Positions 1 to 64,000 of a stretch of DNA of 64,000 bases are shown in pieces (position 1 is the first letter of the stretch; every line of letters begins with the position of its first letter). The stretch is taken from the NCBI GenBank assembly GCA_021799595.1, contig JAJZAF010000004.1:1-64000 (forward strand). The letters are read 5' to 3'. The notes under the pieces are model-generated. The model saw nothing but the letters and a program-made list of their open reading frames with translations. It made no database searches and was not told the DNA's origin. A program made the position numbers and the translations under genes. This DNA is from a bacterium (GTDB taxonomy: Bacteria > Patescibacteriota > Saccharimonadia > Saccharimonadales > UBA4665).

Positions 1-79
1 GCAAAAGTGAGAGAGGAGCTCAAGCCTTAGCGACTGTTCTATCCATCTGCACCACCACCCGGCGGATGAACCCGACTAA

Positions 80-349
80 CTACTTCAAAGCCCTGGCCGC
101 TATTGGGTAGGGTGGGAGCACTTACCTCTCAGCTTCTTAATCATCATACCCATAATTCTGGTTGTCGTCGTAGTCACGCAGTATGTACTTCTTAAAAAGT
201 ATGATTTTAAGTGCAGTAATTGCGGTAATGTCTTCAGTCCTTCTTTGATGTCTGTACTACTTACTCCGCATAGTCTGGGAAGAAAGCGCTTAAGGTGTCC
301 TAAGTGTGGAGAAGTCACATGGGCGTCGCGAGTGCCTAAAGAACAATAA
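80..349 (+). pseudogene. Membrane-anchored zinc-ribbon protein without a usable start codon
   Basis: This open frame ends at TAA 347-349. It encodes a very hydrophobic stretch (LIIIPIILVVVVV, bases 137-175), a basic linker, and a zinc ribbon with two CxxC knuckles (CSNC and CPKC) that flank an FSPSLMSVLLTPHSLG segment. Single-TM plus zinc-ribbon proteins of this kind occur in several bacterial groups, and their function is unknown. No ATG, GTG or TTG precedes the hydrophobic stretch; the first ATG lies after the first CxxC. The gene is therefore either 5'-damaged or starts at a rare codon (ATA, ATT or CTG at 146-160). A short ATG frame at 66-110 (MNPTNYFKALAAIG) could be its original start if a one-base slip occurred near the G-run at 105-113. 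The protein identity is fairly clear; its status as a live gene is not. Confidence 0.5.
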
Positions 350-465
350 CTAGCTTCTCGCCGCATTGACTATTTTCCAACACTACAATCAATTCACACT
401 CAATAATCTGCCCTACTCATAATAAATAATGACAGCTCATAACATAGTCAGACAATCATAACCGA

Positions 466-471
466 TATAAT
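466..471 (+). promoter_or_regulatory. -10 box TATAAT of a leaderless transcript (tauE-like gene)
   Basis: A perfect TATAAT ends 6 nt before the ATG at 478. Transcription would therefore begin at or next to the start codon. No convincing -35 box and no ribosome binding site are visible. Confidence 0.6.
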
Positions 472-477
472 AGCTAT

Positions 478-1320
478 ATGACGTTACTCATATTCGTTTT
501 ATCGCTAGGTGCTATAGCTGTTGCCGCCGGCCTACTTGGCTCACTAGTTGGACTGGGTGGTGGCATTATTATCGTGCCAGTGCTTACTCTCTTGTTCCAT
601 ATTGATATTCGATTGGCTATTGGTGCTTCTCTGGTATCGGTGATAGCCACCTCGTCAGGTGCAGCAGTGACTTACGTACGAGAACGCTTAACTAACATAC
701 GTACCGGCATGTTTTTGGAAATTGGTACGACACTCGGTGCAATTTCAGGGGCCTATCTGACGACCAAGATTTCTAGCAACACTCTATTTATTTTATTTGC
801 CATTGTGCTAGCCTACTCGGCATTTATGCTACAGAGAAAAGGTTTAAGCAGCGATAAACCATTGACCGTATCCCACGACAAACTTGCCAACCAGCTTAAC
901 CTGCACAGCTCCTACTTTGATGAAAACCAACACCGCAACATCACGTATAAAGTAACCGGAACAAAAATTGGCCTATGTCTTATGTATATAGCTGGCCTTA
1001 TTTCGGCACTACTTGGTGTCGGCTCCGGTTCCTTAAAAGTTCCGGCGATGGATATTGCTATGCGCATGCCAATTAAAGCATCAGCTGCCACCAGTGACTT
1101 TATGATCGGCGTTACGGCAACGGCTAGTGCTGGAGCCTACTTTGCTCGCGGACAGATTAACCCGTTAATTGCCGCGCCGATAGCAATCGGAGTACTGATC
1201 GGCGCCATTATCGGGTCACGTCTCTTAAATCGGATTGCTCCGAATTCTGTCCAAGTTCTGCTTGTCATCGTGCTGATTATTGTTGCTCTTGAGATGTTAC
1301 AGCGAGGAGTACAGGTATGA
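478..1320 (+). CDS. TauE/SafE family membrane exporter (DUF81)
   Basis: This is a 280-aa polytopic protein with about eight hydrophobic segments in two related halves. The first half carries LLGSLVGLGGGIIIVPVL and the second LISALLGVGSGSLKVPAM, the glycine-rich repeats typical of TauE/SafE (TSUP) transporters. Family members are linked to export of sulfite, sulfonates or other organic anions. The substrate cannot be read from the sequence and no sulfur genes lie nearby. The ATG sits 6 nt after a TATAAT box with no Shine-Dalgarno sequence, so the mRNA is probably leaderless. The stop overlaps the start of the downstream DUF1634 gene, a common partner of TauE genes, so the two are probably co-translated. 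Confidence 0.85.
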   Translation: MTLLIFVLSLGAIAVAAGLLGSLVGLGGGIIIVPVLTLLFHIDIRLAIGASLVSVIATSSGAAVTYVRERLTNIRTGMFLEIGTTLGAISGAYLTTKISSNTLFILFAIVLAYSAFMLQRKGLSSDKPLTVSHDKLANQLNLHSSYFDENQHRNITYKVTGTKIGLCLMYIAGLISALLGVGSGSLKVPAMDIAMRMPIKASAATSDFMIGVTATASAGAYFARGQINPLIAAPIAIGVLIGAIIGSRLLNRIAPNSVQVLLVIVLIIVALEMLQRGVQV

Positions 1321-1724
1321 GTAAAACGTGGCAGACTAAGCAACACCAAGATATATATATCCGTCGAGTTGAATTGTTGGTCAGCCTCGTACTGCAAGTC
1401 GGTGTGTTGCTCAGTTCGACTGTTATTTTCATTGGGTTAGTGCTGTTCTTCGTCCATGCTAAAAGTGGCCCATACAAACTTTTCACAACTACCCACTATG
1501 CATTTCCGCATAGTATCAGAGAGCTAACTTTGTCGCTGAAAGCAAAAAGCGGTATTGGTTTTATAGAGCTAGGCGTACTATTGCTCATTCTTACGCCTAT
1601 TACGCGGGTAGCGGTCTCGATACTATCATTTTTGATCATTAGAGATAAACTCATGACATTGATTACATTATTCGTACTGATTGTCCTAATCAGTTCATTC
1701 TGGCTTGGTATGGCTGTTCGCTAA
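1317..1724 (+). CDS. DUF1634 membrane protein
   Basis: This 135-aa protein has three predicted membrane segments (about residues 23-48, 80-105 and 112-134) and the family-like stretch KSGIGFIELGVLLLILTPITRVAVSI, given here only to identify the core around residues 75-100. DUF1634 proteins are very often encoded beside TauE/SafE exporters, as here, and probably act as an accessory subunit; no biochemical function is established. The ATG overlaps the tauE-like stop (ATGA), and an AGGAG at about 1303-1308 can serve as ribosome binding site. Confidence 0.8.
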   Translation: MSKTWQTKQHQDIYIRRVELLVSLVLQVGVLLSSTVIFIGLVLFFVHAKSGPYKLFTTTHYAFPHSIRELTLSLKAKSGIGFIELGVLLLILTPITRVAVSILSFLIIRDKLMTLITLFVLIVLISSFWLGMAVR

Positions 1725-1903
1725 CATACTTCAAGCATTGCTACAGCTGACAACCGCCGGCAAGTTAATCACAAAAGAGCTATTTGAAATCTCTCCACTA
1801 CACGAACATAGGTCAGTATTATCAGCCATGTTCGGCAGTATACAGATATAACGAGCGATAAGTTTGTCGAGTCAGTATTGCCCCAGCAATGATTGACAAA
1901 GTT

Positions 1904-1980
1904 TGGTGGAGCATACCGGATTCGAACCGGTCACCTCCCGGCTGCCAGCCGGACGCTCTAGCCAAATGAGCTAATGCCCC
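1904..1980 (-). tRNA. tRNA-Ala (anticodon GGC)
   Basis: The minus strand folds as a full cloverleaf. The acceptor stem is GGGGCAT/ATGCTCC with one G-T pair, the D stem is GCTC/GAGC, the anticodon stem is TCCGG/CCGGG with loop CTGGCAG, and the T arm is ACCGG-TTCGAAT-CCGGT. The anticodon GGC reads GCC/GCU alanine codons. The 3' CCA is encoded. Confidence 0.95.
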
Positions 1981-2033
1981 GTAGTCTCATTTATCATATC
2001 AATGCTGACAGTAAGTTCAAGTCAAGTTTTTTT

Positions 2034-3287
2034 CTAAACCCAGCCTGCTACTGTTTGATACAAAACTACTACAGAAAGCACGCCGACTATAGCTACGCAT
2101 ACGGTGGCAACGGCACGAAAGATCGGCCCATTGGCCGCTTTACCCAGCAAGGATTTTTTATTAGCCAGGACCAAAATATACATGAGCAACAGTGGCGTAA
2201 TAATACCATTTAGCACCTGGGCGTTAACGAGAGTAGAAATTAGGTTGCTCGGTATTAGGGCGATGGTGGCTCCGACCACGATTTGAACTGTAAAAAGTCC
2301 GAGAAAAATGGGGGCTTCAGAGAACTTCTTACTAACACTCCGTTCCGAACCCATCGTTTCACTCACTGCATAAGCCGTCGAGAGTGGCACGACGGCAGCT
2401 GCTAGCGCGCTAGCACCCAATAATCCGATACCGAAGAGTTCGGTAGCCAGCGATCCGGCAACCGGTTTAAGGGCTAATGCTGCCTGACTGGCAGAAGCAA
2501 GCGGTGCTCGATGGGTAATAGCTGCAGCTGTGGCAATAATGATGAAAATACTAATTATGTTAGCGAACACTGTGCCCACGATAGTATCAATCCTCTCCCG
2601 TTTGTACTCGTTTGGTCCAATACCCTTGTCCGGCACTGCGGCTGCAATGTAAAACTGCATATAGGGAGTAATGGTTGTGCCTATTAACGCCACGCTTAAA
2701 AAGAGAAAGCTTTTACTGGTAAGCAGGTGTGGCAAAAGTAAATTACTACTTACAACCCCCCAATGAGGATGCGCTAGAATAGCTGCCACTGGGTAGGTTA
2801 AAAAGGCGAGAGATAAAACCAAAAAAAGTCGTTCTGCCCGACGATAACTACTAAATACCACCAATGCCCAGACCAAGAAGGCAGCGATTGGCACCGATAC
2901 ATAACGGCTAATGTGAAATAACTGCAACGCAGCGGCAATACCGGCAAATTCACTTACGACCAGTCCGCCATTCGCAATAATAAAGGCAATAATGGCTAAC
3001 GTTGTGAAGCGAATTGAGAAGTGTTCACGTATCAGCGACCCTAAACCCTCACCGCTATATGCCCCTAACCGGGCACTCATTTCCTGTACAATGACAAGCG
3101 CAATCGTTACTAACACCATAATAAAGAGCGTGCGGTAGCCAAACTGGGCACCAGCTGAAGCATAGGTTGCTACCCCACCAGCATCGTTGCCGGCATTAGC
3201 TGCAATGAGACCAGGACCAAGTAGCGCAATACCAATTAAAAATTTGGAGCGAGTTCCCTTTAGTTTTTCGAAGATAGCCCTGGTCAT
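2034..3287 (-). CDS. NRAMP-related divalent metal permease, possibly a Mg2+-type (NRMT) member
   Basis: This is a 417-aa protein with about 11 membrane segments and the NRAMP/SLC11 fold signature near its N terminus (ALLGPGLIAANAGNDAGG, residues 21-38). The classical metal-binding DPGN in helix 1 is replaced by DAGG (Asp35 kept). The helix-6 MPHN-type motif is replaced by ITPYMQFY (residues 206-213). Loss of the binding methionine and of these motifs is what is known for NRAMP-related Mg2+ transporters, so Mg2+ is a better guess than Mn2+ or Fe2+. The start overlaps the stop of the upstream MgtE-type sensor gene (ATGA at 3284-3287), so the two are translationally coupled. The family is certain; the substrate is inferred. 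Confidence 0.8.
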   Translation of the reverse strand: MTRAIFEKLKGTRSKFLIGIALLGPGLIAANAGNDAGGVATYASAGAQFGYRTLFIMVLVTIALVIVQEMSARLGAYSGEGLGSLIREHFSIRFTTLAIIAFIIANGGLVVSEFAGIAAALQLFHISRYVSVPIAAFLVWALVVFSSYRRAERLFLVLSLAFLTYPVAAILAHPHWGVVSSNLLLPHLLTSKSFLFLSVALIGTTITPYMQFYIAAAVPDKGIGPNEYKRERIDTIVGTVFANIISIFIIIATAAAITHRAPLASASQAALALKPVAGSLATELFGIGLLGASALAAAVVPLSTAYAVSETMGSERSVSKKFSEAPIFLGLFTVQIVVGATIALIPSNLISTLVNAQVLNGIITPLLLMYILVLANKKSLLGKAANGPIFRAVATVCVAIVGVLSVVVLYQTVAGWV

Positions 3288-4585
3288 GAGAATATCCGCG
3301 GAAAATGAAAGCGACCATCCTCCGGCATGAAGGCATCAATAATATCATCAGCTAGAATACGGCCCAGTGGGTGTCTGTTATTATCGACCACGAGAATAGA
3401 GTACTGCCGGTTGGTAATTAAACAATCGGCTACCGTGTCAAGACTATCTTCAGGATTGACTACCTCTGGTGGTTGTTTATGAACAAGCGACTCAATTTTT
3501 TGATTTGGAGATGCAACGAACAAATCCCCGAAGTTGAGATCATCAACGAATCGCCCTTTGCCATCCACGACCACTACCCCACTGGTTGAGCTTTCGTCCT
3601 TATCTCCGTGACGCAAACGATCAGCAATATCTTTAATTGTTTCATCCTTCGTCGCTATCACCATACCACTGTTCATAATACCCCCAGCGGTTGTTTCCCT
3701 GTGAGCCAGAACAGCTGTCACTCGTTCACTCGCCTTTTTCGGCAAGCGAGCAATCAGTTGATCACGAAACTCGCCATCGATATCTCGTAGAGCATCGGCG
3801 GCTTCATCAGGTTCCATCTTTGCGAGATATGACGCAGCAGCTTCAGGAGTTGATTCTCTTAGCAGCGACTCCAACTCCTCTGCCTGCATTTCTTCCAAAG
3901 CATCAGCAGCTTGTTCAATCGGCAACACCTGCAAAAGTTCCTGACGCTGAGCACGTCCGAGATCTTCAAGCAGATCAGCAAGCTCAGCGGGTTTCAGTCG
4001 CTGTAATTCACGACTCGTAGCACTAAGGCGCAAACTACTTTTGCCATCGCTGGCCTGTCCAAAACTTTGAATAGTGCTCCAATCAATAACTGACCGCGCA
4101 TATGGCCGTTTCCGCCACCGACGCGGCAAAAGACGTCTTAAGAGCGATAGATAACTGACGTCTACTGCTACCAAACGAATGCCACCCGAAACAGTAATGT
4201 ACAGGTCAGCAGCTCGCACGACTCGAGCACCTTCGACATCAACGAGTTGGTGATCAAGTACATCAGTAGCTAAACAAGCTTCACCAGAACGTGGCTGAAA
4301 ATCTCTCAGATCCAGTCGGGCAGTTTTAAGATTAACAGCATCAAATGTTATATGGGCAATCTCATTGGCCGGAATCCAAACTACTCGTCGGCCAACTTTT
4401 ACCAAAATGCCACTGAGTAGCGGATAGCGTTGTTGCTGATCCCAACGACAGACAAGATCAACAAGACGACCAACTTCTTGACCGTCCTTATGTATTACCC
4501 GCGCACCCAATAGACCAGCTACTGATAGCAGTGAGTCAAGTGGGAAAGTGTGGGCACTGCGGATGGAGGGAAAATGACGGAACAT
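3284..4585 (-). CDS. MgtE-type sensor protein: PRC-barrel-like, MgtE N-terminal and CBS-pair domains without the pore
   Basis: The product is 433 aa when started at ATG 4585, which has AAGGAG at 4595-4600 with good spacing; an upstream in-frame ATG at 4624 lacks such a site. PRC-barrel-like regions (about residues 25-75 and 107-155) come first. They are followed by an MgtE N-terminal superhelix rich in acidic repeats (ELADLLEDLGRAQRQELL and related units, about 195-300) and a pair of CBS domains (about 310-430). In MgtE channels these soluble domains sense Mg2+ and gate the pore; here no membrane segment follows. The next overlapping gene is an NRAMP-type permease, so this protein probably regulates that permease. 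It lies behind a long structured leader and a consensus promoter. Confidence 0.8.
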   Translation of the reverse strand: MFRHFPSIRSAHTFPLDSLLSVAGLLGARVIHKDGQEVGRLVDLVCRWDQQQRYPLLSGILVKVGRRVVWIPANEIAHITFDAVNLKTARLDLRDFQPRSGEACLATDVLDHQLVDVEGARVVRAADLYITVSGGIRLVAVDVSYLSLLRRLLPRRWRKRPYARSVIDWSTIQSFGQASDGKSSLRLSATSRELQRLKPAELADLLEDLGRAQRQELLQVLPIEQAADALEEMQAEELESLLRESTPEAAASYLAKMEPDEAADALRDIDGEFRDQLIARLPKKASERVTAVLAHRETTAGGIMNSGMVIATKDETIKDIADRLRHGDKDESSTSGVVVVDGKGRFVDDLNFGDLFVASPNQKIESLVHKQPPEVVNPEDSLDTVADCLITNRQYSILVVDNNRHPLGRILADDIIDAFMPEDGRFHFPRIFS

Positions 4586-4756
4586 AAGTAGTAACTCCTT
4601 AAAACTTATACGGTCAAAAGCCAAGCTGAGACAATACGATCAAACTTGGCTTTTATACCTTGTATTTATTCGTGCGCGCCCACCCGGCGGCGGGTTTATA
4701 ACGAAAGATGTTTGTTTTATCTGTTTGTTAGACGCGCCGCGACTTGCGCACGATCT
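4586..4756 (-). promoter_or_regulatory. Structured 5' leader of the MgtE-type/NRAMP operon (candidate metal-responsive RNA)
   Basis: From the predicted start near 4756 the leader runs about 170 nt to the ATG. It contains a long-range perfect 7-bp pairing (GCGCACG at 4746-4752 with CGTGCGC at 4671-4677). A GC-rich 6-bp hairpin lies inside it (about 4679-4694, four-base loop). The leader ends with a 10-bp stem (4616-4625 with 4645-4654, 19-nt loop) whose 3' arm ends in TTTT just before the ribosome binding site. This arrangement resembles an aptamer plus a terminator or attenuator. I do not recognise the M-box or yybP-ykoY consensus in it. Confidence 0.45.
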
Positions 4757-4762
4757 ACACTC

Positions 4763-4790
4763 ATACTACGGTATTATCCGTTTTTGTCAA
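4763..4790 (-). promoter_or_regulatory. Promoter of the MgtE-type/NRAMP operon
   Basis: On the minus strand a perfect -35 TTGACA (4785-4790) is followed after 16 bp by TAGTAT (4763-4768). Transcription would begin near 4756. Confidence 0.65.
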
Positions 4791-4814
4791 GTTTACAAGA
4801 TATACTTATGAATA

Positions 4815-5072
4815 CTAGTTACGTTCACGTACGTTGAAACGGCGATATGCAATAGCGGTCATAAACGTAACAGCTGTCAGGTAAATCAACCCGGCAAGGC
4901 ACGCCGGCAATAATGCGCTATGAGTACTCCACACAAGGTAAATACCAGAAGCAAACGTTGAACCGATCAACCCATAGTTCACCTGAAATGCCCGCTTTGA
5001 CGGTCGTAATAGAACATAACTGCTAGAAGCGATGCTGGCAAGAGCAATCATGACATGCACTAAAATTATCAT
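4815..5072 (-). CDS. Small membrane protein of unknown function
   Basis: This 85-aa protein is mostly hydrophobic, with three likely membrane helices (about residues 1-20, 30-48 and 54-75) and a basic C-terminal tail (YRRFNVRERN). I do not recognise a family. The ATG lies 6 nt downstream of TATACT (minus strand 5079-5084) with no ribosome binding site, so the mRNA is probably leaderless. The 3' end lies just upstream of the promoter for the MgtE-type operon, so it is a separate transcription unit. Confidence 0.6.
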   Translation of the reverse strand: MIILVHVMIALASIASSSYVLLRPSKRAFQVNYGLIGSTFASGIYLVWSTHSALLPACLAGLIYLTAVTFMTAIAYRRFNVRERN

Positions 5073-5078
5073 ACTTTC

Positions 5079-5084
5079 AGTATA
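5079..5084 (-). promoter_or_regulatory. -10 box TATACT, leaderless start of the 85-aa membrane protein
   Basis: On the minus strand TATACT is followed by 6 nt and then the ATG at 5072. No clear -35 box is present. Confidence 0.5.
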
Positions 5085-5113
5085 TCATTAATCGCTGGTA
5101 AGCATATACAGTA

Positions 5114-8851
<3,738 letters not shown>

Positions 8852-8858
8852 AACCTCT

Positions 8859-8864
8859 AGTATA
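8859..8864 (-). promoter_or_regulatory. -10 box TATACT ahead of the 332-aa membrane protein and ligA
   Basis: The hexamer is 7 nt from the ATG at 8851 on the minus strand. The intervening AGAGGTT could act as a weak ribosome binding site only if transcription began further upstream. Confidence 0.5.
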
Positions 8865-8890
8865 TAAGATTTTGCCCTGAGAGTGTGACG

Positions 8891-9769
8891 TTAGGCATGT
8901 AGTTCCATTTTCTGCAAACGTTCAATCCGGGCATCAATCGGGGGGTGAGTCGAAAATAGGTTGCTAATACTGTGAGCTCTTAATGGGTTCACAAAAAACA
9001 TATGCGCCGTTGCCGTATTTTGACGACGAACGACACTACCGGTACGCTTAATCTTCATAAGTGCGTTAATCAACCCTTCGGGATAACGAGTTGTGAGTGC
9101 CCCCGTTGCATCAGCCAAATATTCTCGCTGACGGCTAATCGACAGCTGTATGAGCATAGCAACGAGCGGGGCTAATATGGCGGCAATGATGCCCAAGAAG
9201 AAGAAAATCTGGTTATTTTCATCACGGTCGCCACCTCCGAAAAAAGTGAGACGAAGCATAATGTCAGCAACGAGCGAAATGACAGCAGTAAGCGCAAAGG
9301 CGATCATGCTGACACGGATATCGTAATTCTTGACGTGTCCCAGCTCATGAGCGATTACTCCCTGCAACTCTTCATCATTCATTATATCGAGTAATCCGGA
9401 AGTGACGCAGACAGCCGAATGTTTTGGATCACGGCCGGTTGCAAAGGCATTGGGCGACGGATCATTCATAATATATACCCTTGGCATTGGCAAGCCATCG
9501 GTAATTGCCAGGTTCTCAATAATGCGCCACAGCCTTGGATTGTCACTTTTTTTAATCTCTCGAGCTCTATTAATTGCTAAAGCCATTTTTGAGCCAAGGT
9601 AGTAGCTGGCGATAGTATAAATACCAGCACCAATCAGAGCACCATAAAATACACCGGTGCCGCCACCGAGATACTTATCGAAGATCCAGATAATAGCTGC
9701 TAGAAATATGAGAAAAATAACCATGATGAAGATAGTTCGATGCTTATTGGCGGCAATGTCTGAATACAT
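8891..9769 (-). CDS. htpX: Membrane zinc metalloprotease HtpX (M48)
   Basis: HtpX degrades misfolded membrane proteins. The 292-aa product has two N-terminal membrane helices (about 13-30 and 34-56) and the zinc-binding HELGH at residues 141-145. Two more hydrophobic segments follow, then the third-ligand region REYLADATGA. A GAGAGG motif lies upstream of the ATG at a usable distance. It follows lemA by 26 nt; lemA-htpX pairs are widespread in bacteria. Confidence 0.95.
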   Translation of the reverse strand: MYSDIAANKHRTIFIMVIFLIFLAAIIWIFDKYLGGGTGVFYGALIGAGIYTIASYYLGSKMALAINRAREIKKSDNPRLWRIIENLAITDGLPMPRVYIMNDPSPNAFATGRDPKHSAVCVTSGLLDIMNDEELQGVIAHELGHVKNYDIRVSMIAFALTAVISLVADIMLRLTFFGGGDRDENNQIFFFLGIIAAILAPLVAMLIQLSISRQREYLADATGALTTRYPEGLINALMKIKRTGSVVRRQNTATAHMFFVNPLRAHSISNLFSTHPPIDARIERLQKMELHA

Positions 9770-9795
9770 ATAACCTCTCGTTCTCTTTTAACAAG

Positions 9796-10365
9796 TTAAA
9801 ATTGGACTTTGACAGGCTCCGCAATGGCTGCTGCTTGACCTTCGTCAACTTCAAAATATTCTTTATCCTTGTTAAAACCAAGACGGGCAGCAAACATATT
9901 AGTCGGAAACGTTTTGCGCTTGGTATTAAAGTCTCGGACAACACCATTATAGAAACGACGAGAGGCTTGAATTTTGTCTTCAGTATCTGTCAATTCTGCT
10001 TGCAATTCCTGAAAATTCTGCGTGGCCTTTAGGTCAGGGTAATTTTCTGCAACAGCAAATAAACTTTTCATAGCTGTCTGGAAACCATTCTCTGCTTTTG
10101 CAGTTTCAGCAGGACCTTGGGCGTTCAATACCTTCGTTCGAGCCGCTGTCACGTCTTCAAAAACTGTCTTCTCATGACTGGCATACCCCTTAACGGTGTT
10201 GATGAGGTTGGGAATAAGGTCATAGCGCCTTTTTAGTTGAACAGTAATATCGCTCCAGGCTTCATTGGCTTGCTGATTTAAGCGAACCAGACCGTTATAC
10301 ATCATGACAGCTGAAAAGATAGCAATCAGGACGACAACGACAATAATGATGATTACGGCAGTCAT
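9796..10365 (-). CDS. lemA: LemA family protein
   Basis: This 189-aa protein has one N-terminal membrane helix (AVIIIIVVVVLIAIFSAVMM) and a helical cytosolic or extracytosolic domain with the family signatures NEAWSDITVQLKRRYDLIPNL, here around residues 34-54, and RFYNGVVRDFN. LemA proteins are membrane-attached four-helix bundles of unclear function that usually accompany HtpX. AAGGAG lies 7-8 nt before the ATG. A TATAAT (minus strand, 10400-10405) places transcription start about 27 nt upstream, so this mRNA has a leader, unlike many neighbours. Confidence 0.92.
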   Translation of the reverse strand: MTAVIIIIVVVVLIAIFSAVMMYNGLVRLNQQANEAWSDITVQLKRRYDLIPNLINTVKGYASHEKTVFEDVTAARTKVLNAQGPAETAKAENGFQTAMKSLFAVAENYPDLKATQNFQELQAELTDTEDKIQASRRFYNGVVRDFNTKRKTFPTNMFAARLGFNKDKEYFEVDEGQAAAIAEPVKVQF

Positions 10366-10399
10366 GAATTTCTCCTTATCATAGTAACTAACTAAGGCT

Positions 10400-10405
10400 A
10401 TTATA
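10400..10405 (-). promoter_or_regulatory. -10 box TATAAT of the lemA-htpX operon
   Basis: On the minus strand TATAAT lies 35 nt before the lemA ATG, leaving room for a short leader with AAGGAG. It shares the 86-bp intergenic gap with the divergent carboxypeptidase-like gene. Confidence 0.5.
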
Positions 10406-10438
10406 CAGCATACATCCTCGTCGTGAGTAAATACCTGC

Positions 10439-10444
10439 TATTAT
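10439..10444 (+). promoter_or_regulatory. -10 box TATTAT of a leaderless transcript (carboxypeptidase-like gene)
   Basis: TATTAT is followed by 7 nt and the ATG at 10452. There is no ribosome binding site. Confidence 0.45.
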
Positions 10445-10451
10445 TAAGTAT

Positions 10452-11663
10452 ATGCTCAGGAAGAAGCTAATATTTAGTTTTTCAGCAATCCTGATAGTAA
10501 TACTTATCGCTTATGCCGGTTTTTGTTTAGTTAGACCAATTACAGTGAGAGGCTTTGGCAAAGATGATAATTCAACCCTCGATGCTGCCTCAACCATTCA
10601 GTGGCCGCAAGTCGGCGAGGCTGCTGTTGGTATACTCGGCAGTCACACCATTATTACTAATGGTCCACAGACACCTACTCCAACCGCCAGTGTGGCAAAG
10701 CTCATTACTGCAGTAATGGTGTTAAAGGCTAAACCGCTTGCAGTAGGAGAGCAAGGTCCCTCAATCACTTTTACTACCAGTGATGTGGCAATCTATGGTC
10801 ACTACCTCGATGAACAAGGATCAGTCCTTCCTGTTGTAGCCGGAGAAACTATGAGTGAATACCAGGCGCTTGAGGCAATGTTACTGCCATCAGCGGATAA
10901 TGTAGCCGACTCGCTCGCTATCTGGGCGTATGGATCTTTGTCGGCCTATTCCCAAGCTGCTAACACTTACATAGCTGCACAGGGTTTGCATGACACGCAT
11001 GTCGGTACTGACGCAAGCGGGTATGATCCTTCTACCACTTCCACTGCTCAGAATATGGTAATGCTGGGTGAGCTCGCTATGAATAATCCGGTCATTGCTT
11101 CTATTGTCAGCCAATCTAATGCAACCGGTATTCCTCTAGAGACTTCTATTCATAACGTCAATAGTCTCCTAGGAACAGACGGCATTGTTGGTATTAAAAC
11201 CGGGAATACCGACCAAGCTGGTGGTGTGTTCGTGTCTGCCTCGCAGATTACTCTTAATAACAAAATGGTTACTGTTATTACCGCACTGGCAAAGACACAA
11301 ACTCTGGCAGCTGCATTAAAAGATAGCATTCCCTTCATAGCCAGTACACATACTGATTTCACGAGTGACACAATTATCAGGGCCGGTTCAGTAGTCGCTC
11401 ATTACCAATTACCCTGGGGCGGTACTGTCCCGGTCATTGCTACTCAGAATGTTACACTAACTACTTGGAAAGACAGTCCTACTAGTTCGACAATAAGTCT
11501 GCGGCCTTTGCAAGCTAGTAAGCAGACGCCTCAGACAGTAGGCAGGATGACCGCCTGGCAATCTGGGGTAGCAAGTGAAAAATATACTCCTCTCGCCTTG
11601 CAGCAAGCTCTTCCTCAGCCAAGCATAAGCTGGCGATTGATACATCCACTTGTTGACATATGA
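10452..11663 (+). CDS. D-alanyl-D-alanine carboxypeptidase family protein (S11, PBP5-like)
   Basis: The family trims the terminal D-Ala from peptidoglycan stem peptides outside the membrane. The 403-aa product has an N-terminal signal anchor (residues 5-28), the acylation motif SVAK (Ser80-Lys83), and the KTG motif at 249-251. The second active-site motif, usually SxN, reads SADN (147-150), so Asp replaces the usual Asn unless the motif is shifted by one. No C-terminal PBP5 amphipathic anchor is obvious. The gene is divergent from lemA and probably leaderless. The fold assignment is firm; activity is uncertain because of the SxN change. Confidence 0.85.
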   Translation: MLRKKLIFSFSAILIVILIAYAGFCLVRPITVRGFGKDDNSTLDAASTIQWPQVGEAAVGILGSHTIITNGPQTPTPTASVAKLITAVMVLKAKPLAVGEQGPSITFTTSDVAIYGHYLDEQGSVLPVVAGETMSEYQALEAMLLPSADNVADSLAIWAYGSLSAYSQAANTYIAAQGLHDTHVGTDASGYDPSTTSTAQNMVMLGELAMNNPVIASIVSQSNATGIPLETSIHNVNSLLGTDGIVGIKTGNTDQAGGVFVSASQITLNNKMVTVITALAKTQTLAAALKDSIPFIASTHTDFTSDTIIRAGSVVAHYQLPWGGTVPVIATQNVTLTTWKDSPTSSTISLRPLQASKQTPQTVGRMTAWQSGVASEKYTPLALQQALPQPSISWRLIHPLVDI

Positions 11664-11945
11664 AGACAAATAAAGGCTCGACAAACCTGACAGCATTCTG
11701 TACGGAGCTAACGATATTTCGCTTTCTCATCTGCACTAAGATCTTGGCATTTACTAAAGCCCTGCTCGATCTGAGCCTAACTCAGCTTCTGACAGATCCA
11801 AAGATGCAGACACTTATTCTTATTTAAGAGTAAACACTATGATGGTGACTCTGGGCTTCCTCGCAGGCTTAGCCAGTACAGGTGGCTTCGCGTGACAACC
11901 CAATACTCGACCCGACTTTGGTCTGGAGTTTGATTAGTGACTTTA

Positions 11946-12022
11946 TGGTGGGTGATGAGGGACTCGAACCCCCGACACCCTCGGTGTAAACGAGGTGCTC
12001 TAGCCAACTGAGCTAATCACCC
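11946..12022 (-). tRNA. tRNA-Val (anticodon TAC)
   Basis: This is a 77-nt cloverleaf on the minus strand. The acceptor is GGGTGAT/ATCACCC, the D stem GCTC/GAGC, the anticodon stem CCTCG/CGAGG with loop TTTACAC, and the T loop TTCGAGT. The anticodon TAC reads GTA/GTG valine codons. CCA is encoded. The 282-nt stretch upstream (11664-11945) shows nothing I can identify. Confidence 0.95.
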
Positions 12023-12036
12023 ATATGTTAAGAAGA

Positions 12037-12124
12037 TGGTGCGGACGAGAGGATTTGAACCTCCACAGGATTACTCCCACTACCACCTCAAGGTAGCGCG
12101 TCTACCGGGTTCCGCCACGTCCGC
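12037..12124 (-). tRNA. tRNA-Leu (anticodon GAG)
   Basis: This is an 88-nt class II tRNA with a long variable arm. The acceptor is GCGGACG/CGTCCGC, the anticodon stem CTACC/GGTAG with loop TTGAGGT, and the T loop TTCAAAT. CCA is encoded. It lies 14 bp from tRNA-Val and is probably co-transcribed with it. Confidence 0.95.
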
Positions 12125-12169
12125 TGGGAAGCCATCATATCTTAGCTAGTTTAGACTGAAAACTCAAGT

Positions 12170-13801
12170 CTAGCTCCTTGGCATGTGATCGTAAATATGA
12201 TCGAGACTGTAATCACTACGAAGCATGCCCTTTATATCGTCTAAAGAAGTACCAAATTTGACACCAGGATTGAGCGTACTATATGGATCAAAAATCTGTT
12301 TTACCTTTTGTAGCAGTGCGTACAACTCGCTGCCATACATAGATTCAAGATATGGCGTACGCAGTCGGCCATCACTACCTGTGCCACTAATAGTACCGTC
12401 AAGCTTGGTAACTAGCGCATGATATTCATTTAAAAAGCGAAAGGCTTTTTGGCGATCACCCACTTGAGTTAAATTCAGTTGTGGCTGTAAGCCAACGTTA
12501 CCAATGCCGACATGTCCCCAGAGAGCTGGTTTTACTCCGATACTCTCAAGTAAACCATACACTCCCTCTATATATTCTCGGAGCCGAGCCAGCGGTACTG
12601 ATCCATCAATCAATGGAGTTGCATGTTGTTGGCCTTCATTGTTGGCCAGAAGTATATTCGGAGCCTGTCTAAGTTTCCACAGTTGTTGCTGTTGTTCTGG
12701 TTCTGTCTCAACTTGTACAGCGGTAGCGTACTTCTCCAGGAATTTCAGAGCATGTTTAATAGCCTTTTTTAATGACCGGTCATTGTTATCGAATTCTATG
12801 AGTAAAATAAAGGGCGAAAATGGTGGTTTCATAATATCTTTCAGTTGGTTTGGGTTTAACTCGTTGACCTGCATTAAGGCATATTGATCAACCAGTTCAA
12901 CTGTACTCGGCAGCTCTTTCATAGTAACCAGCTCAATCATGGCCTGTTGAAGATATTCAACGCTATCGAAGCGCGCCATGATAAGGATAGTCTCGGGGCT
13001 ATACGGTACGATATTTAAAGACACTTCACTAATAAGGCCGAGGGTCCCTTCACTGCCTGCAATAAGAGCACTAAGATCAAAAGAACCATCACGTCTTTTA
13101 ATGTCTATGAGGTCGTAACCGGCATTATTGTAGCTGACACGGCGCTGCAGTTGCTCAATAAGATCGTGTTGCTCTTCAAGTAGCGTATCAATGGAGCGAT
13201 AAATCTCTCCTTCAAAAGTTGCCAAGCCTAATTTCTTATTCAACTCACGCTTACTGAGCCGGGTCGTTTCGATGACTTCACCATTTGCCAATACTACTCT
13301 AAGGCTCTTGATGTAGGCCCTGGTGTCGCCGTATTTTATAGATCTCTCTCCAACAATGTTTTCACCAATAGCACCCCCGACTGTCGAGTAATCGAGACTG
13401 GCAGGATATGGTGGTAAAAACTGGCCATGGGTATGGAGAGTCTGTTGCAGTTTGGCATAACCGATCCCCGGTTCAACCGTCACCGTGGCGTTCTTGGCAT
13501 CCATTTCTAAAATCCGGTTCATGTGTGCCGAGAACACAAGAAGAATACCGCTGCCGATGGCAGCTCCACACTGGCTAGCGCCTGCACCTCGAGCCGTAAT
13601 GGGAATATTGCGGCCACGTTCTGCCAGTTGCCAACTGAAACGAGCTGTTTTACGGATATCGTTTTCGTTGCGAGGATAGACAATAAGTGTCGGTGCAACT
13701 TGGAGTATACTGCCATCAGTTGCAAAGTAGCGCCGAGCATCAGTGGCCGTCATGACCTCGCCCACCAAGTGCTCCTGCAAGTAGTGTGCTACTTTACTCA
13801 T
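12170..13801 (-). CDS. FAD-linked oxidase / D-lactate dehydrogenase-like protein (GlcD family)
   Basis: This 543-aa protein has an N-terminal FAD-binding (PCMH, FAD_binding_4) domain with ITARGAGASQCGAAIGSGIL (about residues 71-90) and SLDYSTVGGAIGEN, and a C-terminal FAD-oxidase domain containing ALWGHVGIGNVGLQP and ending with FDPYSTLNPGVKFG. Family members oxidise 2-hydroxy acids such as D-lactate or glycolate; the exact substrate is not evident. The separate Fe-S partner of GlcDEF is not nearby. TACAAT (minus strand 13810-13815) lies 8 nt before the ATG, so the mRNA is likely leaderless. Confidence 0.85.
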   Translation of the reverse strand: MSKVAHYLQEHLVGEVMTATDARRYFATDGSILQVAPTLIVYPRNENDIRKTARFSWQLAERGRNIPITARGAGASQCGAAIGSGILLVFSAHMNRILEMDAKNATVTVEPGIGYAKLQQTLHTHGQFLPPYPASLDYSTVGGAIGENIVGERSIKYGDTRAYIKSLRVVLANGEVIETTRLSKRELNKKLGLATFEGEIYRSIDTLLEEQHDLIEQLQRRVSYNNAGYDLIDIKRRDGSFDLSALIAGSEGTLGLISEVSLNIVPYSPETILIMARFDSVEYLQQAMIELVTMKELPSTVELVDQYALMQVNELNPNQLKDIMKPPFSPFILLIEFDNNDRSLKKAIKHALKFLEKYATAVQVETEPEQQQQLWKLRQAPNILLANNEGQQHATPLIDGSVPLARLREYIEGVYGLLESIGVKPALWGHVGIGNVGLQPQLNLTQVGDRQKAFRFLNEYHALVTKLDGTISGTGSDGRLRTPYLESMYGSELYALLQKVKQIFDPYSTLNPGVKFGTSLDDIKGMLRSDYSLDHIYDHMPRS

Positions 13802-14317
13802 CTATATAGATTGTACCCTCCAATCAGAGATATATACCAGCTATGATACCACACATACTATGAGTGCTCACCGTGTGAAATTTCAAGAGAAACTAAGCAA
13901 AATTATCAATGCTTTAACAAACCTAACAACACTATATGGTTAAGTAGTTTACAGTGCTTATCACTTTTGTTGCATTATTTGCTATAGCGGATTTTAATAC
14001 ATCAGTATTGACAGATGTCATCTTCTTAGAGACGATAGGCTATTCTTGATATAAATCAGCAAAGTGACGTAGCGTGGTACAGCTCATAGAACAGCTCTCA
14101 ACCCACCAAATAGGTGGACATCCTCCACCTTGGTAGTGTATCCAGACGGAATCTCAAATCTAGAGGCAGGGTTGGTCAGCCAACGTCGGTCATCGAGGCC
14201 AAGGATACAGTGGAACGGTCACTGGGGAATTTTATTCTTCGTAGCATAGCATTAACAGTTGTTTATCGACAGAAGCTAGAAAATCTGTAGATTGCGTTGG
14301 TTCCAGTAACGTAACTC
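13802..14317. other. Gene-poor 516-bp gap with RNA-like hairpins
   Basis: No convincing protein gene is visible; a 27-codon frame at 13860 is too weak to call. A -35 TTGACA (14008-14013) with GACGAT 17 bp later (14031-14036) could drive a plus-strand RNA. Between 14105 and 14215 there is a 7-bp hairpin AGGTGGA-CATCC-TCCACCT (about 14111-14129) and a 5-bp hairpin GTTGG-TCAG-CCAAC. Two mutually exclusive long-range pairings (CCTTGG with CCAAGG, GTATCC with GGATAC) share the GG of the 3' arm. This could be a small RNA or the remains of an element. I do not recognise RNase P, SRP or 6S RNA in it. Confidence 0.35.
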
Positions 14318-14406
14318 TGGTGCGGATAAGAGGACTTGAACCTCCACGAGCATAAAGCTCACTGGCTCCTGAAGCCAGCGCGTCTACCTAATTCCGCCAC
14401 ATCCGC
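14318..14406 (-). tRNA. tRNA-Leu (anticodon CAG)
   Basis: This is an 89-nt class II tRNA with acceptor GCGGAT(G)/(T)ATCCGC, anticodon stem CTGGC/GCCAG with loop TTCAGGA, a variable arm GAGC-TTTAT-GCTC, and T loop TTCAAGT. CCA is encoded. It is the second leucine tRNA within 2.3 kb and is similar in its D-arm region to the GAG one. Confidence 0.95.
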
Positions 14407-14467
14407 ACGGAAAGGGGAGTAATGGCTTCCATATAGTATCTATTTTAGATCAGGAACTCAAGGTGGC

Positions 14468-16255
14468 TTAATCAGTTACTTTTGCCTGCCTGATTTCCCA
14501 GTTTTGTACGTCGTTAAACCGGTCAGCCGACGTAACGATCGGTCCATTTTCCAGTCCTGCCACTGAGCCGTGCGTCAAGTATAACAACCGGGGTTGATAC
14601 AGACCAAGTGCCGGCGCGGCTTGTTGCCAAGCTTGTAAGAAAGGCTGATACTCAATAACTCTGAGCGCCGGGTTAAGACGGGTGCGTCCTGCTTCCAATG
14701 ATGAGTCGGCTGTAGGGTTCTCAAATTGAGAAAAGTTCAAATCGTTAGCCACATTAATGCTTGCCTGGGAGCTAGCCCAGTAGACAAAGACGTCCGGATC
14801 AATACCGATAGATATACCATTTAAAAGTGCCTGGTATTGATGATATGTCACCGCATTTTGGAAATCGATTGGACTTAAATATTGCAGCGTAAGATTAACT
14901 CCGATTGATCGCCATTGTTTTTGTAGTAGATTACCAACAAGATGATTTTCGGAAGTATCAGCGGCAGTCAGCGTGAATGCTAACTGACTATTTTGTTTTT
15001 TTCTTAATCCATTTTTACCAACTACCCATCCGTCACTATTTAGAAGCTGAGCAGCATAGCTTGGGTTATAGCTGGCCTGAGCATATGTCGGATTATATGC
15101 TAACTGACCAGCCAGTAATGGTTCACGTACTAGTGGCGTTTTGTAACCTAAGTGTGCCACTATAGCCGGCACATTAGCGCCGCTCACTAACGCCTGTCGG
15201 ACCTGCTGATCAGCAAGTAGCCCGCTTGATACGTTAAAGAACACCATGTTGGCAGCTCGCAGTATTAGACTGTGAGCTACAATCCCAGATGTTATAGCTG
15301 GTATGTTGCTAGCGGATACGCCGGAAGTATCCATGGCCGTCAGTTGTCCGCTTAAAAAAGCCTGCTCGAGCTCGGTCTGGTTAGCGTAGACGTTAATAAT
15401 AAACTTGCTCAGTTTTGGTCGACCACTCGAGAAATGTGCAAACGGAGTAAGCGCAATAGTTGATTCTTCGTTATCAGGATTGCTCGTTGATGTAACTTGC
15501 AAACCCTGAAGACGAAACGGTCCTGAGCCAACCATATGGATAGTATTGAAATCTGCAGAACGAAGATTAGCTACTGGGATAGATTGGAGAATATGTTTCG
15601 GCAATATACCTGTTGTCAAACTATATGGAAAAGAAGCCAAGGGATCCGGCAATGTAAAGACGACGCTTAATGGATTTGGTGTCGTTATTTGTACTCCTTG
15701 CCAACTGTTCTGAAGTGGTGACAGGGCGTTAGGGTTCTGAATTAAGTGATAGGTAAAAGCAACATCACTACTGGTAAGTGGTGTGCCATCCTGCCAGGTA
15801 AGGTGCGGCTTCAAATGAATTGTATAGATTGTGCCGATACTATTTACGCTATAACTGGCTGCTAGCTCTGGTTGAAGATGACCATTATCGCTGTTTGTGA
15901 ATAGGCTGGCAAAGATTAAACGCGAAATGGTAGTGTCTGCCTCAGAAGCTGCATAAATAGGGTTAGCGTTACTAAAGCGGCCATAGACGCCTTCCGTGTA
16001 AATACCGCCTGGAATGGTAGCTAGCTTCTGGTAGTAAGTACTCAAACCGAAATTCTGAACAAGTACCCCAGCAATGAGTAGCAAAAACAGGCCTACCCAA
16101 CCAAAGACAAACCAACGCACTGATAAAAGATTGTCAAAGCGATTAAAGAAATGCTGCTCAAGGTGTTGCCCGGCGTTACTACCAAGTTTTTCTACCTGTT
16201 TCTGACTCCGTCCAACCCGCTGACGAAAACGACGGACTAGGTGAGCTGGCCGCAT
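14468..16255 (-). CDS. Membrane-anchored oligopeptide-type solute-binding protein (SBP_bac_5)
   Basis: This 595-aa protein has a basic N-terminal region, one membrane helix (about residues 50-70) and a large extracellular domain of the DppA/OppA type. Recognisable stretches are LAASYSVNSIGTIYTIHLKP, LTWQDGTPLTSSDVAFTYHL and the later NPSYAAQLLNSDGW. Such proteins normally deliver peptides or nickel to an ABC importer. Here there is no lipobox, no permease and no ATPase gene next to it, and the long N-terminal cytosolic tail (about 48 aa) is unusual. ATG 16255 is preferred over the adjacent TTG 16258. It follows secG by 13 nt. Confidence 0.8.
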   Translation of the reverse strand: MRPAHLVRRFRQRVGRSQKQVEKLGSNAGQHLEQHFFNRFDNLLSVRWFVFGWVGLFLLLIAGVLVQNFGLSTYYQKLATIPGGIYTEGVYGRFSNANPIYAASEADTTISRLIFASLFTNSDNGHLQPELAASYSVNSIGTIYTIHLKPHLTWQDGTPLTSSDVAFTYHLIQNPNALSPLQNSWQGVQITTPNPLSVVFTLPDPLASFPYSLTTGILPKHILQSIPVANLRSADFNTIHMVGSGPFRLQGLQVTSTSNPDNEESTIALTPFAHFSSGRPKLSKFIINVYANQTELEQAFLSGQLTAMDTSGVSASNIPAITSGIVAHSLILRAANMVFFNVSSGLLADQQVRQALVSGANVPAIVAHLGYKTPLVREPLLAGQLAYNPTYAQASYNPSYAAQLLNSDGWVVGKNGLRKKQNSQLAFTLTAADTSENHLVGNLLQKQWRSIGVNLTLQYLSPIDFQNAVTYHQYQALLNGISIGIDPDVFVYWASSQASINVANDLNFSQFENPTADSSLEAGRTRLNPALRVIEYQPFLQAWQQAAPALGLYQPRLLYLTHGSVAGLENGPIVTSADRFNDVQNWEIRQAKVTD

Positions 16256-16268
16256 CAAAACATTAACT

Positions 16269-16484
16269 CTATTTAATGAGCACGCTAAAAATTAACGACA
16301 AACTGAAAATTAATGCCAAAATAATGGTTAATTGGAAAATAGTTTTATCAGTGCCGCGTCGTGTCGTGTTAACCTCACCGGCACCGCCAAGACCGGCGCC
16401 CAGGCTAGCCCCTCGGGTTTGTACCAAAATGAGTATGGTCATTAAAACCATCGAGATAAGAATAAGATAATCAAAAATGCTCAT
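16269..16484 (-). CDS. secG: Preprotein translocase subunit SecG
   Basis: This 71-aa protein has two membrane helices (about 3-22 and 50-70) and the SecG loop LVQTRGASLGAGLGGAGE. It completes the SecYEG channel and assists ATP-driven export. The length is typical for the family. Its start overlaps the end of the YvlD-like gene by 14 nt. Confidence 0.92.
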   Translation of the reverse strand: MSIFDYLILISMVLMTILILVQTRGASLGAGLGGAGEVNTTRRGTDKTIFQLTIILALIFSLSLIFSVLIK

Positions 16485-16866
16485 GTGTACTCTTGGCGTC
16501 CTCTAAAATAGCAGTTACTAAATAGTTTACCAGGCCAATAACAATACCGGCAAATACAGCTGCCCAGAAATTCGTTATATGCAATGAATTATAGAGTTTA
16601 CTGGCTATGTAAACTATCAAGCCATTAATAATGATCATGAATAAGCCGAGACTTATAAGCAGCGCCGGTAGTGATAAAAAGATTAAGATAGGTTTAATGA
16701 TAATATTAATGATCGCTAGTACGAGGCCAGCAATAATGATAACTCCAGGGCTGCTCCCGTAACTGATACTCGTTGACAGCAGTGCCGCCGCAATCCATAG
16801 CCCAAGGCTACATACGAACCAGCGCATTAAAAAACGCTCTAAGAACTTGGGCTTATGACGATGCAT
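16471..16866 (-). CDS. YvlD/phage-holin-4-like membrane protein
   Basis: This 131-aa protein has four membrane helices and the repeated small-residue patterns of the phage_holin_4_2/YvlD family (AIINIIIKPILIFLSLPALL, NGLIVYIASKL). Function is not established; members occur widely and are not confined to phages. No phage genes lie nearby, so a holin role is unlikely. A TACAAT about 10 nt before the ATG suggests a very short or absent leader. It heads the yvlD-secG-SBP unit. Confidence 0.75.
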   Translation of the reverse strand: MHRHKPKFLERFLMRWFVCSLGLWIAAALLSTSISYGSSPGVIIIAGLVLAIINIIIKPILIFLSLPALLISLGLFMIIINGLIVYIASKLYNSLHITNFWAAVFAGIVIGLVNYLVTAILEDAKSTHEHF

Positions 16867-16897
16867 GACAGTAGGTATTGTAAATTAGCATAAGTAA

Positions 16898-18118
16898 TTA
16901 AGGCAACTTACTGCTTAAGACTTTTACGCCTGAATGAGTGATGAGAACGTCATCCTCAATTCGCACACCGATACTCTCTTCAGGAATATATATACCTGGC
17001 TCCACGGTCATTACCATACCTTCTTCCAGCGGCCGGTTATAGTCTCCGACATCATGAACGTCAAGCCCAAGAAAATGTGATGTAGCATGAGGATAATAAT
17101 ATCGAACATCTTTATGCGTTATCTTTTTAATAAGCCCAAGGCGTCTGAGTTGCTCACCCATTAATTGCTCTACCTGTTGTTCATAGTCATGTAGGTATAC
17201 CCCTGGTTTTAGTAAACCAAAAGTTTCTTTTTGAACGGTCTGAACAGCCATCAGGATTGCCTCTTGACGAGACGAGATAGATCCAATAGCAACCGTACGG
17301 GTAAGGTCTGCACTGTAGTGCTCAACCTCAGCGCCTACATCAATAACCACCAACATACCCGGGGTAATGTCACCGTCATTACTGACTTCGTGAAGCGTCA
17401 ATGCCCGTTGACCACCGGCTACAATTGGCACAAAACCATGTCCACTTGCACCACGTCTACGGAATTCTTTGGTAAGAGCTGCTTCAATTTCATATTCATG
17501 ACCAAACCGGCCGTGTTTGGCTTCTTTGGTAACACTTTTTATAGAGCTGGCAGTAATATCTATAGCCAGTTGGATGGTCGCTATTTCTTCCGGCTGTTTC
17601 ACCATCCGCATTGCAATAAGCTGAGAGCTAATGTCTTGTATTTTCAGGTTTGAACTATACGATTTCAAGCGGGCAGTGAATACTGCACGAGCGGGATTGG
17701 TATAAAAACCATAACGATCCACATAGGTCGGTAGTGCCGGTAGGGTTGCAACGTAGTTACTCTTCTTAAGGCAGCGAGCGAGATGCTGCCAGCCGTTTTT
17801 TTCAGGAAGCACTGTTTCAATACCAGAGCGTTTTGTCAGTTTGAGTGTATCGACATGACCATCAAATACTGCACGTGTGTCTGAACGATCTGACAATATA
17901 AGATATTCTTTATCCCCATCTAAAACAAGCATTACGTCGGGTTCATTAATACCAGTCAAATACCAAAAGCTAGAGTCTTGAGAGAAGGGATAGACATTAT
18001 CGCTATTGCGTTGCATTCGACCATTCGCCACTATAACGATAGGAGCATCTGTCTTACTCAATTTTCTCAAACGCTCGCGATTATGACGGAAGAATTTACT
18101 ACTAAAGTATGTGCCCAT
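16898..18118 (-). CDS. M24B metallopeptidase, Xaa-Pro aminopeptidase-like
   Basis: This 406-aa enzyme removes N-terminal residues ahead of proline in related proteins. It has an N-terminal creatinase-like domain (FSQDSSFWYLTGINEPDVML) and a C-terminal pita-bread domain. Dinuclear metal ligands are visible in VIDVGAEVEHYSADLTRT, in HATSHFLGLDVHD, in MTVEPGIYI and in GVRIEDDVLI. The length is close to PepP of other bacteria. It is separated by 54 bp from an upstream orphan gene and by 31 bp from the downstream YvlD-like gene. Confidence 0.9.
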   Translation of the reverse strand: MGTYFSSKFFRHNRERLRKLSKTDAPIVIVANGRMQRNSDNVYPFSQDSSFWYLTGINEPDVMLVLDGDKEYLILSDRSDTRAVFDGHVDTLKLTKRSGIETVLPEKNGWQHLARCLKKSNYVATLPALPTYVDRYGFYTNPARAVFTARLKSYSSNLKIQDISSQLIAMRMVKQPEEIATIQLAIDITASSIKSVTKEAKHGRFGHEYEIEAALTKEFRRRGASGHGFVPIVAGGQRALTLHEVSNDGDITPGMLVVIDVGAEVEHYSADLTRTVAIGSISSRQEAILMAVQTVQKETFGLLKPGVYLHDYEQQVEQLMGEQLRRLGLIKKITHKDVRYYYPHATSHFLGLDVHDVGDYNRPLEEGMVMTVEPGIYIPEESIGVRIEDDVLITHSGVKVLSSKLP

Positions 18119-18172
18119 ACAAAAACTCTTACTGCTACATACTGTATCACTACTGGAACCAAGATAAGAAAA

Positions 18173-18571
18173 TTAGGGTTCAATATGAAACGCAACCTCA
18201 TCACTGTTAACGTGATAGTAATATGGTAATTTGGGAGGCCACAGACTAGCCCTTGTTCGGACCAGTATCCGAACCGATTCTAAACCTATGCCTGGCCAAG
18301 CTTCTTTTACCTCACCTTCTACACCAGTTACGTCACGAGGTTTAGGTCGTAAAGTGTCAGGATACGTTTGGCGAAGGCTCCGTACAGCAAAACCTCCTTC
18401 TAGGTGTATTTTGCTTCCGGCAAGACCTAGACTGGCGATTTTTTGACGAGCATTGAGTATTTTGCTCCAGCCTTTGTTTGGATCAGACCAAATATACGTC
18501 GTGAGGGTATAATTATCCCAACCACCTGCCGGAACTTGTGTAAAGTCCTCACCTGACGAATACCTATTCAT
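18173..18571 (-). CDS. Orphan 132-aa protein
   Basis: This soluble, slightly basic protein with several aromatic and proline-rich stretches (FTQVPAGGWDNYTLTTYIW, LWPPKLPYYYHVNSDEVAF) shows no signal peptide or membrane helix. I do not recognise it. ATG 18571 is chosen because TATAAT (minus strand 18581-18586) lies 9 nt upstream; an alternative GTG at 18592 would lie inside the promoter. Confidence 0.5.
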   Translation of the reverse strand: MNRYSSGEDFTQVPAGGWDNYTLTTYIWSDPNKGWSKILNARQKIASLGLAGSKIHLEGGFAVRSLRQTYPDTLRPKPRDVTGVEGEVKEAWPGIGLESVRILVRTRASLWPPKLPYYYHVNSDEVAFHIEP

Positions 18572-18642
18572 AGACGCGATATTATATAACACTTCTGTTA
18601 ATTAATCAATGTACTGTATACCGACACTGTGTAAGTGTGCGA

Positions 18643-19971
18643 TTAGGCATTGTGACGAGAATTGTGACGACGTTTTAAAATGATGTAATATTCCTCGCGT
18701 TCACCAAGCCAAAAGCTAATTGCCATCAGTATGAGAACAAGATAGACCGGCCAGAAAAATCGAGTGAGGACGTCAAGTAAATTATTGGTTTTAACTGGAC
18801 CAATAATAGGTAATGTAAAATTATTATTCCTAACAATCTCAGGTAGTTGGAGTATGTCTGTGGTACCAGTACTATCTGAAGCTTGGACCTTAACTGTATA
18901 CAATCTCTGACGAGCATCAGTCAGTCTGTAAACATGAAGTGCACTAAAAGTCCCTGTCGTTGATCGAGCAATGGTAGAGGTAGTACCGTCACCCCAAACT
19001 ACAGTCACGGCATAGGGTGCAGTACCGTTCTCGATGATTAGTGGCAACGTAAAAATTTGACCTGAAGCTAATACTCGATAGATATAGTTAGTTGTTATGA
19101 GGAAAGGGCCAGCTGGAGTTGACGGCTGTAACGGCGCTACCTGCGCCGTAACATATATCTGAAAACTTGGCAGAGTTAGTAATTCCCCCGACGGCGTTAC
19201 GGCTGAGACATAAACCACATGGTAGCCGTTAGCTAAGGGCTGATCTAGTGTACAACTCCAGACACCACTTGCATTCGCATAAGTACGGCATGGTATAGAG
19301 GGAGAGTGAAAAGTTATTGTAACCAAAGCATTGGGTGGAGCAATACCGCGTTCGGTTACATATGGACTGACATGAGCAATAACACCAGGCTTAAATGGAA
19401 CATTGTCCTGACTGATAACTGCCAGAATAGCAGGTGTAGTTGATGTGGTTGACGTCGGTGGTGGAGTTATCGAGTGATCTAACCATAGTGTTATGGACGA
19501 AGACGGTGGACCAGCCTGATTAGTAATATTGTAAACTTGGGCAACGAGCACATTGCTACCATAAACAAGGTCAATAGATAAAGAATAGATCGTCTGGCCG
19601 TTGCCGCAGTTGGCGACACCGCTAATAGTGTTATTGTCTAATAGCTCCACATATGTATTGGCCGTACAGTCACCGCTGACTGTTACCGGATTAGTAGTAA
19701 AATGTGTCTGGTCGGCCGGTGATATTATAGTGGCTGCCGGCGGTATTGGAGCAGGCACTTCCGCCGTAACGGTATAGGAATCGCTATAAACACGAAAGGT
19801 TAAGCCGGCTAATAACACACCGATGCAAAGCAACAACCAAGCCGTGGTAGGATGAACGAAGATTCTTGCATGTAAGGGACGGGCTGATTTCTTTGACCAG
19901 TTGTCAATGTAAGCAGGTTCTTGGTACTTATGGAGTCGTATTTTCAATGTTTTTATGTTTAGACTATGCAA
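18643..19971 (-). CDS. Surface protein with two membrane anchors and Ig/PKD-like domains
   Basis: This 442-aa protein has an N-terminal membrane helix (about residues 45-65), a roughly 330-residue extracellular part and a C-terminal helix (about 400-425) followed by a basic tail. The outer part has Ig-like beta modules: one begins TIISPADQTHFTTNPVTVSG, and the last is PKD-like (VVWGDGTTSTI with HVYRLTD). A Thr/Ser/Pro linker lies between them. The only plausible start is TTG 19971, close behind a TATATA/TATACT box. It could be an adhesin or envelope structural protein; no enzymatic motif is visible. Confidence 0.65.
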   Translation of the reverse strand: MHSLNIKTLKIRLHKYQEPAYIDNWSKKSARPLHARIFVHPTTAWLLLCIGVLLAGLTFRVYSDSYTVTAEVPAPIPPAATIISPADQTHFTTNPVTVSGDCTANTYVELLDNNTISGVANCGNGQTIYSLSIDLVYGSNVLVAQVYNITNQAGPPSSSITLWLDHSITPPPTSTTSTTPAILAVISQDNVPFKPGVIAHVSPYVTERGIAPPNALVTITFHSPSIPCRTYANASGVWSCTLDQPLANGYHVVYVSAVTPSGELLTLPSFQIYVTAQVAPLQPSTPAGPFLITTNYIYRVLASGQIFTLPLIIENGTAPYAVTVVWGDGTTSTIARSTTGTFSALHVYRLTDARQRLYTVKVQASDSTGTTDILQLPEIVRNNNFTLPIIGPVKTNNLLDVLTRFFWPVYLVLILMAISFWLGEREEYYIILKRRHNSRHNA

Positions 19972-20028
19972 GTATAGTATATAGCACCTGGACTTCGGCG
20001 CAAGTGCCCTAATAAAACCAAAATATCC

Positions 20029-21522
20029 TTAACGACTTAAGTATTGTTTCAAAACGCGTGCTTTCTTAATGCCAACAGCACTTTGCAAATCCTTTAGGGG
20101 CGCCTGACTGACAGCGGCAAGACTACCAAATGTTTGCAGTAGCTTTTTTCGGGTTGCCGGACCGACACCTGGTATATCATCCAGGTAACTAGAGGTTTGT
20201 CGTTTTATCTTTAAGACACTATGGTAACTGACGGCAAATCTATGAGACTCATCTCGAATACGCTGGAGCAGTTTAATAAGATTCGTGCTATGTGGAACAT
20301 TAATAATGAGATACGTCTCACTTGTTGTCATAAATCCGCCAAGATCATGTAGCACTGTCTGATTTATGGCTACTTGAGACCTCTCGACTGACGCAATAAT
20401 TTGTTCTTCACGTTTCGCTAGCCCAATACACGGTAGCTGATTGTGACCAGCTGCATCACGAGCTTTTAAAGCGGCATCAAGCTGGCCTTTGCCGCCATCG
20501 ATTAAAATAAGGTCAGGCAAACCCCATTTTTTGACATTGCGTTCGCTCAGTCGTCGAGACAGCGTTTCTTGCATATTATAAAAGTCGTTATTTTGATCAT
20601 AACGGGTTTTAAACTTCCGATACTCGGCCTTGTCACTGACACCGTTCGAGAACACCACCATGCTAGCCACGACATCGCTGCCTTGCATATGACTAATATC
20701 GTATCCTTCTACCCTTCGAGGAAAAACTTTGAGGCCTAACAAATTAACCAATTCACTAAGAGCATGATCCTTGCTAATATCCAAAAATTCTTTATCGCTG
20801 AAAATGACTTGTCTATGTAGATTCTGCAGCGCAAATAACTGGTTCCTAAGATGCGCCGCTGTCTCATAATCCTTACACTTGGCAGCTCGCTTCATGTCAC
20901 GTTCTATTTCTTTCATGATAGCGATGCGCTTTCCTTGAATGATAGCCATGACTCTTCGCAAGTTGGCTTTATACGTTTTCAGCGACGTTTTGCGTTCTTC
21001 TAGGCCAGGGTCGAGACCGAGATGATAATATAAATTAGCTCGTTTTTGACCAACTACCCGCTTCGTTGCAAACGGGAAGATGCGCCTAAGCAGCTTTAGA
21101 GCCTGCCGGACTGCTGATGTAGAAGAGTAGGGTCCAAAGTAGCGGGCTCCGTCGTCCAGTGGTCGTCTGGTTGTCGTAACTGTTGGATAGTCGCTATTAT
21201 AATCAATTCGGATGTAGCTCAATGACTTATCGTCACGCAACAGAATGTTGTAACGAGGAAGATAGCGTCGGATCATCTCGGCTTCCAAAAACAACGCCTC
21301 CATTTCACTGTCTACGACCATCCAGTCAACATCCGTGATTTCTCGCACTAAAGCTTCGGTTTTGGGATCACGACCACGTGAGGCCTGGAAATACTGTCGA
21401 ACCCGGTTTCTCAGCACAGCCGCTTTGCCAATGTAAATAATGGTACCGGCAGAATCTTTATGAAAATATACCCCCGGTTCTTTTGGCAAAAGTCTTAGTT
21501 TCTTTTCGAGCCTAGCATTCAT
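20029..21522 (-). CDS. uvrC: Excinuclease ABC subunit C (short form)
   Basis: UvrC makes both incisions in nucleotide excision repair. The product is 497 aa, about 100 shorter than the usual 590-620. The GIY-YIG 3' nuclease is present (GVYFHKDSAGTIIYIGKA, residues 17-34), as are the UVR motif (DYETAAHLRNQLFALQ), the RNase H-like 5' nuclease with GYDISHMQG, LILIDGGKGQL and DESHRFAV, and a C-terminal tandem HhH (DDIPGVGPATRKKLL). The missing length lies mainly between the UVR motif and the RNase H-like domain. It overlaps trhO by 4 nt, and uvrA lies 3.7 kb away on the same strand. Confidence 0.93.
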   Translation of the reverse strand: MNARLEKKLRLLPKEPGVYFHKDSAGTIIYIGKAAVLRNRVRQYFQASRGRDPKTEALVREITDVDWMVVDSEMEALFLEAEMIRRYLPRYNILLRDDKSLSYIRIDYNSDYPTVTTTRRPLDDGARYFGPYSSTSAVRQALKLLRRIFPFATKRVVGQKRANLYYHLGLDPGLEERKTSLKTYKANLRRVMAIIQGKRIAIMKEIERDMKRAAKCKDYETAAHLRNQLFALQNLHRQVIFSDKEFLDISKDHALSELVNLLGLKVFPRRVEGYDISHMQGSDVVASMVVFSNGVSDKAEYRKFKTRYDQNNDFYNMQETLSRRLSERNVKKWGLPDLILIDGGKGQLDAALKARDAAGHNQLPCIGLAKREEQIIASVERSQVAINQTVLHDLGGFMTTSETYLIINVPHSTNLIKLLQRIRDESHRFAVSYHSVLKIKRQTSSYLDDIPGVGPATRKKLLQTFGSLAAVSQAPLKDLQSAVGIKKARVLKQYLSR

Positions 21523-22409
21523 GAAGTGTGCACCGCAGTGATATCGCGGCAGTCAGGACAGTAATCTCGGTCAGCACAAACTTGACAGGCAATAAATAAG
21601 CGATTGCAGTCACTATTCATGCAATCACCGTAGGTGTTGGCAGGAGCCTGACAGTAACTACATGTGCCAATAGCTGGAGCTGTTTTACCTATTGGGAGAC
21701 TGACACGCTTATCGAAGACGTACAGGTTGCCTTGCCACAGTCCTTCATTGCCGTAGACTTCTCCATACTTAATAATGCCGCCATCTAGCTGATAAACATC
21801 GCGAAAGCCTTCCTGCTTCATGAGCATACTGAGCACCTCGCAGCGAATACCACCGGTACAATAGGTGACGACTGTCTTATTCTTAATTCTGGCATATTTT
21901 GACTTTTTTATCTCTCTTGGAAAGTCTCGCGTATGCTCTGCATCAGTTATCACGGCGCCTTGAAATCGACCAATAGCTGCTTCTCGAGCATTACGGCCAT
22001 CAAAAAATACCACACTATTTTTTCCCTGTTTCTTAATAAGCTCATGCAATTCTTCAGGCTTTAATCGTTTACCACCACCAACGATGCCGGTACCATTAAC
22101 CTTGATCTTGTCAGGCACACCAAATGTAACAATTTCCGGACGTACCCGCACGCTCAGTTTGGGAAAATCTTCTCGTGCGCCATCACTCCACTTGAAGGTC
22201 ATGTCCTTGAATGCCTGGTGGCTACGAGTATTGCGAATGTAGCGCTTCAGATCAACAATATCTCCACCAACAGTACCGTTCAGACCATGATCCGCAATAA
22301 TGATGCGTCCTTTTAGATTGAGCATCTCGCATAATGTTTGCTGCCAGAGCTGCACTGCCTTGGAATCTACTACTGGTACAAATTTGTAATACAGCAATAC
22401 TTTCTGCAT
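21519..22409 (-). CDS. trhO: tRNA uridine(34) hydroxylase, rhodanese-like (TrhO/YceA)
   Basis: TrhO makes 5-hydroxyuridine at the wobble position of some tRNAs. The 296-aa product has an N-terminal ferredoxin-like region (YYKFVPVVD, KGRIIIADHGLNGTVGG), a rhodanese domain with the catalytic-loop cysteine in YCTGGIRCE, and a C-terminal cysteine cluster (CSYC, CMNSDC, CQVC, CPDC) that probably binds zinc. The start at ATG 22409 is supported by a TATAAT 7 nt upstream (22417-22422); a longer frame to 22430 would overlap that promoter. The ATGA overlap couples it to uvrC. Confidence 0.9.
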   Translation of the reverse strand: MQKVLLYYKFVPVVDSKAVQLWQQTLCEMLNLKGRIIIADHGLNGTVGGDIVDLKRYIRNTRSHQAFKDMTFKWSDGAREDFPKLSVRVRPEIVTFGVPDKIKVNGTGIVGGGKRLKPEELHELIKKQGKNSVVFFDGRNAREAAIGRFQGAVITDAEHTRDFPREIKKSKYARIKNKTVVTYCTGGIRCEVLSMLMKQEGFRDVYQLDGGIIKYGEVYGNEGLWQGNLYVFDKRVSLPIGKTAPAIGTCSYCQAPANTYGDCMNSDCNRLFIACQVCADRDYCPDCRDITAVHTS

Positions 22410-22416
22410 ATATTTT

Positions 22417-22422
22417 ATTATA
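22417..22422 (-). promoter_or_regulatory. -10 box TATAAT, leaderless start of trhO-uvrC
   Basis: A perfect TATAAT on the minus strand lies 7 nt before the trhO ATG. It lies just beyond the 3' end of the preceding gene. Confidence 0.6.
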
Positions 22423-22426
22423 CCGT

Positions 22427-23191
22427 TCACCGATGGAAGATATAAAGGAAGATAATAATAATTAGTAAAACACCGATAGCAATGATCATGACACTGTCAA
22501 GCAGCCGTGAAGGATGCGTATGGTTTTGTGCTTGCGGACTGGGTATAATTTGCTCTGATTTCGGCTTCGGCTCATCGTAGTGGATTTCTTTATCATCAGC
22601 ACCCAGATCGGCTTCAGCTTTTTTGACGAGTGTATGAAATGTCTCCTGTGCAACAACACTGCCTTTCTCTTCTGCATTATCCTCTGTTGGCACCAACTGA
22701 TCACGAAGAGCCGGATCTCGTTCAAAATCAATCTCATGCTCAACGATTTCCCGATGCAATGCCCGCACTAAATCATGTCCAAGAAGATGTTCGGCCACTA
22801 ACCGACGTAGTGCTTTCTCACCAATCAAATGCGTTTCATAGATGTGTCTTAAGGTAGTTCCCTCTACGGTTATACCTTCACTGGCCGCCAGAACCTCTGC
22901 GCGAGACCAATTTTCTACACGGTGATAACCATTCGAGGCACTCAATACTTCACCTTCCTCTGAGCGCTCTACTTCTCCGCGACGTTTCGCAGCCTCTGCC
23001 GTGACAAGAACATGGCCAATACGTTCTACAGGGGCGATTCCGTGTAGCTGTCCAGCTTCCGGTGCTAATTTGCGAGGTAAATCCTCTTCGTGATCAGATA
23101 GTCTGTGAATAATTTCTTGCGTGGGTTTATCATCTTTGTCCGGATCAGAATCAAGTTGTTCAGGTCCGACTGCCAGTGGTGAGCTTTCCAT
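22427..23191 (-). CDS. Tail-anchored protein of unknown function
   Basis: This 254-aa, mostly acidic, helix-rich protein ends in a single hydrophobic segment (SVMIIAIGVLLIIIIFLYIF) and a two-residue tail, so most of it should face the cytosol. The middle (about 85-165) has a folded look (ENWSRAEVLAASEGI, LRRLVAEHLLGHDLVRALHREI), and the flanks are low-complexity. I do not recognise a family; it may be lineage-specific. TATAAT (minus strand 23200-23205) lies 8 nt before the ATG, again pointing to a leaderless mRNA. Confidence 0.6.
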   Translation of the reverse strand: MESSPLAVGPEQLDSDPDKDDKPTQEIIHRLSDHEEDLPRKLAPEAGQLHGIAPVERIGHVLVTAEAAKRRGEVERSEEGEVLSASNGYHRVENWSRAEVLAASEGITVEGTTLRHIYETHLIGEKALRRLVAEHLLGHDLVRALHREIVEHEIDFERDPALRDQLVPTEDNAEEKGSVVAQETFHTLVKKAEADLGADDKEIHYDEPKPKSEQIIPSPQAQNHTHPSRLLDSVMIIAIGVLLIIIIFLYIFHR

Positions 23192-23241
23192 AGCTATAGA
23201 TTATAACCATAATTACTATCCTTGTGCACCAATTGCTGGTA

Positions 23242-23982
23242 TTATACGTTCTCTTCTTTATCTTTCTCAGTCGGCACCTCAGTTTCAGTACTTTGGTGTT
23301 CCGGTTTCACTTCACTTTCTGTCGTTTTGGTTTCAGTACCCTCTTCTGCCCCTTGTTCGGCTGTCTCCTCTTCTGATGTGCCACCAGCAGCATCATTGGC
23401 AGCTGCCAAGGCGCTCGGTTCATAAACAGTGGCCACAGCGTGTTCGGCTTCTGTTTCTACTTCGACGCCAGCTGGCATTTCCAGATCTGCTACTGTGACG
23501 TGATCACCAACTTCTATAAGCTTCTCGGCGTCATACTCCAAAAAATCCGGTAACTTGGAAGCTATGGCTTTCACCTGTACCGTTTCCAGTTGGCTCAACA
23601 CAATGAAACCGGAGCGTTCAGCAGGACTGGCTTCATTATCTTCGGCGTAACGCGGTCGTACCGGAATATCGGCCTCCACCTTCTGATCTTTATCTACAGC
23701 GTTAAAGACCACATGTGTTAATTGATGCTTCTTTGGGTCAAAAACCGCTTCTTTGATAAGCACGGTGAAAGTTTCTTCGTCGGCTGTCAGTTCAATTGGG
23801 TGGTGTTTACCCGCTTCACGCCAGACTTTTAAAATAGCTAAACGATCGCCTTGTACAACTCGTGACGGCTTCCCGTGGTCATGAATGACCGCAGGCACCT
23901 GACCATTCTTCCGGATATGTTTTACGGCTTTGCCGCTGACGGTACGTTTTTGCAGCGTTAAGATAACACGATCTTGGGTCAT
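23242..23982 (-). CDS. rplY: 50S ribosomal protein bL25, long (Ctc/TL5) form
   Basis: bL25 binds 5S rRNA in the central protuberance. The 246-aa product has the N-terminal L25 beta-barrel (LTLQKRTVSGKAVKHIRKNGQVPAVIH) and the C-terminal TL5 domain (about residues 95-185, ending near GVEVETEAEHAVATVYEP). It then carries an acidic, Glu/Thr-rich tail of about 60 residues. Such tails are common in CTC-type proteins. AAAGGAG lies 13 nt before the ATG, somewhat far; a TATACT lies upstream of it. Confidence 0.9.
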   Translation of the reverse strand: MTQDRVILTLQKRTVSGKAVKHIRKNGQVPAVIHDHGKPSRVVQGDRLAILKVWREAGKHHPIELTADEETFTVLIKEAVFDPKKHQLTHVVFNAVDKDQKVEADIPVRPRYAEDNEASPAERSGFIVLSQLETVQVKAIASKLPDFLEYDAEKLIEVGDHVTVADLEMPAGVEVETEAEHAVATVYEPSALAAANDAAGGTSEEETAEQGAEEGTETKTTESEVKPEHQSTETEVPTEKDKEENV

Positions 23983-24069
23983 AGATAGTCTTTTGCTCCT
24001 TTAAAACTTATTCTAGTATATCAGATAGAGTGGACGAATTGCTCATAAACCTTTAAGCTTAAAAGACAC

Positions 24070-24681
24070 GTGTTTGACGTTAATAACATTATTCAGGCTG
24101 GCGGATTACTCCTTATTGCAGCTATTATCTTCGGGGAGTCGGGTATGTTCATCGGCTTTTTCTTCCCTGGTGACACCTTGCTTATTAGTGCTGGTGTCTT
24201 CATCGCTGCTGGCAAATTGAGTTTTATCACTGTCATACCTGTCATTGCATTGGCTGCTATTGCCGGAGATAATCTGGGATACCATATCGGAAAACTATAT
24301 GGGCGACGTTTGTTTCGTAAGCCGGATGGGTTATTCTTCAAGCAAGAATATGTACAGCGAGCCGAAATCTTTTATGAACAACACGGTGGCAAAGCAGTAC
24401 TCCTGGCTCATTTTGTACCGATTGTGCGCACATTCGCCCCCGCCGTAACTGGAGTGGCGCGAATGAACTATAAAAAATTCGTCCTATTAGACGCCATCGG
24501 CGATATAGCCTGGACCATTTTATTAACCCTTTTAGGCTACTGGCTTGGAAACCGTATACCAAACCTTGACCATTATATCCTCGCCGCTGTCGCGGCAGCC
24601 ATGGTTTTTACGCTTGGCCCGACGTTTTATCATATAGTGTTAGCTATAAGGAAAACGAAAAGCAAACGAGGCAAAAACTGA
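24070..24681 (+). CDS. DedA family membrane protein
   Basis: This 203-aa protein has about five hydrophobic segments and the DedA core motifs FGESGMFIGFFFPGDTLLI near the N terminus and FVPIVRTFAPAVTGVARMNYKKF with GDIAWTILLTLLGYWLG near the C terminus. DedA/SNARE-associated proteins act in phospholipid flipping and membrane homeostasis. The start is GTG 24070; no good ribosome binding site is seen. It is a single plus-strand gene between minus-strand units and converges on the next gene across a GC-rich CCGCC/GGCGG inverted repeat at about 24697-24718. Confidence 0.88.
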   Translation: MFDVNNIIQAGGLLLIAAIIFGESGMFIGFFFPGDTLLISAGVFIAAGKLSFITVIPVIALAAIAGDNLGYHIGKLYGRRLFRKPDGLFFKQEYVQRAEIFYEQHGGKAVLLAHFVPIVRTFAPAVTGVARMNYKKFVLLDAIGDIAWTILLTLLGYWLGNRIPNLDHYILAAVAAAMVFTLGPTFYHIVLAIRKTKSKRGKN

Positions 24682-24703
24682 AGTCTGACTAACAACCCGC
24701 CTT

Positions 24704-25234
24704 TTAAGATGATGGCGGTGTTATGGCATCGTTTACAAGTTGGGCGAGGTATTCAGCTGTCTGCTCTCCATCAGCCATCTGTCTAACGTCAGAGATGTCC
24801 TTGACAGCTCCTTCTGTAATCCAAGAAGGTATAGTTGATGGTGCTCTTTCTTCTGCTATCAATTGTATAACAGCAGCAGCATTAACTGCTTGGGCTACTT
24901 TCTCTGCTCGCTTAGCCACAATTCGTTCATCTAAATTATCGGTTTTATTCTGTATTTCTACTTCTTGGCTGATAATTACGTCCAAACTAGCAATAGGTGA
25001 TTCTTCCATTATACGCACAAGTTTTCTCAAAAGTCTTGGAGCTGTCGGCTCACCATTATCAGCTAAACCACAGAGAATTTCTACACATTTACGCTGTTCT
25101 TCAGCTTTAATGCGTTTAATCTCATCAGTATGCTCATCGGGGGTCATGCGCTCGACAATATCCTGTTCTACTGCTTCATGCGTTTGACCAGCCCCTAATA
25201 TATCTCCTACATACAACTCATTCTTGTCATTCAT
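24704..25234 (-). CDS. Orphan helical soluble protein
   Basis: This 176-aa acidic protein is predicted mainly helical (EEQRKCVEILCGLADNGEP, RIVAKRAEKVAQAVNAAAVIQL) and has no membrane segment. I do not recognise it. A perfect TATAAT (25241-25246, minus strand) lies exactly 6 nt before the ATG and overlaps the uvrA stop codon, so the gene has its own leaderless promoter rather than depending on uvrA read-through. Confidence 0.55.
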   Translation of the reverse strand: MNDKNELYVGDILGAGQTHEAVEQDIVERMTPDEHTDEIKRIKAEEQRKCVEILCGLADNGEPTAPRLLRKLVRIMEESPIASLDVIISQEVEIQNKTDNLDERIVAKRAEKVAQAVNAAAVIQLIAEERAPSTIPSWITEGAVKDISDVRQMADGEQTAEYLAQLVNDAITPPSS

Positions 25235-25240
25235 ATTAAT

Positions 25241-25246
25241 ATTATA
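25241..25246 (-). promoter_or_regulatory. -10 box TATAAT overlapping the uvrA stop
   Basis: TATAAT on the minus strand is followed by ATTAAT and then ATG 25234. The box includes the last bases of uvrA. Confidence 0.55.
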
Positions 25247-28052
25247 CTATCCTTTTTAAATATTTACCAGTATAAGATTCTTCACTCTTTGAAACCTGCT
25301 CCGGAGTTCCTTCAGCTATCACTTGGCCGCCAGCTTGGCCACCTTCAGGCCCCATATCTATCACCCAATCTGCATTTTTAATAACATCTAAATTATGCTC
25401 TATCACAATAATGCTATTGCCTGCATCGACGAGCGCATGGAGCATATGGAGTAGTTTGTCGACATCAGCCATATGTAGGCCAGTGGTCGGTTCGTCTAGG
25501 ATATACAACGTTCTGCCAGTTGGCCGTCTAGATAGTTCACTGGCTAGCTTAATGCGCTGTGCCTCACCGCCACTTAAGGTAGTAGCTGACTGACCAAGGC
25601 CGATATATCCAAGACCTACGTCAACTAAGGTTTGTAGTTTTCTGGCAACTGCTGGGATATTCTCGAAGAATTCAAGAGCCTGATCACATGTCATGGCTAG
25701 CACATCAGCAATAGTCTTGCCTTTATAGTGAATATCAAGAGCTTCACGGTTATAACGCTTACCGTGGCAAACTTCGCATGGTACATAGACATCTGGCAAG
25801 AAATGCATCTCTATTTTGATAATGCCGTCGCCAGCACAGTTTTCACAGCGGCCACCACGAACATTAAAGCTGAACCGACCTGCACTATAACCTCGTAGTC
25901 TAGCTTCCGGCAAGTTAGCGAATAACTCCCTAATCGGGGTAAAGAGACCGGTATAAGTGGCCGGGTTAGACCGTGGCGTTCGGCCTATCGGGGATTGGTC
26001 AATAATGATAGCCTTGTCCAGCTGTTTAATACCCTCAATGTCGTCGTGTTTGCCTGGAACCGTTGAGGCTCGGTGCAATCGGGCTAAAAGTTCTTTGGCT
26101 AAGATATCGTTGACGAGACTAGATTTTCCCGAACCAGACACGCCGCTAACAACTACCAATTTACCGAGCGGTATGTCAACTGTTATGTTTTTAAGGTTGT
26201 TCTCCCGTGCTCCTCGCACCACCAGACTCTTACCATTACCCTTGCGCCGCTTCTTTGGAACAGAGATAGATCTCTGATGAGTTAAATATTGAGCAGTAGT
26301 ACTATCTTTCACAGCCATTACCTCTTTCGGGGAGCCGGCCGCAACCACCTTGCCGCCATGGATGCCAGCGCCTGGGCCAATATCTAAAAGATAATCTGCG
26401 GTACGGATGGTCTCTTCATCATGTTCTACGACAATGACAGTATTCCCTAGAGACTTGAGATGCTGAAGTGTCGCGATCAGACGTGCATTATCCCGTTGAT
26501 GAAGCCCAATACTCGGTTCATCGAGAACATAAAGGACTCCCATCAGTCCTGACCCTATCTGGGTAGCCAAACGAATACGCTGAGCTTCACCCCCGCTTAA
26601 GGTAGCTGCGCCACGTAAAAGATTAAGGTAGTTCAGACCGACATCTCTCAAAAATTGCAGACGAGCTTTGATTTCCTTTAGAATGAGCTGCGCGATAGTT
26701 GCTTCTTTCTCTGTTAGTTTTAACTTCTCAAACCACTCGAGTGCCTCATCGATGGATAAACCACAAATATCCATAATAGAGCGCTTACTCACCGTGATTG
26801 CTAAAACTGCTGGCTTCAAACGTCGTCCCTCGCAGGCATGACAAGGTTTCTCCTGCATAAAACGCTCAATATCTCGACGAATGAAGTCGCTGTCGGTCTC
26901 ACGATGACGCCGCTCCAGGTTAGTGACCACTCCTTCATACGTCGTTTCAAAACTACGGCCGCCACCCAGACTAATCCGGTACTTCTCCTGCCCTGTCCCG
27001 TACATAATAAGTTTTATGTGTTCAGGTGTAAGCTGGCCCGTGGGAACATGTAGTGAAAACCCGTGCTTGTCTGCTACCGCCTGCAGTTTCTTTATATACC
27101 AGTTATCGACATTGATACGGTTATACGGTCGGATGGCTCCTTCGGCAATTGTTAAGTTACCATTAGGAATAACTAAGTCCGGATCAACTTCTAACCGACT
27201 ACCAAGACCAGTGCAAACTGGGCATGCTCCTTGCGGGTTATTAAAACTAAACGTACGTGGTTCAAGTTCTGGTATGGTGATCTCAGGATGGTCAGGGCAA
27301 GCATACATGAGACTATAGCTCCAATTCTCTCCACTATCTGCATCAAGGATGTCTACCCGGCCACTGGCAATATCTAAAGCCTGCTCTACCGATTGAACCA
27401 GTCGGTTACGACTCTCCTCATTGCCTACCAGCCGGTCTACCACAACTTCAATCCGGTGCCGGTAAGTTTTATCTAAAGACGGGAACTCATCAAGTGCGTA
27501 GACTACGCCATCAACTCGAACTCGGGCAAAACCGGCCCGCTGATACTGCTCAGGAATATGCTCAAAAGCACCCTTCTTATCTATCACGACAGGGGCTAAA
27601 ATGAGCAGCCGTCGACCGGCGGTTGTTGCCATAATCTGATCTGTAATAGCCGCAATTGTCTGCCGAACAACGGGACGACCGTCTATTGGACAATGCGGTA
27701 CACCAATACGAGCAAAAAGAAGCCGTAAATAATCGTAGATTTCAGTTACCGTGGCAACGGTGCTGCGGGGATTGCGTGAGGTAGATTTCTGATCAATAGA
27801 AATAGCCGGTGACAGTCCGTCAATTCTATCGACATCAGGTTTTTCCATAAGACCTAAAAACTGGCGAGCATAGGCACTGAGCGACTCGACATAACGACGT
27901 TGTCCTTCTGCGTAGATAGTATCGAAAGCAAGGCTCGACTTGCCAGAACCGCTTAAGCCAGTAATGACAACAAGTTGGTTCCGAGGAATATTGACATCAA
28001 TATTTTTGAGGTTATGTTCTCGAGCACCTTTAACGATAATTTCTTCGGCCAA
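25242..28052 (-). CDS. uvrA: Excinuclease ABC subunit A
   Basis: UvrA is the damage-sensing ABC ATPase of nucleotide excision repair. The 936-aa product is full-length. It has Walker A motifs in both halves ([14 protein letters not shown] and [14 protein letters not shown]), signature motifs in both ([12 protein letters not shown] and [12 protein letters not shown]) and zinc-finger cysteines (CPVC and CHAC in the first half, CENC and CEVC in the second). The start is TTG 28052, with GGAGGAAAGGAAG just upstream acting as ribosome binding site. A TATAAT lies at 28085-28090 on the minus strand. The 3' end carries the promoter of the next orphan gene. Confidence 0.97.
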
Positions 28053-28582
28053 TTGCTTCCTTTCCTCCAGTCAAGAGGTGCACCATTATACATGAAAATA
28101 AAGAGTTTTAACAGCCTATTCTAGCTAAACATTGGTGGCTTTGGGTAGCTTTGCCGGCATCTTGAGAGCAAGCAAAAAGCTTTATGTGCTGATTATAAAT
28201 TGAATAATGCTATTGGTTTTCAGTGATTTGTATTCACAACTATCTAGAAACAACGCGCATATTAATATTTCATGAGCTTCATTATAAAGAAAGAAAATTC
28301 TAAAAGTTAAGTCATAGTCTCCCTGAAAAGCGATTCTCCATAGAACTTGACGCTCCTTTCCTCCAATTTATGCAAACTCAAAGACTGACGGATCCTTTTG
28401 TTTGGGATCTTTTGGCTTATAAAGCAGAGTAAAAATTCGATCCTCCTTCGTTGACAATAAGATGCTATATATCTCAAGATTTTGGTCAAAAAAAGTATTG
28501 GCGCACTTCTAGACCACTACCCGCTATTTTACGTCCATGAGCACTCGATTTAGGTAGTGCTTCAGTACCGCATCGCTACAGG
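28053..28582. other. 530-bp AT-rich gap
   Basis: The right-hand uvrA promoter sits at its left end (TATAAT 28085-28090 on the minus strand, leader of about 30 nt). The rest is AT-rich. A 60-codon minus-strand frame (28307-28489) starts at TTG, has poor protein-like character and no known motif, so I do not call it. A weak GGATCC/GGGATC inverted repeat at about 28388-28411 has T-runs nearby and could be a terminator. Confidence 0.3.
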
Positions 28583-29089
28583 CTATGATGTTGAAACTTG
28601 CTTGATAGATTCGAGCTTAGTAACACTGATCGGCTTTTGGGCACTATGATCTTTGCTGGGCTTTTCGTTTTCTGCCTCTCGTCCATGGCCTTGTTCGCCG
28701 TTTGTATTTGCGGTAAATAATCTACCGCCTTTCATTAAAGAACGCGCCAGCTCTTCCGGTGTGATACGAAGAGACTTTTCCCCCCGATCGGCCGTTATTA
28801 CCTCGTCTTCGACTCCCTGAAATATAATCTCCGAGCCAGCTTCTACTACTACAGTCTCGGACTGACTAGATCGATTAGCTACTAGTTGATCAGCTGATAG
28901 CGATTCTTCGCCAACAATAAAGTGTATGGACACGCTCGCCGTACGGATAATCTCAGTTGCCCACTTTAACTCTTTAGTAATTAATTTTGCAACTTCTGAA
29001 TGGCCCGGATTGATATGTGTTTGAGAAGCACGCAATAAAAGATCAATATCGTGAATAGATATATTAATATCTTCACCTTTTTCTCGCAT
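28583..29089 (-). CDS. Orphan 168-aa acidic protein
   Basis: The N-terminal half (about 1-115) looks folded, with alternating helix and strand (LLLRASQTHINPGHSEVAKLI, EIIFQGVEDEVIT). The C-terminal 50 residues are low-complexity and charged. There is no signal peptide or membrane helix. AAAAGGAG lies about 8 nt before the ATG, a clear ribosome binding site. I do not recognise the family. It is divergent from the small membrane gene at 29190 and separated from it by that gene's promoter. Confidence 0.55.
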   Translation of the reverse strand: MREKGEDINISIHDIDLLLRASQTHINPGHSEVAKLITKELKWATEIIRTASVSIHFIVGEESLSADQLVANRSSQSETVVVEAGSEIIFQGVEDEVITADRGEKSLRITPEELARSLMKGGRLFTANTNGEQGHGREAENEKPSKDHSAQKPISVTKLESIKQVSTS

Positions 29090-29129
29090 AAATCTTCTCC
29101 TTTTAGATATTTAACATAATATCATTTTA

Positions 29130-29157
29130 TTGACATATGAAGAAAATTATGTATAAT
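29130..29157 (+). promoter_or_regulatory. Near-consensus promoter of a 56-aa membrane protein
   Basis: TTGACA (29130-29135) and TATAAT (29152-29157) are both perfect, with a 16-bp spacer. This is the best sigma-70-type promoter in the window. Confidence 0.75.
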
Positions 29158-29189
29158 GCTCAACAAAGAACTAGAGAGAAGGGCACCAT

Positions 29190-29360
29190 ATGTATTCAAT
29201 CCTCATTTTGGGACTAATACCTGGCACACATATTGAAGTCTCGTTCCTGGCTTGGTTGGTCTTGGCGCCACCAGCCACATTATTGCTTAGTCGAGCTTGG
29301 CTAAAGTATTGTCAGCGTCAAGAAGATCGTTTAATTAACCACCGATTGATAAGAAACTAA
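29190..29360 (+). CDS. Small 56-aa membrane protein
   Basis: The frame ATG 29190 to TAA 29358-29360 encodes MYSILILGLIPGTHIEV, a second hydrophobic stretch (FLAWLVLAPPATLLL) and a basic tail ending HRLIRN. Two short hydrophobic segments suggest a hairpin or single-span membrane protein. A consensus promoter precedes it, and GAGAAGGG at about 29176-29183 can act as ribosome binding site. Its stop overlaps the end of the convergent exonuclease I gene. I know no family for it; expression is well supported by the signals. Confidence 0.65.
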   Translation: MYSILILGLIPGTHIEVSFLAWLVLAPPATLLLSRAWLKYCQRQEDRLINHRLIRN

Positions 29361-30811
29361 CCAATTGCATCTTCAACCGGCAATATAGACTCGCCGTATA
29401 AACGTAGTTCTTCAATAAGATATTGCTGCTGTTTATCCGGACGACTTTCCGCTAGTTCACTCAGTTTAACAAAGTATTGTGCAGCCTGACTACGTTTACC
29501 ACCGAGAAGCTTTTGCTTACGAAAAGCATCCCAGACCGCACGTTCTTCAAGACTTAACGATGCCGGATAGTTGCGGGCCATGTACAGAGGTGCCATGAGC
29601 TGCATTCGATTATCCTGAAACTGCGCAGAAATTTCTCGTATTTCTGACGGGGCAACCTGTCTAATTACTTTTAACAGTGGTTTGTCCTCTGGCGGCAAGA
29701 AACGCTCATATAGTTGTTCATCCACCGTCAAGGGATTATCTACGAGGGTTGCCTGCCTCTTCATTTGCTCTTCATCAAGATAATCCAAGGCCGCCAGCAC
29801 GTTTTTGCTTAACTGAGACATATATTGTTTTAACAGCTGCCAGTGTAATTGGACTTTATCAAGCGACAGATTAAGCCGCTCCTCGGTGGCTGCATCTTTA
29901 ATAACACCGAGCGGGGCTATCATCGGGCAACGATTATATTTTAATGTTTTAACAGGTAAGCGAGGCGCCTCGCGATCCGGTTTATAGCGCCAGATGTTTA
30001 CCAGCTCATCGACGTTCATAGCAACAAATGGCGTGGGATCATAACGAAGATCATAGACCAGAGCTGCCTCACTACGCGGGTGATCAGCAAGATAGACAAC
30101 AGCTGTGGTGTGCAGAGATTGACTTGAGAAATGCCCCGAGGTATAGACAAATGGTTGACCGCGAGTTACGAGTTGGGCAACTGCTCTTTTGCCGCGCATA
30201 CGTAGTAGGTAGCGAAAAAGTTCAGGCTGTTTTTGTTGGATAAGCCGCGTTAAGGCAATAGTAGCCGTAACATCACTTAAGGCATCGTGCGCATTTTCAT
30301 GGACAAGCTTATTCATCTGAGCCAGGTCCGCCAATCGATTTGTCGGTTTACCGTCACTCGTGTACGGCCACTTTACACCCTCAGGCCTAAGCGCTCTGGT
30401 CATACGCACCACATCCAGTAAATCCCAGCGCGAACAACGTTTATCCCAATGCCATTCATACGGATCGTAGAAATTACGGTAATTAAGAAAACGCATAAAC
30501 TCATCATCAAAACGAATACTGTTATAGCCCACGAAAATAGTATCGGGTATGACCGCTTTCTTATAAAAGAGTTTAAGGAAATCGGCTTCAGTTAGTCCAT
30601 CAGTCAGGGTCGCTTGAGGCGTAATGCCAGTTAAAAGGACTGCTTCTGGTTCAGGTAGAATATCCGGCGTGAGACGAATAAGTTCATTTATTGGTTCACC
30701 GATTGGCTCAAGAAACATGGTAGTTCGCTGACCAGCAAATTGCATAATCCGGCTCGTCCGGGGACTACGTCCGGAAGTCTCTAGGTCGTAAAAGAAAAAA
30801 CTGGCCGCCAT
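29357..30811 (-). CDS. sbcB: Exonuclease I (ExoI, SbcB)
   Basis: ExoI degrades single-stranded DNA 3' to 5' in recombination and mismatch repair. The 484-aa product, typical in length, begins with the DEDDh exonuclease motif FYDLETSGRSPRTSRIMQFA. It has VGYNSIRFDDEFMR for the second acidic site, HDALSDVTATIAL for the third, and the SH3-like and C-terminal ExoI regions (RYDPTPFVAMN, RNYPASLSLEER). It starts 5 nt after the obgE stop and probably shares its transcript. Confidence 0.92.
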   Translation of the reverse strand: MAASFFFYDLETSGRSPRTSRIMQFAGQRTTMFLEPIGEPINELIRLTPDILPEPEAVLLTGITPQATLTDGLTEADFLKLFYKKAVIPDTIFVGYNSIRFDDEFMRFLNYRNFYDPYEWHWDKRCSRWDLLDVVRMTRALRPEGVKWPYTSDGKPTNRLADLAQMNKLVHENAHDALSDVTATIALTRLIQQKQPELFRYLLRMRGKRAVAQLVTRGQPFVYTSGHFSSQSLHTTAVVYLADHPRSEAALVYDLRYDPTPFVAMNVDELVNIWRYKPDREAPRLPVKTLKYNRCPMIAPLGVIKDAATEERLNLSLDKVQLHWQLLKQYMSQLSKNVLAALDYLDEEQMKRQATLVDNPLTVDEQLYERFLPPEDKPLLKVIRQVAPSEIREISAQFQDNRMQLMAPLYMARNYPASLSLEERAVWDAFRKQKLLGGKRSQAAQYFVKLSELAESRPDKQQQYLIEELRLYGESILPVEDAIG

Positions 30812-30816
30812 AATTA

Positions 30817-32097
30817 CTAGTATTCTAAAAAGTCATCTTTGTTATCACCAAAGTAGACGTTCTGACCGGACTTAATACCCTTCCGAATGAGTTCGTGCAT
30901 GATACCATCTCGTCGCATTACATTACGGAGACGTTGAACAGCTTCTGGGTTGGCAAAATCTGTCCGCCGGGCAAAGTGCTCAATCCGTTCACCGCTAACA
31001 AGAAAGGATCCGCTGCTTTTTTTAACAGAGAAAGCACGAGAAGTATCATCTAAACGGATAACAGGAACAGGCGGCTTGCTTACAGAGCGTGGCTTTTTGG
31101 CTCGAGTCTTAGTAACTTTGTCCTTAAGAAGATAGATAAGTGGCTGCACTCCATAACCAGATTGAGCTGAAATAGGCACAATTGGTGTGCCTTTCGGCGT
31201 CGCCTGCTCTAGCTGCCTCACAAGATCGGCAATAATCTCTTCATCAAGTCCTTCCACTTTGTTCAGTGCCACCACTTCTGGATGCTTTATTAAAGTCGGT
31301 TGATAGGCTTTAAGCTCTTCTTTGACAGTTCGGTAAGCTTCAGCGACATTTTTATGGTAAGCATCGATTAAATGTAAGGTTACGGCAGTACGTTCAATAT
31401 GACGTAAAAAGTCGTGGCCGAGACCCTTGCCTTTAGCTGCCCCAGCTATGAGACCGGGAATATCTGCAACTAACATGCTGTTCGTATCTATATCTACTAC
31501 TCCCAGATTAGGTGTTAGCGTTGTAAAGGGATAATCTGCAATCTCTGGCTGCGCATGACTGATGCGACTGAGTAATGTCGACTTACCGGCATTTGGTAAT
31601 CCGATAAGACCTACATCAGCCACCATCTTTATTTCAAGCCGCACCTCTACGTTCTCTCCTGGTTCTCCTTTTTCGGCAAAGTTTGGAGCCTGCCGGCGCG
31701 AGGAAATAAAGTGAGCATTGCCATAGCCGCCCCTACCGCCACTGGCGATGACAGTAGTTGCCTCGTCAATAGTTAAGTCAGCAATTATCTGAGCGTTGTC
31801 TAGACGAGTAGCAACGGTGCCAATCGGCACCAGCACAATACGATCGCTACCGCGCTTACCATGCTTGCGGGCTTTACCGCCAGCTTGGCCATCATCTGCC
31901 TTTAATTCCTTCTGATAGCGAAAGGCAGCCAACGTGTTCTGGTTACGGCTAGCTTTTAGAACAACGTTGCCGCCGTTGCCGCCGTTGCCGCCATCTGGAC
32001 CCCCTTTTCGGATAAATTTCTCATGACGAAAACTGAGCTTGCCGTCGCCACCGCGGCCAGCCCGTATCTGCAAAGTAACACTATCCACAAAACTCAT
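30817..32097 (-). CDS. obgE: GTPase ObgE/CgtA
   Basis: Obg is a GTPase needed for 50S ribosome maturation and stress control. The 426-aa product has the glycine-rich Obg fold (RAGRGGDGKLSFRHEKFIRKGGP, around residues 12-34, here spanning the start of the domain), the G domain with GLPNAGKSTLL, DIPGLI and NKVEGL, and a C-terminal OCT domain (residues about 345-420, SGERIEHFARRTDFANPEA). Clear ribosome binding is not seen; AAAGAGA lies about 10 nt upstream. Confidence 0.96.
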   Translation of the reverse strand: MSFVDSVTLQIRAGRGGDGKLSFRHEKFIRKGGPDGGNGGNGGNVVLKASRNQNTLAAFRYQKELKADDGQAGGKARKHGKRGSDRIVLVPIGTVATRLDNAQIIADLTIDEATTVIASGGRGGYGNAHFISSRRQAPNFAEKGEPGENVEVRLEIKMVADVGLIGLPNAGKSTLLSRISHAQPEIADYPFTTLTPNLGVVDIDTNSMLVADIPGLIAGAAKGKGLGHDFLRHIERTAVTLHLIDAYHKNVAEAYRTVKEELKAYQPTLIKHPEVVALNKVEGLDEEIIADLVRQLEQATPKGTPIVPISAQSGYGVQPLIYLLKDKVTKTRAKKPRSVSKPPVPVIRLDDTSRAFSVKKSSGSFLVSGERIEHFARRTDFANPEAVQRLRNVMRRDGIMHELIRKGIKSGQNVYFGDNKDDFLEY

Positions 32098-32144
32098 GTA
32101 TGTATTCTCTTTAAGTATATTCGGTTAGATAGAGATCTCAAGAA

Positions 32145-33218
32145 TTACTCGGTAATAAAGTGCTGGAAGGCGGTCTCTGATACCCAGCGCGTATCAACAC
32201 GATCGAACCCAGCTAACCCGTTCATTTCACTAATTTCAATCTGGCCACCATTCACTGCTTTGACTATGGCAACATGCCCTTCACCGCCAGCTGCATCAGC
32301 TGTCTGGGCAATGGAACCCACACTTGGCGATGTAGAAACGTTCCAGCCACTCAAAGCGGCGTAGTAGGCCCAAGTACTGGCATTGCCCCAGTTACTTGGT
32401 ACCGGTAATTGACTAGCTACATACCAGGTGCAGTTGCCGAAGTCGTAGCCGTTATATCCGTAGACAGGACCGCTGCCACCCCAAGGGAAACTGTTATTAA
32501 TGCTCGCTGTGGAAGCCTGCACAATGCCGTTCGGGATAACGATCTGTTCGCCGGGTGTTAGCCCAGTCAACTGAGCATTATTAAATGAAATGATAGCCGT
32601 TTCATTGGCCTGAAACTTGGTAGCAAGACTAGCAGGCGTATCACCGGCTTGCACTGTGTAGATAATACCATTCACGGGAGGAATACGGAGTTTCATGCCC
32701 GGAGTTAAAATAGGTGAAGTCAAGTTATTCGACCAGGCAATACTGTTAGAGGTCACACCAAACTTGCTGGCGAGCGTTTGCAGCGTATCACCGGCCACAG
32801 TGGTGTAGTACTGAATATTCGCAACGGATTTCTGGGCTGTGGTTACAATTTGCGGCTTGGTGATGACATCATTACTTGTCTCAGCAATGGCTACATCGGC
32901 TGCTTGGGTGTCGGCCTGGTTGGCTGCTGCTGTTGCTTCTGGCATCGCTGCCATTCTGGCAATCGTTAAGGCAATATCTGCTGAGGATACCTGGTCGAGT
33001 GGATTAACATTGCTTGGATTGGTTGCCGTTACTGCGAGAACATCTGGACTGGTTGATCGGGTGAGCAGAACAAAAAAGACGATGATCAAAACAACAAACA
33101 TGTTAAGAGCAATAAGTCCGATATGAAAGCGACGATGGTGAGCAGAAGATCGTGGAAGACTCTGAATCAGCTCACGATATTGACTGCGTCGCAAGCGAAT
33201 ACTTTGCGAAACAGCCAA
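32145..33218 (-). CDS. Anchored LysM-LysM-CHAP peptidoglycan hydrolase
   Basis: This 357-aa protein has a basic cytosolic start, one membrane helix (about residues 35-55), an Ala/Thr linker and two LysM repeats (YYTTVAGDTLQTLASKFGV and IYTVQAGDTPASLATKFQA). It ends with a CHAP domain that keeps the catalytic Cys in GNCTWYVA and His in GHVAIVKAV. Such enzymes cut peptidoglycan cross-links or stem peptides outside the membrane. The start is unclear: TTG 33218 has no ribosome binding site, while an in-frame ATT about 13 codons upstream is preceded by GGGAG. Confidence 0.88.
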   Translation of the reverse strand: MAVSQSIRLRRSQYRELIQSLPRSSAHHRRFHIGLIALNMFVVLIIVFFVLLTRSTSPDVLAVTATNPSNVNPLDQVSSADIALTIARMAAMPEATAAANQADTQAADVAIAETSNDVITKPQIVTTAQKSVANIQYYTTVAGDTLQTLASKFGVTSNSIAWSNNLTSPILTPGMKLRIPPVNGIIYTVQAGDTPASLATKFQANETAIISFNNAQLTGLTPGEQIVIPNGIVQASTASINNSFPWGGSGPVYGYNGYDFGNCTWYVASQLPVPSNWGNASTWAYYAALSGWNVSTSPSVGSIAQTADAAGGEGHVAIVKAVNGGQIEISEMNGLAGFDRVDTRWVSETAFQHFITE

Positions 33219-33403
33219 CGGCTTATTAACTGATGAAGTCGTCGTATTAATACGCGCTCCCGTTTAATCTTTTAATCACAAAACACGCAATCATACTATT
33301 CTTAACGTGAGGAAGGGCTTTGTCCACCCCTGTAAATAGTATGGATCTATTGTAGCAAACATTGGCATTTTAAGGCAATGTTCGACCCGGCTGATTTACA
33401 CAC

Positions 33404-34459
33404 TTATTGACTGCAAAGCTTATGACAATATTGAGCTGTGTTAGCTTGTTGTTGTTGCAAAGTTGTTGAAAAGTATGTCGTGCCGTTGTCTCCAGTCACA
33501 AAGTATAGCCAGTTAGTGTTGGCCGGATGCGTAGCTGCATTAAGTGCATCAGCGTTAACGTTGCTAATAGGAGTTGGCGGGAGACCGGTATGTAGTAGCG
33601 TGTTGTATGCTGAGTTGTATGATAGGCTAGGTGATTGACCAGCTATGACGGCACCATAATACGCCGTGACATCAGACCCAAGCGGCATGTTAGCTTTCAA
33701 CCGGCTAAGAAATACTTGAGCTACTTGCGCTTGATCAGTCGGTTTGCTAACTTCCTGCAGGATGATTGAAGCCAGTGTTATCCCTTGGTAGACCGTTAAA
33801 CCTTCGCGAGCAAAGGCTGTTTGAACGCTAGACGTTAAGTGCTGGCCCATTTCCGTAAGCGATTCCCGGATGATAACAGAAGGGTTAGTGTTTGGCTGTT
33901 TTTCAAAAGAATCCGGCCAAAGCAACCCCTCAAGGGTGTTGACACTAGCAGGTTTAAAAGCCAGTACCGGTAAGTTACTGTACTGCGCTGGGTTAAGTGC
34001 TTGATCGACTGACGCTGGACTAAAACCATCATTAATAAGGTCGGTGCGGATCTGGTCAATGCGTACACCTGGCAGAATCGTGACAAGCTTAGTATCCACT
34101 TTGCCTTTTGCAAGGGTATTAACAATTGATGCTAGGCTATAACTTGGCGATAAGGCATAGATGCCAGCTTGCAAGTCGTTGGCTGCATTTTCACCATGAA
34201 CATACAACTGGAAGGCCCATGAGCTACGAATAAGGTGAGCCTGCTCTAGTTGATCAGCAATCTGCTTAACTGAGCTGCCAGACTGGACAGTAAAAATTTG
34301 TGTTTTTGGGTTATTACTAACAGGCTGCAAATCGTCGTTGTAGACGTGTTGAGAAATGATTACTCCAATGACAGCGAATAAGCAGAGCGCAAGCACTAAG
34401 CCGACTACCCGACGTGGCAGTCGGTGTCGCTTATGCCTGACTAGAAATACATTCTTCAT
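33404..34459 (-). CDS. mltG: Endolytic transglycosylase MltG
   Basis: MltG cuts nascent glycan strands and limits their length. The 351-aa product has one N-terminal membrane helix (about 17-40), a LysM-like region (IFTVQSGSSVKQIADQLEQA) and the YceG catalytic domain with GITLASIILQEV, QVFLSRLKANMPLGSDVT and the end motif NWLYFVTGDNGTTYF. In the active-site E-x-E stretch the first Glu is Leu here and the second is kept. The ATG overlaps the ruvX stop, so the two are coupled. Confidence 0.92.
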   Translation of the reverse strand: MKNVFLVRHKRHRLPRRVVGLVLALCLFAVIGVIISQHVYNDDLQPVSNNPKTQIFTVQSGSSVKQIADQLEQAHLIRSSWAFQLYVHGENAANDLQAGIYALSPSYSLASIVNTLAKGKVDTKLVTILPGVRIDQIRTDLINDGFSPASVDQALNPAQYSNLPVLAFKPASVNTLEGLLWPDSFEKQPNTNPSVIIRESLTEMGQHLTSSVQTAFAREGLTVYQGITLASIILQEVSKPTDQAQVAQVFLSRLKANMPLGSDVTAYYGAVIAGQSPSLSYNSAYNTLLHTGLPPTPISNVNADALNAATHPANTNWLYFVTGDNGTTYFSTTLQQQQANTAQYCHKLCSQ

Positions 34460-34884
34460 GCGTGCAGTATCTCCTGATGTTCAGCCAACCAGTCATTTAA
34501 AATATACGTAGCAGCCAGAGCATCAATGTCCTCAGGTCGAAAAGGTTTTTTGCGACGACCAAGTTCCTCTTCAGCTCTTCGTGAAGTTAATGCTTCATCT
34601 TGCATATCTATAGATAATTTAAGACGGCTCTTCAATAATTTTGCAAATTGCTCGGCTGACTTCGTCTGCGGCGTCGATTGCCCCGACAGTCCTCGTGGCC
34701 AACCGATCACGACATGCGTAACTGACTGTTCGTTTATTAAAGTGGTGAGTTTATCCAAAAACGCAGGATCAGTAGCCGACAGTGTCGTCAGTGGCTTGGC
34801 TAATCCGGCCGGCATACTCGCTATAGCCACGCCAATGCGCTTACTGCCCACGTCTAACGCCAGCACTGCTTTGAAAGAAGTCAT
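34456..34884 (-). CDS. ruvX: Pre-16S rRNA nuclease YqgF / RuvX
   Basis: This 142-aa RNase H-fold enzyme is linked to maturation of the 16S rRNA 5' end. It has the N-terminal LALDVGSKRIGVAIAS motif, the VIGWPRGLSGQ strand and the C-terminal catalytic region ALAATYILNDWL. Length is typical. It overlaps the upstream and downstream genes by 4 nt each. Confidence 0.92.
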   Translation of the reverse strand: MTSFKAVLALDVGSKRIGVAIASMPAGLAKPLTTLSATDPAFLDKLTTLINEQSVTHVVIGWPRGLSGQSTPQTKSAEQFAKLLKSRLKLSIDMQDEALTSRRAEEELGRRKKPFRPEDIDALAATYILNDWLAEHQEILHA

Positions 34885-36635
34885 TGGCTGCTCGATTTGG
34901 CCGTCTTTGTCGGTTTAGCTATTACGACAGTGATGTGAGCAGTGTTCTTCGGTACAGTCGAAACCCAAAACGGACTAAAATGGACAGTTACCCCGGTTAC
35001 ATTCGGGTTATTTTGCAGCTGACTTTGAACTTGCCCGGCCTTTAATCCTTCAGACTGTTGTTTAATAGCATTCGTATTCAACTGCGGGCCGGCAATAGCA
35101 ACGGTGCTCATTGCCAATTGAACGCTCGAGCTAGAACTATTGATAAGATTATAGTTGGCTCTATTCAATCCTGTCGATAAAATACTCTGCTTGGCTGTAT
35201 TTATCTGGCCATCGACACTATTATCTATAAGTGTTGTGAGATCGCTCTTGTGAACCCCAAACATGATATAGTTGACAGTTTCAGTAACAGTAACAGTATT
35301 GGTGACTGAACCCACTGAAGCACTGCTAGTGACAACAGGCGTACCGGAGCTGTACGTAGCTGTCAATGGATAATACCCGTCACCCTTTAGCTCATTACTG
35401 AGAAGCTGCTGTTCAGCATTACTGTTAATATTGATCTTGTTCTTGGCGTTATTAATATCATTCTGATTAACGGTTTGGACTATATCATCAGTACCACCAC
35501 TTGCTGATCCAGTAGCATTAACAGATGGATCTTGAGGATCTGTAAATGGCGTCCCGCTTGTATTAGAGGCTGACCCGGCTGCTTGAGCAGTAATTGGAAT
35601 ATTTGTCCCACCGTTACTGTTAAGCCCCTGGAATGTGCACTGATGTGGATTGCCAAAACCTTGCTGAACAAAGGTAATAGTATCTTCGGTGATATATGTC
35701 AGCCCGTTGGAAGTAAATCCGGTACCGCTTGGAATACTGTTTGGAATTGTTGACCCAGCACAAGGGCCATTTGAAGTTTCAGTAACTGTTATGTTTCCTT
35801 GTGCTTTCGCACCATTATTGGTCTGCCCAGTAGTAACTTCTGTAGCACTGTACGTTTTCTGGGTCTGTACTGCTTTAGCAGGTAATACATTGCTGATCAT
35901 ATCCAGACTGGTTTGCCTCGTAGAAGCTGTCAGATTCAGATTAACATCGACATTAGTGGCATTAGTCTTAATATTTATAGTCGCTTTTGTCAGCGCAACA
36001 GAGGCAAAAATAAAGGCAGCAATGAACAAGATAAGGATTAAGACCCCGATTACAAAAAGCAAGCGAAAACGGCTAAAATTTGGTATTTTTAATTTCTTGT
36101 CTTTGGCTTTCTTGGCCACTTTTGCCGCTCCAGCCGCACCTGTACCCTTTGAACTAGGAAGCTTGCCTCCTTCAGCCTCTGGTGGTAAGTTATCATCATT
36201 GAGCATCAATGTTTCTACTCCTTCACTCGGTGGTTTGGGAGCTTTATGGGTTTTATCTGCAAGCTCACCAATGCTTTGGTGAGAGTCGGGCAGATTTTCA
36301 ATCTCTTGACCGTCTTCTCCAATTGCATCTGCAGCTTCACTAATGGCACTTGGGGCGAGCGGTATTTCCGGCTTTGACGTCAAGGTCTTAGCCACATGCA
36401 AGCCGGCCAATCCGGCTAGCGGCAACAGTCCGGCTTCGGACGTTATTAGGATTGGTGTCTTCTTTTCGGTATCAGCTGCCCGTTTCAGAAGCTTCATATT
36501 AACAACGCTTTGAAACACTGAAGCACGCTTCGGTAACACGAGAGCCACTACTTTACCATTGCTTGAGCGTAATTTATCTATGATGCTAGTAATTTCATCA
36601 TCAATGTCGATATAGATAGTATCGTTGTTGGCCAT
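34881..36635 (-). CDS. CPR-type baseplate-J-like membrane surface protein
   Basis: This 584-aa protein has three parts. The cytosolic N-terminal domain (about 1-95) is Rossmann-like, with YIDIDDEITSIIDKL and VVALVLPKRASVFQSVVNMK, a pattern I recall from many Patescibacteria proteins. An acidic Pro-rich linker leads to one membrane helix (about 192-217). An extracellular beta-rich, Ser/Thr/Asn-rich region follows, with a duplicated feel, of the type often labelled baseplate J/gp47-like. Its ATG is 4 nt after the ftsA-like stop. It may couple an envelope structure to the FtsA-like protein. No phage genes are present, so a baseplate role is not implied. Confidence 0.6.
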   Translation of the reverse strand: MANNDTIYIDIDDEITSIIDKLRSSNGKVVALVLPKRASVFQSVVNMKLLKRAADTEKKTPILITSEAGLLPLAGLAGLHVAKTLTSKPEIPLAPSAISEAADAIGEDGQEIENLPDSHQSIGELADKTHKAPKPPSEGVETLMLNDDNLPPEAEGGKLPSSKGTGAAGAAKVAKKAKDKKLKIPNFSRFRLLFVIGVLILILFIAAFIFASVALTKATINIKTNATNVDVNLNLTASTRQTSLDMISNVLPAKAVQTQKTYSATEVTTGQTNNGAKAQGNITVTETSNGPCAGSTIPNSIPSGTGFTSNGLTYITEDTITFVQQGFGNPHQCTFQGLNSNGGTNIPITAQAAGSASNTSGTPFTDPQDPSVNATGSASGGTDDIVQTVNQNDINNAKNKININSNAEQQLLSNELKGDGYYPLTATYSSGTPVVTSSASVGSVTNTVTVTETVNYIMFGVHKSDLTTLIDNSVDGQINTAKQSILSTGLNRANYNLINSSSSSVQLAMSTVAIAGPQLNTNAIKQQSEGLKAGQVQSQLQNNPNVTGVTVHFSPFWVSTVPKNTAHITVVIAKPTKTAKSSSQ

Positions 36636-36639
36636 TTCT

Positions 36640-37974
36640 TTATATGCTTAACATCTTATCTAGTTTATCTCTTATGGAGTCGTTACTGATAAACTGCATG
36701 GTATCCAGCCCCACTCTTAGTAAGCCCATAGCGGTAATAAAGGTGTGGTCAGTCACATTGTTAGTGGTATCTCGAATACCTACCACCTGATCAGGACGAA
36801 TATGGTGCACGATCGGCTTGCGAGTAAACGGCAGAGACTTATACCACTCTTTACCTTCAAGCCGTTGCATGAGGAGATCAAGTGAGGAACCGCCACCGCA
36901 GAGGAACATCCGATGTGGCAAGTGATCAAGTTTATCAAATTCACCAAGGGCCAGCTCGATGCCACTCAGCCAGACATCGGCCGTTTTGGCCAGAGCCTTT
37001 TCGACCGCCGGTCGTTTCGCAGCCGGCAGTTGATTGGTACTGAGCGCTATCTTTAGCTTCTCTGCCTGAGAAAAATCTATGGTTAGATCACGCTCAATAG
37101 CGTGCGTATAGGCTCGACCACCGATACCGAACATCTTGGTTCCCTGCACTCCTCCGTCATTAATGACGGCAATATCAGTGGTACCACCGCCGACATCCAT
37201 TAAAATGGTACTGAGATTTTGATTAGCATTGTTGCCAATGACCGCTCTAGCCACTGCAAACGGCTCGGCCGCTACTGCCAAGAGGTCGAGGTCCAACTCC
37301 TGGGCCGTTTTTTCCAGTGCTCCGATATGAATTAACGGCGCAAACGCGGTATATAACTGAATGACCACGTCTCGTCCCTGGAAACCAATTGGATTGGTTA
37401 CCGGATAGCCGTCTATTTCAATGCTGACCAGGGCACTGTTTACTAAACGAACATCAGGTTCCTTCCCCCCGAGCTCCCACTTTATCTGTTCCTTGGCTTT
37501 CTCTTCGGCACGTTTCTGTACCAAGGATATAATTTTCTCCATCTCAGCGATATCTAAGTTCTTTGTCGGCTGCTGACGGGCTACTCGAATAGTCGATGTG
37601 GTGCCCTTAACAAGCTCACCGGCAATACCGATAATGCAGGTACGTACGCTTTCACCAGCCTGGTCTTCAGCCTGAGAGAGAGCCTTGTCGCAATTCTCAA
37701 CTACTGCGGCAATATCAGCGATAGCCCCTGCTTGCATGTCTTCCAAACCCTGGTGTTGCCGTCCGACACCAATAATTTCAACGCTGCCGTCAGTTTCATC
37801 GATACGACCGATGAGTGCCTTAATAAACTCAGTGCCAATATCCAGAGCCACCAGGTATTCATTATCTTTTTTGCCGACCCGAGATTTGGCGACAGATGAA
37901 GCCTGACTGGCTTTGGTACGAGCCTTGTTTAAAGCACGGCCGCCCACGGCTTTAACTTTATCAAGCATATTCAT
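36640..37974 (-). CDS. FtsA/PilM-like actin-fold ATPase
   Basis: This 444-aa protein begins with about 35 basic residues, then the phosphate-1 motif YLVALDIGTEFIKALIG. An SHS2-like insertion follows (about 95-180), then phosphate-2 TILMDVGGGTTDIAVI and the adenosine motif MFLCGGGSSLDLL. This fits FtsA, which ties FtsZ filaments to the membrane, but PilM of type IV pili has the same fold; no ftsZ or pilNO genes lie in the window. The C terminus (RDKLDKMLSI) may be a short amphipathic helix. TATGAT (37981-37986) lies 6 nt before the ATG, so translation is probably leaderless. Confidence 0.75.
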   Translation of the reverse strand: MNMLDKVKAVGGRALNKARTKASQASSVAKSRVGKKDNEYLVALDIGTEFIKALIGRIDETDGSVEIIGVGRQHQGLEDMQAGAIADIAAVVENCDKALSQAEDQAGESVRTCIIGIAGELVKGTTSTIRVARQQPTKNLDIAEMEKIISLVQKRAEEKAKEQIKWELGGKEPDVRLVNSALVSIEIDGYPVTNPIGFQGRDVVIQLYTAFAPLIHIGALEKTAQELDLDLLAVAAEPFAVARAVIGNNANQNLSTILMDVGGGTTDIAVINDGGVQGTKMFGIGGRAYTHAIERDLTIDFSQAEKLKIALSTNQLPAAKRPAVEKALAKTADVWLSGIELALGEFDKLDHLPHRMFLCGGGSSLDLLMQRLEGKEWYKSLPFTRKPIVHHIRPDQVVGIRDTTNNVTDHTFITAMGLLRVGLDTMQFISNDSIRDKLDKMLSI

Positions 37975-37980
37975 TATTTT

Positions 37981-37986
37981 ATCATA
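37981..37986 (-). promoter_or_regulatory. -10 box TATGAT of the ftsA-like operon
   Basis: On the minus strand TATGAT is followed by AAAATA and the ATG at 37974, a 6-nt gap typical of leaderless starts in this window. Confidence 0.5.
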
Positions 37987-38044
37987 GGAATTTTATCATA
38001 CGGACACCTGAGAAAAAGCTAGTGAAAAACTCTTAATTAATCCG

Positions 38045-38638
38045 TCAATCATATTTACGATAATGGTAGTAATGCTTGAGGATAATAACGCTATACACAA
38101 GTCCTTGTATACAACCGGCTACCAAAGGCATAGAACGAATAATAAGACCATAGGACAGGACAAGCAGCATAGCACTAATAGCAAAGTATAACCCCGACTC
38201 AGACAGACCACTGACTTTCCTGTGACGCACAATCCTCACAAGTTGGGGAGTAGCAGCCAGCCAGTTATATCCCATACCGAACCAACCTGATTGATGGGTG
38301 TAATGTATCAGTCCAAAGCTAGTCACAGGGCCAACTATAATTATTGTCAATAACCCACGAATAAATTGCTTGCGATTTGATAAGGTGTAGCCAAGAATTA
38401 AGATTGTAAGCGTAATGACTATAATATTAGTAAAGAACGGAAACCATAGGTGATTGAGGGCAAAATAGGTGCACCAGGCAATGTTTCCAGCAGCATTAAG
38501 AGTTTGACTGGGCGCAGATAGACCGCGGGTGTTACGGGTAGACACTAAACGATACAATTGAGCCGCATCACTAAAGACCCAAAAACTTTCACCAACAACA
38601 ATTAAGAAATTAACGAGCAGTGACGGATGTACCAACAT
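38045..38638 (-). CDS. PQ-loop (SWEET/SemiSWEET-like) membrane protein
   Basis: This 197-aa protein has about six to seven membrane helices and two PQ-loop-like motifs, DAAQLYRLVSTRNTRGLS (about residue 24) and ATPQLVRIVRHRKVSGLS (about 135). The spacing indicates a duplicated triple-helix bundle. Relatives carry sugars (SWEET) or other small solutes; the substrate is unknown here. TATAGT (38645-38650) lies 6 nt before the ATG with no ribosome binding site. Confidence 0.75.
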   Translation of the reverse strand: MLVHPSLLVNFLIVVGESFWVFSDAAQLYRLVSTRNTRGLSAPSQTLNAAGNIAWCTYFALNHLWFPFFTNIIVITLTILILGYTLSNRKQFIRGLLTIIIVGPVTSFGLIHYTHQSGWFGMGYNWLAATPQLVRIVRHRKVSGLSESGLYFAISAMLLVLSYGLIIRSMPLVAGCIQGLVYSVIILKHYYHYRKYD

Positions 38639-38644
38639 GTTTGC

Positions 38645-38650
38645 ACTATA
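38645..38650 (-). promoter_or_regulatory. -10 box TATAGT, leaderless start of the PQ-loop gene
   Basis: The hexamer lies 6 nt before ATG 38638 on the minus strand, in the 21-bp gap after alaS. Confidence 0.45.
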
Positions 38651-38659
38651 GCATAAGCA

Positions 38660-40606
38660 TTATTCTAAAATTGCTTTAATACGGCGTATGCCGGAGCTGG
38701 AGGATCCTTCTTTCACTATTTTGAAGCGTTTGCCGCCTTCCGCTAGCTGCCCGGTATGATCAACGTGTGGGCCTCCACAGATCTCAAAGCTAAAGGGTTT
38801 GTCAGTATCTCGGGCTACCATTTTATAGACCTTAACCGTGTCACCATAGCGATCACCAAATTGGCCGAGCGCCCCTTTTTCTAAAGCGACTTTGGTCGGT
38901 TGCTCTTCATACGACACCACCAAATCGTTTTTGATTTGTTCATTGACAATATCTTCCACCCGTTTAATCTCCTCGGCTGTTAATTTCTGAGGGTGAGTAA
39001 AGTCAAAGCGTAAGCGTTCCTCAGTAATATTTGAACCGTTTTGCACCACATGGTCACCGAGAACATCTCGTAGAGCCTGGTACATCAGGTGTGTGGCCGT
39101 ATGGTATTTCTTGTGCTGCAAGCTCTGTCCACCTAATCCGCCTTTAAAAACACCCTTGCTGGCCGTTTGGCTACGCTCTCGTTGCTCATTCATAAGTCGA
39201 TCGAATTCTTCATCAGCATTATCGGCAATTCTGAAATTCCGTTTAAATGCTTCCTCTTTAGTTAGTTCAACCGGAAATCCATAAGTGTCATACAGTCTGA
39301 AAATGTGTTCACCATTGAGGCGCGGTTTCATTACTTGCTTCTCATTTTCTGCAGAAGTAGTGTGCGCATCGTACAAATCTGAGAATTGCATACGCGTCAT
39401 CTTTTCAAATTCATGTAAACCTTTTCGGAGAGTTTGACGAAATATTTTTTCTTCTTTCAAAAGTGTCGATATAACTTCATTACGAGCAGCCGCCATTTCA
39501 GGTAAATCATCCTTATATAAATCTATAATGGTAGGAGCAACAACTTCCATGAAGTTTTGTTCAATGCCAAGTTCAAAGGCGTAGCGAACAGCTCTACGAA
39601 TAAGACGACGCATAACGTAACCCTGTTCTTTATTGCTCGGTTTCACCCCGTCCACCGCCAGAAATGTTGCTGCGCGTAAGTGATCGGCAATAACGCGCAT
39701 ACTTTCTGTGTGGCTTTCATACGGACGGTGCGATAGTTCTTCGAGCTTTGTCACAATCGGACGCAGTAAACTTATCTTAAAGACATCGGGATCACCGCTT
39801 GCAGCTACGGCAATGCGTTCCAGCCCGCCACCAAAGTCCACGTTTGGCTTATCCAGTGGTTCAAATCCCTGCTCCGTTCGTCTATATGCCATAAAGACGC
39901 TGTTGGCTATCTCCATAAAGCGACCGCATTCACAATTAGGATGACACTCCTTGCCCAATTTTGTGTCATGAGGGGTACCGAAATCATAAAAAACTTCAGT
40001 GTCGGGTCCGCCTGGATCATTGACAGGAGTGGCCGCTTCGCTACCACCGCGGCTCCACCAGTTTTTTGAACCGTCATAGAAAAATATTCTTCCCCCATTC
40101 ATGCCTTTTTCGTATCCATCGATTACGCTGCCGATATCAACTTGTTTGGCAGCAATGTTTTTACCTTCAAACAGTTTTGCCCAAAGACTAGCCGCGTCGC
40201 TGTCCTTTGGGATTTGAAATCTTTCGTCGCCTATATAACAGGTAATGTACAGCTTGGCTGGGTCTAAGCCGACAACGTTAGTAAGAAACTCAAATAGCCA
40301 GGGTATTTCTTCGCTCTTAAAGTAATCACCAAACGACCAATTGCCTAGCATTTCAAAAAACGTTGTGTGTCGATTGTCCCCCACTTCCTCAATGTCTTGC
40401 GCTCTGAGGCAAGTCTGGCTATTAACAAGACGTTTACCACTCGGGTGAGGTTCCCCGAGCAGATAGGGAATGAGCGGCTGCATACCTGAACCAGTAAAAA
40501 GCGTAGTCGGATCATTATATGGAATGAGCTTGGCACGAGGAATAAGTGTATGACCGCGTTCCTGAAAAAAACGTATATAAGCTGCCCGGATTTCTTGAGC
40601 TGTCAT
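38660..40606 (-). CDS. alaS: Alanyl-tRNA synthetase, short form without C-Ala
   Basis: AlaRS charges tRNA-Ala. The 648-aa product has the class II catalytic core (RAAYIRFFQERGHTLIPRAKL, FTGSGMQPLIPYLLGE, TFFEMLGNWSFGDYF), the tRNA-recognition helices, and an editing domain with HTATH and CGGPHVDHTG metal-binding motifs. It stops at RRIKAILE. The bacterial norm is about 870 aa with a DHHA1-type C-Ala domain, which is absent here. TACAAT (40615-40620 minus strand) lies 8 nt before the ATG, another leaderless-type start. Confidence 0.95.
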   Translation of the reverse strand: MTAQEIRAAYIRFFQERGHTLIPRAKLIPYNDPTTLFTGSGMQPLIPYLLGEPHPSGKRLVNSQTCLRAQDIEEVGDNRHTTFFEMLGNWSFGDYFKSEEIPWLFEFLTNVVGLDPAKLYITCYIGDERFQIPKDSDAASLWAKLFEGKNIAAKQVDIGSVIDGYEKGMNGGRIFFYDGSKNWWSRGGSEAATPVNDPGGPDTEVFYDFGTPHDTKLGKECHPNCECGRFMEIANSVFMAYRRTEQGFEPLDKPNVDFGGGLERIAVAASGDPDVFKISLLRPIVTKLEELSHRPYESHTESMRVIADHLRAATFLAVDGVKPSNKEQGYVMRRLIRRAVRYAFELGIEQNFMEVVAPTIIDLYKDDLPEMAAARNEVISTLLKEEKIFRQTLRKGLHEFEKMTRMQFSDLYDAHTTSAENEKQVMKPRLNGEHIFRLYDTYGFPVELTKEEAFKRNFRIADNADEEFDRLMNEQRERSQTASKGVFKGGLGGQSLQHKKYHTATHLMYQALRDVLGDHVVQNGSNITEERLRFDFTHPQKLTAEEIKRVEDIVNEQIKNDLVVSYEEQPTKVALEKGALGQFGDRYGDTVKVYKMVARDTDKPFSFEICGGPHVDHTGQLAEGGKRFKIVKEGSSSSGIRRIKAILE

Positions 40607-40685
40607 ATCCGTTCATTGTAGCAAATCTAGGATTAGGACGTATGAGATGAAGATGATTTATTTTTTTCTTGCCAGAGAAAATACT

Positions 40686-41147
40686 TTAAGCCGCTCGGGT
40701 TTCGCTTTTTGGGTTTTTACTTGTTAGATAGGCTTCCATAACTCTTATTGCACGCTCGGCGATGCTTGCTTCAGTAAAGAGTGTTTCTATTCCTTCCTCC
40801 TTAAACACATCTGTTAGGCGACGAGGCTCTTCACTATGGGCAATTACTAAAGTACCGTAAAGAATAGGGTCATGACGAATTTGAGCGTCTTTACTTAAGC
40901 GAGGCTTTCCATCCTCACCTACTACAACTTTGTCTTTTAAGGCTCGCCCTTCATCGTCCCCTGTATACTCAAGTAGCCAGAAGCGAGCAACTTCTGGAGA
41001 AAGTTCAGGCTCAATAGCGGCCACATCACTGTAACTATTTTTCTTGACAGGCATATCAAATATGTCGACATTTTGAGTGTCTCCACTTAAGTTAGGATCC
41101 TCTGGTTGTACAATCCCTGATACGCCTTCACCAATGTTTACAGGCAT
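40686..41147 (-). CDS. Orphan 153-aa acidic protein
   Basis: This soluble protein has a disordered N-terminal third (MPVNIGEGVSGIVQPEDPN) and a folded-looking remainder (SPEVARFWLLEYTGDDEGRA, DPILYGTLVIAHSEEPRRL). I do not recognise it. A TACTAT about 5 nt before the ATG may be a leaderless promoter; no ribosome binding site is visible. Confidence 0.5.
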   Translation of the reverse strand: MPVNIGEGVSGIVQPEDPNLSGDTQNVDIFDMPVKKNSYSDVAAIEPELSPEVARFWLLEYTGDDEGRALKDKVVVGEDGKPRLSKDAQIRHDPILYGTLVIAHSEEPRRLTDVFKEEGIETLFTEASIAERAIRVMEAYLTSKNPKSETRAA

Positions 41148-41202
41148 AATTTATAGTAAAACAAAATTATCGCTTTTGTTAAGCTTTTCAGAAGTGAACA
41201 CT

Positions 41203-41222
41203 CTCTGGCTGAAAAGCCGGAG
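41203..41222 (-). terminator. Strong hairpin downstream of mnmA
   Basis: CTCTGGCT and AGCCGGAG pair over 8 bp (one G-T) around a GAAA tetraloop as read on the plus strand. It sits between the mnmA stop and the next gene's promoter. There is no clear T-run, so it may be an mRNA 3' end stabiliser rather than a classical terminator. Confidence 0.35.
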
Positions 41223-41242
41223 CTTTCTGGCAAGTTAGTAAA

Positions 41243-42313
41243 TCATGATGATTGGGGCTCAATATTGCAAGAAGCCCTTATCTCTCCCATAATACCGCCT
41301 CCAAGTACTTCTTGCCCTATATATAGCACTGCTGATTGCCCGGCCGCCAGACCACGTTGGGCTTCTGTTAAATAGAGCACCCCTTCTTTTAGCTGGCTAG
41401 CCACTAACGGACCGCGGTACCGCAAGCGCACCTGACAGTTCACGGTACCTTTTGGTACTTTATTAATCCAATGCAGTTGCTCTAATGATACCTGGTTACT
41501 CCAAAGATTTGGATCATCGAGATCAGTCGTAACGTATACGGCATTTTTAGACATCTCTTTTTTTGTAACGTAATATGGTAAACCACCCCCTATATGCAGG
41601 CCGCGCCGTTGTCCAATGGTGTAGAAAATAGCGCCGTCATGTTGCCCAATTTCTTGACCATTTTGGTCAAGAATAGGACCGGGTTGTTGGGGACCGAGTT
41701 CATGTGTGAGAAATTCTTTAATACCGATTTCGCCCACGAAACAAATGCCTTGACTATCTGGTTTATCCGCAGTTACTAAGTTATACTTTTTGGCCAATTG
41801 ACGGATTTTGGTTTTATGATAATTACCAATCGGAAACAAACTTCTTAAAAGTGCTACGTGATCAATCCGGTATAAAAAGTATGACTGATCCTTTGTCTTA
41901 TCGAGACCCGTTAGTAGCTTATCTCCGTTACGACGAACGTAGTGCCCGGTCGCAATGTAATCGGCTCCATCAGCTAGAGCCGTTTTAAGAAAGAGTTTGA
42001 ACTTTATTTCCTGGTTGCACATAATATCCGGATTAGGTGTCCGTCCGGCTTGGTATTCTTTGATAAGATAATCGACCACGGCTTGTCGATATTCCTTTCG
42101 AAAGTCATATAGCCGGAACGAGATACCGAGCTGGACAGCTACTCGCTTGGCGTCTTGATAATCATCCTGCCATGAGCAAATAAAACCACCGACGTCCTGG
42201 CTCCAGTTTTTCATATAGACACCGGTGACGTCATAGCCCTGCTCTTTAAGTAATGCAGCCGCTACTGACGAATCAACGCCACCCGACATAGCAACATATA
42301 CTGCTTGACTCAT
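41243..42313 (-). CDS. mnmA: tRNA-specific 2-thiouridylase MnmA
   Basis: MnmA adds sulfur to U34 of Lys, Glu and Gln tRNAs. The 356-aa product has the PP-loop ATP site (VAMSGGVDSSVAAALL), the catalytic cysteines in DIMCNQEIKF and GICFVG, the GHYVR loop and a C-terminal OB-like domain (CQVRLRYRGPLV). Length is typical. The sulfur source could be the cysteine desulfurase encoded at 51-52 kb. Spacing to atpC upstream is 47 bp. Confidence 0.96.
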   Translation of the reverse strand: MSQAVYVAMSGGVDSSVAAALLKEQGYDVTGVYMKNWSQDVGGFICSWQDDYQDAKRVAVQLGISFRLYDFRKEYRQAVVDYLIKEYQAGRTPNPDIMCNQEIKFKLFLKTALADGADYIATGHYVRRNGDKLLTGLDKTKDQSYFLYRIDHVALLRSLFPIGNYHKTKIRQLAKKYNLVTADKPDSQGICFVGEIGIKEFLTHELGPQQPGPILDQNGQEIGQHDGAIFYTIGQRRGLHIGGGLPYYVTKKEMSKNAVYVTTDLDDPNLWSNQVSLEQLHWINKVPKGTVNCQVRLRYRGPLVASQLKEGVLYLTEAQRGLAAGQSAVLYIGQEVLGGGIMGEIRASCNIEPQSS

Positions 42314-42360
42314 AATACTTAGCGTAACAAATACCGCCTCAAGATTGATAGAGAGCTGCT

Positions 42361-44901
<2,541 letters not shown>

Positions 44902-44905
<4 letters not shown>

Positions 44906-46437
44906 CGTTTTGCTCCCGCTGGCTTCTTTTCTTTTTCTCTGGGAGAAGCCTGCTTCTTCGTATCCTCCACTGGCTCTTGAACAGACGATGACGTTTTTTC
45001 AGCAGGAGCAGGCTTAGCTTCAACCAGGCAGGCTGCCTTCAATTGATCACGCAACGTCTCATAGTCTTGATCGCCCGTCACTTTGGCAGCATAATCGTTG
45101 GCTTTTAATTTCAGGTTGCTGACATCCAGATCTGCTGAACTTTCTAGCCCTAGAACGATATCCAACATTAGCTGTTGTGCCATAAGCGAAAAGGTCTGGT
45201 TGGGGCTTTGTGTTAAGGTATTGAGAACTTGTCGGCCAGTTACTAAAGCCTGACGAGCCTCGACAGCTAGTTCTGAACCAAAATGAGCAAACTCTTCAGC
45301 CTGTCGATAGGCAGCTAAGGTTTTAAGCGCTTTGGCGGCAAGTTCCTTTTGTCTTTTATTGTGCCCACTACCACCAGCTCGGGTGACACTAAGACCCATA
45401 CTCACTGCCGGCCGTACGCCAGACCGAAATTGTTCCATATCTAGGATCCATTGACCATCCGTAATTGACATAATGTTAGTAGGGAGAAAAGCCGAGATAT
45501 CACCGTTGTCGACATGTACGAGAGGAATACACGTAAGACACTTACCGTTTTTATCCAGTCGACCGGCTCGCTCGAGCAGACTGGAATGCGCATAGAACAT
45601 GTTGCCAGGGTACGAATCGCGGCCGGGGCTAACACCAGTCAAAAGAGCGATCTCTCGAACTGCATGGGCGTGACTTGTCAGGTCATCATAGATAATGATG
45701 GTGTCTTGGTCACAGTTTTGCCAGAGATACTCCGCCATGCCGCAGGCAACGTATGGCGCCAGGTAACTTAAAATAAGTGATTCAAGCATAGTCGATACGA
45801 TGACAATTGCCTTCTCCATGCCACCATTAGCCTCTAGACGGCTAATAAGTATATTGACGTCACTCGGTCGCTTGGCAATCAGGCAGTACACGACGATTTG
45901 ATCAGTATTCTTTTGATTCATAGTGAGTTGCGTGACAAGTGTGCTTTTGCCGGATTTACCATCACCGAGTAGAGCCATACGCTGGCCACGCACAATTGGA
46001 AACAGAGCGTCAATAGCTGTCACCCCACTCTCCAACTGATCTTCCAATAAACGTCGTTCAAAGAGAAGTGGCGCCTTATTAAAAACTGGCCAGACACTAT
46101 CGGCTGCAATTGGGCCTTTGCCATCAAGCGGCTCACCGTTGACACTTATGACTCGCCCAACGAAATCTTTTCCTACTTTTGCGACCAGCTCTGTATGTTG
46201 CAATACGACAACCGCACCAATATTAATGTCATTGGTGCTGAGACACAGTACCGTGACGCTATCGCTCAGTACTTCTTGTACAAAACCTTTACTGCCATCC
46301 TCAAACATGACAAGCGAGAAGACATTACAAGGCTGTAAACCTCGTACCTTAATTATGAAACGGTTGACAGCAATAACCTCTCCGATTGGGTTGCCCGCGC
46401 TGACGAGTTTGGCAAAATGTTTATTGCCACCGTTCAT
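44902..46437 (-). CDS. atpA: ATP synthase subunit alpha
   Basis: Alpha carries non-catalytic nucleotide sites. The 511-aa product has the P-loop GDGKSGKSTLVTQ (the usual GDRQTGKT differs), the IIIYDDLTSHAHAVREI region and the arginine-finger region SITDGQWILDMEQFRSGVRPAVSMG (positions about 325-350). A Lys/Glu/Pro-rich tail of about 40 residues at the C terminus is an addition to the normal fold. It overlaps atpH and atpG by 4 nt each. Confidence 0.95.
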
Positions 46438-46940
46438 GTTGCTGGACCCTCCGGAACAGCTTGCGGTGCAAGTTGATCAAGCAACAACTTACGTTTGGCA
46501 ATGAACGTTTGTCTGAGAGACAAATCAAAATATTTATTGGTAGTTCTAATCGTACAGCCAGCCCCAATAGCTGGTTGTAAACCAATCGTGATGAAAATCT
46601 CAGGGTTAATTTCCTGGCGCAGCCAAAAGAGAAGTTTCTCTAAAAATGTCGGGTTGGGTTCAGTACTGAAGCTAATATGGAGACGTGGCGCATGATCATG
46701 CCAGCGAACGAGCAGTTCTTTGAGACCGTTACGATCACTGACCTTTGCGACGGACAACTTATTTTGTTTTACGACAGCCTGGAGAGAAGCAGAAACTGCC
46801 ACTTTTTCCTTGGCTGAGACAGCTTTTTCCTTAATAAATGAGTTCTCTATTGTCTCCAGCTCCTGTAGTAAACGACTGACGTCGGCGGGAGTTTGAATAG
46901 ACAATGGTACGATAGCAACCGTAGATTCTTTAGATGCCAT
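46434..46940 (-). CDS. atpH: ATP synthase subunit delta
   Basis: Delta joins the peripheral stalk to the top of F1. This 168-aa protein is weakly conserved but its size, helical N-terminal domain and C-terminal segment (NPEIFITIGLQPAIGAGCTIRTTNKYFDLSLRQ, about residues 113-145) match the family, and it lies between atpF and atpA as expected. It overlaps atpF by 11 nt. Confidence 0.8.
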   Translation of the reverse strand: MASKESTVAIVPLSIQTPADVSRLLQELETIENSFIKEKAVSAKEKVAVSASLQAVVKQNKLSVAKVSDRNGLKELLVRWHDHAPRLHISFSTEPNPTFLEKLLFWLRQEINPEIFITIGLQPAIGAGCTIRTTNKYFDLSLRQTFIAKRKLLLDQLAPQAVPEGPAT

Positions 46941-47550
46941 TATTTAAATCCTCACGGATCGTTTCCTTATTGCGCTCGAGTTCACCAAGTATGTACTCCA
47001 ACTGATCATTGAGATCAATCTGATTCCCAACTGCCGCCATCACATAGTGGTTAATAATATCGGCCATGTTAACTTCAAAGCGCTCGATGAGCTGTTGCTT
47101 CTCTCTAATAATCTCTTGACGAACTTGTTCAGATAATTCATTGCGTTGTTGATCGATAAGAGTATTTGTTTTTTGAATTGAGTCGATGGCCTGATCTTTG
47201 GCATCAACAACTGATTGTTCATATTTTTCCAATTCGCTTTTGAGCTTGGCAGTGATCTCTGTCTTCATGTACTCATTAAGCTGTGAGGTGGTAAGCCGTA
47301 AATCTTGCTGAAGGAACATGGCGCTCTCTCCAATAATCTTCTCGAAGTGCAGTCGACCACGATTACGGAGTTCTTCCCGAAATGTCGGATCAAACAAATG
47401 CTCAACATCACGATCGGCCGCTTCTTGAACACTATCGGTTAGGGAGTGCGGCTTCACAGAAACATTGCGTATTTGTACTACAATCCAAATAAAGCCAATG
47501 CCAACACTGCCGATCATCGCTAGGATGAGAACTAACCACCAGATTGTCAT
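46930..47550 (-). CDS. atpF: ATP synthase subunit b
   Basis: The b subunit forms the membrane-anchored outer stalk. The 206-aa product has one N-terminal membrane helix (about 3-26) followed by long heptad-rich helices (QLNEYMKTEITAKLKSELEKY, LIDQQRNELSEQVRQEIIREK). It is longer than the common 156-170 aa. It is the first gene of the operon; no atpB (a) or atpE (c) gene precedes it. A weak GGTGGG lies about 10 nt upstream and a TATACT at 47636-47641 on the minus strand. Confidence 0.82.
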   Translation of the reverse strand: MTIWWLVLILAMIGSVGIGFIWIVVQIRNVSVKPHSLTDSVQEAADRDVEHLFDPTFREELRNRGRLHFEKIIGESAMFLQQDLRLTTSQLNEYMKTEITAKLKSELEKYEQSVVDAKDQAIDSIQKTNTLIDQQRNELSEQVRQEIIREKQQLIERFEVNMADIINHYVMAAVGNQIDLNDQLEYILGELERNKETIREDLNNGI

Positions 47551-47635
47551 TTTTGTGTGCCCACCATATGGTTTTTAACTAAAACTACGGCTCGAACCAT
47601 ATACCCCTGTTGGTAAATGCTCAAGCTTCAGGCAT

Positions 47636-47641
47636 AGTATA
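47636..47641 (-). promoter_or_regulatory. Candidate -10 box TATACT of the atp operon
   Basis: It lies about 86 nt before the atpF ATG on the minus strand, in the 199-bp gap shared with the divergent hydrolase gene. The -35 region is weak. Confidence 0.4.
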
Positions 47642-47717
47642 TCATCTGGCTTCATGAGACCAAACATTTATATCATGTATTTCTTTAGTGTCATTGCTCC
47701 ATCATTTGATCGTACGC

Positions 47718-47723
47718 TATACT
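47718..47723 (+). promoter_or_regulatory. -10 box TATACT of the hydrolase gene
   Basis: It lies 26 nt before ATG 47750, with AAGAGGAGG in between as ribosome binding site, so this transcript has a short leader. Confidence 0.5.
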
Positions 47724-47749
47724 AAGAAAGAAATTAAGAGGAGGGGCTT

Positions 47750-48490
47750 ATGGCAGAGATACAAGAGCTTTCATCCAGTGATGGACCATTTCCGGTATAC
47801 GTTACTGCAGCAAGCGGTAACACAAAAGGAGGACTAATTGTTATCCATGAAGTGTGGGGATTGGTTGACCACATTAAGGCAGTCGCTGATCGTTTTGCTG
47901 GCGAAGGATACCTTGTTATTGCACCTAATTTACTGAACGACCTTGGCATTACAAATGAATTAGCAAGCAGTTTACAAGAAGAATTGTTTGATCCTGAACG
48001 GCGGTCCATTGCTCAACCGAAATTGCGTGAGCTGATGGCGCCAATGCAAGCTCCAGACTTCGGTGAGAAAACACTTGCACGCATACAGGCTTGCTACCAA
48101 TACCTAAAAGAGCAGCCAGGTATTAATGAGCGGATCGCCATCACTGGCTTCTGTTTTGGCGGTACGTACAGCTTCAGTTTGGCCGTTCACGAGCCGAACC
48201 TTAAAGCTGCTGTGCCGTTTTATGGCCATGCTGACTTTTCGATTGAAGAACTAAAAAATATCCACTGTCCCATTCTTGCTTTCTACGGTAAAAATGATGA
48301 ACGTCTCATCTCTCAGCTACCACAGTTGAAGGAAAAAATGAGTAAAGCCAATGTCAACTTCACAGCTCAGGTTTATGAAAACTGCGGCCATGCGTTTTTT
48401 AATGACACGAATAAGTTCACATACAACCAAGCAGCCGCAAGTGATGCCTGGTCAAAAACCATTACATTTCTGGCTGAACATATGTCGTAA
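47750..48490 (+). CDS. Dienelactone hydrolase family protein
   Basis: This 246-aa alpha/beta-hydrolase has the family start GLIVIHEVWGLVDHIKAVADR, the nucleophile motif GFCFGG (Cys), the acid region FYGKNDERL and the catalytic His in CGHAFF. Dienelactone hydrolase proper opens chlorinated lactones, but most family members have unknown substrates. A strong AAGAGGAGG precedes the ATG. It starts a plus-strand block and is followed by a hairpin-forming repeat. Confidence 0.9.
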   Translation: MAEIQELSSSDGPFPVYVTAASGNTKGGLIVIHEVWGLVDHIKAVADRFAGEGYLVIAPNLLNDLGITNELASSLQEELFDPERRSIAQPKLRELMAPMQAPDFGEKTLARIQACYQYLKEQPGINERIAITGFCFGGTYSFSLAVHEPNLKAAVPFYGHADFSIEELKNIHCPILAFYGKNDERLISQLPQLKEKMSKANVNFTAQVYENCGHAFFNDTNKFTYNQAAASDAWSKTITFLAEHMS

Positions 48491-48491
48491 C

Positions 48492-48514
48492 AATTGACTT
48501 TCTCTTTGTCAATT
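48492..48514 (+). repeat. Inverted repeat AATTGAC-N9-GTCAATT
   Basis: Perfect 7-bp arms (48492-48498 and 48508-48514) start right after the hydrolase stop codon. A 9-bp direct duplication (TCACTCGAC twice) follows at about 48514-48531. The hairpin has no T-run; it could be an operator or a 3' end structure. Confidence 0.45.
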
Positions 48515-48535
48515 CACTCGACTCACTCGACTCAT

Positions 48536-49003
48536 ATGATTACAAAGAAAGTTAATATAAAACGTAAAGAATGGTTGAGGCGCTATGTACCAGCTGAAGT
48601 CTTAGGCACTATTACGGCTCTTGCAGGAGCTTGGTCGGTCTATGCTCATTCTCATTCATTTATAGGCGCTGCTGCTGCTGGTTGGTTTGGAGAAGGTGTT
48701 GGGTTCTATGGCTACTTTATTGCTGTCGAGTTGTTGATAAGCACCAAGCGATACGGAAATTATTTCATTTTAAAACGAGTTTCTTTAGCCATAGCAGCTG
48801 CCAGCAGGAATTTAATTGTAGAGTTTTTACCTGCTGAGATACTCGACAGCTTCATTATCCGTCCGTTCGCAATGTATGAAGCTCCTCATCTTATACATCC
48901 ATACCCAGTAGGTTTTTTAGTGGGAAAGTTTAGTGCCGACATCATATTCTATGTCTTTGCCATCATGGGCTACGAAGCGAAAAAGTATTGGTTGCAAAAA
49001 TAA
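48536..49003 (+). CDS. Membrane protein of unknown function
   Basis: Started at ATG 48536 the product is 155 aa; a TTG 14 codons upstream would read through an inverted repeat and is less likely. It has about four hydrophobic stretches, and two related motifs RRYVPAEVLGTITALAGA and VEFLPAEILDSFIIRPFAM that suggest an internal duplication. I do not recognise a named family. It is close behind the dienelactone hydrolase and before the AbrB-type regulator. Confidence 0.6.
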   Translation: MITKKVNIKRKEWLRRYVPAEVLGTITALAGAWSVYAHSHSFIGAAAAGWFGEGVGFYGYFIAVELLISTKRYGNYFILKRVSLAIAAASRNLIVEFLPAEILDSFIIRPFAMYEAPHLIHPYPVGFLVGKFSADIIFYVFAIMGYEAKKYWLQK

Positions 49004-49065
49004 GCTATTGACTACAATTAATATGAATAATATGATAAACATGTAATATATGAAAGGCAGATTTA

Positions 49066-49338
49066 ATGATTCGTTCGGATCGTCCAGACTTCTTTAGTAT
49101 CACTACTGTTGGCGAACGTGGACAAGTGGTTATACCAAAGAGCGCCCGAGAAGCACTTAATTTGGGAGCAGGAGATAGACTTGTCGTACTACCCAGCAAA
49201 CGCGGCAACGGAATCTTATTAATGCGCGAAGAAAACATTAAGGAACTGGCTCAACAGATGAGCGAGCGAGCTGAACATATTAGTCAGCGTTCTCGCCGAT
49301 TGCAAGAAAAATTACATACAGCCGAGCGAGAAGAATAA
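49066..49338 (+). CDS. AbrB/SpoVT-type DNA-binding regulator
   Basis: This 90-aa protein has an N-terminal swapped-hairpin AbrB domain (SITTVGERGQVVIPKSAREAL with GDRLVVLPS) and a charged C-terminal coiled helix. Such proteins act as transition-state regulators or antitoxins. The gene lies 42 bp before the MFS transporter and may regulate it; no toxin-like partner follows. A weak GAAAGG precedes the ATG. Confidence 0.85.
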   Translation: MIRSDRPDFFSITTVGERGQVVIPKSAREALNLGAGDRLVVLPSKRGNGILLMREENIKELAQQMSERAEHISQRSRRLQEKLHTAEREE

Positions 49339-49380
49339 GCCCAACCCAAAAAAGAAAGGAGAAAATTTAACTTTCTAATT

Positions 49381-51069
49381 ATGAATTGGCTCAGTCGAGA
49401 TATTCAAGAATCCAATCACTATAAGTGGGTAGCTCTTGCTAATACGACGCTCGGCGTCATCATGGCAACCATTGACGCATCTATTATGCTTATTGCTCTG
49501 CCAGATATTTTTCGAGGCATTAAGCTCAATCCTTTGCTGCCTGGTAATAGTTTTTATCTGCTTTGGATGATTTTGAGCTTTTTGATTATTAGCAGTGTGC
49601 TAGTTGTCAGCTTTGGTCGACTCGGTGATATGTATGGTCGAGTAAAGATGTACAATCTCGGTTTCGCAATTTACACTGTTGCCTCAATCATGCTAACCAT
49701 TACCTGGATGCATGGAACACACGGAGCTCTTTACCTGGTCATTATGCGTGTCTTCCAGGGGGTAGGGGCTGCCTTTCTCATTGCTAACTCAGCAGCCATT
49801 CTAACCGATGCCTTTCCTGCAAGTCAGCGTGGTATGGCGCTGGGCATCAACAACGTCGCGGCAATCAGCGGCATGTTCATCGGACTGGTACTCGGGGGAC
49901 TACTTGGACCGATCGATTGGCGCTTGATCTTTTTAGTTTCGGTGCCCTTCGGTATCATCGGCACGCTTTGGGCATATTTCATGTTACATGACTCACGCGA
50001 AGCCAATCTGGGGGGTTCAATCGATTGGATTGGTAATATTACATTTGCGCTGGGTCTTGTCCTGATCATGATCGGCATTACCTATGGCATTGAACCTCAC
50101 GGCACGCATACTATGGGATGGAGTAGTCCGGCGGTCATTGGTGAACTCGTTAGTGGCGGATTATTACTTTTAGTATTTCTTATTATTGAGCGTCGGGTGA
50201 AACAGCCCATGTTCCGTTTGCACTTATTTAAAATTAGGGCTTTCACGGCGGGAGTATTGTCTAGTTTCCTCTCAGCCATCGCTCGCGGTGGTTTAATGTT
50301 TATGCTCATTATTTGGCTGCAAGGTATCTGGCTACCAGAGCATGGCTACAGCTTTGATAAAACACCGTTAATGGCAGGTATCTTCATGCTGCCCCTGACT
50401 GCCGGCTTCTTAATAGCGGGCCCTATTTCAGGTATTCTATCTGATAAACTCGGAGCCCGTCCTTTTGCAACGGCTGGTATGCTTGGTTCTGCTGTCTCAT
50501 TTATTATTTTGGATGCTTTTCCAATTAACTTTCATTACGTTTATTTTGCTTTGGTGTTACTGCTCATGGGCATTTCAATGGGCTGTTTCGCATCGCCTAA
50601 TCGAGCCGGCATTATGAACAGTCTACCGGCTGAAGACCGTGGTTCAGGAGGCGGCATGAATGCTACCTTTCAGAATTCGGCTCAGGTGTTATCCATCGGC
50701 ATATTCTTCAGTCTAATGATAGCAGGCTTAAGCACTACGCTGCCAGTCAATCTAGCAAACGGTTTGGTTAAGCACGGTGTGGCACCATCAGTCGCTGCTC
50801 AGGTAGCTCACCTGCCACCGGTATCAGTGCTCTTCTCGGCTTTTCTCGGTTATAGCCCAGTCCAGGAGCTATTGAAACCACAGGTTATTCACTCATTGTC
50901 TACACACAACCAAACAATTATTACCGGACGTAGTTTTTTCCCTAGTCTTATCAGTGAACCGTTTCATGCTGGGCTTCATGAAGCCTTTCTGTTCGCTACT
51001 ATTGCCTGCTTGATAGCTGCAGCTGCTTCATGGGTACGTGGCAAACGCTACATCCATAAAGATGATTAG
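49381..51069 (+). CDS. MFS drug-efflux-type transporter (DHA2/EmrB-like)
   Basis: This 562-aa protein has about 14 membrane helices. It shows the DHA2 N-terminal motif (LGVIMATIDASIMLIALPDI), the MFS loop motif FGRLGDMYGRVKMYNLG and motif C (MFIGLVLGGLLGPIDWRLIFLVSVP, around residues 165-189). Such proteins export drugs or cell-envelope precursors with protons. An AAAGGAG lies 18 nt before the ATG, within a 6-bp AGAAAG/CTTTCT hairpin (about 49350-49375) that may bring it closer. It probably forms a unit with the AbrB-type gene. Confidence 0.9.
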   Translation: MNWLSRDIQESNHYKWVALANTTLGVIMATIDASIMLIALPDIFRGIKLNPLLPGNSFYLLWMILSFLIISSVLVVSFGRLGDMYGRVKMYNLGFAIYTVASIMLTITWMHGTHGALYLVIMRVFQGVGAAFLIANSAAILTDAFPASQRGMALGINNVAAISGMFIGLVLGGLLGPIDWRLIFLVSVPFGIIGTLWAYFMLHDSREANLGGSIDWIGNITFALGLVLIMIGITYGIEPHGTHTMGWSSPAVIGELVSGGLLLLVFLIIERRVKQPMFRLHLFKIRAFTAGVLSSFLSAIARGGLMFMLIIWLQGIWLPEHGYSFDKTPLMAGIFMLPLTAGFLIAGPISGILSDKLGARPFATAGMLGSAVSFIILDAFPINFHYVYFALVLLLMGISMGCFASPNRAGIMNSLPAEDRGSGGGMNATFQNSAQVLSIGIFFSLMIAGLSTTLPVNLANGLVKHGVAPSVAAQVAHLPPVSVLFSAFLGYSPVQELLKPQVIHSLSTHNQTIITGRSFFPSLISEPFHAGLHEAFLFATIACLIAAAASWVRGKRYIHKDD

Positions 51070-51098
51070 GAGCAAGCCTAAGTCCAATAATTCTTGAG

Positions 51099-52247
51099 TT
51101 AGTTAACGAGGGTGATTAACGTTTCAATTACATAGCGCATCTGCCGTTTTGTGGTCTGTCGACCCATGCTAAAACGAAGCGATGAACGTGCGTCTTCATC
51201 ACTAAGACCTATAGCTTTGAGGGTATGCGAGGGAAGCTCTTCACTGGCGGAGCAGGCTGAGCCAGCGGTTGCCTGAATGCCTCGTTGATCTAACTCCATT
51301 AAAAGCCGTTCATTATCGGTTTTCGGCACGGTCAGATGAATATTGTTGACTAGGCGACTATTTCGGGTGCCATTGATGCGAATAGCTGGCAATTTTTTCT
51401 CTAATCCTTCAAAAAAATAGGTTTGCAATAAACTGAGGCGGTGGCTTTCTTCCTGTCTATTGCTTTGCACTATATCCAAAGCGGCAGCTAATCCCAAAAT
51501 AGCAGCAGTATTTTCAGTACCCGATCGAATACCCCGCTCTTGGCCGCCACCGTTAATGAGAGGCAGCAAACGAGTACCGCTATGCACATACAATACCCCG
51601 CTCTGCTTTGGGCCATAAATCTTACCACCATTGATTGTCAGCAAATCGACACCGAGACGACTCACATGGAGATCAAGGTAATTGGCTGCTTGACAAGCAT
51701 CGCTGTGAAAGTAGAGCGGTTGAGTGTTCTTATGCTGCCGGTGACCTCGGGCGGCTTGTATTACTTTTGCCGCTTGTCGCAATGGCTGGATTGTACCAAT
51801 CTCATTATTGACCTGCATAATACTAACAAGCACTGTCTTATCGTCTATCTTTTTCTCAAGATCCTGAAGATCTATTTGGCCATCTTTATGAACAGCTACC
51901 ACACGACAGTCATATTTTTGTGCTGGTTCACGCACTGAAGCATGCTCGATAGCACTGATAACAATATTGCCGTTCGGAAATTCCCGCATCACGCCGTGAA
52001 TGGCCAAGTTATTGGCTTCCGTTCCGCCAGCTGTGAAAATGATTTCTCCACTGTTTGCACCCAGCCAGTGGGCCACACGATGACGAGCATCATCTATGTA
52101 TTCGCGTACTGTCCGAGCTGCCAGATAGGTAGCAGAGGGATTGTGAAACTGAGTTGTCATAAGCGGAGTCATGACCTTAAGAACATATGGATCTATCGGT
52201 GTCGCTGCTGCATAGTCTAAATAGACAGGTAATGATGGCTGCCTCAT
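51099..52247 (-). CDS. Cysteine desulfurase (NifS/IscS type)
   Basis: This 382-aa PLP enzyme takes sulfur from cysteine for Fe-S clusters or tRNA thiolation. It has the start motif VYLDYAAATPID, the aspartate/His region HSDACQAANYLDLHV, the PLP lysine in TINGGKIYGPKQSG and the active-site cysteine loop GSACSASEELPSHTL. No scaffold gene (iscU) is close; the thiouridylase MnmA gene at 41-42 kb is a possible client. The ATG overlaps the tatD stop. Confidence 0.93.
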   Translation of the reverse strand: MRQPSLPVYLDYAAATPIDPYVLKVMTPLMTTQFHNPSATYLAARTVREYIDDARHRVAHWLGANSGEIIFTAGGTEANNLAIHGVMREFPNGNIVISAIEHASVREPAQKYDCRVVAVHKDGQIDLQDLEKKIDDKTVLVSIMQVNNEIGTIQPLRQAAKVIQAARGHRQHKNTQPLYFHSDACQAANYLDLHVSRLGVDLLTINGGKIYGPKQSGVLYVHSGTRLLPLINGGGQERGIRSGTENTAAILGLAAALDIVQSNRQEESHRLSLLQTYFFEGLEKKLPAIRINGTRNSRLVNNIHLTVPKTDNERLLMELDQRGIQATAGSACSASEELPSHTLKAIGLSDEDARSSLRFSMGRQTTKRQMRYVIETLITLVN

Positions 52248-53059
52248 TTTTCAAGTCCAAATAGATTGCACGCCGAATTAGTTGTGATTGATGCAATCTC
52301 AGCAAGCTCAGTTTGTCTGAGATCAGCTAGAAACGAAGCAATGAGAGCAATATTCCTCGGCTCGTTGACCTTACCCCGATACGGTACCGGAGTCAGATAT
52401 GGTGCGTCCGTCTCAAGCAGTATACGCTCCAGTGGTACTTCATTAAAAAGTTCACGTTTAGTTGAATCTTTCATAAACGTCACAATACCGTTCACACCAA
52501 TATATAAGTCACGGGCAAGTGCTTTATTGAGATTATCACGATTATCTGTGTAACTATGAAGTACCCCGCGAATACTAGAGTAGCTATCAAAGATGGGCCA
52601 GAAGTCAGAAAAGGCATCCCTAACATGGAAGACAATGGGCAGACTAGCTGAGAGAGCCAGTTCAATCTGGAAACGAAGCAGTTTAATCTGATCCTCTTTT
52701 GGCGAGTGTAAGTAGTAATAGTCAAGTCCGCATTCCCCGATCGCCACCACTTTTTTCGCTGCTATAAGGCTCTCAAAACCCGATTGCCAGTTTTTATCTT
52801 TGTACAGTTTGGTTTCGTGTGGATGAATACCGATGGCCGCAAAGCAACCTTGCCGATTCTGCACCGACTGCACAGCCAGTTGACTGTCAGTTGGATCACA
52901 ACCGACTACAATCAGACGATTTACGTTTGCCTTTCGTGCTCTCTCTATGACGTTATCAACTGTTATCGTACTGTCCTTTGCCCATAACTGCCGGGTTATC
53001 GTCTCGCCTTGACTGCTGCCGATTGACTGAATATGACAGTGAGTATCTATCAGTTCCAT
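52244..53059 (-). CDS. tatD: TatD family metal-dependent deoxyribonuclease
   Basis: This 271-aa TIM-barrel hydrolase has the metal motifs LIDTHCHI, GECGLDYY, PIVFHVRDA, and LLETDAPYLTPVPYRG, all in the expected order. TatD enzymes act as 3' exonucleases in DNA repair. It lies 13 nt after metG, a pairing found in many bacteria, and overlaps the cysteine desulfurase gene. Confidence 0.95.
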   Translation of the reverse strand: MELIDTHCHIQSIGSSQGETITRQLWAKDSTITVDNVIERARKANVNRLIVVGCDPTDSQLAVQSVQNRQGCFAAIGIHPHETKLYKDKNWQSGFESLIAAKKVVAIGECGLDYYYLHSPKEDQIKLLRFQIELALSASLPIVFHVRDAFSDFWPIFDSYSSIRGVLHSYTDNRDNLNKALARDLYIGVNGIVTFMKDSTKRELFNEVPLERILLETDAPYLTPVPYRGKVNEPRNIALIASFLADLRQTELAEIASITTNSACNLFGLEK

Positions 53060-53072
53060 TTACGTGCTTACC

Positions 53073-54530
53073 TTAGTCAACTTTGGGTTTAGCAATAGAT
53101 TCTTTCCTCGGGAAAAGTACTGTGTTTGCCAGATTGACTTTTCCGTCTTTAAAAGTAGCATGTATTTTCTGGGCAGTATCGGGCAGAAACGGTTCCAGAA
53201 GGTGAGCAATAGTTATCAGTGAGCCGACTTGGTAGCTTAATACTTCCTTCAAATGCTCCTGGTCGTCAGCAGCTGCAATTTCCCAAGGTTTTTCTTCATC
53301 AATATATTGATTAAGTCCGCGTACCTGCTCCCAGACGTCATCCAGTGCCCGGTCAAATCGACAATCGTTTAAGGCTTGCTCGTAATCCGCGGCGTCGTGT
53401 TCGGCTAGTTTTATCTGACCGACAGATCCGTTGAGATATTTTTTTATCATCACAGCCGTGCGTTGAACAGCATTGCCGAGTTCATTAGCCAACTCACCAT
53501 TATATGTATCATTTAACCGTTGCCAACTAAAATCGCCATCTTCATAGGAGGGCACGTGACGAAGAAAGAAATAACGACAACCATCAATGCCGTAGTCTTT
53601 GACAATATCTGCGGGATGTAAGACGTTACCAACGGATTTACTCATCTTCTGTCCCTCATAAGTAATAAAACTATGAACGAACAGGGTCTTAGGTAATGCG
53701 ATATCAAGACTCATCAGCATAGCCGGCCAGATAGCAGCATGAAAACGCAAAATATCTTTGCCAATAACCTGAACATCTGCAGGCCAAAAGGCTTTGAAGT
53801 CTTCGTGTTCGGGATATCCGAGTACGGTAATGTAGTTCATGAGTGCTTCGAACCAGACATACATAACTTGTGAACTATCGCCGGGCACACCAATTCCCCA
53901 GGAAATCTTATCTTTCGGGCGAGAAATACTGATGTCCTCTAGCCCGCTTTTGAGGAGTGACAGGATTTCATTACGACGAGAGATAGGGATAATTCTAAAG
54001 CTTTCGTCTTCAATTACAGCCATAATTTTTTCAGTGTAGGCACTTAGCTTAAAAAAGTAGTTTTCCTCTTCAATATGCTCATATGGCAATTTGTGGGCTG
54101 GGCAAACACCGCCGTTTGCTTTTACTTCATTATCGGTGAAGAATGCCTCATCACCGGTACAGTACCATCCTTTGTAGCTTCCTTTGTATATGTCTTTGCT
54201 GAGCATTTTCCAGATTAGTTGTGCACGTTGTTCATGGCTTGGATCAGTAGTACGGATAAAACGGTTGTTGCTGATATTGAGAAGTTTCTTAAGTTCGGCA
54301 AATCGTTTTGCTACTTGGTCAGTATAGGCTTTTGGTTCAAGCTTCAAACTGGCAGCCTTATCGGCAATCTTGCCCCCATGCTCATCGGTACCAGTACTAA
54401 AGATCACGTCATTTCCCTGCTGGCGAGCCCAGCGAGCCAGCACATCTCCATAAAGAAGCTCCATAGCAAAACCGATGTGGGGATCAGCATTGACATAGGG
54501 AATAGACGTAGTAACAAAGTATTTGCTCAT
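53073..54530 (-). CDS. metG: Methionyl-tRNA synthetase
   Basis: MetRS charges initiator and elongator tRNA-Met. The 485-aa product has the class I signature PYVNADPHIGFAME, one zinc-knuckle-like region (CTGDEAFF and CPAH) and the KMSKS motif (GQKMSKSVGNV). It ends with the anticodon-binding helical domain and lacks the C-terminal dimerisation domain of the long form. TACAAT and AGGGGA lie just before the ATG, giving a leader of only a few nucleotides. Confidence 0.96.
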   Translation of the reverse strand: MSKYFVTTSIPYVNADPHIGFAMELLYGDVLARWARQQGNDVIFSTGTDEHGGKIADKAASLKLEPKAYTDQVAKRFAELKKLLNISNNRFIRTTDPSHEQRAQLIWKMLSKDIYKGSYKGWYCTGDEAFFTDNEVKANGGVCPAHKLPYEHIEEENYFFKLSAYTEKIMAVIEDESFRIIPISRRNEILSLLKSGLEDISISRPKDKISWGIGVPGDSSQVMYVWFEALMNYITVLGYPEHEDFKAFWPADVQVIGKDILRFHAAIWPAMLMSLDIALPKTLFVHSFITYEGQKMSKSVGNVLHPADIVKDYGIDGCRYFFLRHVPSYEDGDFSWQRLNDTYNGELANELGNAVQRTAVMIKKYLNGSVGQIKLAEHDAADYEQALNDCRFDRALDDVWEQVRGLNQYIDEEKPWEIAAADDQEHLKEVLSYQVGSLITIAHLLEPFLPDTAQKIHATFKDGKVNLANTVLFPRKESIAKPKVD

Positions 54531-54646
54531 AAACTTCCCCTATTGTACCTGGGGAATACCAGAAATGCATCTTCTTGTGTATTAGTAAGCTTAATTCATA
54601 TTATTTATCCAATAACAACGGTTTGATGCCTGCTATAAAACTGTAG

Positions 54647-54670
54647 CGTTTACCACCCTTGTGGCAAACG
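54647..54670. other. Hairpin in the metG upstream gap
   Basis: CGTTTACCAC (54647-54656) pairs with GTGGCAAACG (54661-54670), nine of ten positions, around loop CCTT. It lies in the 289-bp gap between the pilin-like gene and metG. Read on the minus strand it contains AAGGGTGGTA, similar to but not matching a T-box core. It may terminate the pilin-like transcript. The rest of this gap holds nothing I can identify. Confidence 0.35.
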
Positions 54671-54819
54671 TAGAGACTTACTGCAAGGACTTTCCGTATT
54701 GCATAAACAAACAAAAATCGTCACCATAGCTTGATCACCACACCCTGTCTCGTCTTTGGTGTTAATAAGGTCAACTTTTGGTATGGGAATGTTCTGCACC
54801 ATAAATCAAGACCCTTGTT

Positions 54820-55611
54820 TTACGGACTATACGTCACACTATCTAGTATTTGGGTAGCAGTCTGAACTTCTGAGCTATTGAGCCAGGCCTCTGCGGCAGC
54901 GCTGCTAGTAAATATATTACCATCTGGAGCGCCGTTCGCTTCCGTGACTGCCAATAGCTGTTGACCGATGTTGCTGGGTCGTTCAGGATTAGTAAATTGA
55001 TGATACGGAGGCTCACTACTTGATGCAATAGTGGTTCCAGCAGTAAATGCTGTGTTGCTACCATCAAGTGAATGCGCCGCTGAAGTTAGCGTCACAAAAT
55101 CCTCCACTGTATATTCTGGTGGTGAGCCTCCCAAATTATCTATAAGCCGTACAACTTCCATAGCCGGTATTGCTGTTGTTGATACACCTGCTACTGTGAT
55201 GTCCTCACTACGTCTTATCCCGGTAACTGACGCACTCGGTAGGTAAAGAACTTTCACACTGCCAGATGGACTGGTAATTACATCAACCTCTTGGCCCTCA
55301 CTACTACTGCCTGGTGCATTGGTAGACTGTGTCAGTTTCCAAGTTGGCGGATACATGAGACAAAGGCCACCGTAGCTCGAGCAGAAAGAAAGCCAGCCTG
55401 CATATTGTGCAGGGTTAGGGCTTTGAACTGTTTTGGTGGAGGTTATAGGCGGATGAGTGCTATGCAAATCTTTCGTGGAGGGTCTCGAGTGACGATCCAC
55501 TAACCAGCCAACTGCTACGATGAGGACAACTATAACAATAACACCATAGGTCTCTAAGAGAGTAAAACCGTTCTGGCAAAGACGCCATATAACATGAGCA
55601 GGTTGTTTCAT
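54820..55611 (-). CDS. Type IV pilin-like protein
   Basis: This 263-aa protein has the prepilin cleavage motif NGFTLLE (Gly before Phe, Glu at +5) followed by a hydrophobic N-terminal helix (about residues 16-40), as in type IV pilins and pseudopilins. The remainder is Ser/Thr-rich with two Cys residues in FCSSYGGLCLMYPP. No prepilin peptidase, PilB or PilC gene is near. The leader before the cleavage site is about 14 residues. The gene starts 22 bp after the trehalase gene. Confidence 0.75.
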   Translation of the reverse strand: MKQPAHVIWRLCQNGFTLLETYGVIVIVVLIVAVGWLVDRHSRPSTKDLHSTHPPITSTKTVQSPNPAQYAGWLSFCSSYGGLCLMYPPTWKLTQSTNAPGSSSEGQEVDVITSPSGSVKVLYLPSASVTGIRRSEDITVAGVSTTAIPAMEVVRLIDNLGGSPPEYTVEDFVTLTSAAHSLDGSNTAFTAGTTIASSSEPPYHQFTNPERPSNIGQQLLAVTEANGAPDGNIFTSSAAAEAWLNSSEVQTATQILDSVTYSP

Positions 55612-55633
55612 GCTGCTTTAAGCATAAGCTTAC

Positions 55634-56920
55634 TTATTGCGACTGGTCAATGTATTTCTGACAGAAGCACTCAAAGATAGAATTAGTCCACCCAAAACCA
55701 GTCTGACTTGGATAAAGCCCTTTGAGTGGCGGCTTTTCTGGTGAGACAACATTATATTTTTCCAGAAAGAGATGCTGGGCGTTAAACCACTGACAGTTAG
55801 TTTTCAGCCATTTTATAGCGATGCGTCGAGCTTCTTGGTGATAACCATAACGTTCCAGTCCTTTAATAACGAGAAAATGCAACGGAGCCCAGCCATTCGG
55901 GTAAGCCCATTGGGTGGGCAGACTGCCTAATACAAATTGACCAAGCGGTAATGCGTCGGTCGTACTCAAACCACCTTTATGTTCAAACCGATGCAAACCT
56001 TTGACGAGTGAAGAAGCTTGATGCTGATCTACCATACCAGCCCAGAGAGGATAGTACGAAGCCAAACTAGACGTTGACCCCCGTTTTCGTTTGACATAGT
56101 TGTAATCATAATATAAGCCTCGCAGGCGGTCCCACATTAATTGATCCATAATGAGCTTCCTCTGCCGCGCGACATCTTCCCATTGAGCCGCCTTCCTGTC
56201 ATCTCCCCAAATGCGGGCAGCACGGGCAAAGTCCATTTCATATTTGTAGAGAAGCGCATTAAGGTCAACAGGTAAATAATTGAGGGCCCGGCGATCAAAA
56301 CGCGGCGTCATATCCCAACCACTCTCCGCTTCAGCCAGATCGTGCAAGTAATTAATGTCGTAGTAGCGACTTAGTCCTTTGTATACTAGACGCTCATTCG
56401 GCTTCTTTATCCCCATCCAGACTATCTGGTATTCTTCTTCTGCGACAGATATAACTTCCTTTAGCCACTTATCGCCCATGCTATAAGTGTTGTAGACATC
56501 AAAAATAAAAGAAGTCAGAAATGGCGGTTGAGAGCGACCAGTCAAATAGGTCCGGGAAGCATTCGGAATAATTTTAAAACGTTTGAAGAGAAAAATGAGG
56601 TCTTCCAAAATACCAACTACCAATTCTTTATGGTCATCATCCAATATGGCCTGCACCATAAAGTAGCTATCCCAGTAATAAAGCTCGTTGTAATCGAAGC
56701 CGGTTTTAGCCCGATATGACGGCACGAGATATGGCTTTGGTAAGCCGAGCAAACTTTCATCATCCTTAGGGTGAAACCGTTCCATTTTCTCCCAATAGGC
56801 GGCAATATAGGCGCGGGCTTCTTTGACATCATCGTCTGTTAAGTCCTTATCGACTCGGAATGATAACAAATTGCGGGCGACAAAGTTTTTTAAATCTCTG
56901 GCTGCACGTGTTGGTAACAT
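55634..56920 (-). CDS. Trehalase-like glycoside hydrolase (GH37)
   Basis: GH37 trehalases split trehalose into two glucoses. This 428-aa protein has ELYYWDSYFMVQ (family signature ExYxWDxY), the catalytic-Asp region ESGWDMTPRF, and QWAYPNGWAPLHFLVIKGL (family signature QWDxPxGWAP, with Ala for Asp). It ends GFGWTNSIFECF. There is no signal peptide, so it should be cytosolic. The start at ATG 56920 has AAGGA directly before it, which is close. GH63-like relatives are a possible alternative, and the substrate should be regarded as likely trehalose only. Confidence 0.8.
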   Translation of the reverse strand: MLPTRAARDLKNFVARNLLSFRVDKDLTDDDVKEARAYIAAYWEKMERFHPKDDESLLGLPKPYLVPSYRAKTGFDYNELYYWDSYFMVQAILDDDHKELVVGILEDLIFLFKRFKIIPNASRTYLTGRSQPPFLTSFIFDVYNTYSMGDKWLKEVISVAEEEYQIVWMGIKKPNERLVYKGLSRYYDINYLHDLAEAESGWDMTPRFDRRALNYLPVDLNALLYKYEMDFARAARIWGDDRKAAQWEDVARQRKLIMDQLMWDRLRGLYYDYNYVKRKRGSTSSLASYYPLWAGMVDQHQASSLVKGLHRFEHKGGLSTTDALPLGQFVLGSLPTQWAYPNGWAPLHFLVIKGLERYGYHQEARRIAIKWLKTNCQWFNAQHLFLEKYNVVSPEKPPLKGLYPSQTGFGWTNSIFECFCQKYIDQSQ

Positions 56921-57226
56921 TCCTTAAGCCTACGGCTGGTGCACCTACTACGTCAAGAAATTTGTCTTTTAGCTTGTTTTACAGGAACGCTTATCTTACA
57001 GCATCTATGACAATGAGGAGGAGCGAACGAGTAAAAACGGTAGAGCGATCAGTATTAGGTTTTAGAAAGTGGAAACTTTGGTTGTTTTTTTCGTGGTAGT
57101 TATTATTGCAGACGTTGGTTGACGCATATACGACTTCCATCATCAAAAGATCACAAGCAACAAGACGAGGTTGTACCTTAATCAATAACAAACGTCCATA
57201 ATTCAACCATTGCCGTCAACGCCACC
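56921..57226. other. 306-bp gap before the two small plus-strand genes
   Basis: Short fragments on the plus strand look weakly protein-like, including a 30-codon frame at about 57006 (MTMRRSERVKTVERS) and an overlapping hydrophobic stretch at 57068-57110. They could be remains of a small membrane protein with a frameshift. I cannot support a gene here. Confidence 0.3.
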
Positions 57227-57367
57227 ATGCCAAACGAAACAGGTAACGCTGGTCTTCAGGCCGGTCTCAGCAATGTAGTTAATGCTCTTGGTCAGAGTAG
57301 TGAAGATCTCAGCGCCACCAACAGTAGTTTGCATGACCAATCCACAATGACAACAGTACAGCAATAA
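57227..57367 (+). CDS. 46-aa polar peptide gene ahead of a secreted coiled-coil protein
   Basis: ATG 57227 to TAA 57365-57367 encodes MPNETGNAGLQAGLSN and onward, a Ser/Asn/Gln/Thr-rich peptide with a helical heptad feel and no Cys or Trp. Its composition resembles the 258-aa downstream protein, from which it is separated by 14 nt that carry the downstream ribosome binding site. A CATAAT lies about 30 nt upstream; no good ribosome binding site is seen. It may be a real small gene or the remnant of a duplicated copy of the downstream protein. Confidence 0.4.
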   Translation: MPNETGNAGLQAGLSNVVNALGQSSEDLSATNSSLHDQSTMTTVQQ

Positions 57368-57381
57368 AGAAAGGAGTATTT

Positions 57382-58158
57382 ATGAAAATCGTTTACATAA
57401 AACACTACATCTTCGGCCTTTTTACCTTACTGACACTTGCTGGTCTTATCAGTGTGCCTGTCAGTGCTCTTACGAGCAACAACATAACCACGAAAGCAGA
57501 TAAAAGCAGTAACGATGTGGCAACCAGTGCAGACCGACTGCAACTCATTATTAGCCATGGCAACACAGAAATTGAGCGACGCTTGACAACACTCAAGGCA
57601 TTGGATAGTAAAATTGCCAGTGCCACAAAGCTCAGCAGCAGCGATTCCAGCCAGCTTACTAATAACGTCAACTCAGATATTAGTCAGTTGACGACTCTAA
57701 AGACGCAGCTTGATGGTGCCACAACCATCTCGGCTGCCATTAGTGATACACGGGCTGTTATTCTTGATTATAGAGTCTACGTCTTGCTTGTCCCCCAGGT
57801 CAACCTTATAAAAACAGCTGGCGATCAGCAAGCTACCGAAGCTAAGCTAACAAACCTTGCCGACAAGTTAAGTTCTCGTCTCACGACTGACAGTCAAGCC
57901 GGTGCTGACGTTGCAAGCCTTGAGAGCCTTTTAAGTGACCTCAACAGTAAGGTAAAGGCAGCACAAGGAATTAGTAGCAGCATTGAGACTGGCGTTATTA
58001 GTTTGACGCCCAGCGACTACAATACGAACCATGATGTACTGAGCGGTGACCGTAACCAACTTGAAACTGCGCAGAGCGACATTAAGGGCGCGATTAGTGA
58101 TGCTCAGAGTATCATATCCCAGCTAAAGAACAGCTCAACGAGCTCTTCAGCTAAGTAA
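57382..58158 (+). CDS. Secreted Ser/Thr-rich coiled-coil protein
   Basis: This 258-aa protein has a signal peptide (hydrophobic core about residues 9-28, likely cleavage near VSALT). A long helical region follows, rich in Ser, Thr, Asp and Gln with heptad-like spacing of Leu and Ile (LTTLKALDSKIASATKL, LTNLADKLSSRLTTD), and a Ser-rich tail. No Cys and no enzymatic motif are present. GAAAGGAG lies 6 nt before the ATG. It may be a surface filament or spacer protein; I do not recognise a named family. Confidence 0.65.
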   Translation: MKIVYIKHYIFGLFTLLTLAGLISVPVSALTSNNITTKADKSSNDVATSADRLQLIISHGNTEIERRLTTLKALDSKIASATKLSSSDSSQLTNNVNSDISQLTTLKTQLDGATTISAAISDTRAVILDYRVYVLLVPQVNLIKTAGDQQATEAKLTNLADKLSSRLTTDSQAGADVASLESLLSDLNSKVKAAQGISSSIETGVISLTPSDYNTNHDVLSGDRNQLETAQSDIKGAISDAQSIISQLKNSSTSSSAK

Positions 58159-58191
58159 GTTCAACGTAGAAATTAGAAATACTTTTTATTT

Positions 58192-58470
58192 TTAAGAGCG
58201 ATTGCTGTTGTTGCCGTTATTTTCTCGCGGCCGAGCTTCATTGACCACAATCGAGCGACCATCGAGCTCTTTGCCATTTAATTGCTCAATGGCTGCTTTG
58301 GCCTCTTCGTCAGTGGACATTTCAACAAAACCGAAGCCTTTGCTGCGGTTTGTTTCCCGATCCACTATTACGTTTGCAGATAATACAGTGCCGACTCCTG
58401 CAAAAAAGTCACGAAGACTATCATCATTAGTCGCCCAAGCGAGCGAGCCGACAAATAACTTGTTTGCCAT
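58192..58470 (-). CDS. RNA-binding protein with an RRM domain
   Basis: This 92-aa protein is a single RRM with RNP2 LFVGSL and RNP1 KGFGFVEM, and a short Arg/Asn-rich tail. Such small RRM proteins in bacteria are linked to cold shock or RNA handling. ATG 58470 is chosen because it begins the canonical MANKLFVGSL start and has AAAGGA just upstream; a longer frame to 58539 is unlikely. It is convergent with the secreted coiled-coil gene. Confidence 0.9.
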   Translation of the reverse strand: MANKLFVGSLAWATNDDSLRDFFAGVGTVLSANVIVDRETNRSKGFGFVEMSTDEEAKAAIEQLNGKELDGRSIVVNEARPRENNGNNSNRS

Positions 58471-58655
58471 ATCCTTTACTTTCTTATCGTGTATAACCTG
58501 AGGCAATCTGGCAAACCAGTGAGCTGCACCTCTTGACACGCACTTAATTTACTGACTTTATCTAGTTTGCAGCTTATCTAGTGCTGGAAGTGTAGCAAGG
58601 GCAATAGTTGCCTGTCAACCAATAAGGCCTGAGATGTAAGCTAAATCGGTCCATA

Positions 58656-59303
58656 TTAGCCTAAAGTAGGATACAAGGTTACATCAGTTATAACATAAGT
58701 TCTCTTAGACTCGGCAATTTCAGTTATCAAGTTAGCTAGATCTTTTGGGTCTATAGCTGCAACCTCACTTGGGCCATGAGATGCTATGTCGCCTGGATAT
58801 AAATTAGTAATTTGATACTTGTTTCTATCTAATTCCTTTTGAATTGATTGAAAGAAGTGTCGCTCAGCTGCCTTGGCTGCACCGTAGGCACTCTGTTTAG
58901 CATATGACGTCAGTGCACCAGCGGAAACAACATTAATTATCTTGGCTTTTGATACAGTGCCAACTAGACCTTTGGTCATATTAACAGCAGAAAAGTAATT
59001 GCTATCCATCTGTCTTCTATATTCTTCAGCCAGGGTTTCTACTATACCCCCGCTCACATAACTACCGGCGTTATTTACTAAACAAACCTCATCTTTCGAT
59101 AACTCGCTTTTGTGTTTCTCGAAAAATGCTGTGCACACATCACTGTCAGACGCATCAAATTGCTCATATTGTATGGCGCTTTCTAGTGTGTTCGGTCTGC
59201 CTGACCTCCCGATACCTATCACTTTCCATCCCGCACCGCTAAAAGTATTAGCAATATAATTACCAAGTCCTTGGCTGGCTCCTGTTACAATCGCTGTTTT
59301 CAT
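58656..59303 (-). CDS. Short-chain dehydrogenase/reductase (SDR)
   Basis: This 215-aa NAD(P)-dependent oxidoreductase has the Rossmann motif TGASQGLG near the N terminus, the NNAGSY motif and the catalytic Ser and Tyr/Lys in VVSAGALTSYAKQSAYGAAKAAE. It is shorter than most SDRs (about 250 aa), so the substrate loop is small; the substrate is unknown. ATG 59303 starts the canonical MKTAIVTGASQG, and a TATAAT (59313-59318, minus strand) is 9 nt upstream. The region is AT-richer than its neighbours. Confidence 0.85.
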   Translation of the reverse strand: MKTAIVTGASQGLGNYIANTFSGAGWKVIGIGRSGRPNTLESAIQYEQFDASDSDVCTAFFEKHKSELSKDEVCLVNNAGSYVSGGIVETLAEEYRRQMDSNYFSAVNMTKGLVGTVSKAKIINVVSAGALTSYAKQSAYGAAKAAERHFFQSIQKELDRNKYQITNLYPGDIASHGPSEVAAIDPKDLANLITEIAESKRTYVITDVTLYPTLG

Positions 59304-59433
59304 ATCCGACCAATTATAGCAAATAGCAAAAGCAGTCTTCCTAAAAGCACTTGTATTTATCAAGGCATAAAAGACCGGAGTAGGCCAAGGTTTTGCTTAT
59401 GTCTCAATCTAATCACCTAATTCGTGTGAAAAC

Positions 59434-59601
59434 TCAACCAGGTAACACGAAAGTAACGAAGCTAGATTGCTTTTCCGTATACGGATCCATGGCTAGAACC
59501 ATCTCGTAAGCTAGCTTAACATCATCTATTTTACTTTTGTGACTATCGTAGACAAATTCTTGAACACTCATAGCTTCTGCTATATTCCAATATTTAGTCA
59601 T
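59434..59601 (-). CDS. Possible 55-aa small protein
   Basis: On the minus strand ATG 59601 to TGA 59434-59436 encodes MTKYWNIAEAMSVQEFVYD and onward to FVTFVLPG. The residue mix is protein-like, with amphipathic helical spacing. It has no membrane helix, no clear ribosome binding site and no family I know. It lies 20 nt beyond the hairpin downstream of the tmRNA gene. Confidence 0.35.
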   Translation of the reverse strand: MTKYWNIAEAMSVQEFVYDSHKSKIDDVKLAYEMVLAMDPYTEKQSSFVTFVLPG

Positions 59602-59620
59602 AATAACTTCTAAGCTAACA

Positions 59621-59651
59621 AATGCTTATGAATATTAGAAACATAAGCATT
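59621..59651 (-). terminator. Hairpin downstream of tmRNA
   Basis: Perfect 10-bp arms AATGCTTATG (59621-59630) and CATAAGCATT (59642-59651) with an 11-nt loop sit 14 nt beyond the tmRNA CCA end on the minus strand. The T-tract is short (TTTGTT), so it is a plausible but imperfect terminator. Confidence 0.5.
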
Positions 59652-59665
59652 GAATAATTGAAAAC

Positions 59666-60054
59666 TGGTGGAGCTGCCGGAGATTGCATCCGGGTCCGTC
59701 GGTTTACCAAAAGTTAGTCTTCTACAGGCATAGTCCGTTTTGGGATCTTAGGCAAGCGGATATTAAAACGAACAAACATCCCGCTGCCGCAGTCCTTGTC
59801 TTAGCAAGCAGTTCAGACATGACTGCTTGAGCATCCAGAAGATATGACACGCTTTCACATTATCTGGCGTCACGCTAAGCGTGGTTTTAGTTTAGACTAA
59901 AACTGGTGCAGGTTGGGGCATAAATGCATTACGCACATATGCTACAGCACTGCGAATTTTAGATGTTGCATCTAAAGTTTTTTGCCTATGACGCTGACAA
60001 GCGACCCGCTGATCTAACTGATAAAGTCCAACGTCGAGCTTATGATTCAGCCCC
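59666..60054 (-). ncRNA. ssrA: tmRNA (trans-translation RNA)
   Basis: tmRNA rescues stalled ribosomes. On the minus strand the 5' end GGGGCTGAATC pairs with CAGCTCC before the encoded CCA. The 3' part GACTATGCCTGTAGAAGAC matches the tmRNA-like core. The T arm is CCGGA-TGCAATC-TCCGG, with G at the second loop position instead of U. The predicted resume codon is GCA at 59969-59967 (nt 86), preceded by TAGAT like the usual TAGTC, and lies in the loop of a TTTAGAT/ATCTAAA hairpin. The frame runs 25 codons, from ATSKIRSAVA to PAPVLV, to TAA in the loop of a second hairpin. Length is 389 nt. The identity is firm; the tag is a prediction. Confidence 0.94.
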
Positions 60055-60060
60055 TCGTAT

Positions 60061-60098
60061 AAAAAAGTCACCTCTTTCCAGTGACATTAGGTATTATA
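60061..60098 (-). promoter_or_regulatory. tmRNA promoter and hairpin leader
   Basis: TATAAT (60093-60098, minus strand) predicts a start near 60086. The 32-nt leader is almost exactly a 6-bp hairpin (60080-60085 with 60067-60072, one G-T pair) followed by six T residues. It therefore looks like a terminator placed before the mature 5' end, and may also end marR read-through. RNase P would have to remove it. Confidence 0.5.
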
Positions 60099-60126
60099 CC
60101 GTACTTTATAGCAAAATGCCATGGTT

Positions 60127-60591
60127 TTAAATACCGAGCTGATGATTGCAAACACCGAGACGACCAGGGCGGCAAACAATTTGATGGAGTTGCTGCAATG
60201 TAGAAATTAGCCGAGCAAGTTGTTCTTCTCCGAGACGGTCAAATTCAGGACCGAAACTACGCCGCATCAAAGCTGTGGCAGCTTCAGTCACTTGCATGCC
60301 GAGCGTGGTTGGCGCAGTGATGTGGCGCCGTCGGTTGGTAGGATCAAGCCTGGTGGCAAGCAGTCCTTTGTTTTTCAAAAGCTTAATTTGCCGACTGATG
60401 CTGGCTTCAGTTTGGCCAAGTGCTGTAGCAATGGTACGTTGCTGTATGCGCGGATTCCATTCTAAGACCATAAGGATCTTATACTGGCTGAAGCCGATCT
60501 CTAATTGCTTTTGCAATACATGATCATGCTGCTTAGCCAACACTTCTGACAGGTGTTGCAAAAGATAGCTAAGATTTGTGGTTGGCCCCAT
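60127..60591 (-). CDS. MarR family transcriptional regulator
   Basis: This 154-aa protein has a central winged helix (QRTIATALGQTEASISRQIKLLKNKGLL, residues about 52-79, with wing DPTNRRRHITAP) and flanking dimerisation helices. MarR regulators respond to phenolic compounds, oxidants or drugs. No obvious target gene is adjacent; rsmA lies upstream on the same strand, 27 bp away. AATACA lies 6 nt before the ATG, so a leaderless start is likely. Confidence 0.88.
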   Translation of the reverse strand: MGPTTNLSYLLQHLSEVLAKQHDHVLQKQLEIGFSQYKILMVLEWNPRIQQRTIATALGQTEASISRQIKLLKNKGLLATRLDPTNRRRHITAPTTLGMQVTEAATALMRRSFGPEFDRLGEEQLARLISTLQQLHQIVCRPGRLGVCNHQLGI

Positions 60592-60618
60592 ACAGTATGT
60601 ATTCTAGGCTGGAGATAC

Positions 60619-61413
60619 TTAACCCGTCAAGGATTTATATAGTTTGTGCCACTCAACAAGTGTCAATGTCTGTGCCCGGCGCATAGGGTCTATGCCAGCG
60701 CTTTGACAAGCTTTTTCTATGTCAGACTTAGGGTAATGTAAACCAGCACTGATACTATTAATGAGTGTTTTGCGACGTTGGTTGAAGCCGGCACGCACTA
60801 AACGGAAAAAAGTACTCTTGTCTACATCCGGGAATAGGACGTGTTTTCGACGGCGCAATATAAGGAGCGTGGCATCAACCTTTGGCGGCGGCGTAAATAA
60901 AACTGCCGGCACTGTTATGCCAAGCTCCGCTTGCCAGAAAAACTGAGTGGTCACACTGAGAAGTGACATCCGTCCCGGCTGAGCGACAACTCGTTCAGCA
61001 ACCTCTTTCTGTAGTAGAATGGCAGCAAGACGGGGAGGGTTGGTTGTTTCACTGAGACGTCTCAGTAGTTGATTGCTCAGATAGTACGGTAGATTAGCTA
61101 CCACTTTATAGCCAGATGGTAGCTGGGTAAGATCAAACTCTAAAATATCAGCTTCTACTATCTTTAAATTAGCAGCGGTGATTCGATTTGGCAGTAGTTG
61201 AGTCAGTCTCGGATCAATTTCAACGGCCACTACCTTTGAAGCAGCAATCACAAGATGTTTCGTCAATGCCCCCAATCCCGGTCCGATCTCCAGTACGGTG
61301 TCATCCGGCGTTAGTTCAGCGGCCTGGCAAATTGCCTCAAGAGTAGAGGCGTCTTCCAACCAATGTTGACCAAGAGATTTATTTGGAACCAGCGAAGAAA
61401 TACGATCTGACAT
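60619..61413 (-). CDS. rsmA: 16S rRNA dimethyladenosine transferase RsmA (KsgA)
   Basis: RsmA dimethylates two adjacent adenines near the 3' end of 16S rRNA and checks 30S assembly. The 264-aa product has the start NKSLGQHWLED, SAM site LEIGPGLGALTKHL, the catalytic motif NLPYYLS and the C-terminal domain (NQRRKTLINSI). Length is typical. It follows the RpfB-like gene by 16 bp, as ksgA follows rpfB in many Actinobacteria. Confidence 0.95.
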   Translation of the reverse strand: MSDRISSLVPNKSLGQHWLEDASTLEAICQAAELTPDDTVLEIGPGLGALTKHLVIAASKVVAVEIDPRLTQLLPNRITAANLKIVEADILEFDLTQLPSGYKVVANLPYYLSNQLLRRLSETTNPPRLAAILLQKEVAERVVAQPGRMSLLSVTTQFFWQAELGITVPAVLFTPPPKVDATLLILRRRKHVLFPDVDKSTFFRLVRAGFNQRRKTLINSISAGLHYPKSDIEKACQSAGIDPMRRAQTLTLVEWHKLYKSLTG

Positions 61414-61429
61414 AATGGTTTATTTAGCA

Positions 61430-62641
61430 TTACGGCGGGAAGGCCGAGATACCAGTCTTATAGTAGCAACCTGGGTTCTGGCTGGCTAAACCACCAGACG
61501 AGTCGTTGGTGTTATTAATAATAGCCTGATCTTGCACTGACGGAGACGCTTGACTTGGCAGGCCACTTAATCCAAGACGTTCCCACGTGCCTAGCGAGAA
61601 TTGATAGGCACCATAGTAACCGTTGCCAGTATCTTCTTGGTAGTTGTCACCTGATTCGCACGTTCTTAGCGCAAGGAGCCAAGACTGTAAGCTGCTATTT
61701 ACCGGCGCTGTACCGACTAGTTCAATTTCGGTTACCGGCGGTTGGACTTCAACAGACTGCAGCTGCGTACGGGCACCAGTTTGGGTGTTAACTTCAAGCA
61801 AGATACCCGGAGAACCTTGCTGCTGTATAGCACTGGTGCCCTCAGACAAACTCGGATCGTTGATGGTTTGAACGGGTTCAGCAATTGTTTGAGTGGTCGT
61901 TACTACGTGCGTTCCCTTTTGCAACACTAAGACTTGCATATTCGGAGTAATTGCTGTGGTAAGCGAAGGCTGAACAGTGGCACCATTTTTCAGCACGATA
62001 TGTTTGGCTGCCAACATGTCGGCAACGGTGCCTGGCAACGCGCGAGTTTCAATTGGCGTACCATAAAGAATAAGGGTAATTGGCAAAGATTGTTCAATAT
62101 TGATAATTTTACCGATAGCAGCACCATTCACGTAGTTACTATCTATACTCTCTGTAACACTGTCTTCTGGATACAATGTAAAACCAGCTTGCTGAGCTAT
62201 GGCTCGGGGCGTTCCGGCGGCGGAAAAGGTATTGGTCCGGGTGCTGCCCTCCACTATTTCTACCGGTGTTGCCCGATAGATGTTTATACGAAAATCGTTA
62301 TTGTTAATACGAGTCACGGGACTAGGCTGAACAACGTCACCTTTATGAAGCGTAATGTGCAGCCTGGTGAGCAGTGCACCCACGGTCGGCTCGTTACTTG
62401 GTACAGTCTGCTGAACACCATCATGTGTGACAATCACCACATAAGCATTACTAGCCGGATGATCCACCTTGTTAATAATGAGGAAGGTGATTACTCCGGC
62501 AATTAAGAGAATCGTGAACGTAGCGCCTGCAGTCGTCATAGGATGTCGACTGAGAACCTTCATTTTACGAACCGTCTTCGGCCAGTGAAGCCGACGGTAG
62601 CGTATAAACTTCAGTTGAATTTTTTGAAGCTTCCGTCGCAT
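61430..62641 (-). CDS. RpfB-like muralytic protein: DUF348 repeats, G5 domain, transglycosylase domain
   Basis: This 403-aa protein has a basic N terminus and a membrane helix (about 38-58). It then has three DUF348-like repeats (VVIVTHDGVQQTVPSNEPTV and later units), a G5 domain (VQTINDPSLSEGTSAIQQQGSPG, about residues 265-315) and a C-terminal Rpf/transglycosylase-like domain. That last domain has the catalytic Glu in TCESGDNYQ and GNGYYGAYQFSLGTWE. This is the domain order of RpfB, the resuscitation-promoting factor of Actinobacteria, which cuts peptidoglycan. ATG 62641 is preferred over the in-frame TTG 62647. Placed before rsmA as in Actinobacteria. Confidence 0.85.
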   Translation of the reverse strand: MRRKLQKIQLKFIRYRRLHWPKTVRKMKVLSRHPMTTAGATFTILLIAGVITFLIINKVDHPASNAYVVIVTHDGVQQTVPSNEPTVGALLTRLHITLHKGDVVQPSPVTRINNNDFRINIYRATPVEIVEGSTRTNTFSAAGTPRAIAQQAGFTLYPEDSVTESIDSNYVNGAAIGKIINIEQSLPITLILYGTPIETRALPGTVADMLAAKHIVLKNGATVQPSLTTAITPNMQVLVLQKGTHVVTTTQTIAEPVQTINDPSLSEGTSAIQQQGSPGILLEVNTQTGARTQLQSVEVQPPVTEIELVGTAPVNSSLQSWLLALRTCESGDNYQEDTGNGYYGAYQFSLGTWERLGLSGLPSQASPSVQDQAIINNTNDSSGGLASQNPGCYYKTGISAFPP

Positions 62642-62706
62642 AAACAAGATACATTATTGTAACAAAATATAAGCAGTTCTAACAGATAAGATGGATCTTC
62701 TTCCCC

Positions 62707-64000
62707 TTATATTTTCTTTAGTTCAGCAAAAGCCAGATCGAGTTTTCTACTCCCTTTGCCTCGGAAATAGACGACAACCATGTCTCCATCCACCTCCATG
62801 ACTGTGCCTTTTCCGAATAGATGATGTTCGACAACGTCTCCTTCAACCAATTCCTGGATAACATACGGTTCTTTCATGGATTTATGTAGGCCAAGCAACG
62901 CCTGCTCCTCGTGAACATTGACCATTTGTATCGTTTGACCGTCGGCCTCGGATAAGAAACGGCTTGGTGGATTATGTTGCGTGCCACCATAGAGCAATCG
63001 GCTGGCTGCATAGCTTAGATACAGTTCCTCTCGAGCCCTGGTCATGCCAACGTAGCACAATCGTCTTTCTTCCTCCATGTCTTGCTGGTCATAGAGTGCT
63101 CGAGAATGTGGAAAAATGGATTCTTCCATACCGGTCATGAAGACGATTGGAAATTCAAGGCCTTTTGAAGCATGCAAGGTCATTAAGGTAACCACGTCAT
63201 TCCCAAAATTCGTGCTGTCTAGATCGCTCATCAATGCCACTTCCTCCAAAAAACCGTCGAGGCTAGTTTCATGATACTCAGCTGCCACGCTGAGCAGTTC
63301 TCGAACATTTTCTCGGCGGGCTTCACCCTGCACCGTGCCGTCGCTGAGATAGTTAAGGTAATCCAGCCGTCTCAAGAGCACATCAATCAGTTCGTTAACA
63401 GTCAACTCTTCTGCTTGCCGCATATCTAACAGTAAGCCGCCAAGCTCATTGAGACTTTTCTGTGCTAACCTTGTCAGTTCATTGCATTCATTCACGGTTT
63501 CAAGTGCTCGCTGCAAAGAGAGGCTGTTATGTGTTTGCCATGCAAAGAAATTATTGAGGCTCTTTGAACCAACACCTCTGGTTGGGACATTGACTATACG
63601 TTCAAAACTGACTCGGTCTTCCGGCTGAAACACGAGTCTCAGGTACGCCAAGATGTCCTTAATCTCTTTACGGTCATAGAAACGAACACCACCAACCACT
63701 CTATAGGGAATACCATAGCGCACAAAAGCTTCTTCCAAGGTGCGACTTTGAGCATTGGTACGATATAAAACGGCGTAATCCCTTAAGCGTCGTCGGCCAC
63801 TGTCGACGCCAAGTCTGATTTGTCTAATCACCATATCCGCTTCTGTCCGCTCAGTGGCTGTTGGTACAAGCTGAACTGGTAAGCCAGGTTCCGCGTCAGT
63901 CCATAAGTTTTTTTCAGAACGCTGGACGTTTTGCATAATTACAGATTGAGCAGCCTTTAAAATGTTACTGGTGCTCCGGTAATTCTGTTCCAACTTAATA
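62707..64000 (-). CDS. ATP-dependent DNA helicase PcrA/UvrD, C-terminal part (runs off the window)
   Basis: The visible 431 codons start inside the protein at the right edge (IKLEQNYRSTSNIL, a helicase motif of superfamily 1). Visible motifs include the 2B region (VPTRGVGSKSLNNF), VTLMTLHASKGLEFPIVFM and EERRLCYVGMTRAREELYL (motifs V and VI) and a C-terminal Tudor-like tail (EGDVVEHHLFGKGTVMEVDGD). PcrA/UvrD removes RNA polymerase and RecA from DNA and works in excision and mismatch repair. The N-terminal Walker A half is outside the window. Confidence 0.93.
   Translation of the reverse strand, partial: IKLEQNYRSTSNILKAAQSVIMQNVQRSEKNLWTDAEPGLPVQLVPTATERTEADMVIRQIRLGVDSGRRRLRDYAVLYRTNAQSRTLEEAFVRYGIPYRVVGGVRFYDRKEIKDILAYLRLVFQPEDRVSFERIVNVPTRGVGSKSLNNFFAWQTHNSLSLQRALETVNECNELTRLAQKSLNELGGLLLDMRQAEELTVNELIDVLLRRLDYLNYLSDGTVQGEARRENVRELLSVAAEYHETSLDGFLEEVALMSDLDSTNFGNDVVTLMTLHASKGLEFPIVFMTGMEESIFPHSRALYDQQDMEEERRLCYVGMTRAREELYLSYAASRLLYGGTQHNPPSRFLSEADGQTIQMVNVHEEQALLGLHKSMKEPYVIQELVEGDVVEHHLFGKGTVMEVDGDMVVVYFRGKGSRKLDLAFAELKKI

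Follow-up and report, generated by a model that had tools for sequence, protein, structure and literature searches.

The gene pair

Two genes on the reverse strand of the window, i.e., of the whole 64,000-nucleotide stretch that was analysed, form the operon considered here (Table 1). The first to be read encodes a soluble protein, termed here the sensor, which carries MgtE_N (PF03448, E=7.8e-20) and CBS (E=1.7e-11) domains but not the MgtE membrane domain, PF01769. The second encodes a permease of the NRAMP fold. A first-pass annotation of this DNA had placed both genes at these same positions, had claimed a four-nucleotide overlap between them, which can be read as ATGA, and had described the sensor as MgtE-like but lacking a membrane part, all of which stands. 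Between the pair and ligA lies the gene for a 242-aa membrane protein of unassigned family (5114-5842, reverse strand), kept as well in two other genomes (L010, L011).

Table 1. Positions of the two genes and of their features within the window.
Feature	Position	Strand	Details
NRMT-type NRAMP permease gene	2034..3287	-	417 aa; PF01566 E=2.2e-81
Helix 6 ion-site motif TTITPY, permease residues 204-209	2661..2678	-	TxxT signature; classical AxxMPH
Helix 1 ion-site motif DAGG, permease residues 35-38	3174..3185	-	Classical NRAMP has DPGN
Stop/start overlap of sensor and permease genes (ATGA)	3284..3287	-	4 nt
Soluble sensor gene, PRC-PRC-MgtE_N-CBS-CBS	3284..4585	-	433 aa; start ATG at 4585
CBS pair	3323..3682	-	D414 matches TtMgtE D247 (Mg4), invariant
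MgtE_N domain	3695..3997	-	D260, D264 match TtMgtE D91 (Mg4), D95 (Mg6)
Second PRC-like repeat, ~residues 99-176	4058..4291	-	Motif DHQLVD..GARVVRAADLY; putative second PRC copy
First PRC-barrel-like repeat, ~residues 17-88	4322..4537	-	Homology to relatives matching PF05239; beta-rich in a relative's model
Ribosome-binding site AAGGAG of sensor gene	4595..4600	-	9 nt upstream of ATG 4585; read from sequence

The permease

By its sequence, the permease belongs to the NRMT clade of the NRAMP fold. Its nearest solved structure is EleNRMT (7qia, E=1e-98), with classical NRAMPs matching at 2e-17 or worse (DraNramp at 2e-17), and in a permease tree the window protein and EleNRMT share one 76-row clade (SH-aLRT 95), outside of which are found DraNramp and L025 (support of 100). 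The permease, that is, groups with EleNRMT rather than inside the Mn2+ NRAMPs. The first-pass annotation had proposed as much from motifs, namely DPGN replaced by DAGG, an MPHN-type motif replaced by TPYM, and a fit of these changes to NRAMP-related Mg2+ transporters. The DAGG is as described and TPYM is present as well (residues 207-210), though there it is the register that requires correction, as the classical AxxM-P-H aligns instead with TxxT-P-Y. With ion sites in register (DAGG and TTIT-PY), the permease displays DxxG plus TxxT, which fits the published NRMT signature of DxxG/TxxA-or-T (Ramanadane et al. 2022, PMC8806188); the DPGN and AxxMPH motifs of classical NRAMPs (MntH/DMT) are absent from these aligned sites. 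A trait of the NRMT class, to which the window permease is assigned here from sequence, is Mg2+ transport that is not H+-coupled.

EleNRMT thus shares with the window permease its clade, its fold, and its type of ion site, differing in that the residue following TxxT-P in helix 6 is W in EleNRMT versus Y in the window permease. The work on EleNRMT involved no partner protein, and its published description (PMC8806188) mentions neither 'operon' nor 'CBS', whereas the closest relatives of EleNRMT in the tree (G333, G116, G204, and G128) all have a sensor gene adjacent.

The sensor

The best solved relatives of the sensor are MgtE cytosolic domains. Residues 1-190, however, are not MgtE-like but consist instead of two PRC-barrel-like repeats, a point which the first-pass annotation missed. 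The Pfam PRC model matches the window sensor weakly (E=0.41) but matches five of seven aligned close relatives (best 2.9e-5), and more distant sensor relatives as well, and the predicted structure of a relative's sensor possesses two beta-rich units in this region. PRC barrels are generic docking folds.

Relative to the MgtE channel of Thermus thermophilus (TtMgtE; 2yvy), the window sensor shares the N and CBS domains along with the acidic residues of sites Mg4 and Mg6. It differs in having no pore, an incomplete plug helix, loss of the Mg5 and ATP-site residues, and the added N-terminal PRC pair. The modelled sensor of one relative (L034) superimposes on the Mg2+-bound MgtE cytosolic domain of 2yvy with a TM of 0.78, as does the NRMT half of that model on EleNRMT with a TM of 0.92 (both Foldseek).

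TtMgtE sites were mapped onto a non-redundant set of 53 sensors, almost all of them beside an NRMT, with 230 columns ranked by conservation. The D247 position is invariant (3rd of 230), and D91 and D95 are 91% conserved (10th and 11th), the latter position being 98% acidic; the corresponding Mg4 residues (D260/D414) and Mg6 residue (D264) are present in the window sensor. Poorly conserved are D226, D250, D214, E216, and E59. Mg5 (D226/D250) thus is not found, with the D226 position mostly N and, in the window sensor, R, while the position of the ATP-contacting F227 is mostly Leu and, in the window sensor, Q. As the Mg4/Mg6 residues are conserved and D226, D250, and F227 are not, the sensors can have kept Mg4 and Mg6 but not a TtMgtE-type Mg5 or ATP site; more generally, none of Mg5, Mg7, and the plug helix is intact, each being lost or degraded. 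Some of the TtMgtE residue numbers are from an NMR study (PMC5882242). In NRMT-adjacent sensors the columns equivalent to TtMgtE 62-63, there S-H, hold an acidic pair (LEEM), possibly a site for metal or for contact that is particular to this module.

Conservation of the pair

The annotation's proposal had presumed a pair that would recur in other genomes, and recur it does. Among 380 same-phylum genomes, 31 of 33 sensor places adjoin an NRAMP gene, with the two exceptions being a contig-end fragment and a genome whose NRMT is cut at another contig's end. Counting instead from the permease, 28 of the best 32 NRMT hits in these genomes adjoin a sensor, with one more beside a PRC-only protein, another at the end of a contig, and a final two which resemble another, unpaired NRAMP clade. 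Among the 30 top NRMT hits from Actinomycetota, a sensor or a PRC-only protein is adjacent in 29, the remaining hit lying at a contig end, whereas no sensor adjoins any of 29 Actinomycetota Nramps of less than 200 bits. Across 296 Actinomycetota genomes, just over half of full-length sensors (55/107) adjoin an NRAMP, with the sensor first in 52 of those 55. Within the permease tree, loci labelled 'paired' or 'PRC-only' cluster much more strongly than when the labels are shuffled. As many loci were fetched by their sensor, pairing counts based solely on the tree are biased, and permease-driven counts are used here instead. A single-sequence scan of genome contigs yielded three loci only.

The 'PRC-only' protein is a stand-alone PRC pair, homologous to the sensor's N-terminal part, which is encoded directly after the NRMT gene at 10 distinct loci (L090, L104, L105, L107-L111, L145, and L165). 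It is the neighbour in eight of the best 30 Actinomycetota hits, in three of which a full-length sensor is adjacent too, so that the idea of its always substituting for the sensor was rejected. Indeed, in most genomes with a PRC-only neighbour a complete PRC-MgtE_N-CBS protein is also encoded, whether at that locus or elsewhere.

The module on other membrane proteins

Elsewhere the same module is joined to different membrane proteins. In two Actinomycetota genomes it is part of a 1318-aa natural fusion of PRC-MgtE_N-CBS with a full MgtA-type P-type ATPase (L062:1593-5546 and L063:1281-5234, both reverse strand). The ATPase part scores 1077 bits against TIGR01524 (cut-off of 611) and matches a solved MgtA at 1e-254. 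MgtA is a Mg2+-importing P-type ATPase unrelated to NRMT, and this fusion is absent from the window genome. L077 has the module joined in one protein with an MgtE membrane domain (PF01769, 2.7e-9), and in L069-L071, beside NRMT, the sensor has a membrane tail which is read as a diverged MgtE pore. For long, 600-aa sensors, DUF1003 was considered and rejected as the tail is an MgtE-like membrane part.

Sensors without an NRAMP neighbour adjoin a DUF1003 membrane protein at all 11 loci examined (L064-L068, L072-L076, and L024; Streptomyces-type genomes), which suggests that DUF1003 has to do with Mg2+. Near such loci, CorA is seen by Pfam in L067 and by eye in L073 and L074. Direct sensor-NRAMP fusions were not found among the long frames inspected, with L142-L144, L021, L049, L070, and L081 rejected as either GC-rich frame extensions or missing a second domain.

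These fusions and neighbours indicate that a single cytosolic module has several different partners among unrelated membrane proteins, mostly Mg2+ transporters, i.e., NRMT as separate genes, MgtA and MgtE-type pores as fusions, and DUF1003 as a neighbour. A tentative generalization, quite possible though one toward which we do not yet lean, is that PRC-PRC-MgtE_N-CBS may be a transporter-independent Mg2+ feedback subunit, with the PRC pair docking, MgtE_N-CBS sensing, and the whole reused on all four of these proteins.

The metal

Mg2+ is a likelier permease substrate than Mn2+, given M-box riboswitches at related operons along with the lack of both CorA and an MgtE pore from the window genome. 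Of approximately 30 pair loci tested outside of the window's phylum, 11 distinct ones (L037 and L078 counted as one place) have an M-box Mg2+ riboswitch ahead of either the sensor or the permease; there is none in the window, in its close relatives, or in 20 same-phylum loci tested. By family search of the window genome, which is 0.9 Mb long and 99% complete, CorA is absent, as is PF01769 from the rest of that genome. Found there instead are one CNNM-type protein, one P-type ATPase which falls below both the H+ and Mg2+ cut-offs, and a second NRAMP from another clade (DPSG/TTITPY; L004:3070-4443). After that second NRAMP gene comes one which, by eye, is glutamate-decarboxylase-like (L004:4481-5860).

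Earlier work

The pair is already known, with the window's belonging to the same kind. Shin et al. 2014 (PMC4072509), in those parts of the article drawn on here, report that most NrmT genes adjoin one homologous to the MgtE cytosolic domain, and speculate that this neighbour might serve in feedback regulation or as a chaperone. The window thus has the same two genes, sensor first, as the C. acetobutylicum Ca_c0685 operon and A. capsulatum Acp2976-Acp2977, and the feedback role proposed there is that proposed here. The first-pass annotation's two-component idea therefore is plausible but not new. An M-box is optional among the pairs of Shin et al., some members having one, and the window pair is without. 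Not encountered in those parts of Shin et al. (PMC4072509) are the PRC pair, the PRC-only partner, the MgtA fusion, or the DUF1003 pairing. Among the open-access papers listed, neither PRC-barrels together with MgtE or NRAMP nor a description of an MgtA-sensor fusion was found. The present analysis adds the PRC pair, the PRC-only neighbours, and the finding that MgtA, MgtE-type pores, and DUF1003 proteins share the module; also added are the partner beside EleNRMT relatives, the keeping of the Mg4/Mg6 residues, and the 11 M-box operons.

Explanation and alternatives

We consider it probable that the operon encodes an NRMT-type permease along with its cytosolic Mg2+ feedback subunit. The permease would carry hydrated divalent cations, most likely Mg2+. 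The subunit, which is to say the cytosolic module of MgtE lacking the pore and with a PRC-barrel-like pair in front, would be held by that pair against the permease's cytosolic face, with physical contact presumably serving to inhibit transport. In support are the NRMT assignment, conservation of the pair, the fusions to MgtA and MgtE pores, the M-box loci, the Mg4/Mg6 residues, and the 2yvy-like fold. Weakening it are the loss of Mg5, Mg7, the plug helix, and the ATP site, the lack of an M-box in the window, and a pTM of just 0.50 for a modelled complex.

As stand-ins for that complex, the single in-frame stop between genes was read through for L034 (sensor plus NRMT) and L165 (PRC-only plus NRMT). 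The L034 model (mean pLDDT 80, pTM 0.50; 11 paired rows, without PAE or dimer) has domains which fold well in an arrangement without confidence, hence this read-through model supplies no confident interface for full sensor and NRMT. The L165 model (3 paired rows, also without PAE or dimer) has a pTM of 0.71, slightly above our own rough expectation of 0.62-0.65 should the PRC pair be unplaced, which is at most a hint of its placement.

Weakening too are results from those same parts of Shin et al. (PMC4072509). Co-expression of the A. capsulatum pair, in a single test, gave no gain in Mg2+ rescue, and C. acetobutylicum NRMTs are functional without an MgtE-like partner. Of the annotation's central claim, that the sensor gates the permease, the NRMT grouping and strong pair conservation thus are in its favour but the co-expression result is not. 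In addition, A. capsulatum NrmT, which has an MgtE-like neighbour and no M-box, carried chiefly Mn2+, fully rescuing a Mn2+ defect but a Mg2+ defect only weakly. This preference invites an unlikely alternative, that the same two-part design exists for Mn2+, with the permease mainly importing Mn2+ and the subunit sensing either Mn2+ or, as a proxy, Mg2+. EleNRMT carries Mn2+ too, the window and its close relatives are without an M-box, and helix 6 of the window permease has its Y where EleNRMT has W. The DxxG/TxxT site nevertheless is a Mg2+-type signature, the module is fused to a dedicated Mg2+ pump (MgtA), and M-box riboswitches are present at 11 related operons. Furthermore, a genome without CorA or an MgtE pore needs another Mg2+ importer, though it does have one P-type ATPase whose ion is unclear.

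Less likely still is that the MgtE-like protein helps to assemble, stabilize, or anchor the permease rather than acting as a metal-dependent gate. Such a role would suit PRC barrels as docking folds, some NRMTs do have a PRC-pair neighbour only, with neither MgtE_N nor CBS, and several MgtE Mg2+ sites are lost. Acidic residues of Mg4 and Mg6, however, are among the module's most conserved, and the full sensor is present in most genomes with a PRC-only neighbour. Very improbable is co-regulation without a physical link, that is, a soluble protein serving the cell as a Mg2+ buffer or signal, or instead acting on another transporter. Streptomyces-type genomes encode the same protein with DUF1003 rather than NRAMP adjacent (11/11 loci), and the L034 read-through model, with its 11 paired rows, predicts no confident interface. 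Against this, the module occurs naturally fused to MgtA and to MgtE pores, which shows that it acts in cis on transporters, and its adjacency is near-constant and to NRMT specifically.

EleNRMT is the structural model of Mg2+ transport in the NRAMP fold, and was studied alone, yet its closest relatives carry a probable regulatory subunit. If that subunit gates NRMT, then feedback by one module on Mg2+ import across several unrelated transporter folds becomes directly testable. Handles on the MgtE-like fragment's role would then be the PRC pair, residues D260, D264, and D414, and the MgtA fusion, a positive case provided by nature.

Possible transfer, and plasmids

Within the window's own family the pair is found in just 4 of 36 genomes, at a kept place beside ligA, and both window proteins group among Actinomycetota sequences and away from the majority of the other pairs of their phylum. 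This rarity combined with this grouping suggests acquisition by horizontal transfer. Plasmids carrying the pair are found in Alicyclobacillus, Leifsonia, Mycolicibacterium, and Citrobacter, and a Serratia plasmid (CP068396) carries a sensor relative. In two actinobacterial plasmids with M-box riboswitches, an MgtC/SapB family gene adjoins the sensor-NRMT pair (L022:4771-5553 and L023:7008-7718). On the conjugative IncHI1B plasmid pPSV of Citrobacter freundii (L020), the NRAMP-sensor pair has a heavy-metal ATPase on one side and a Tn3 transposase on the other.
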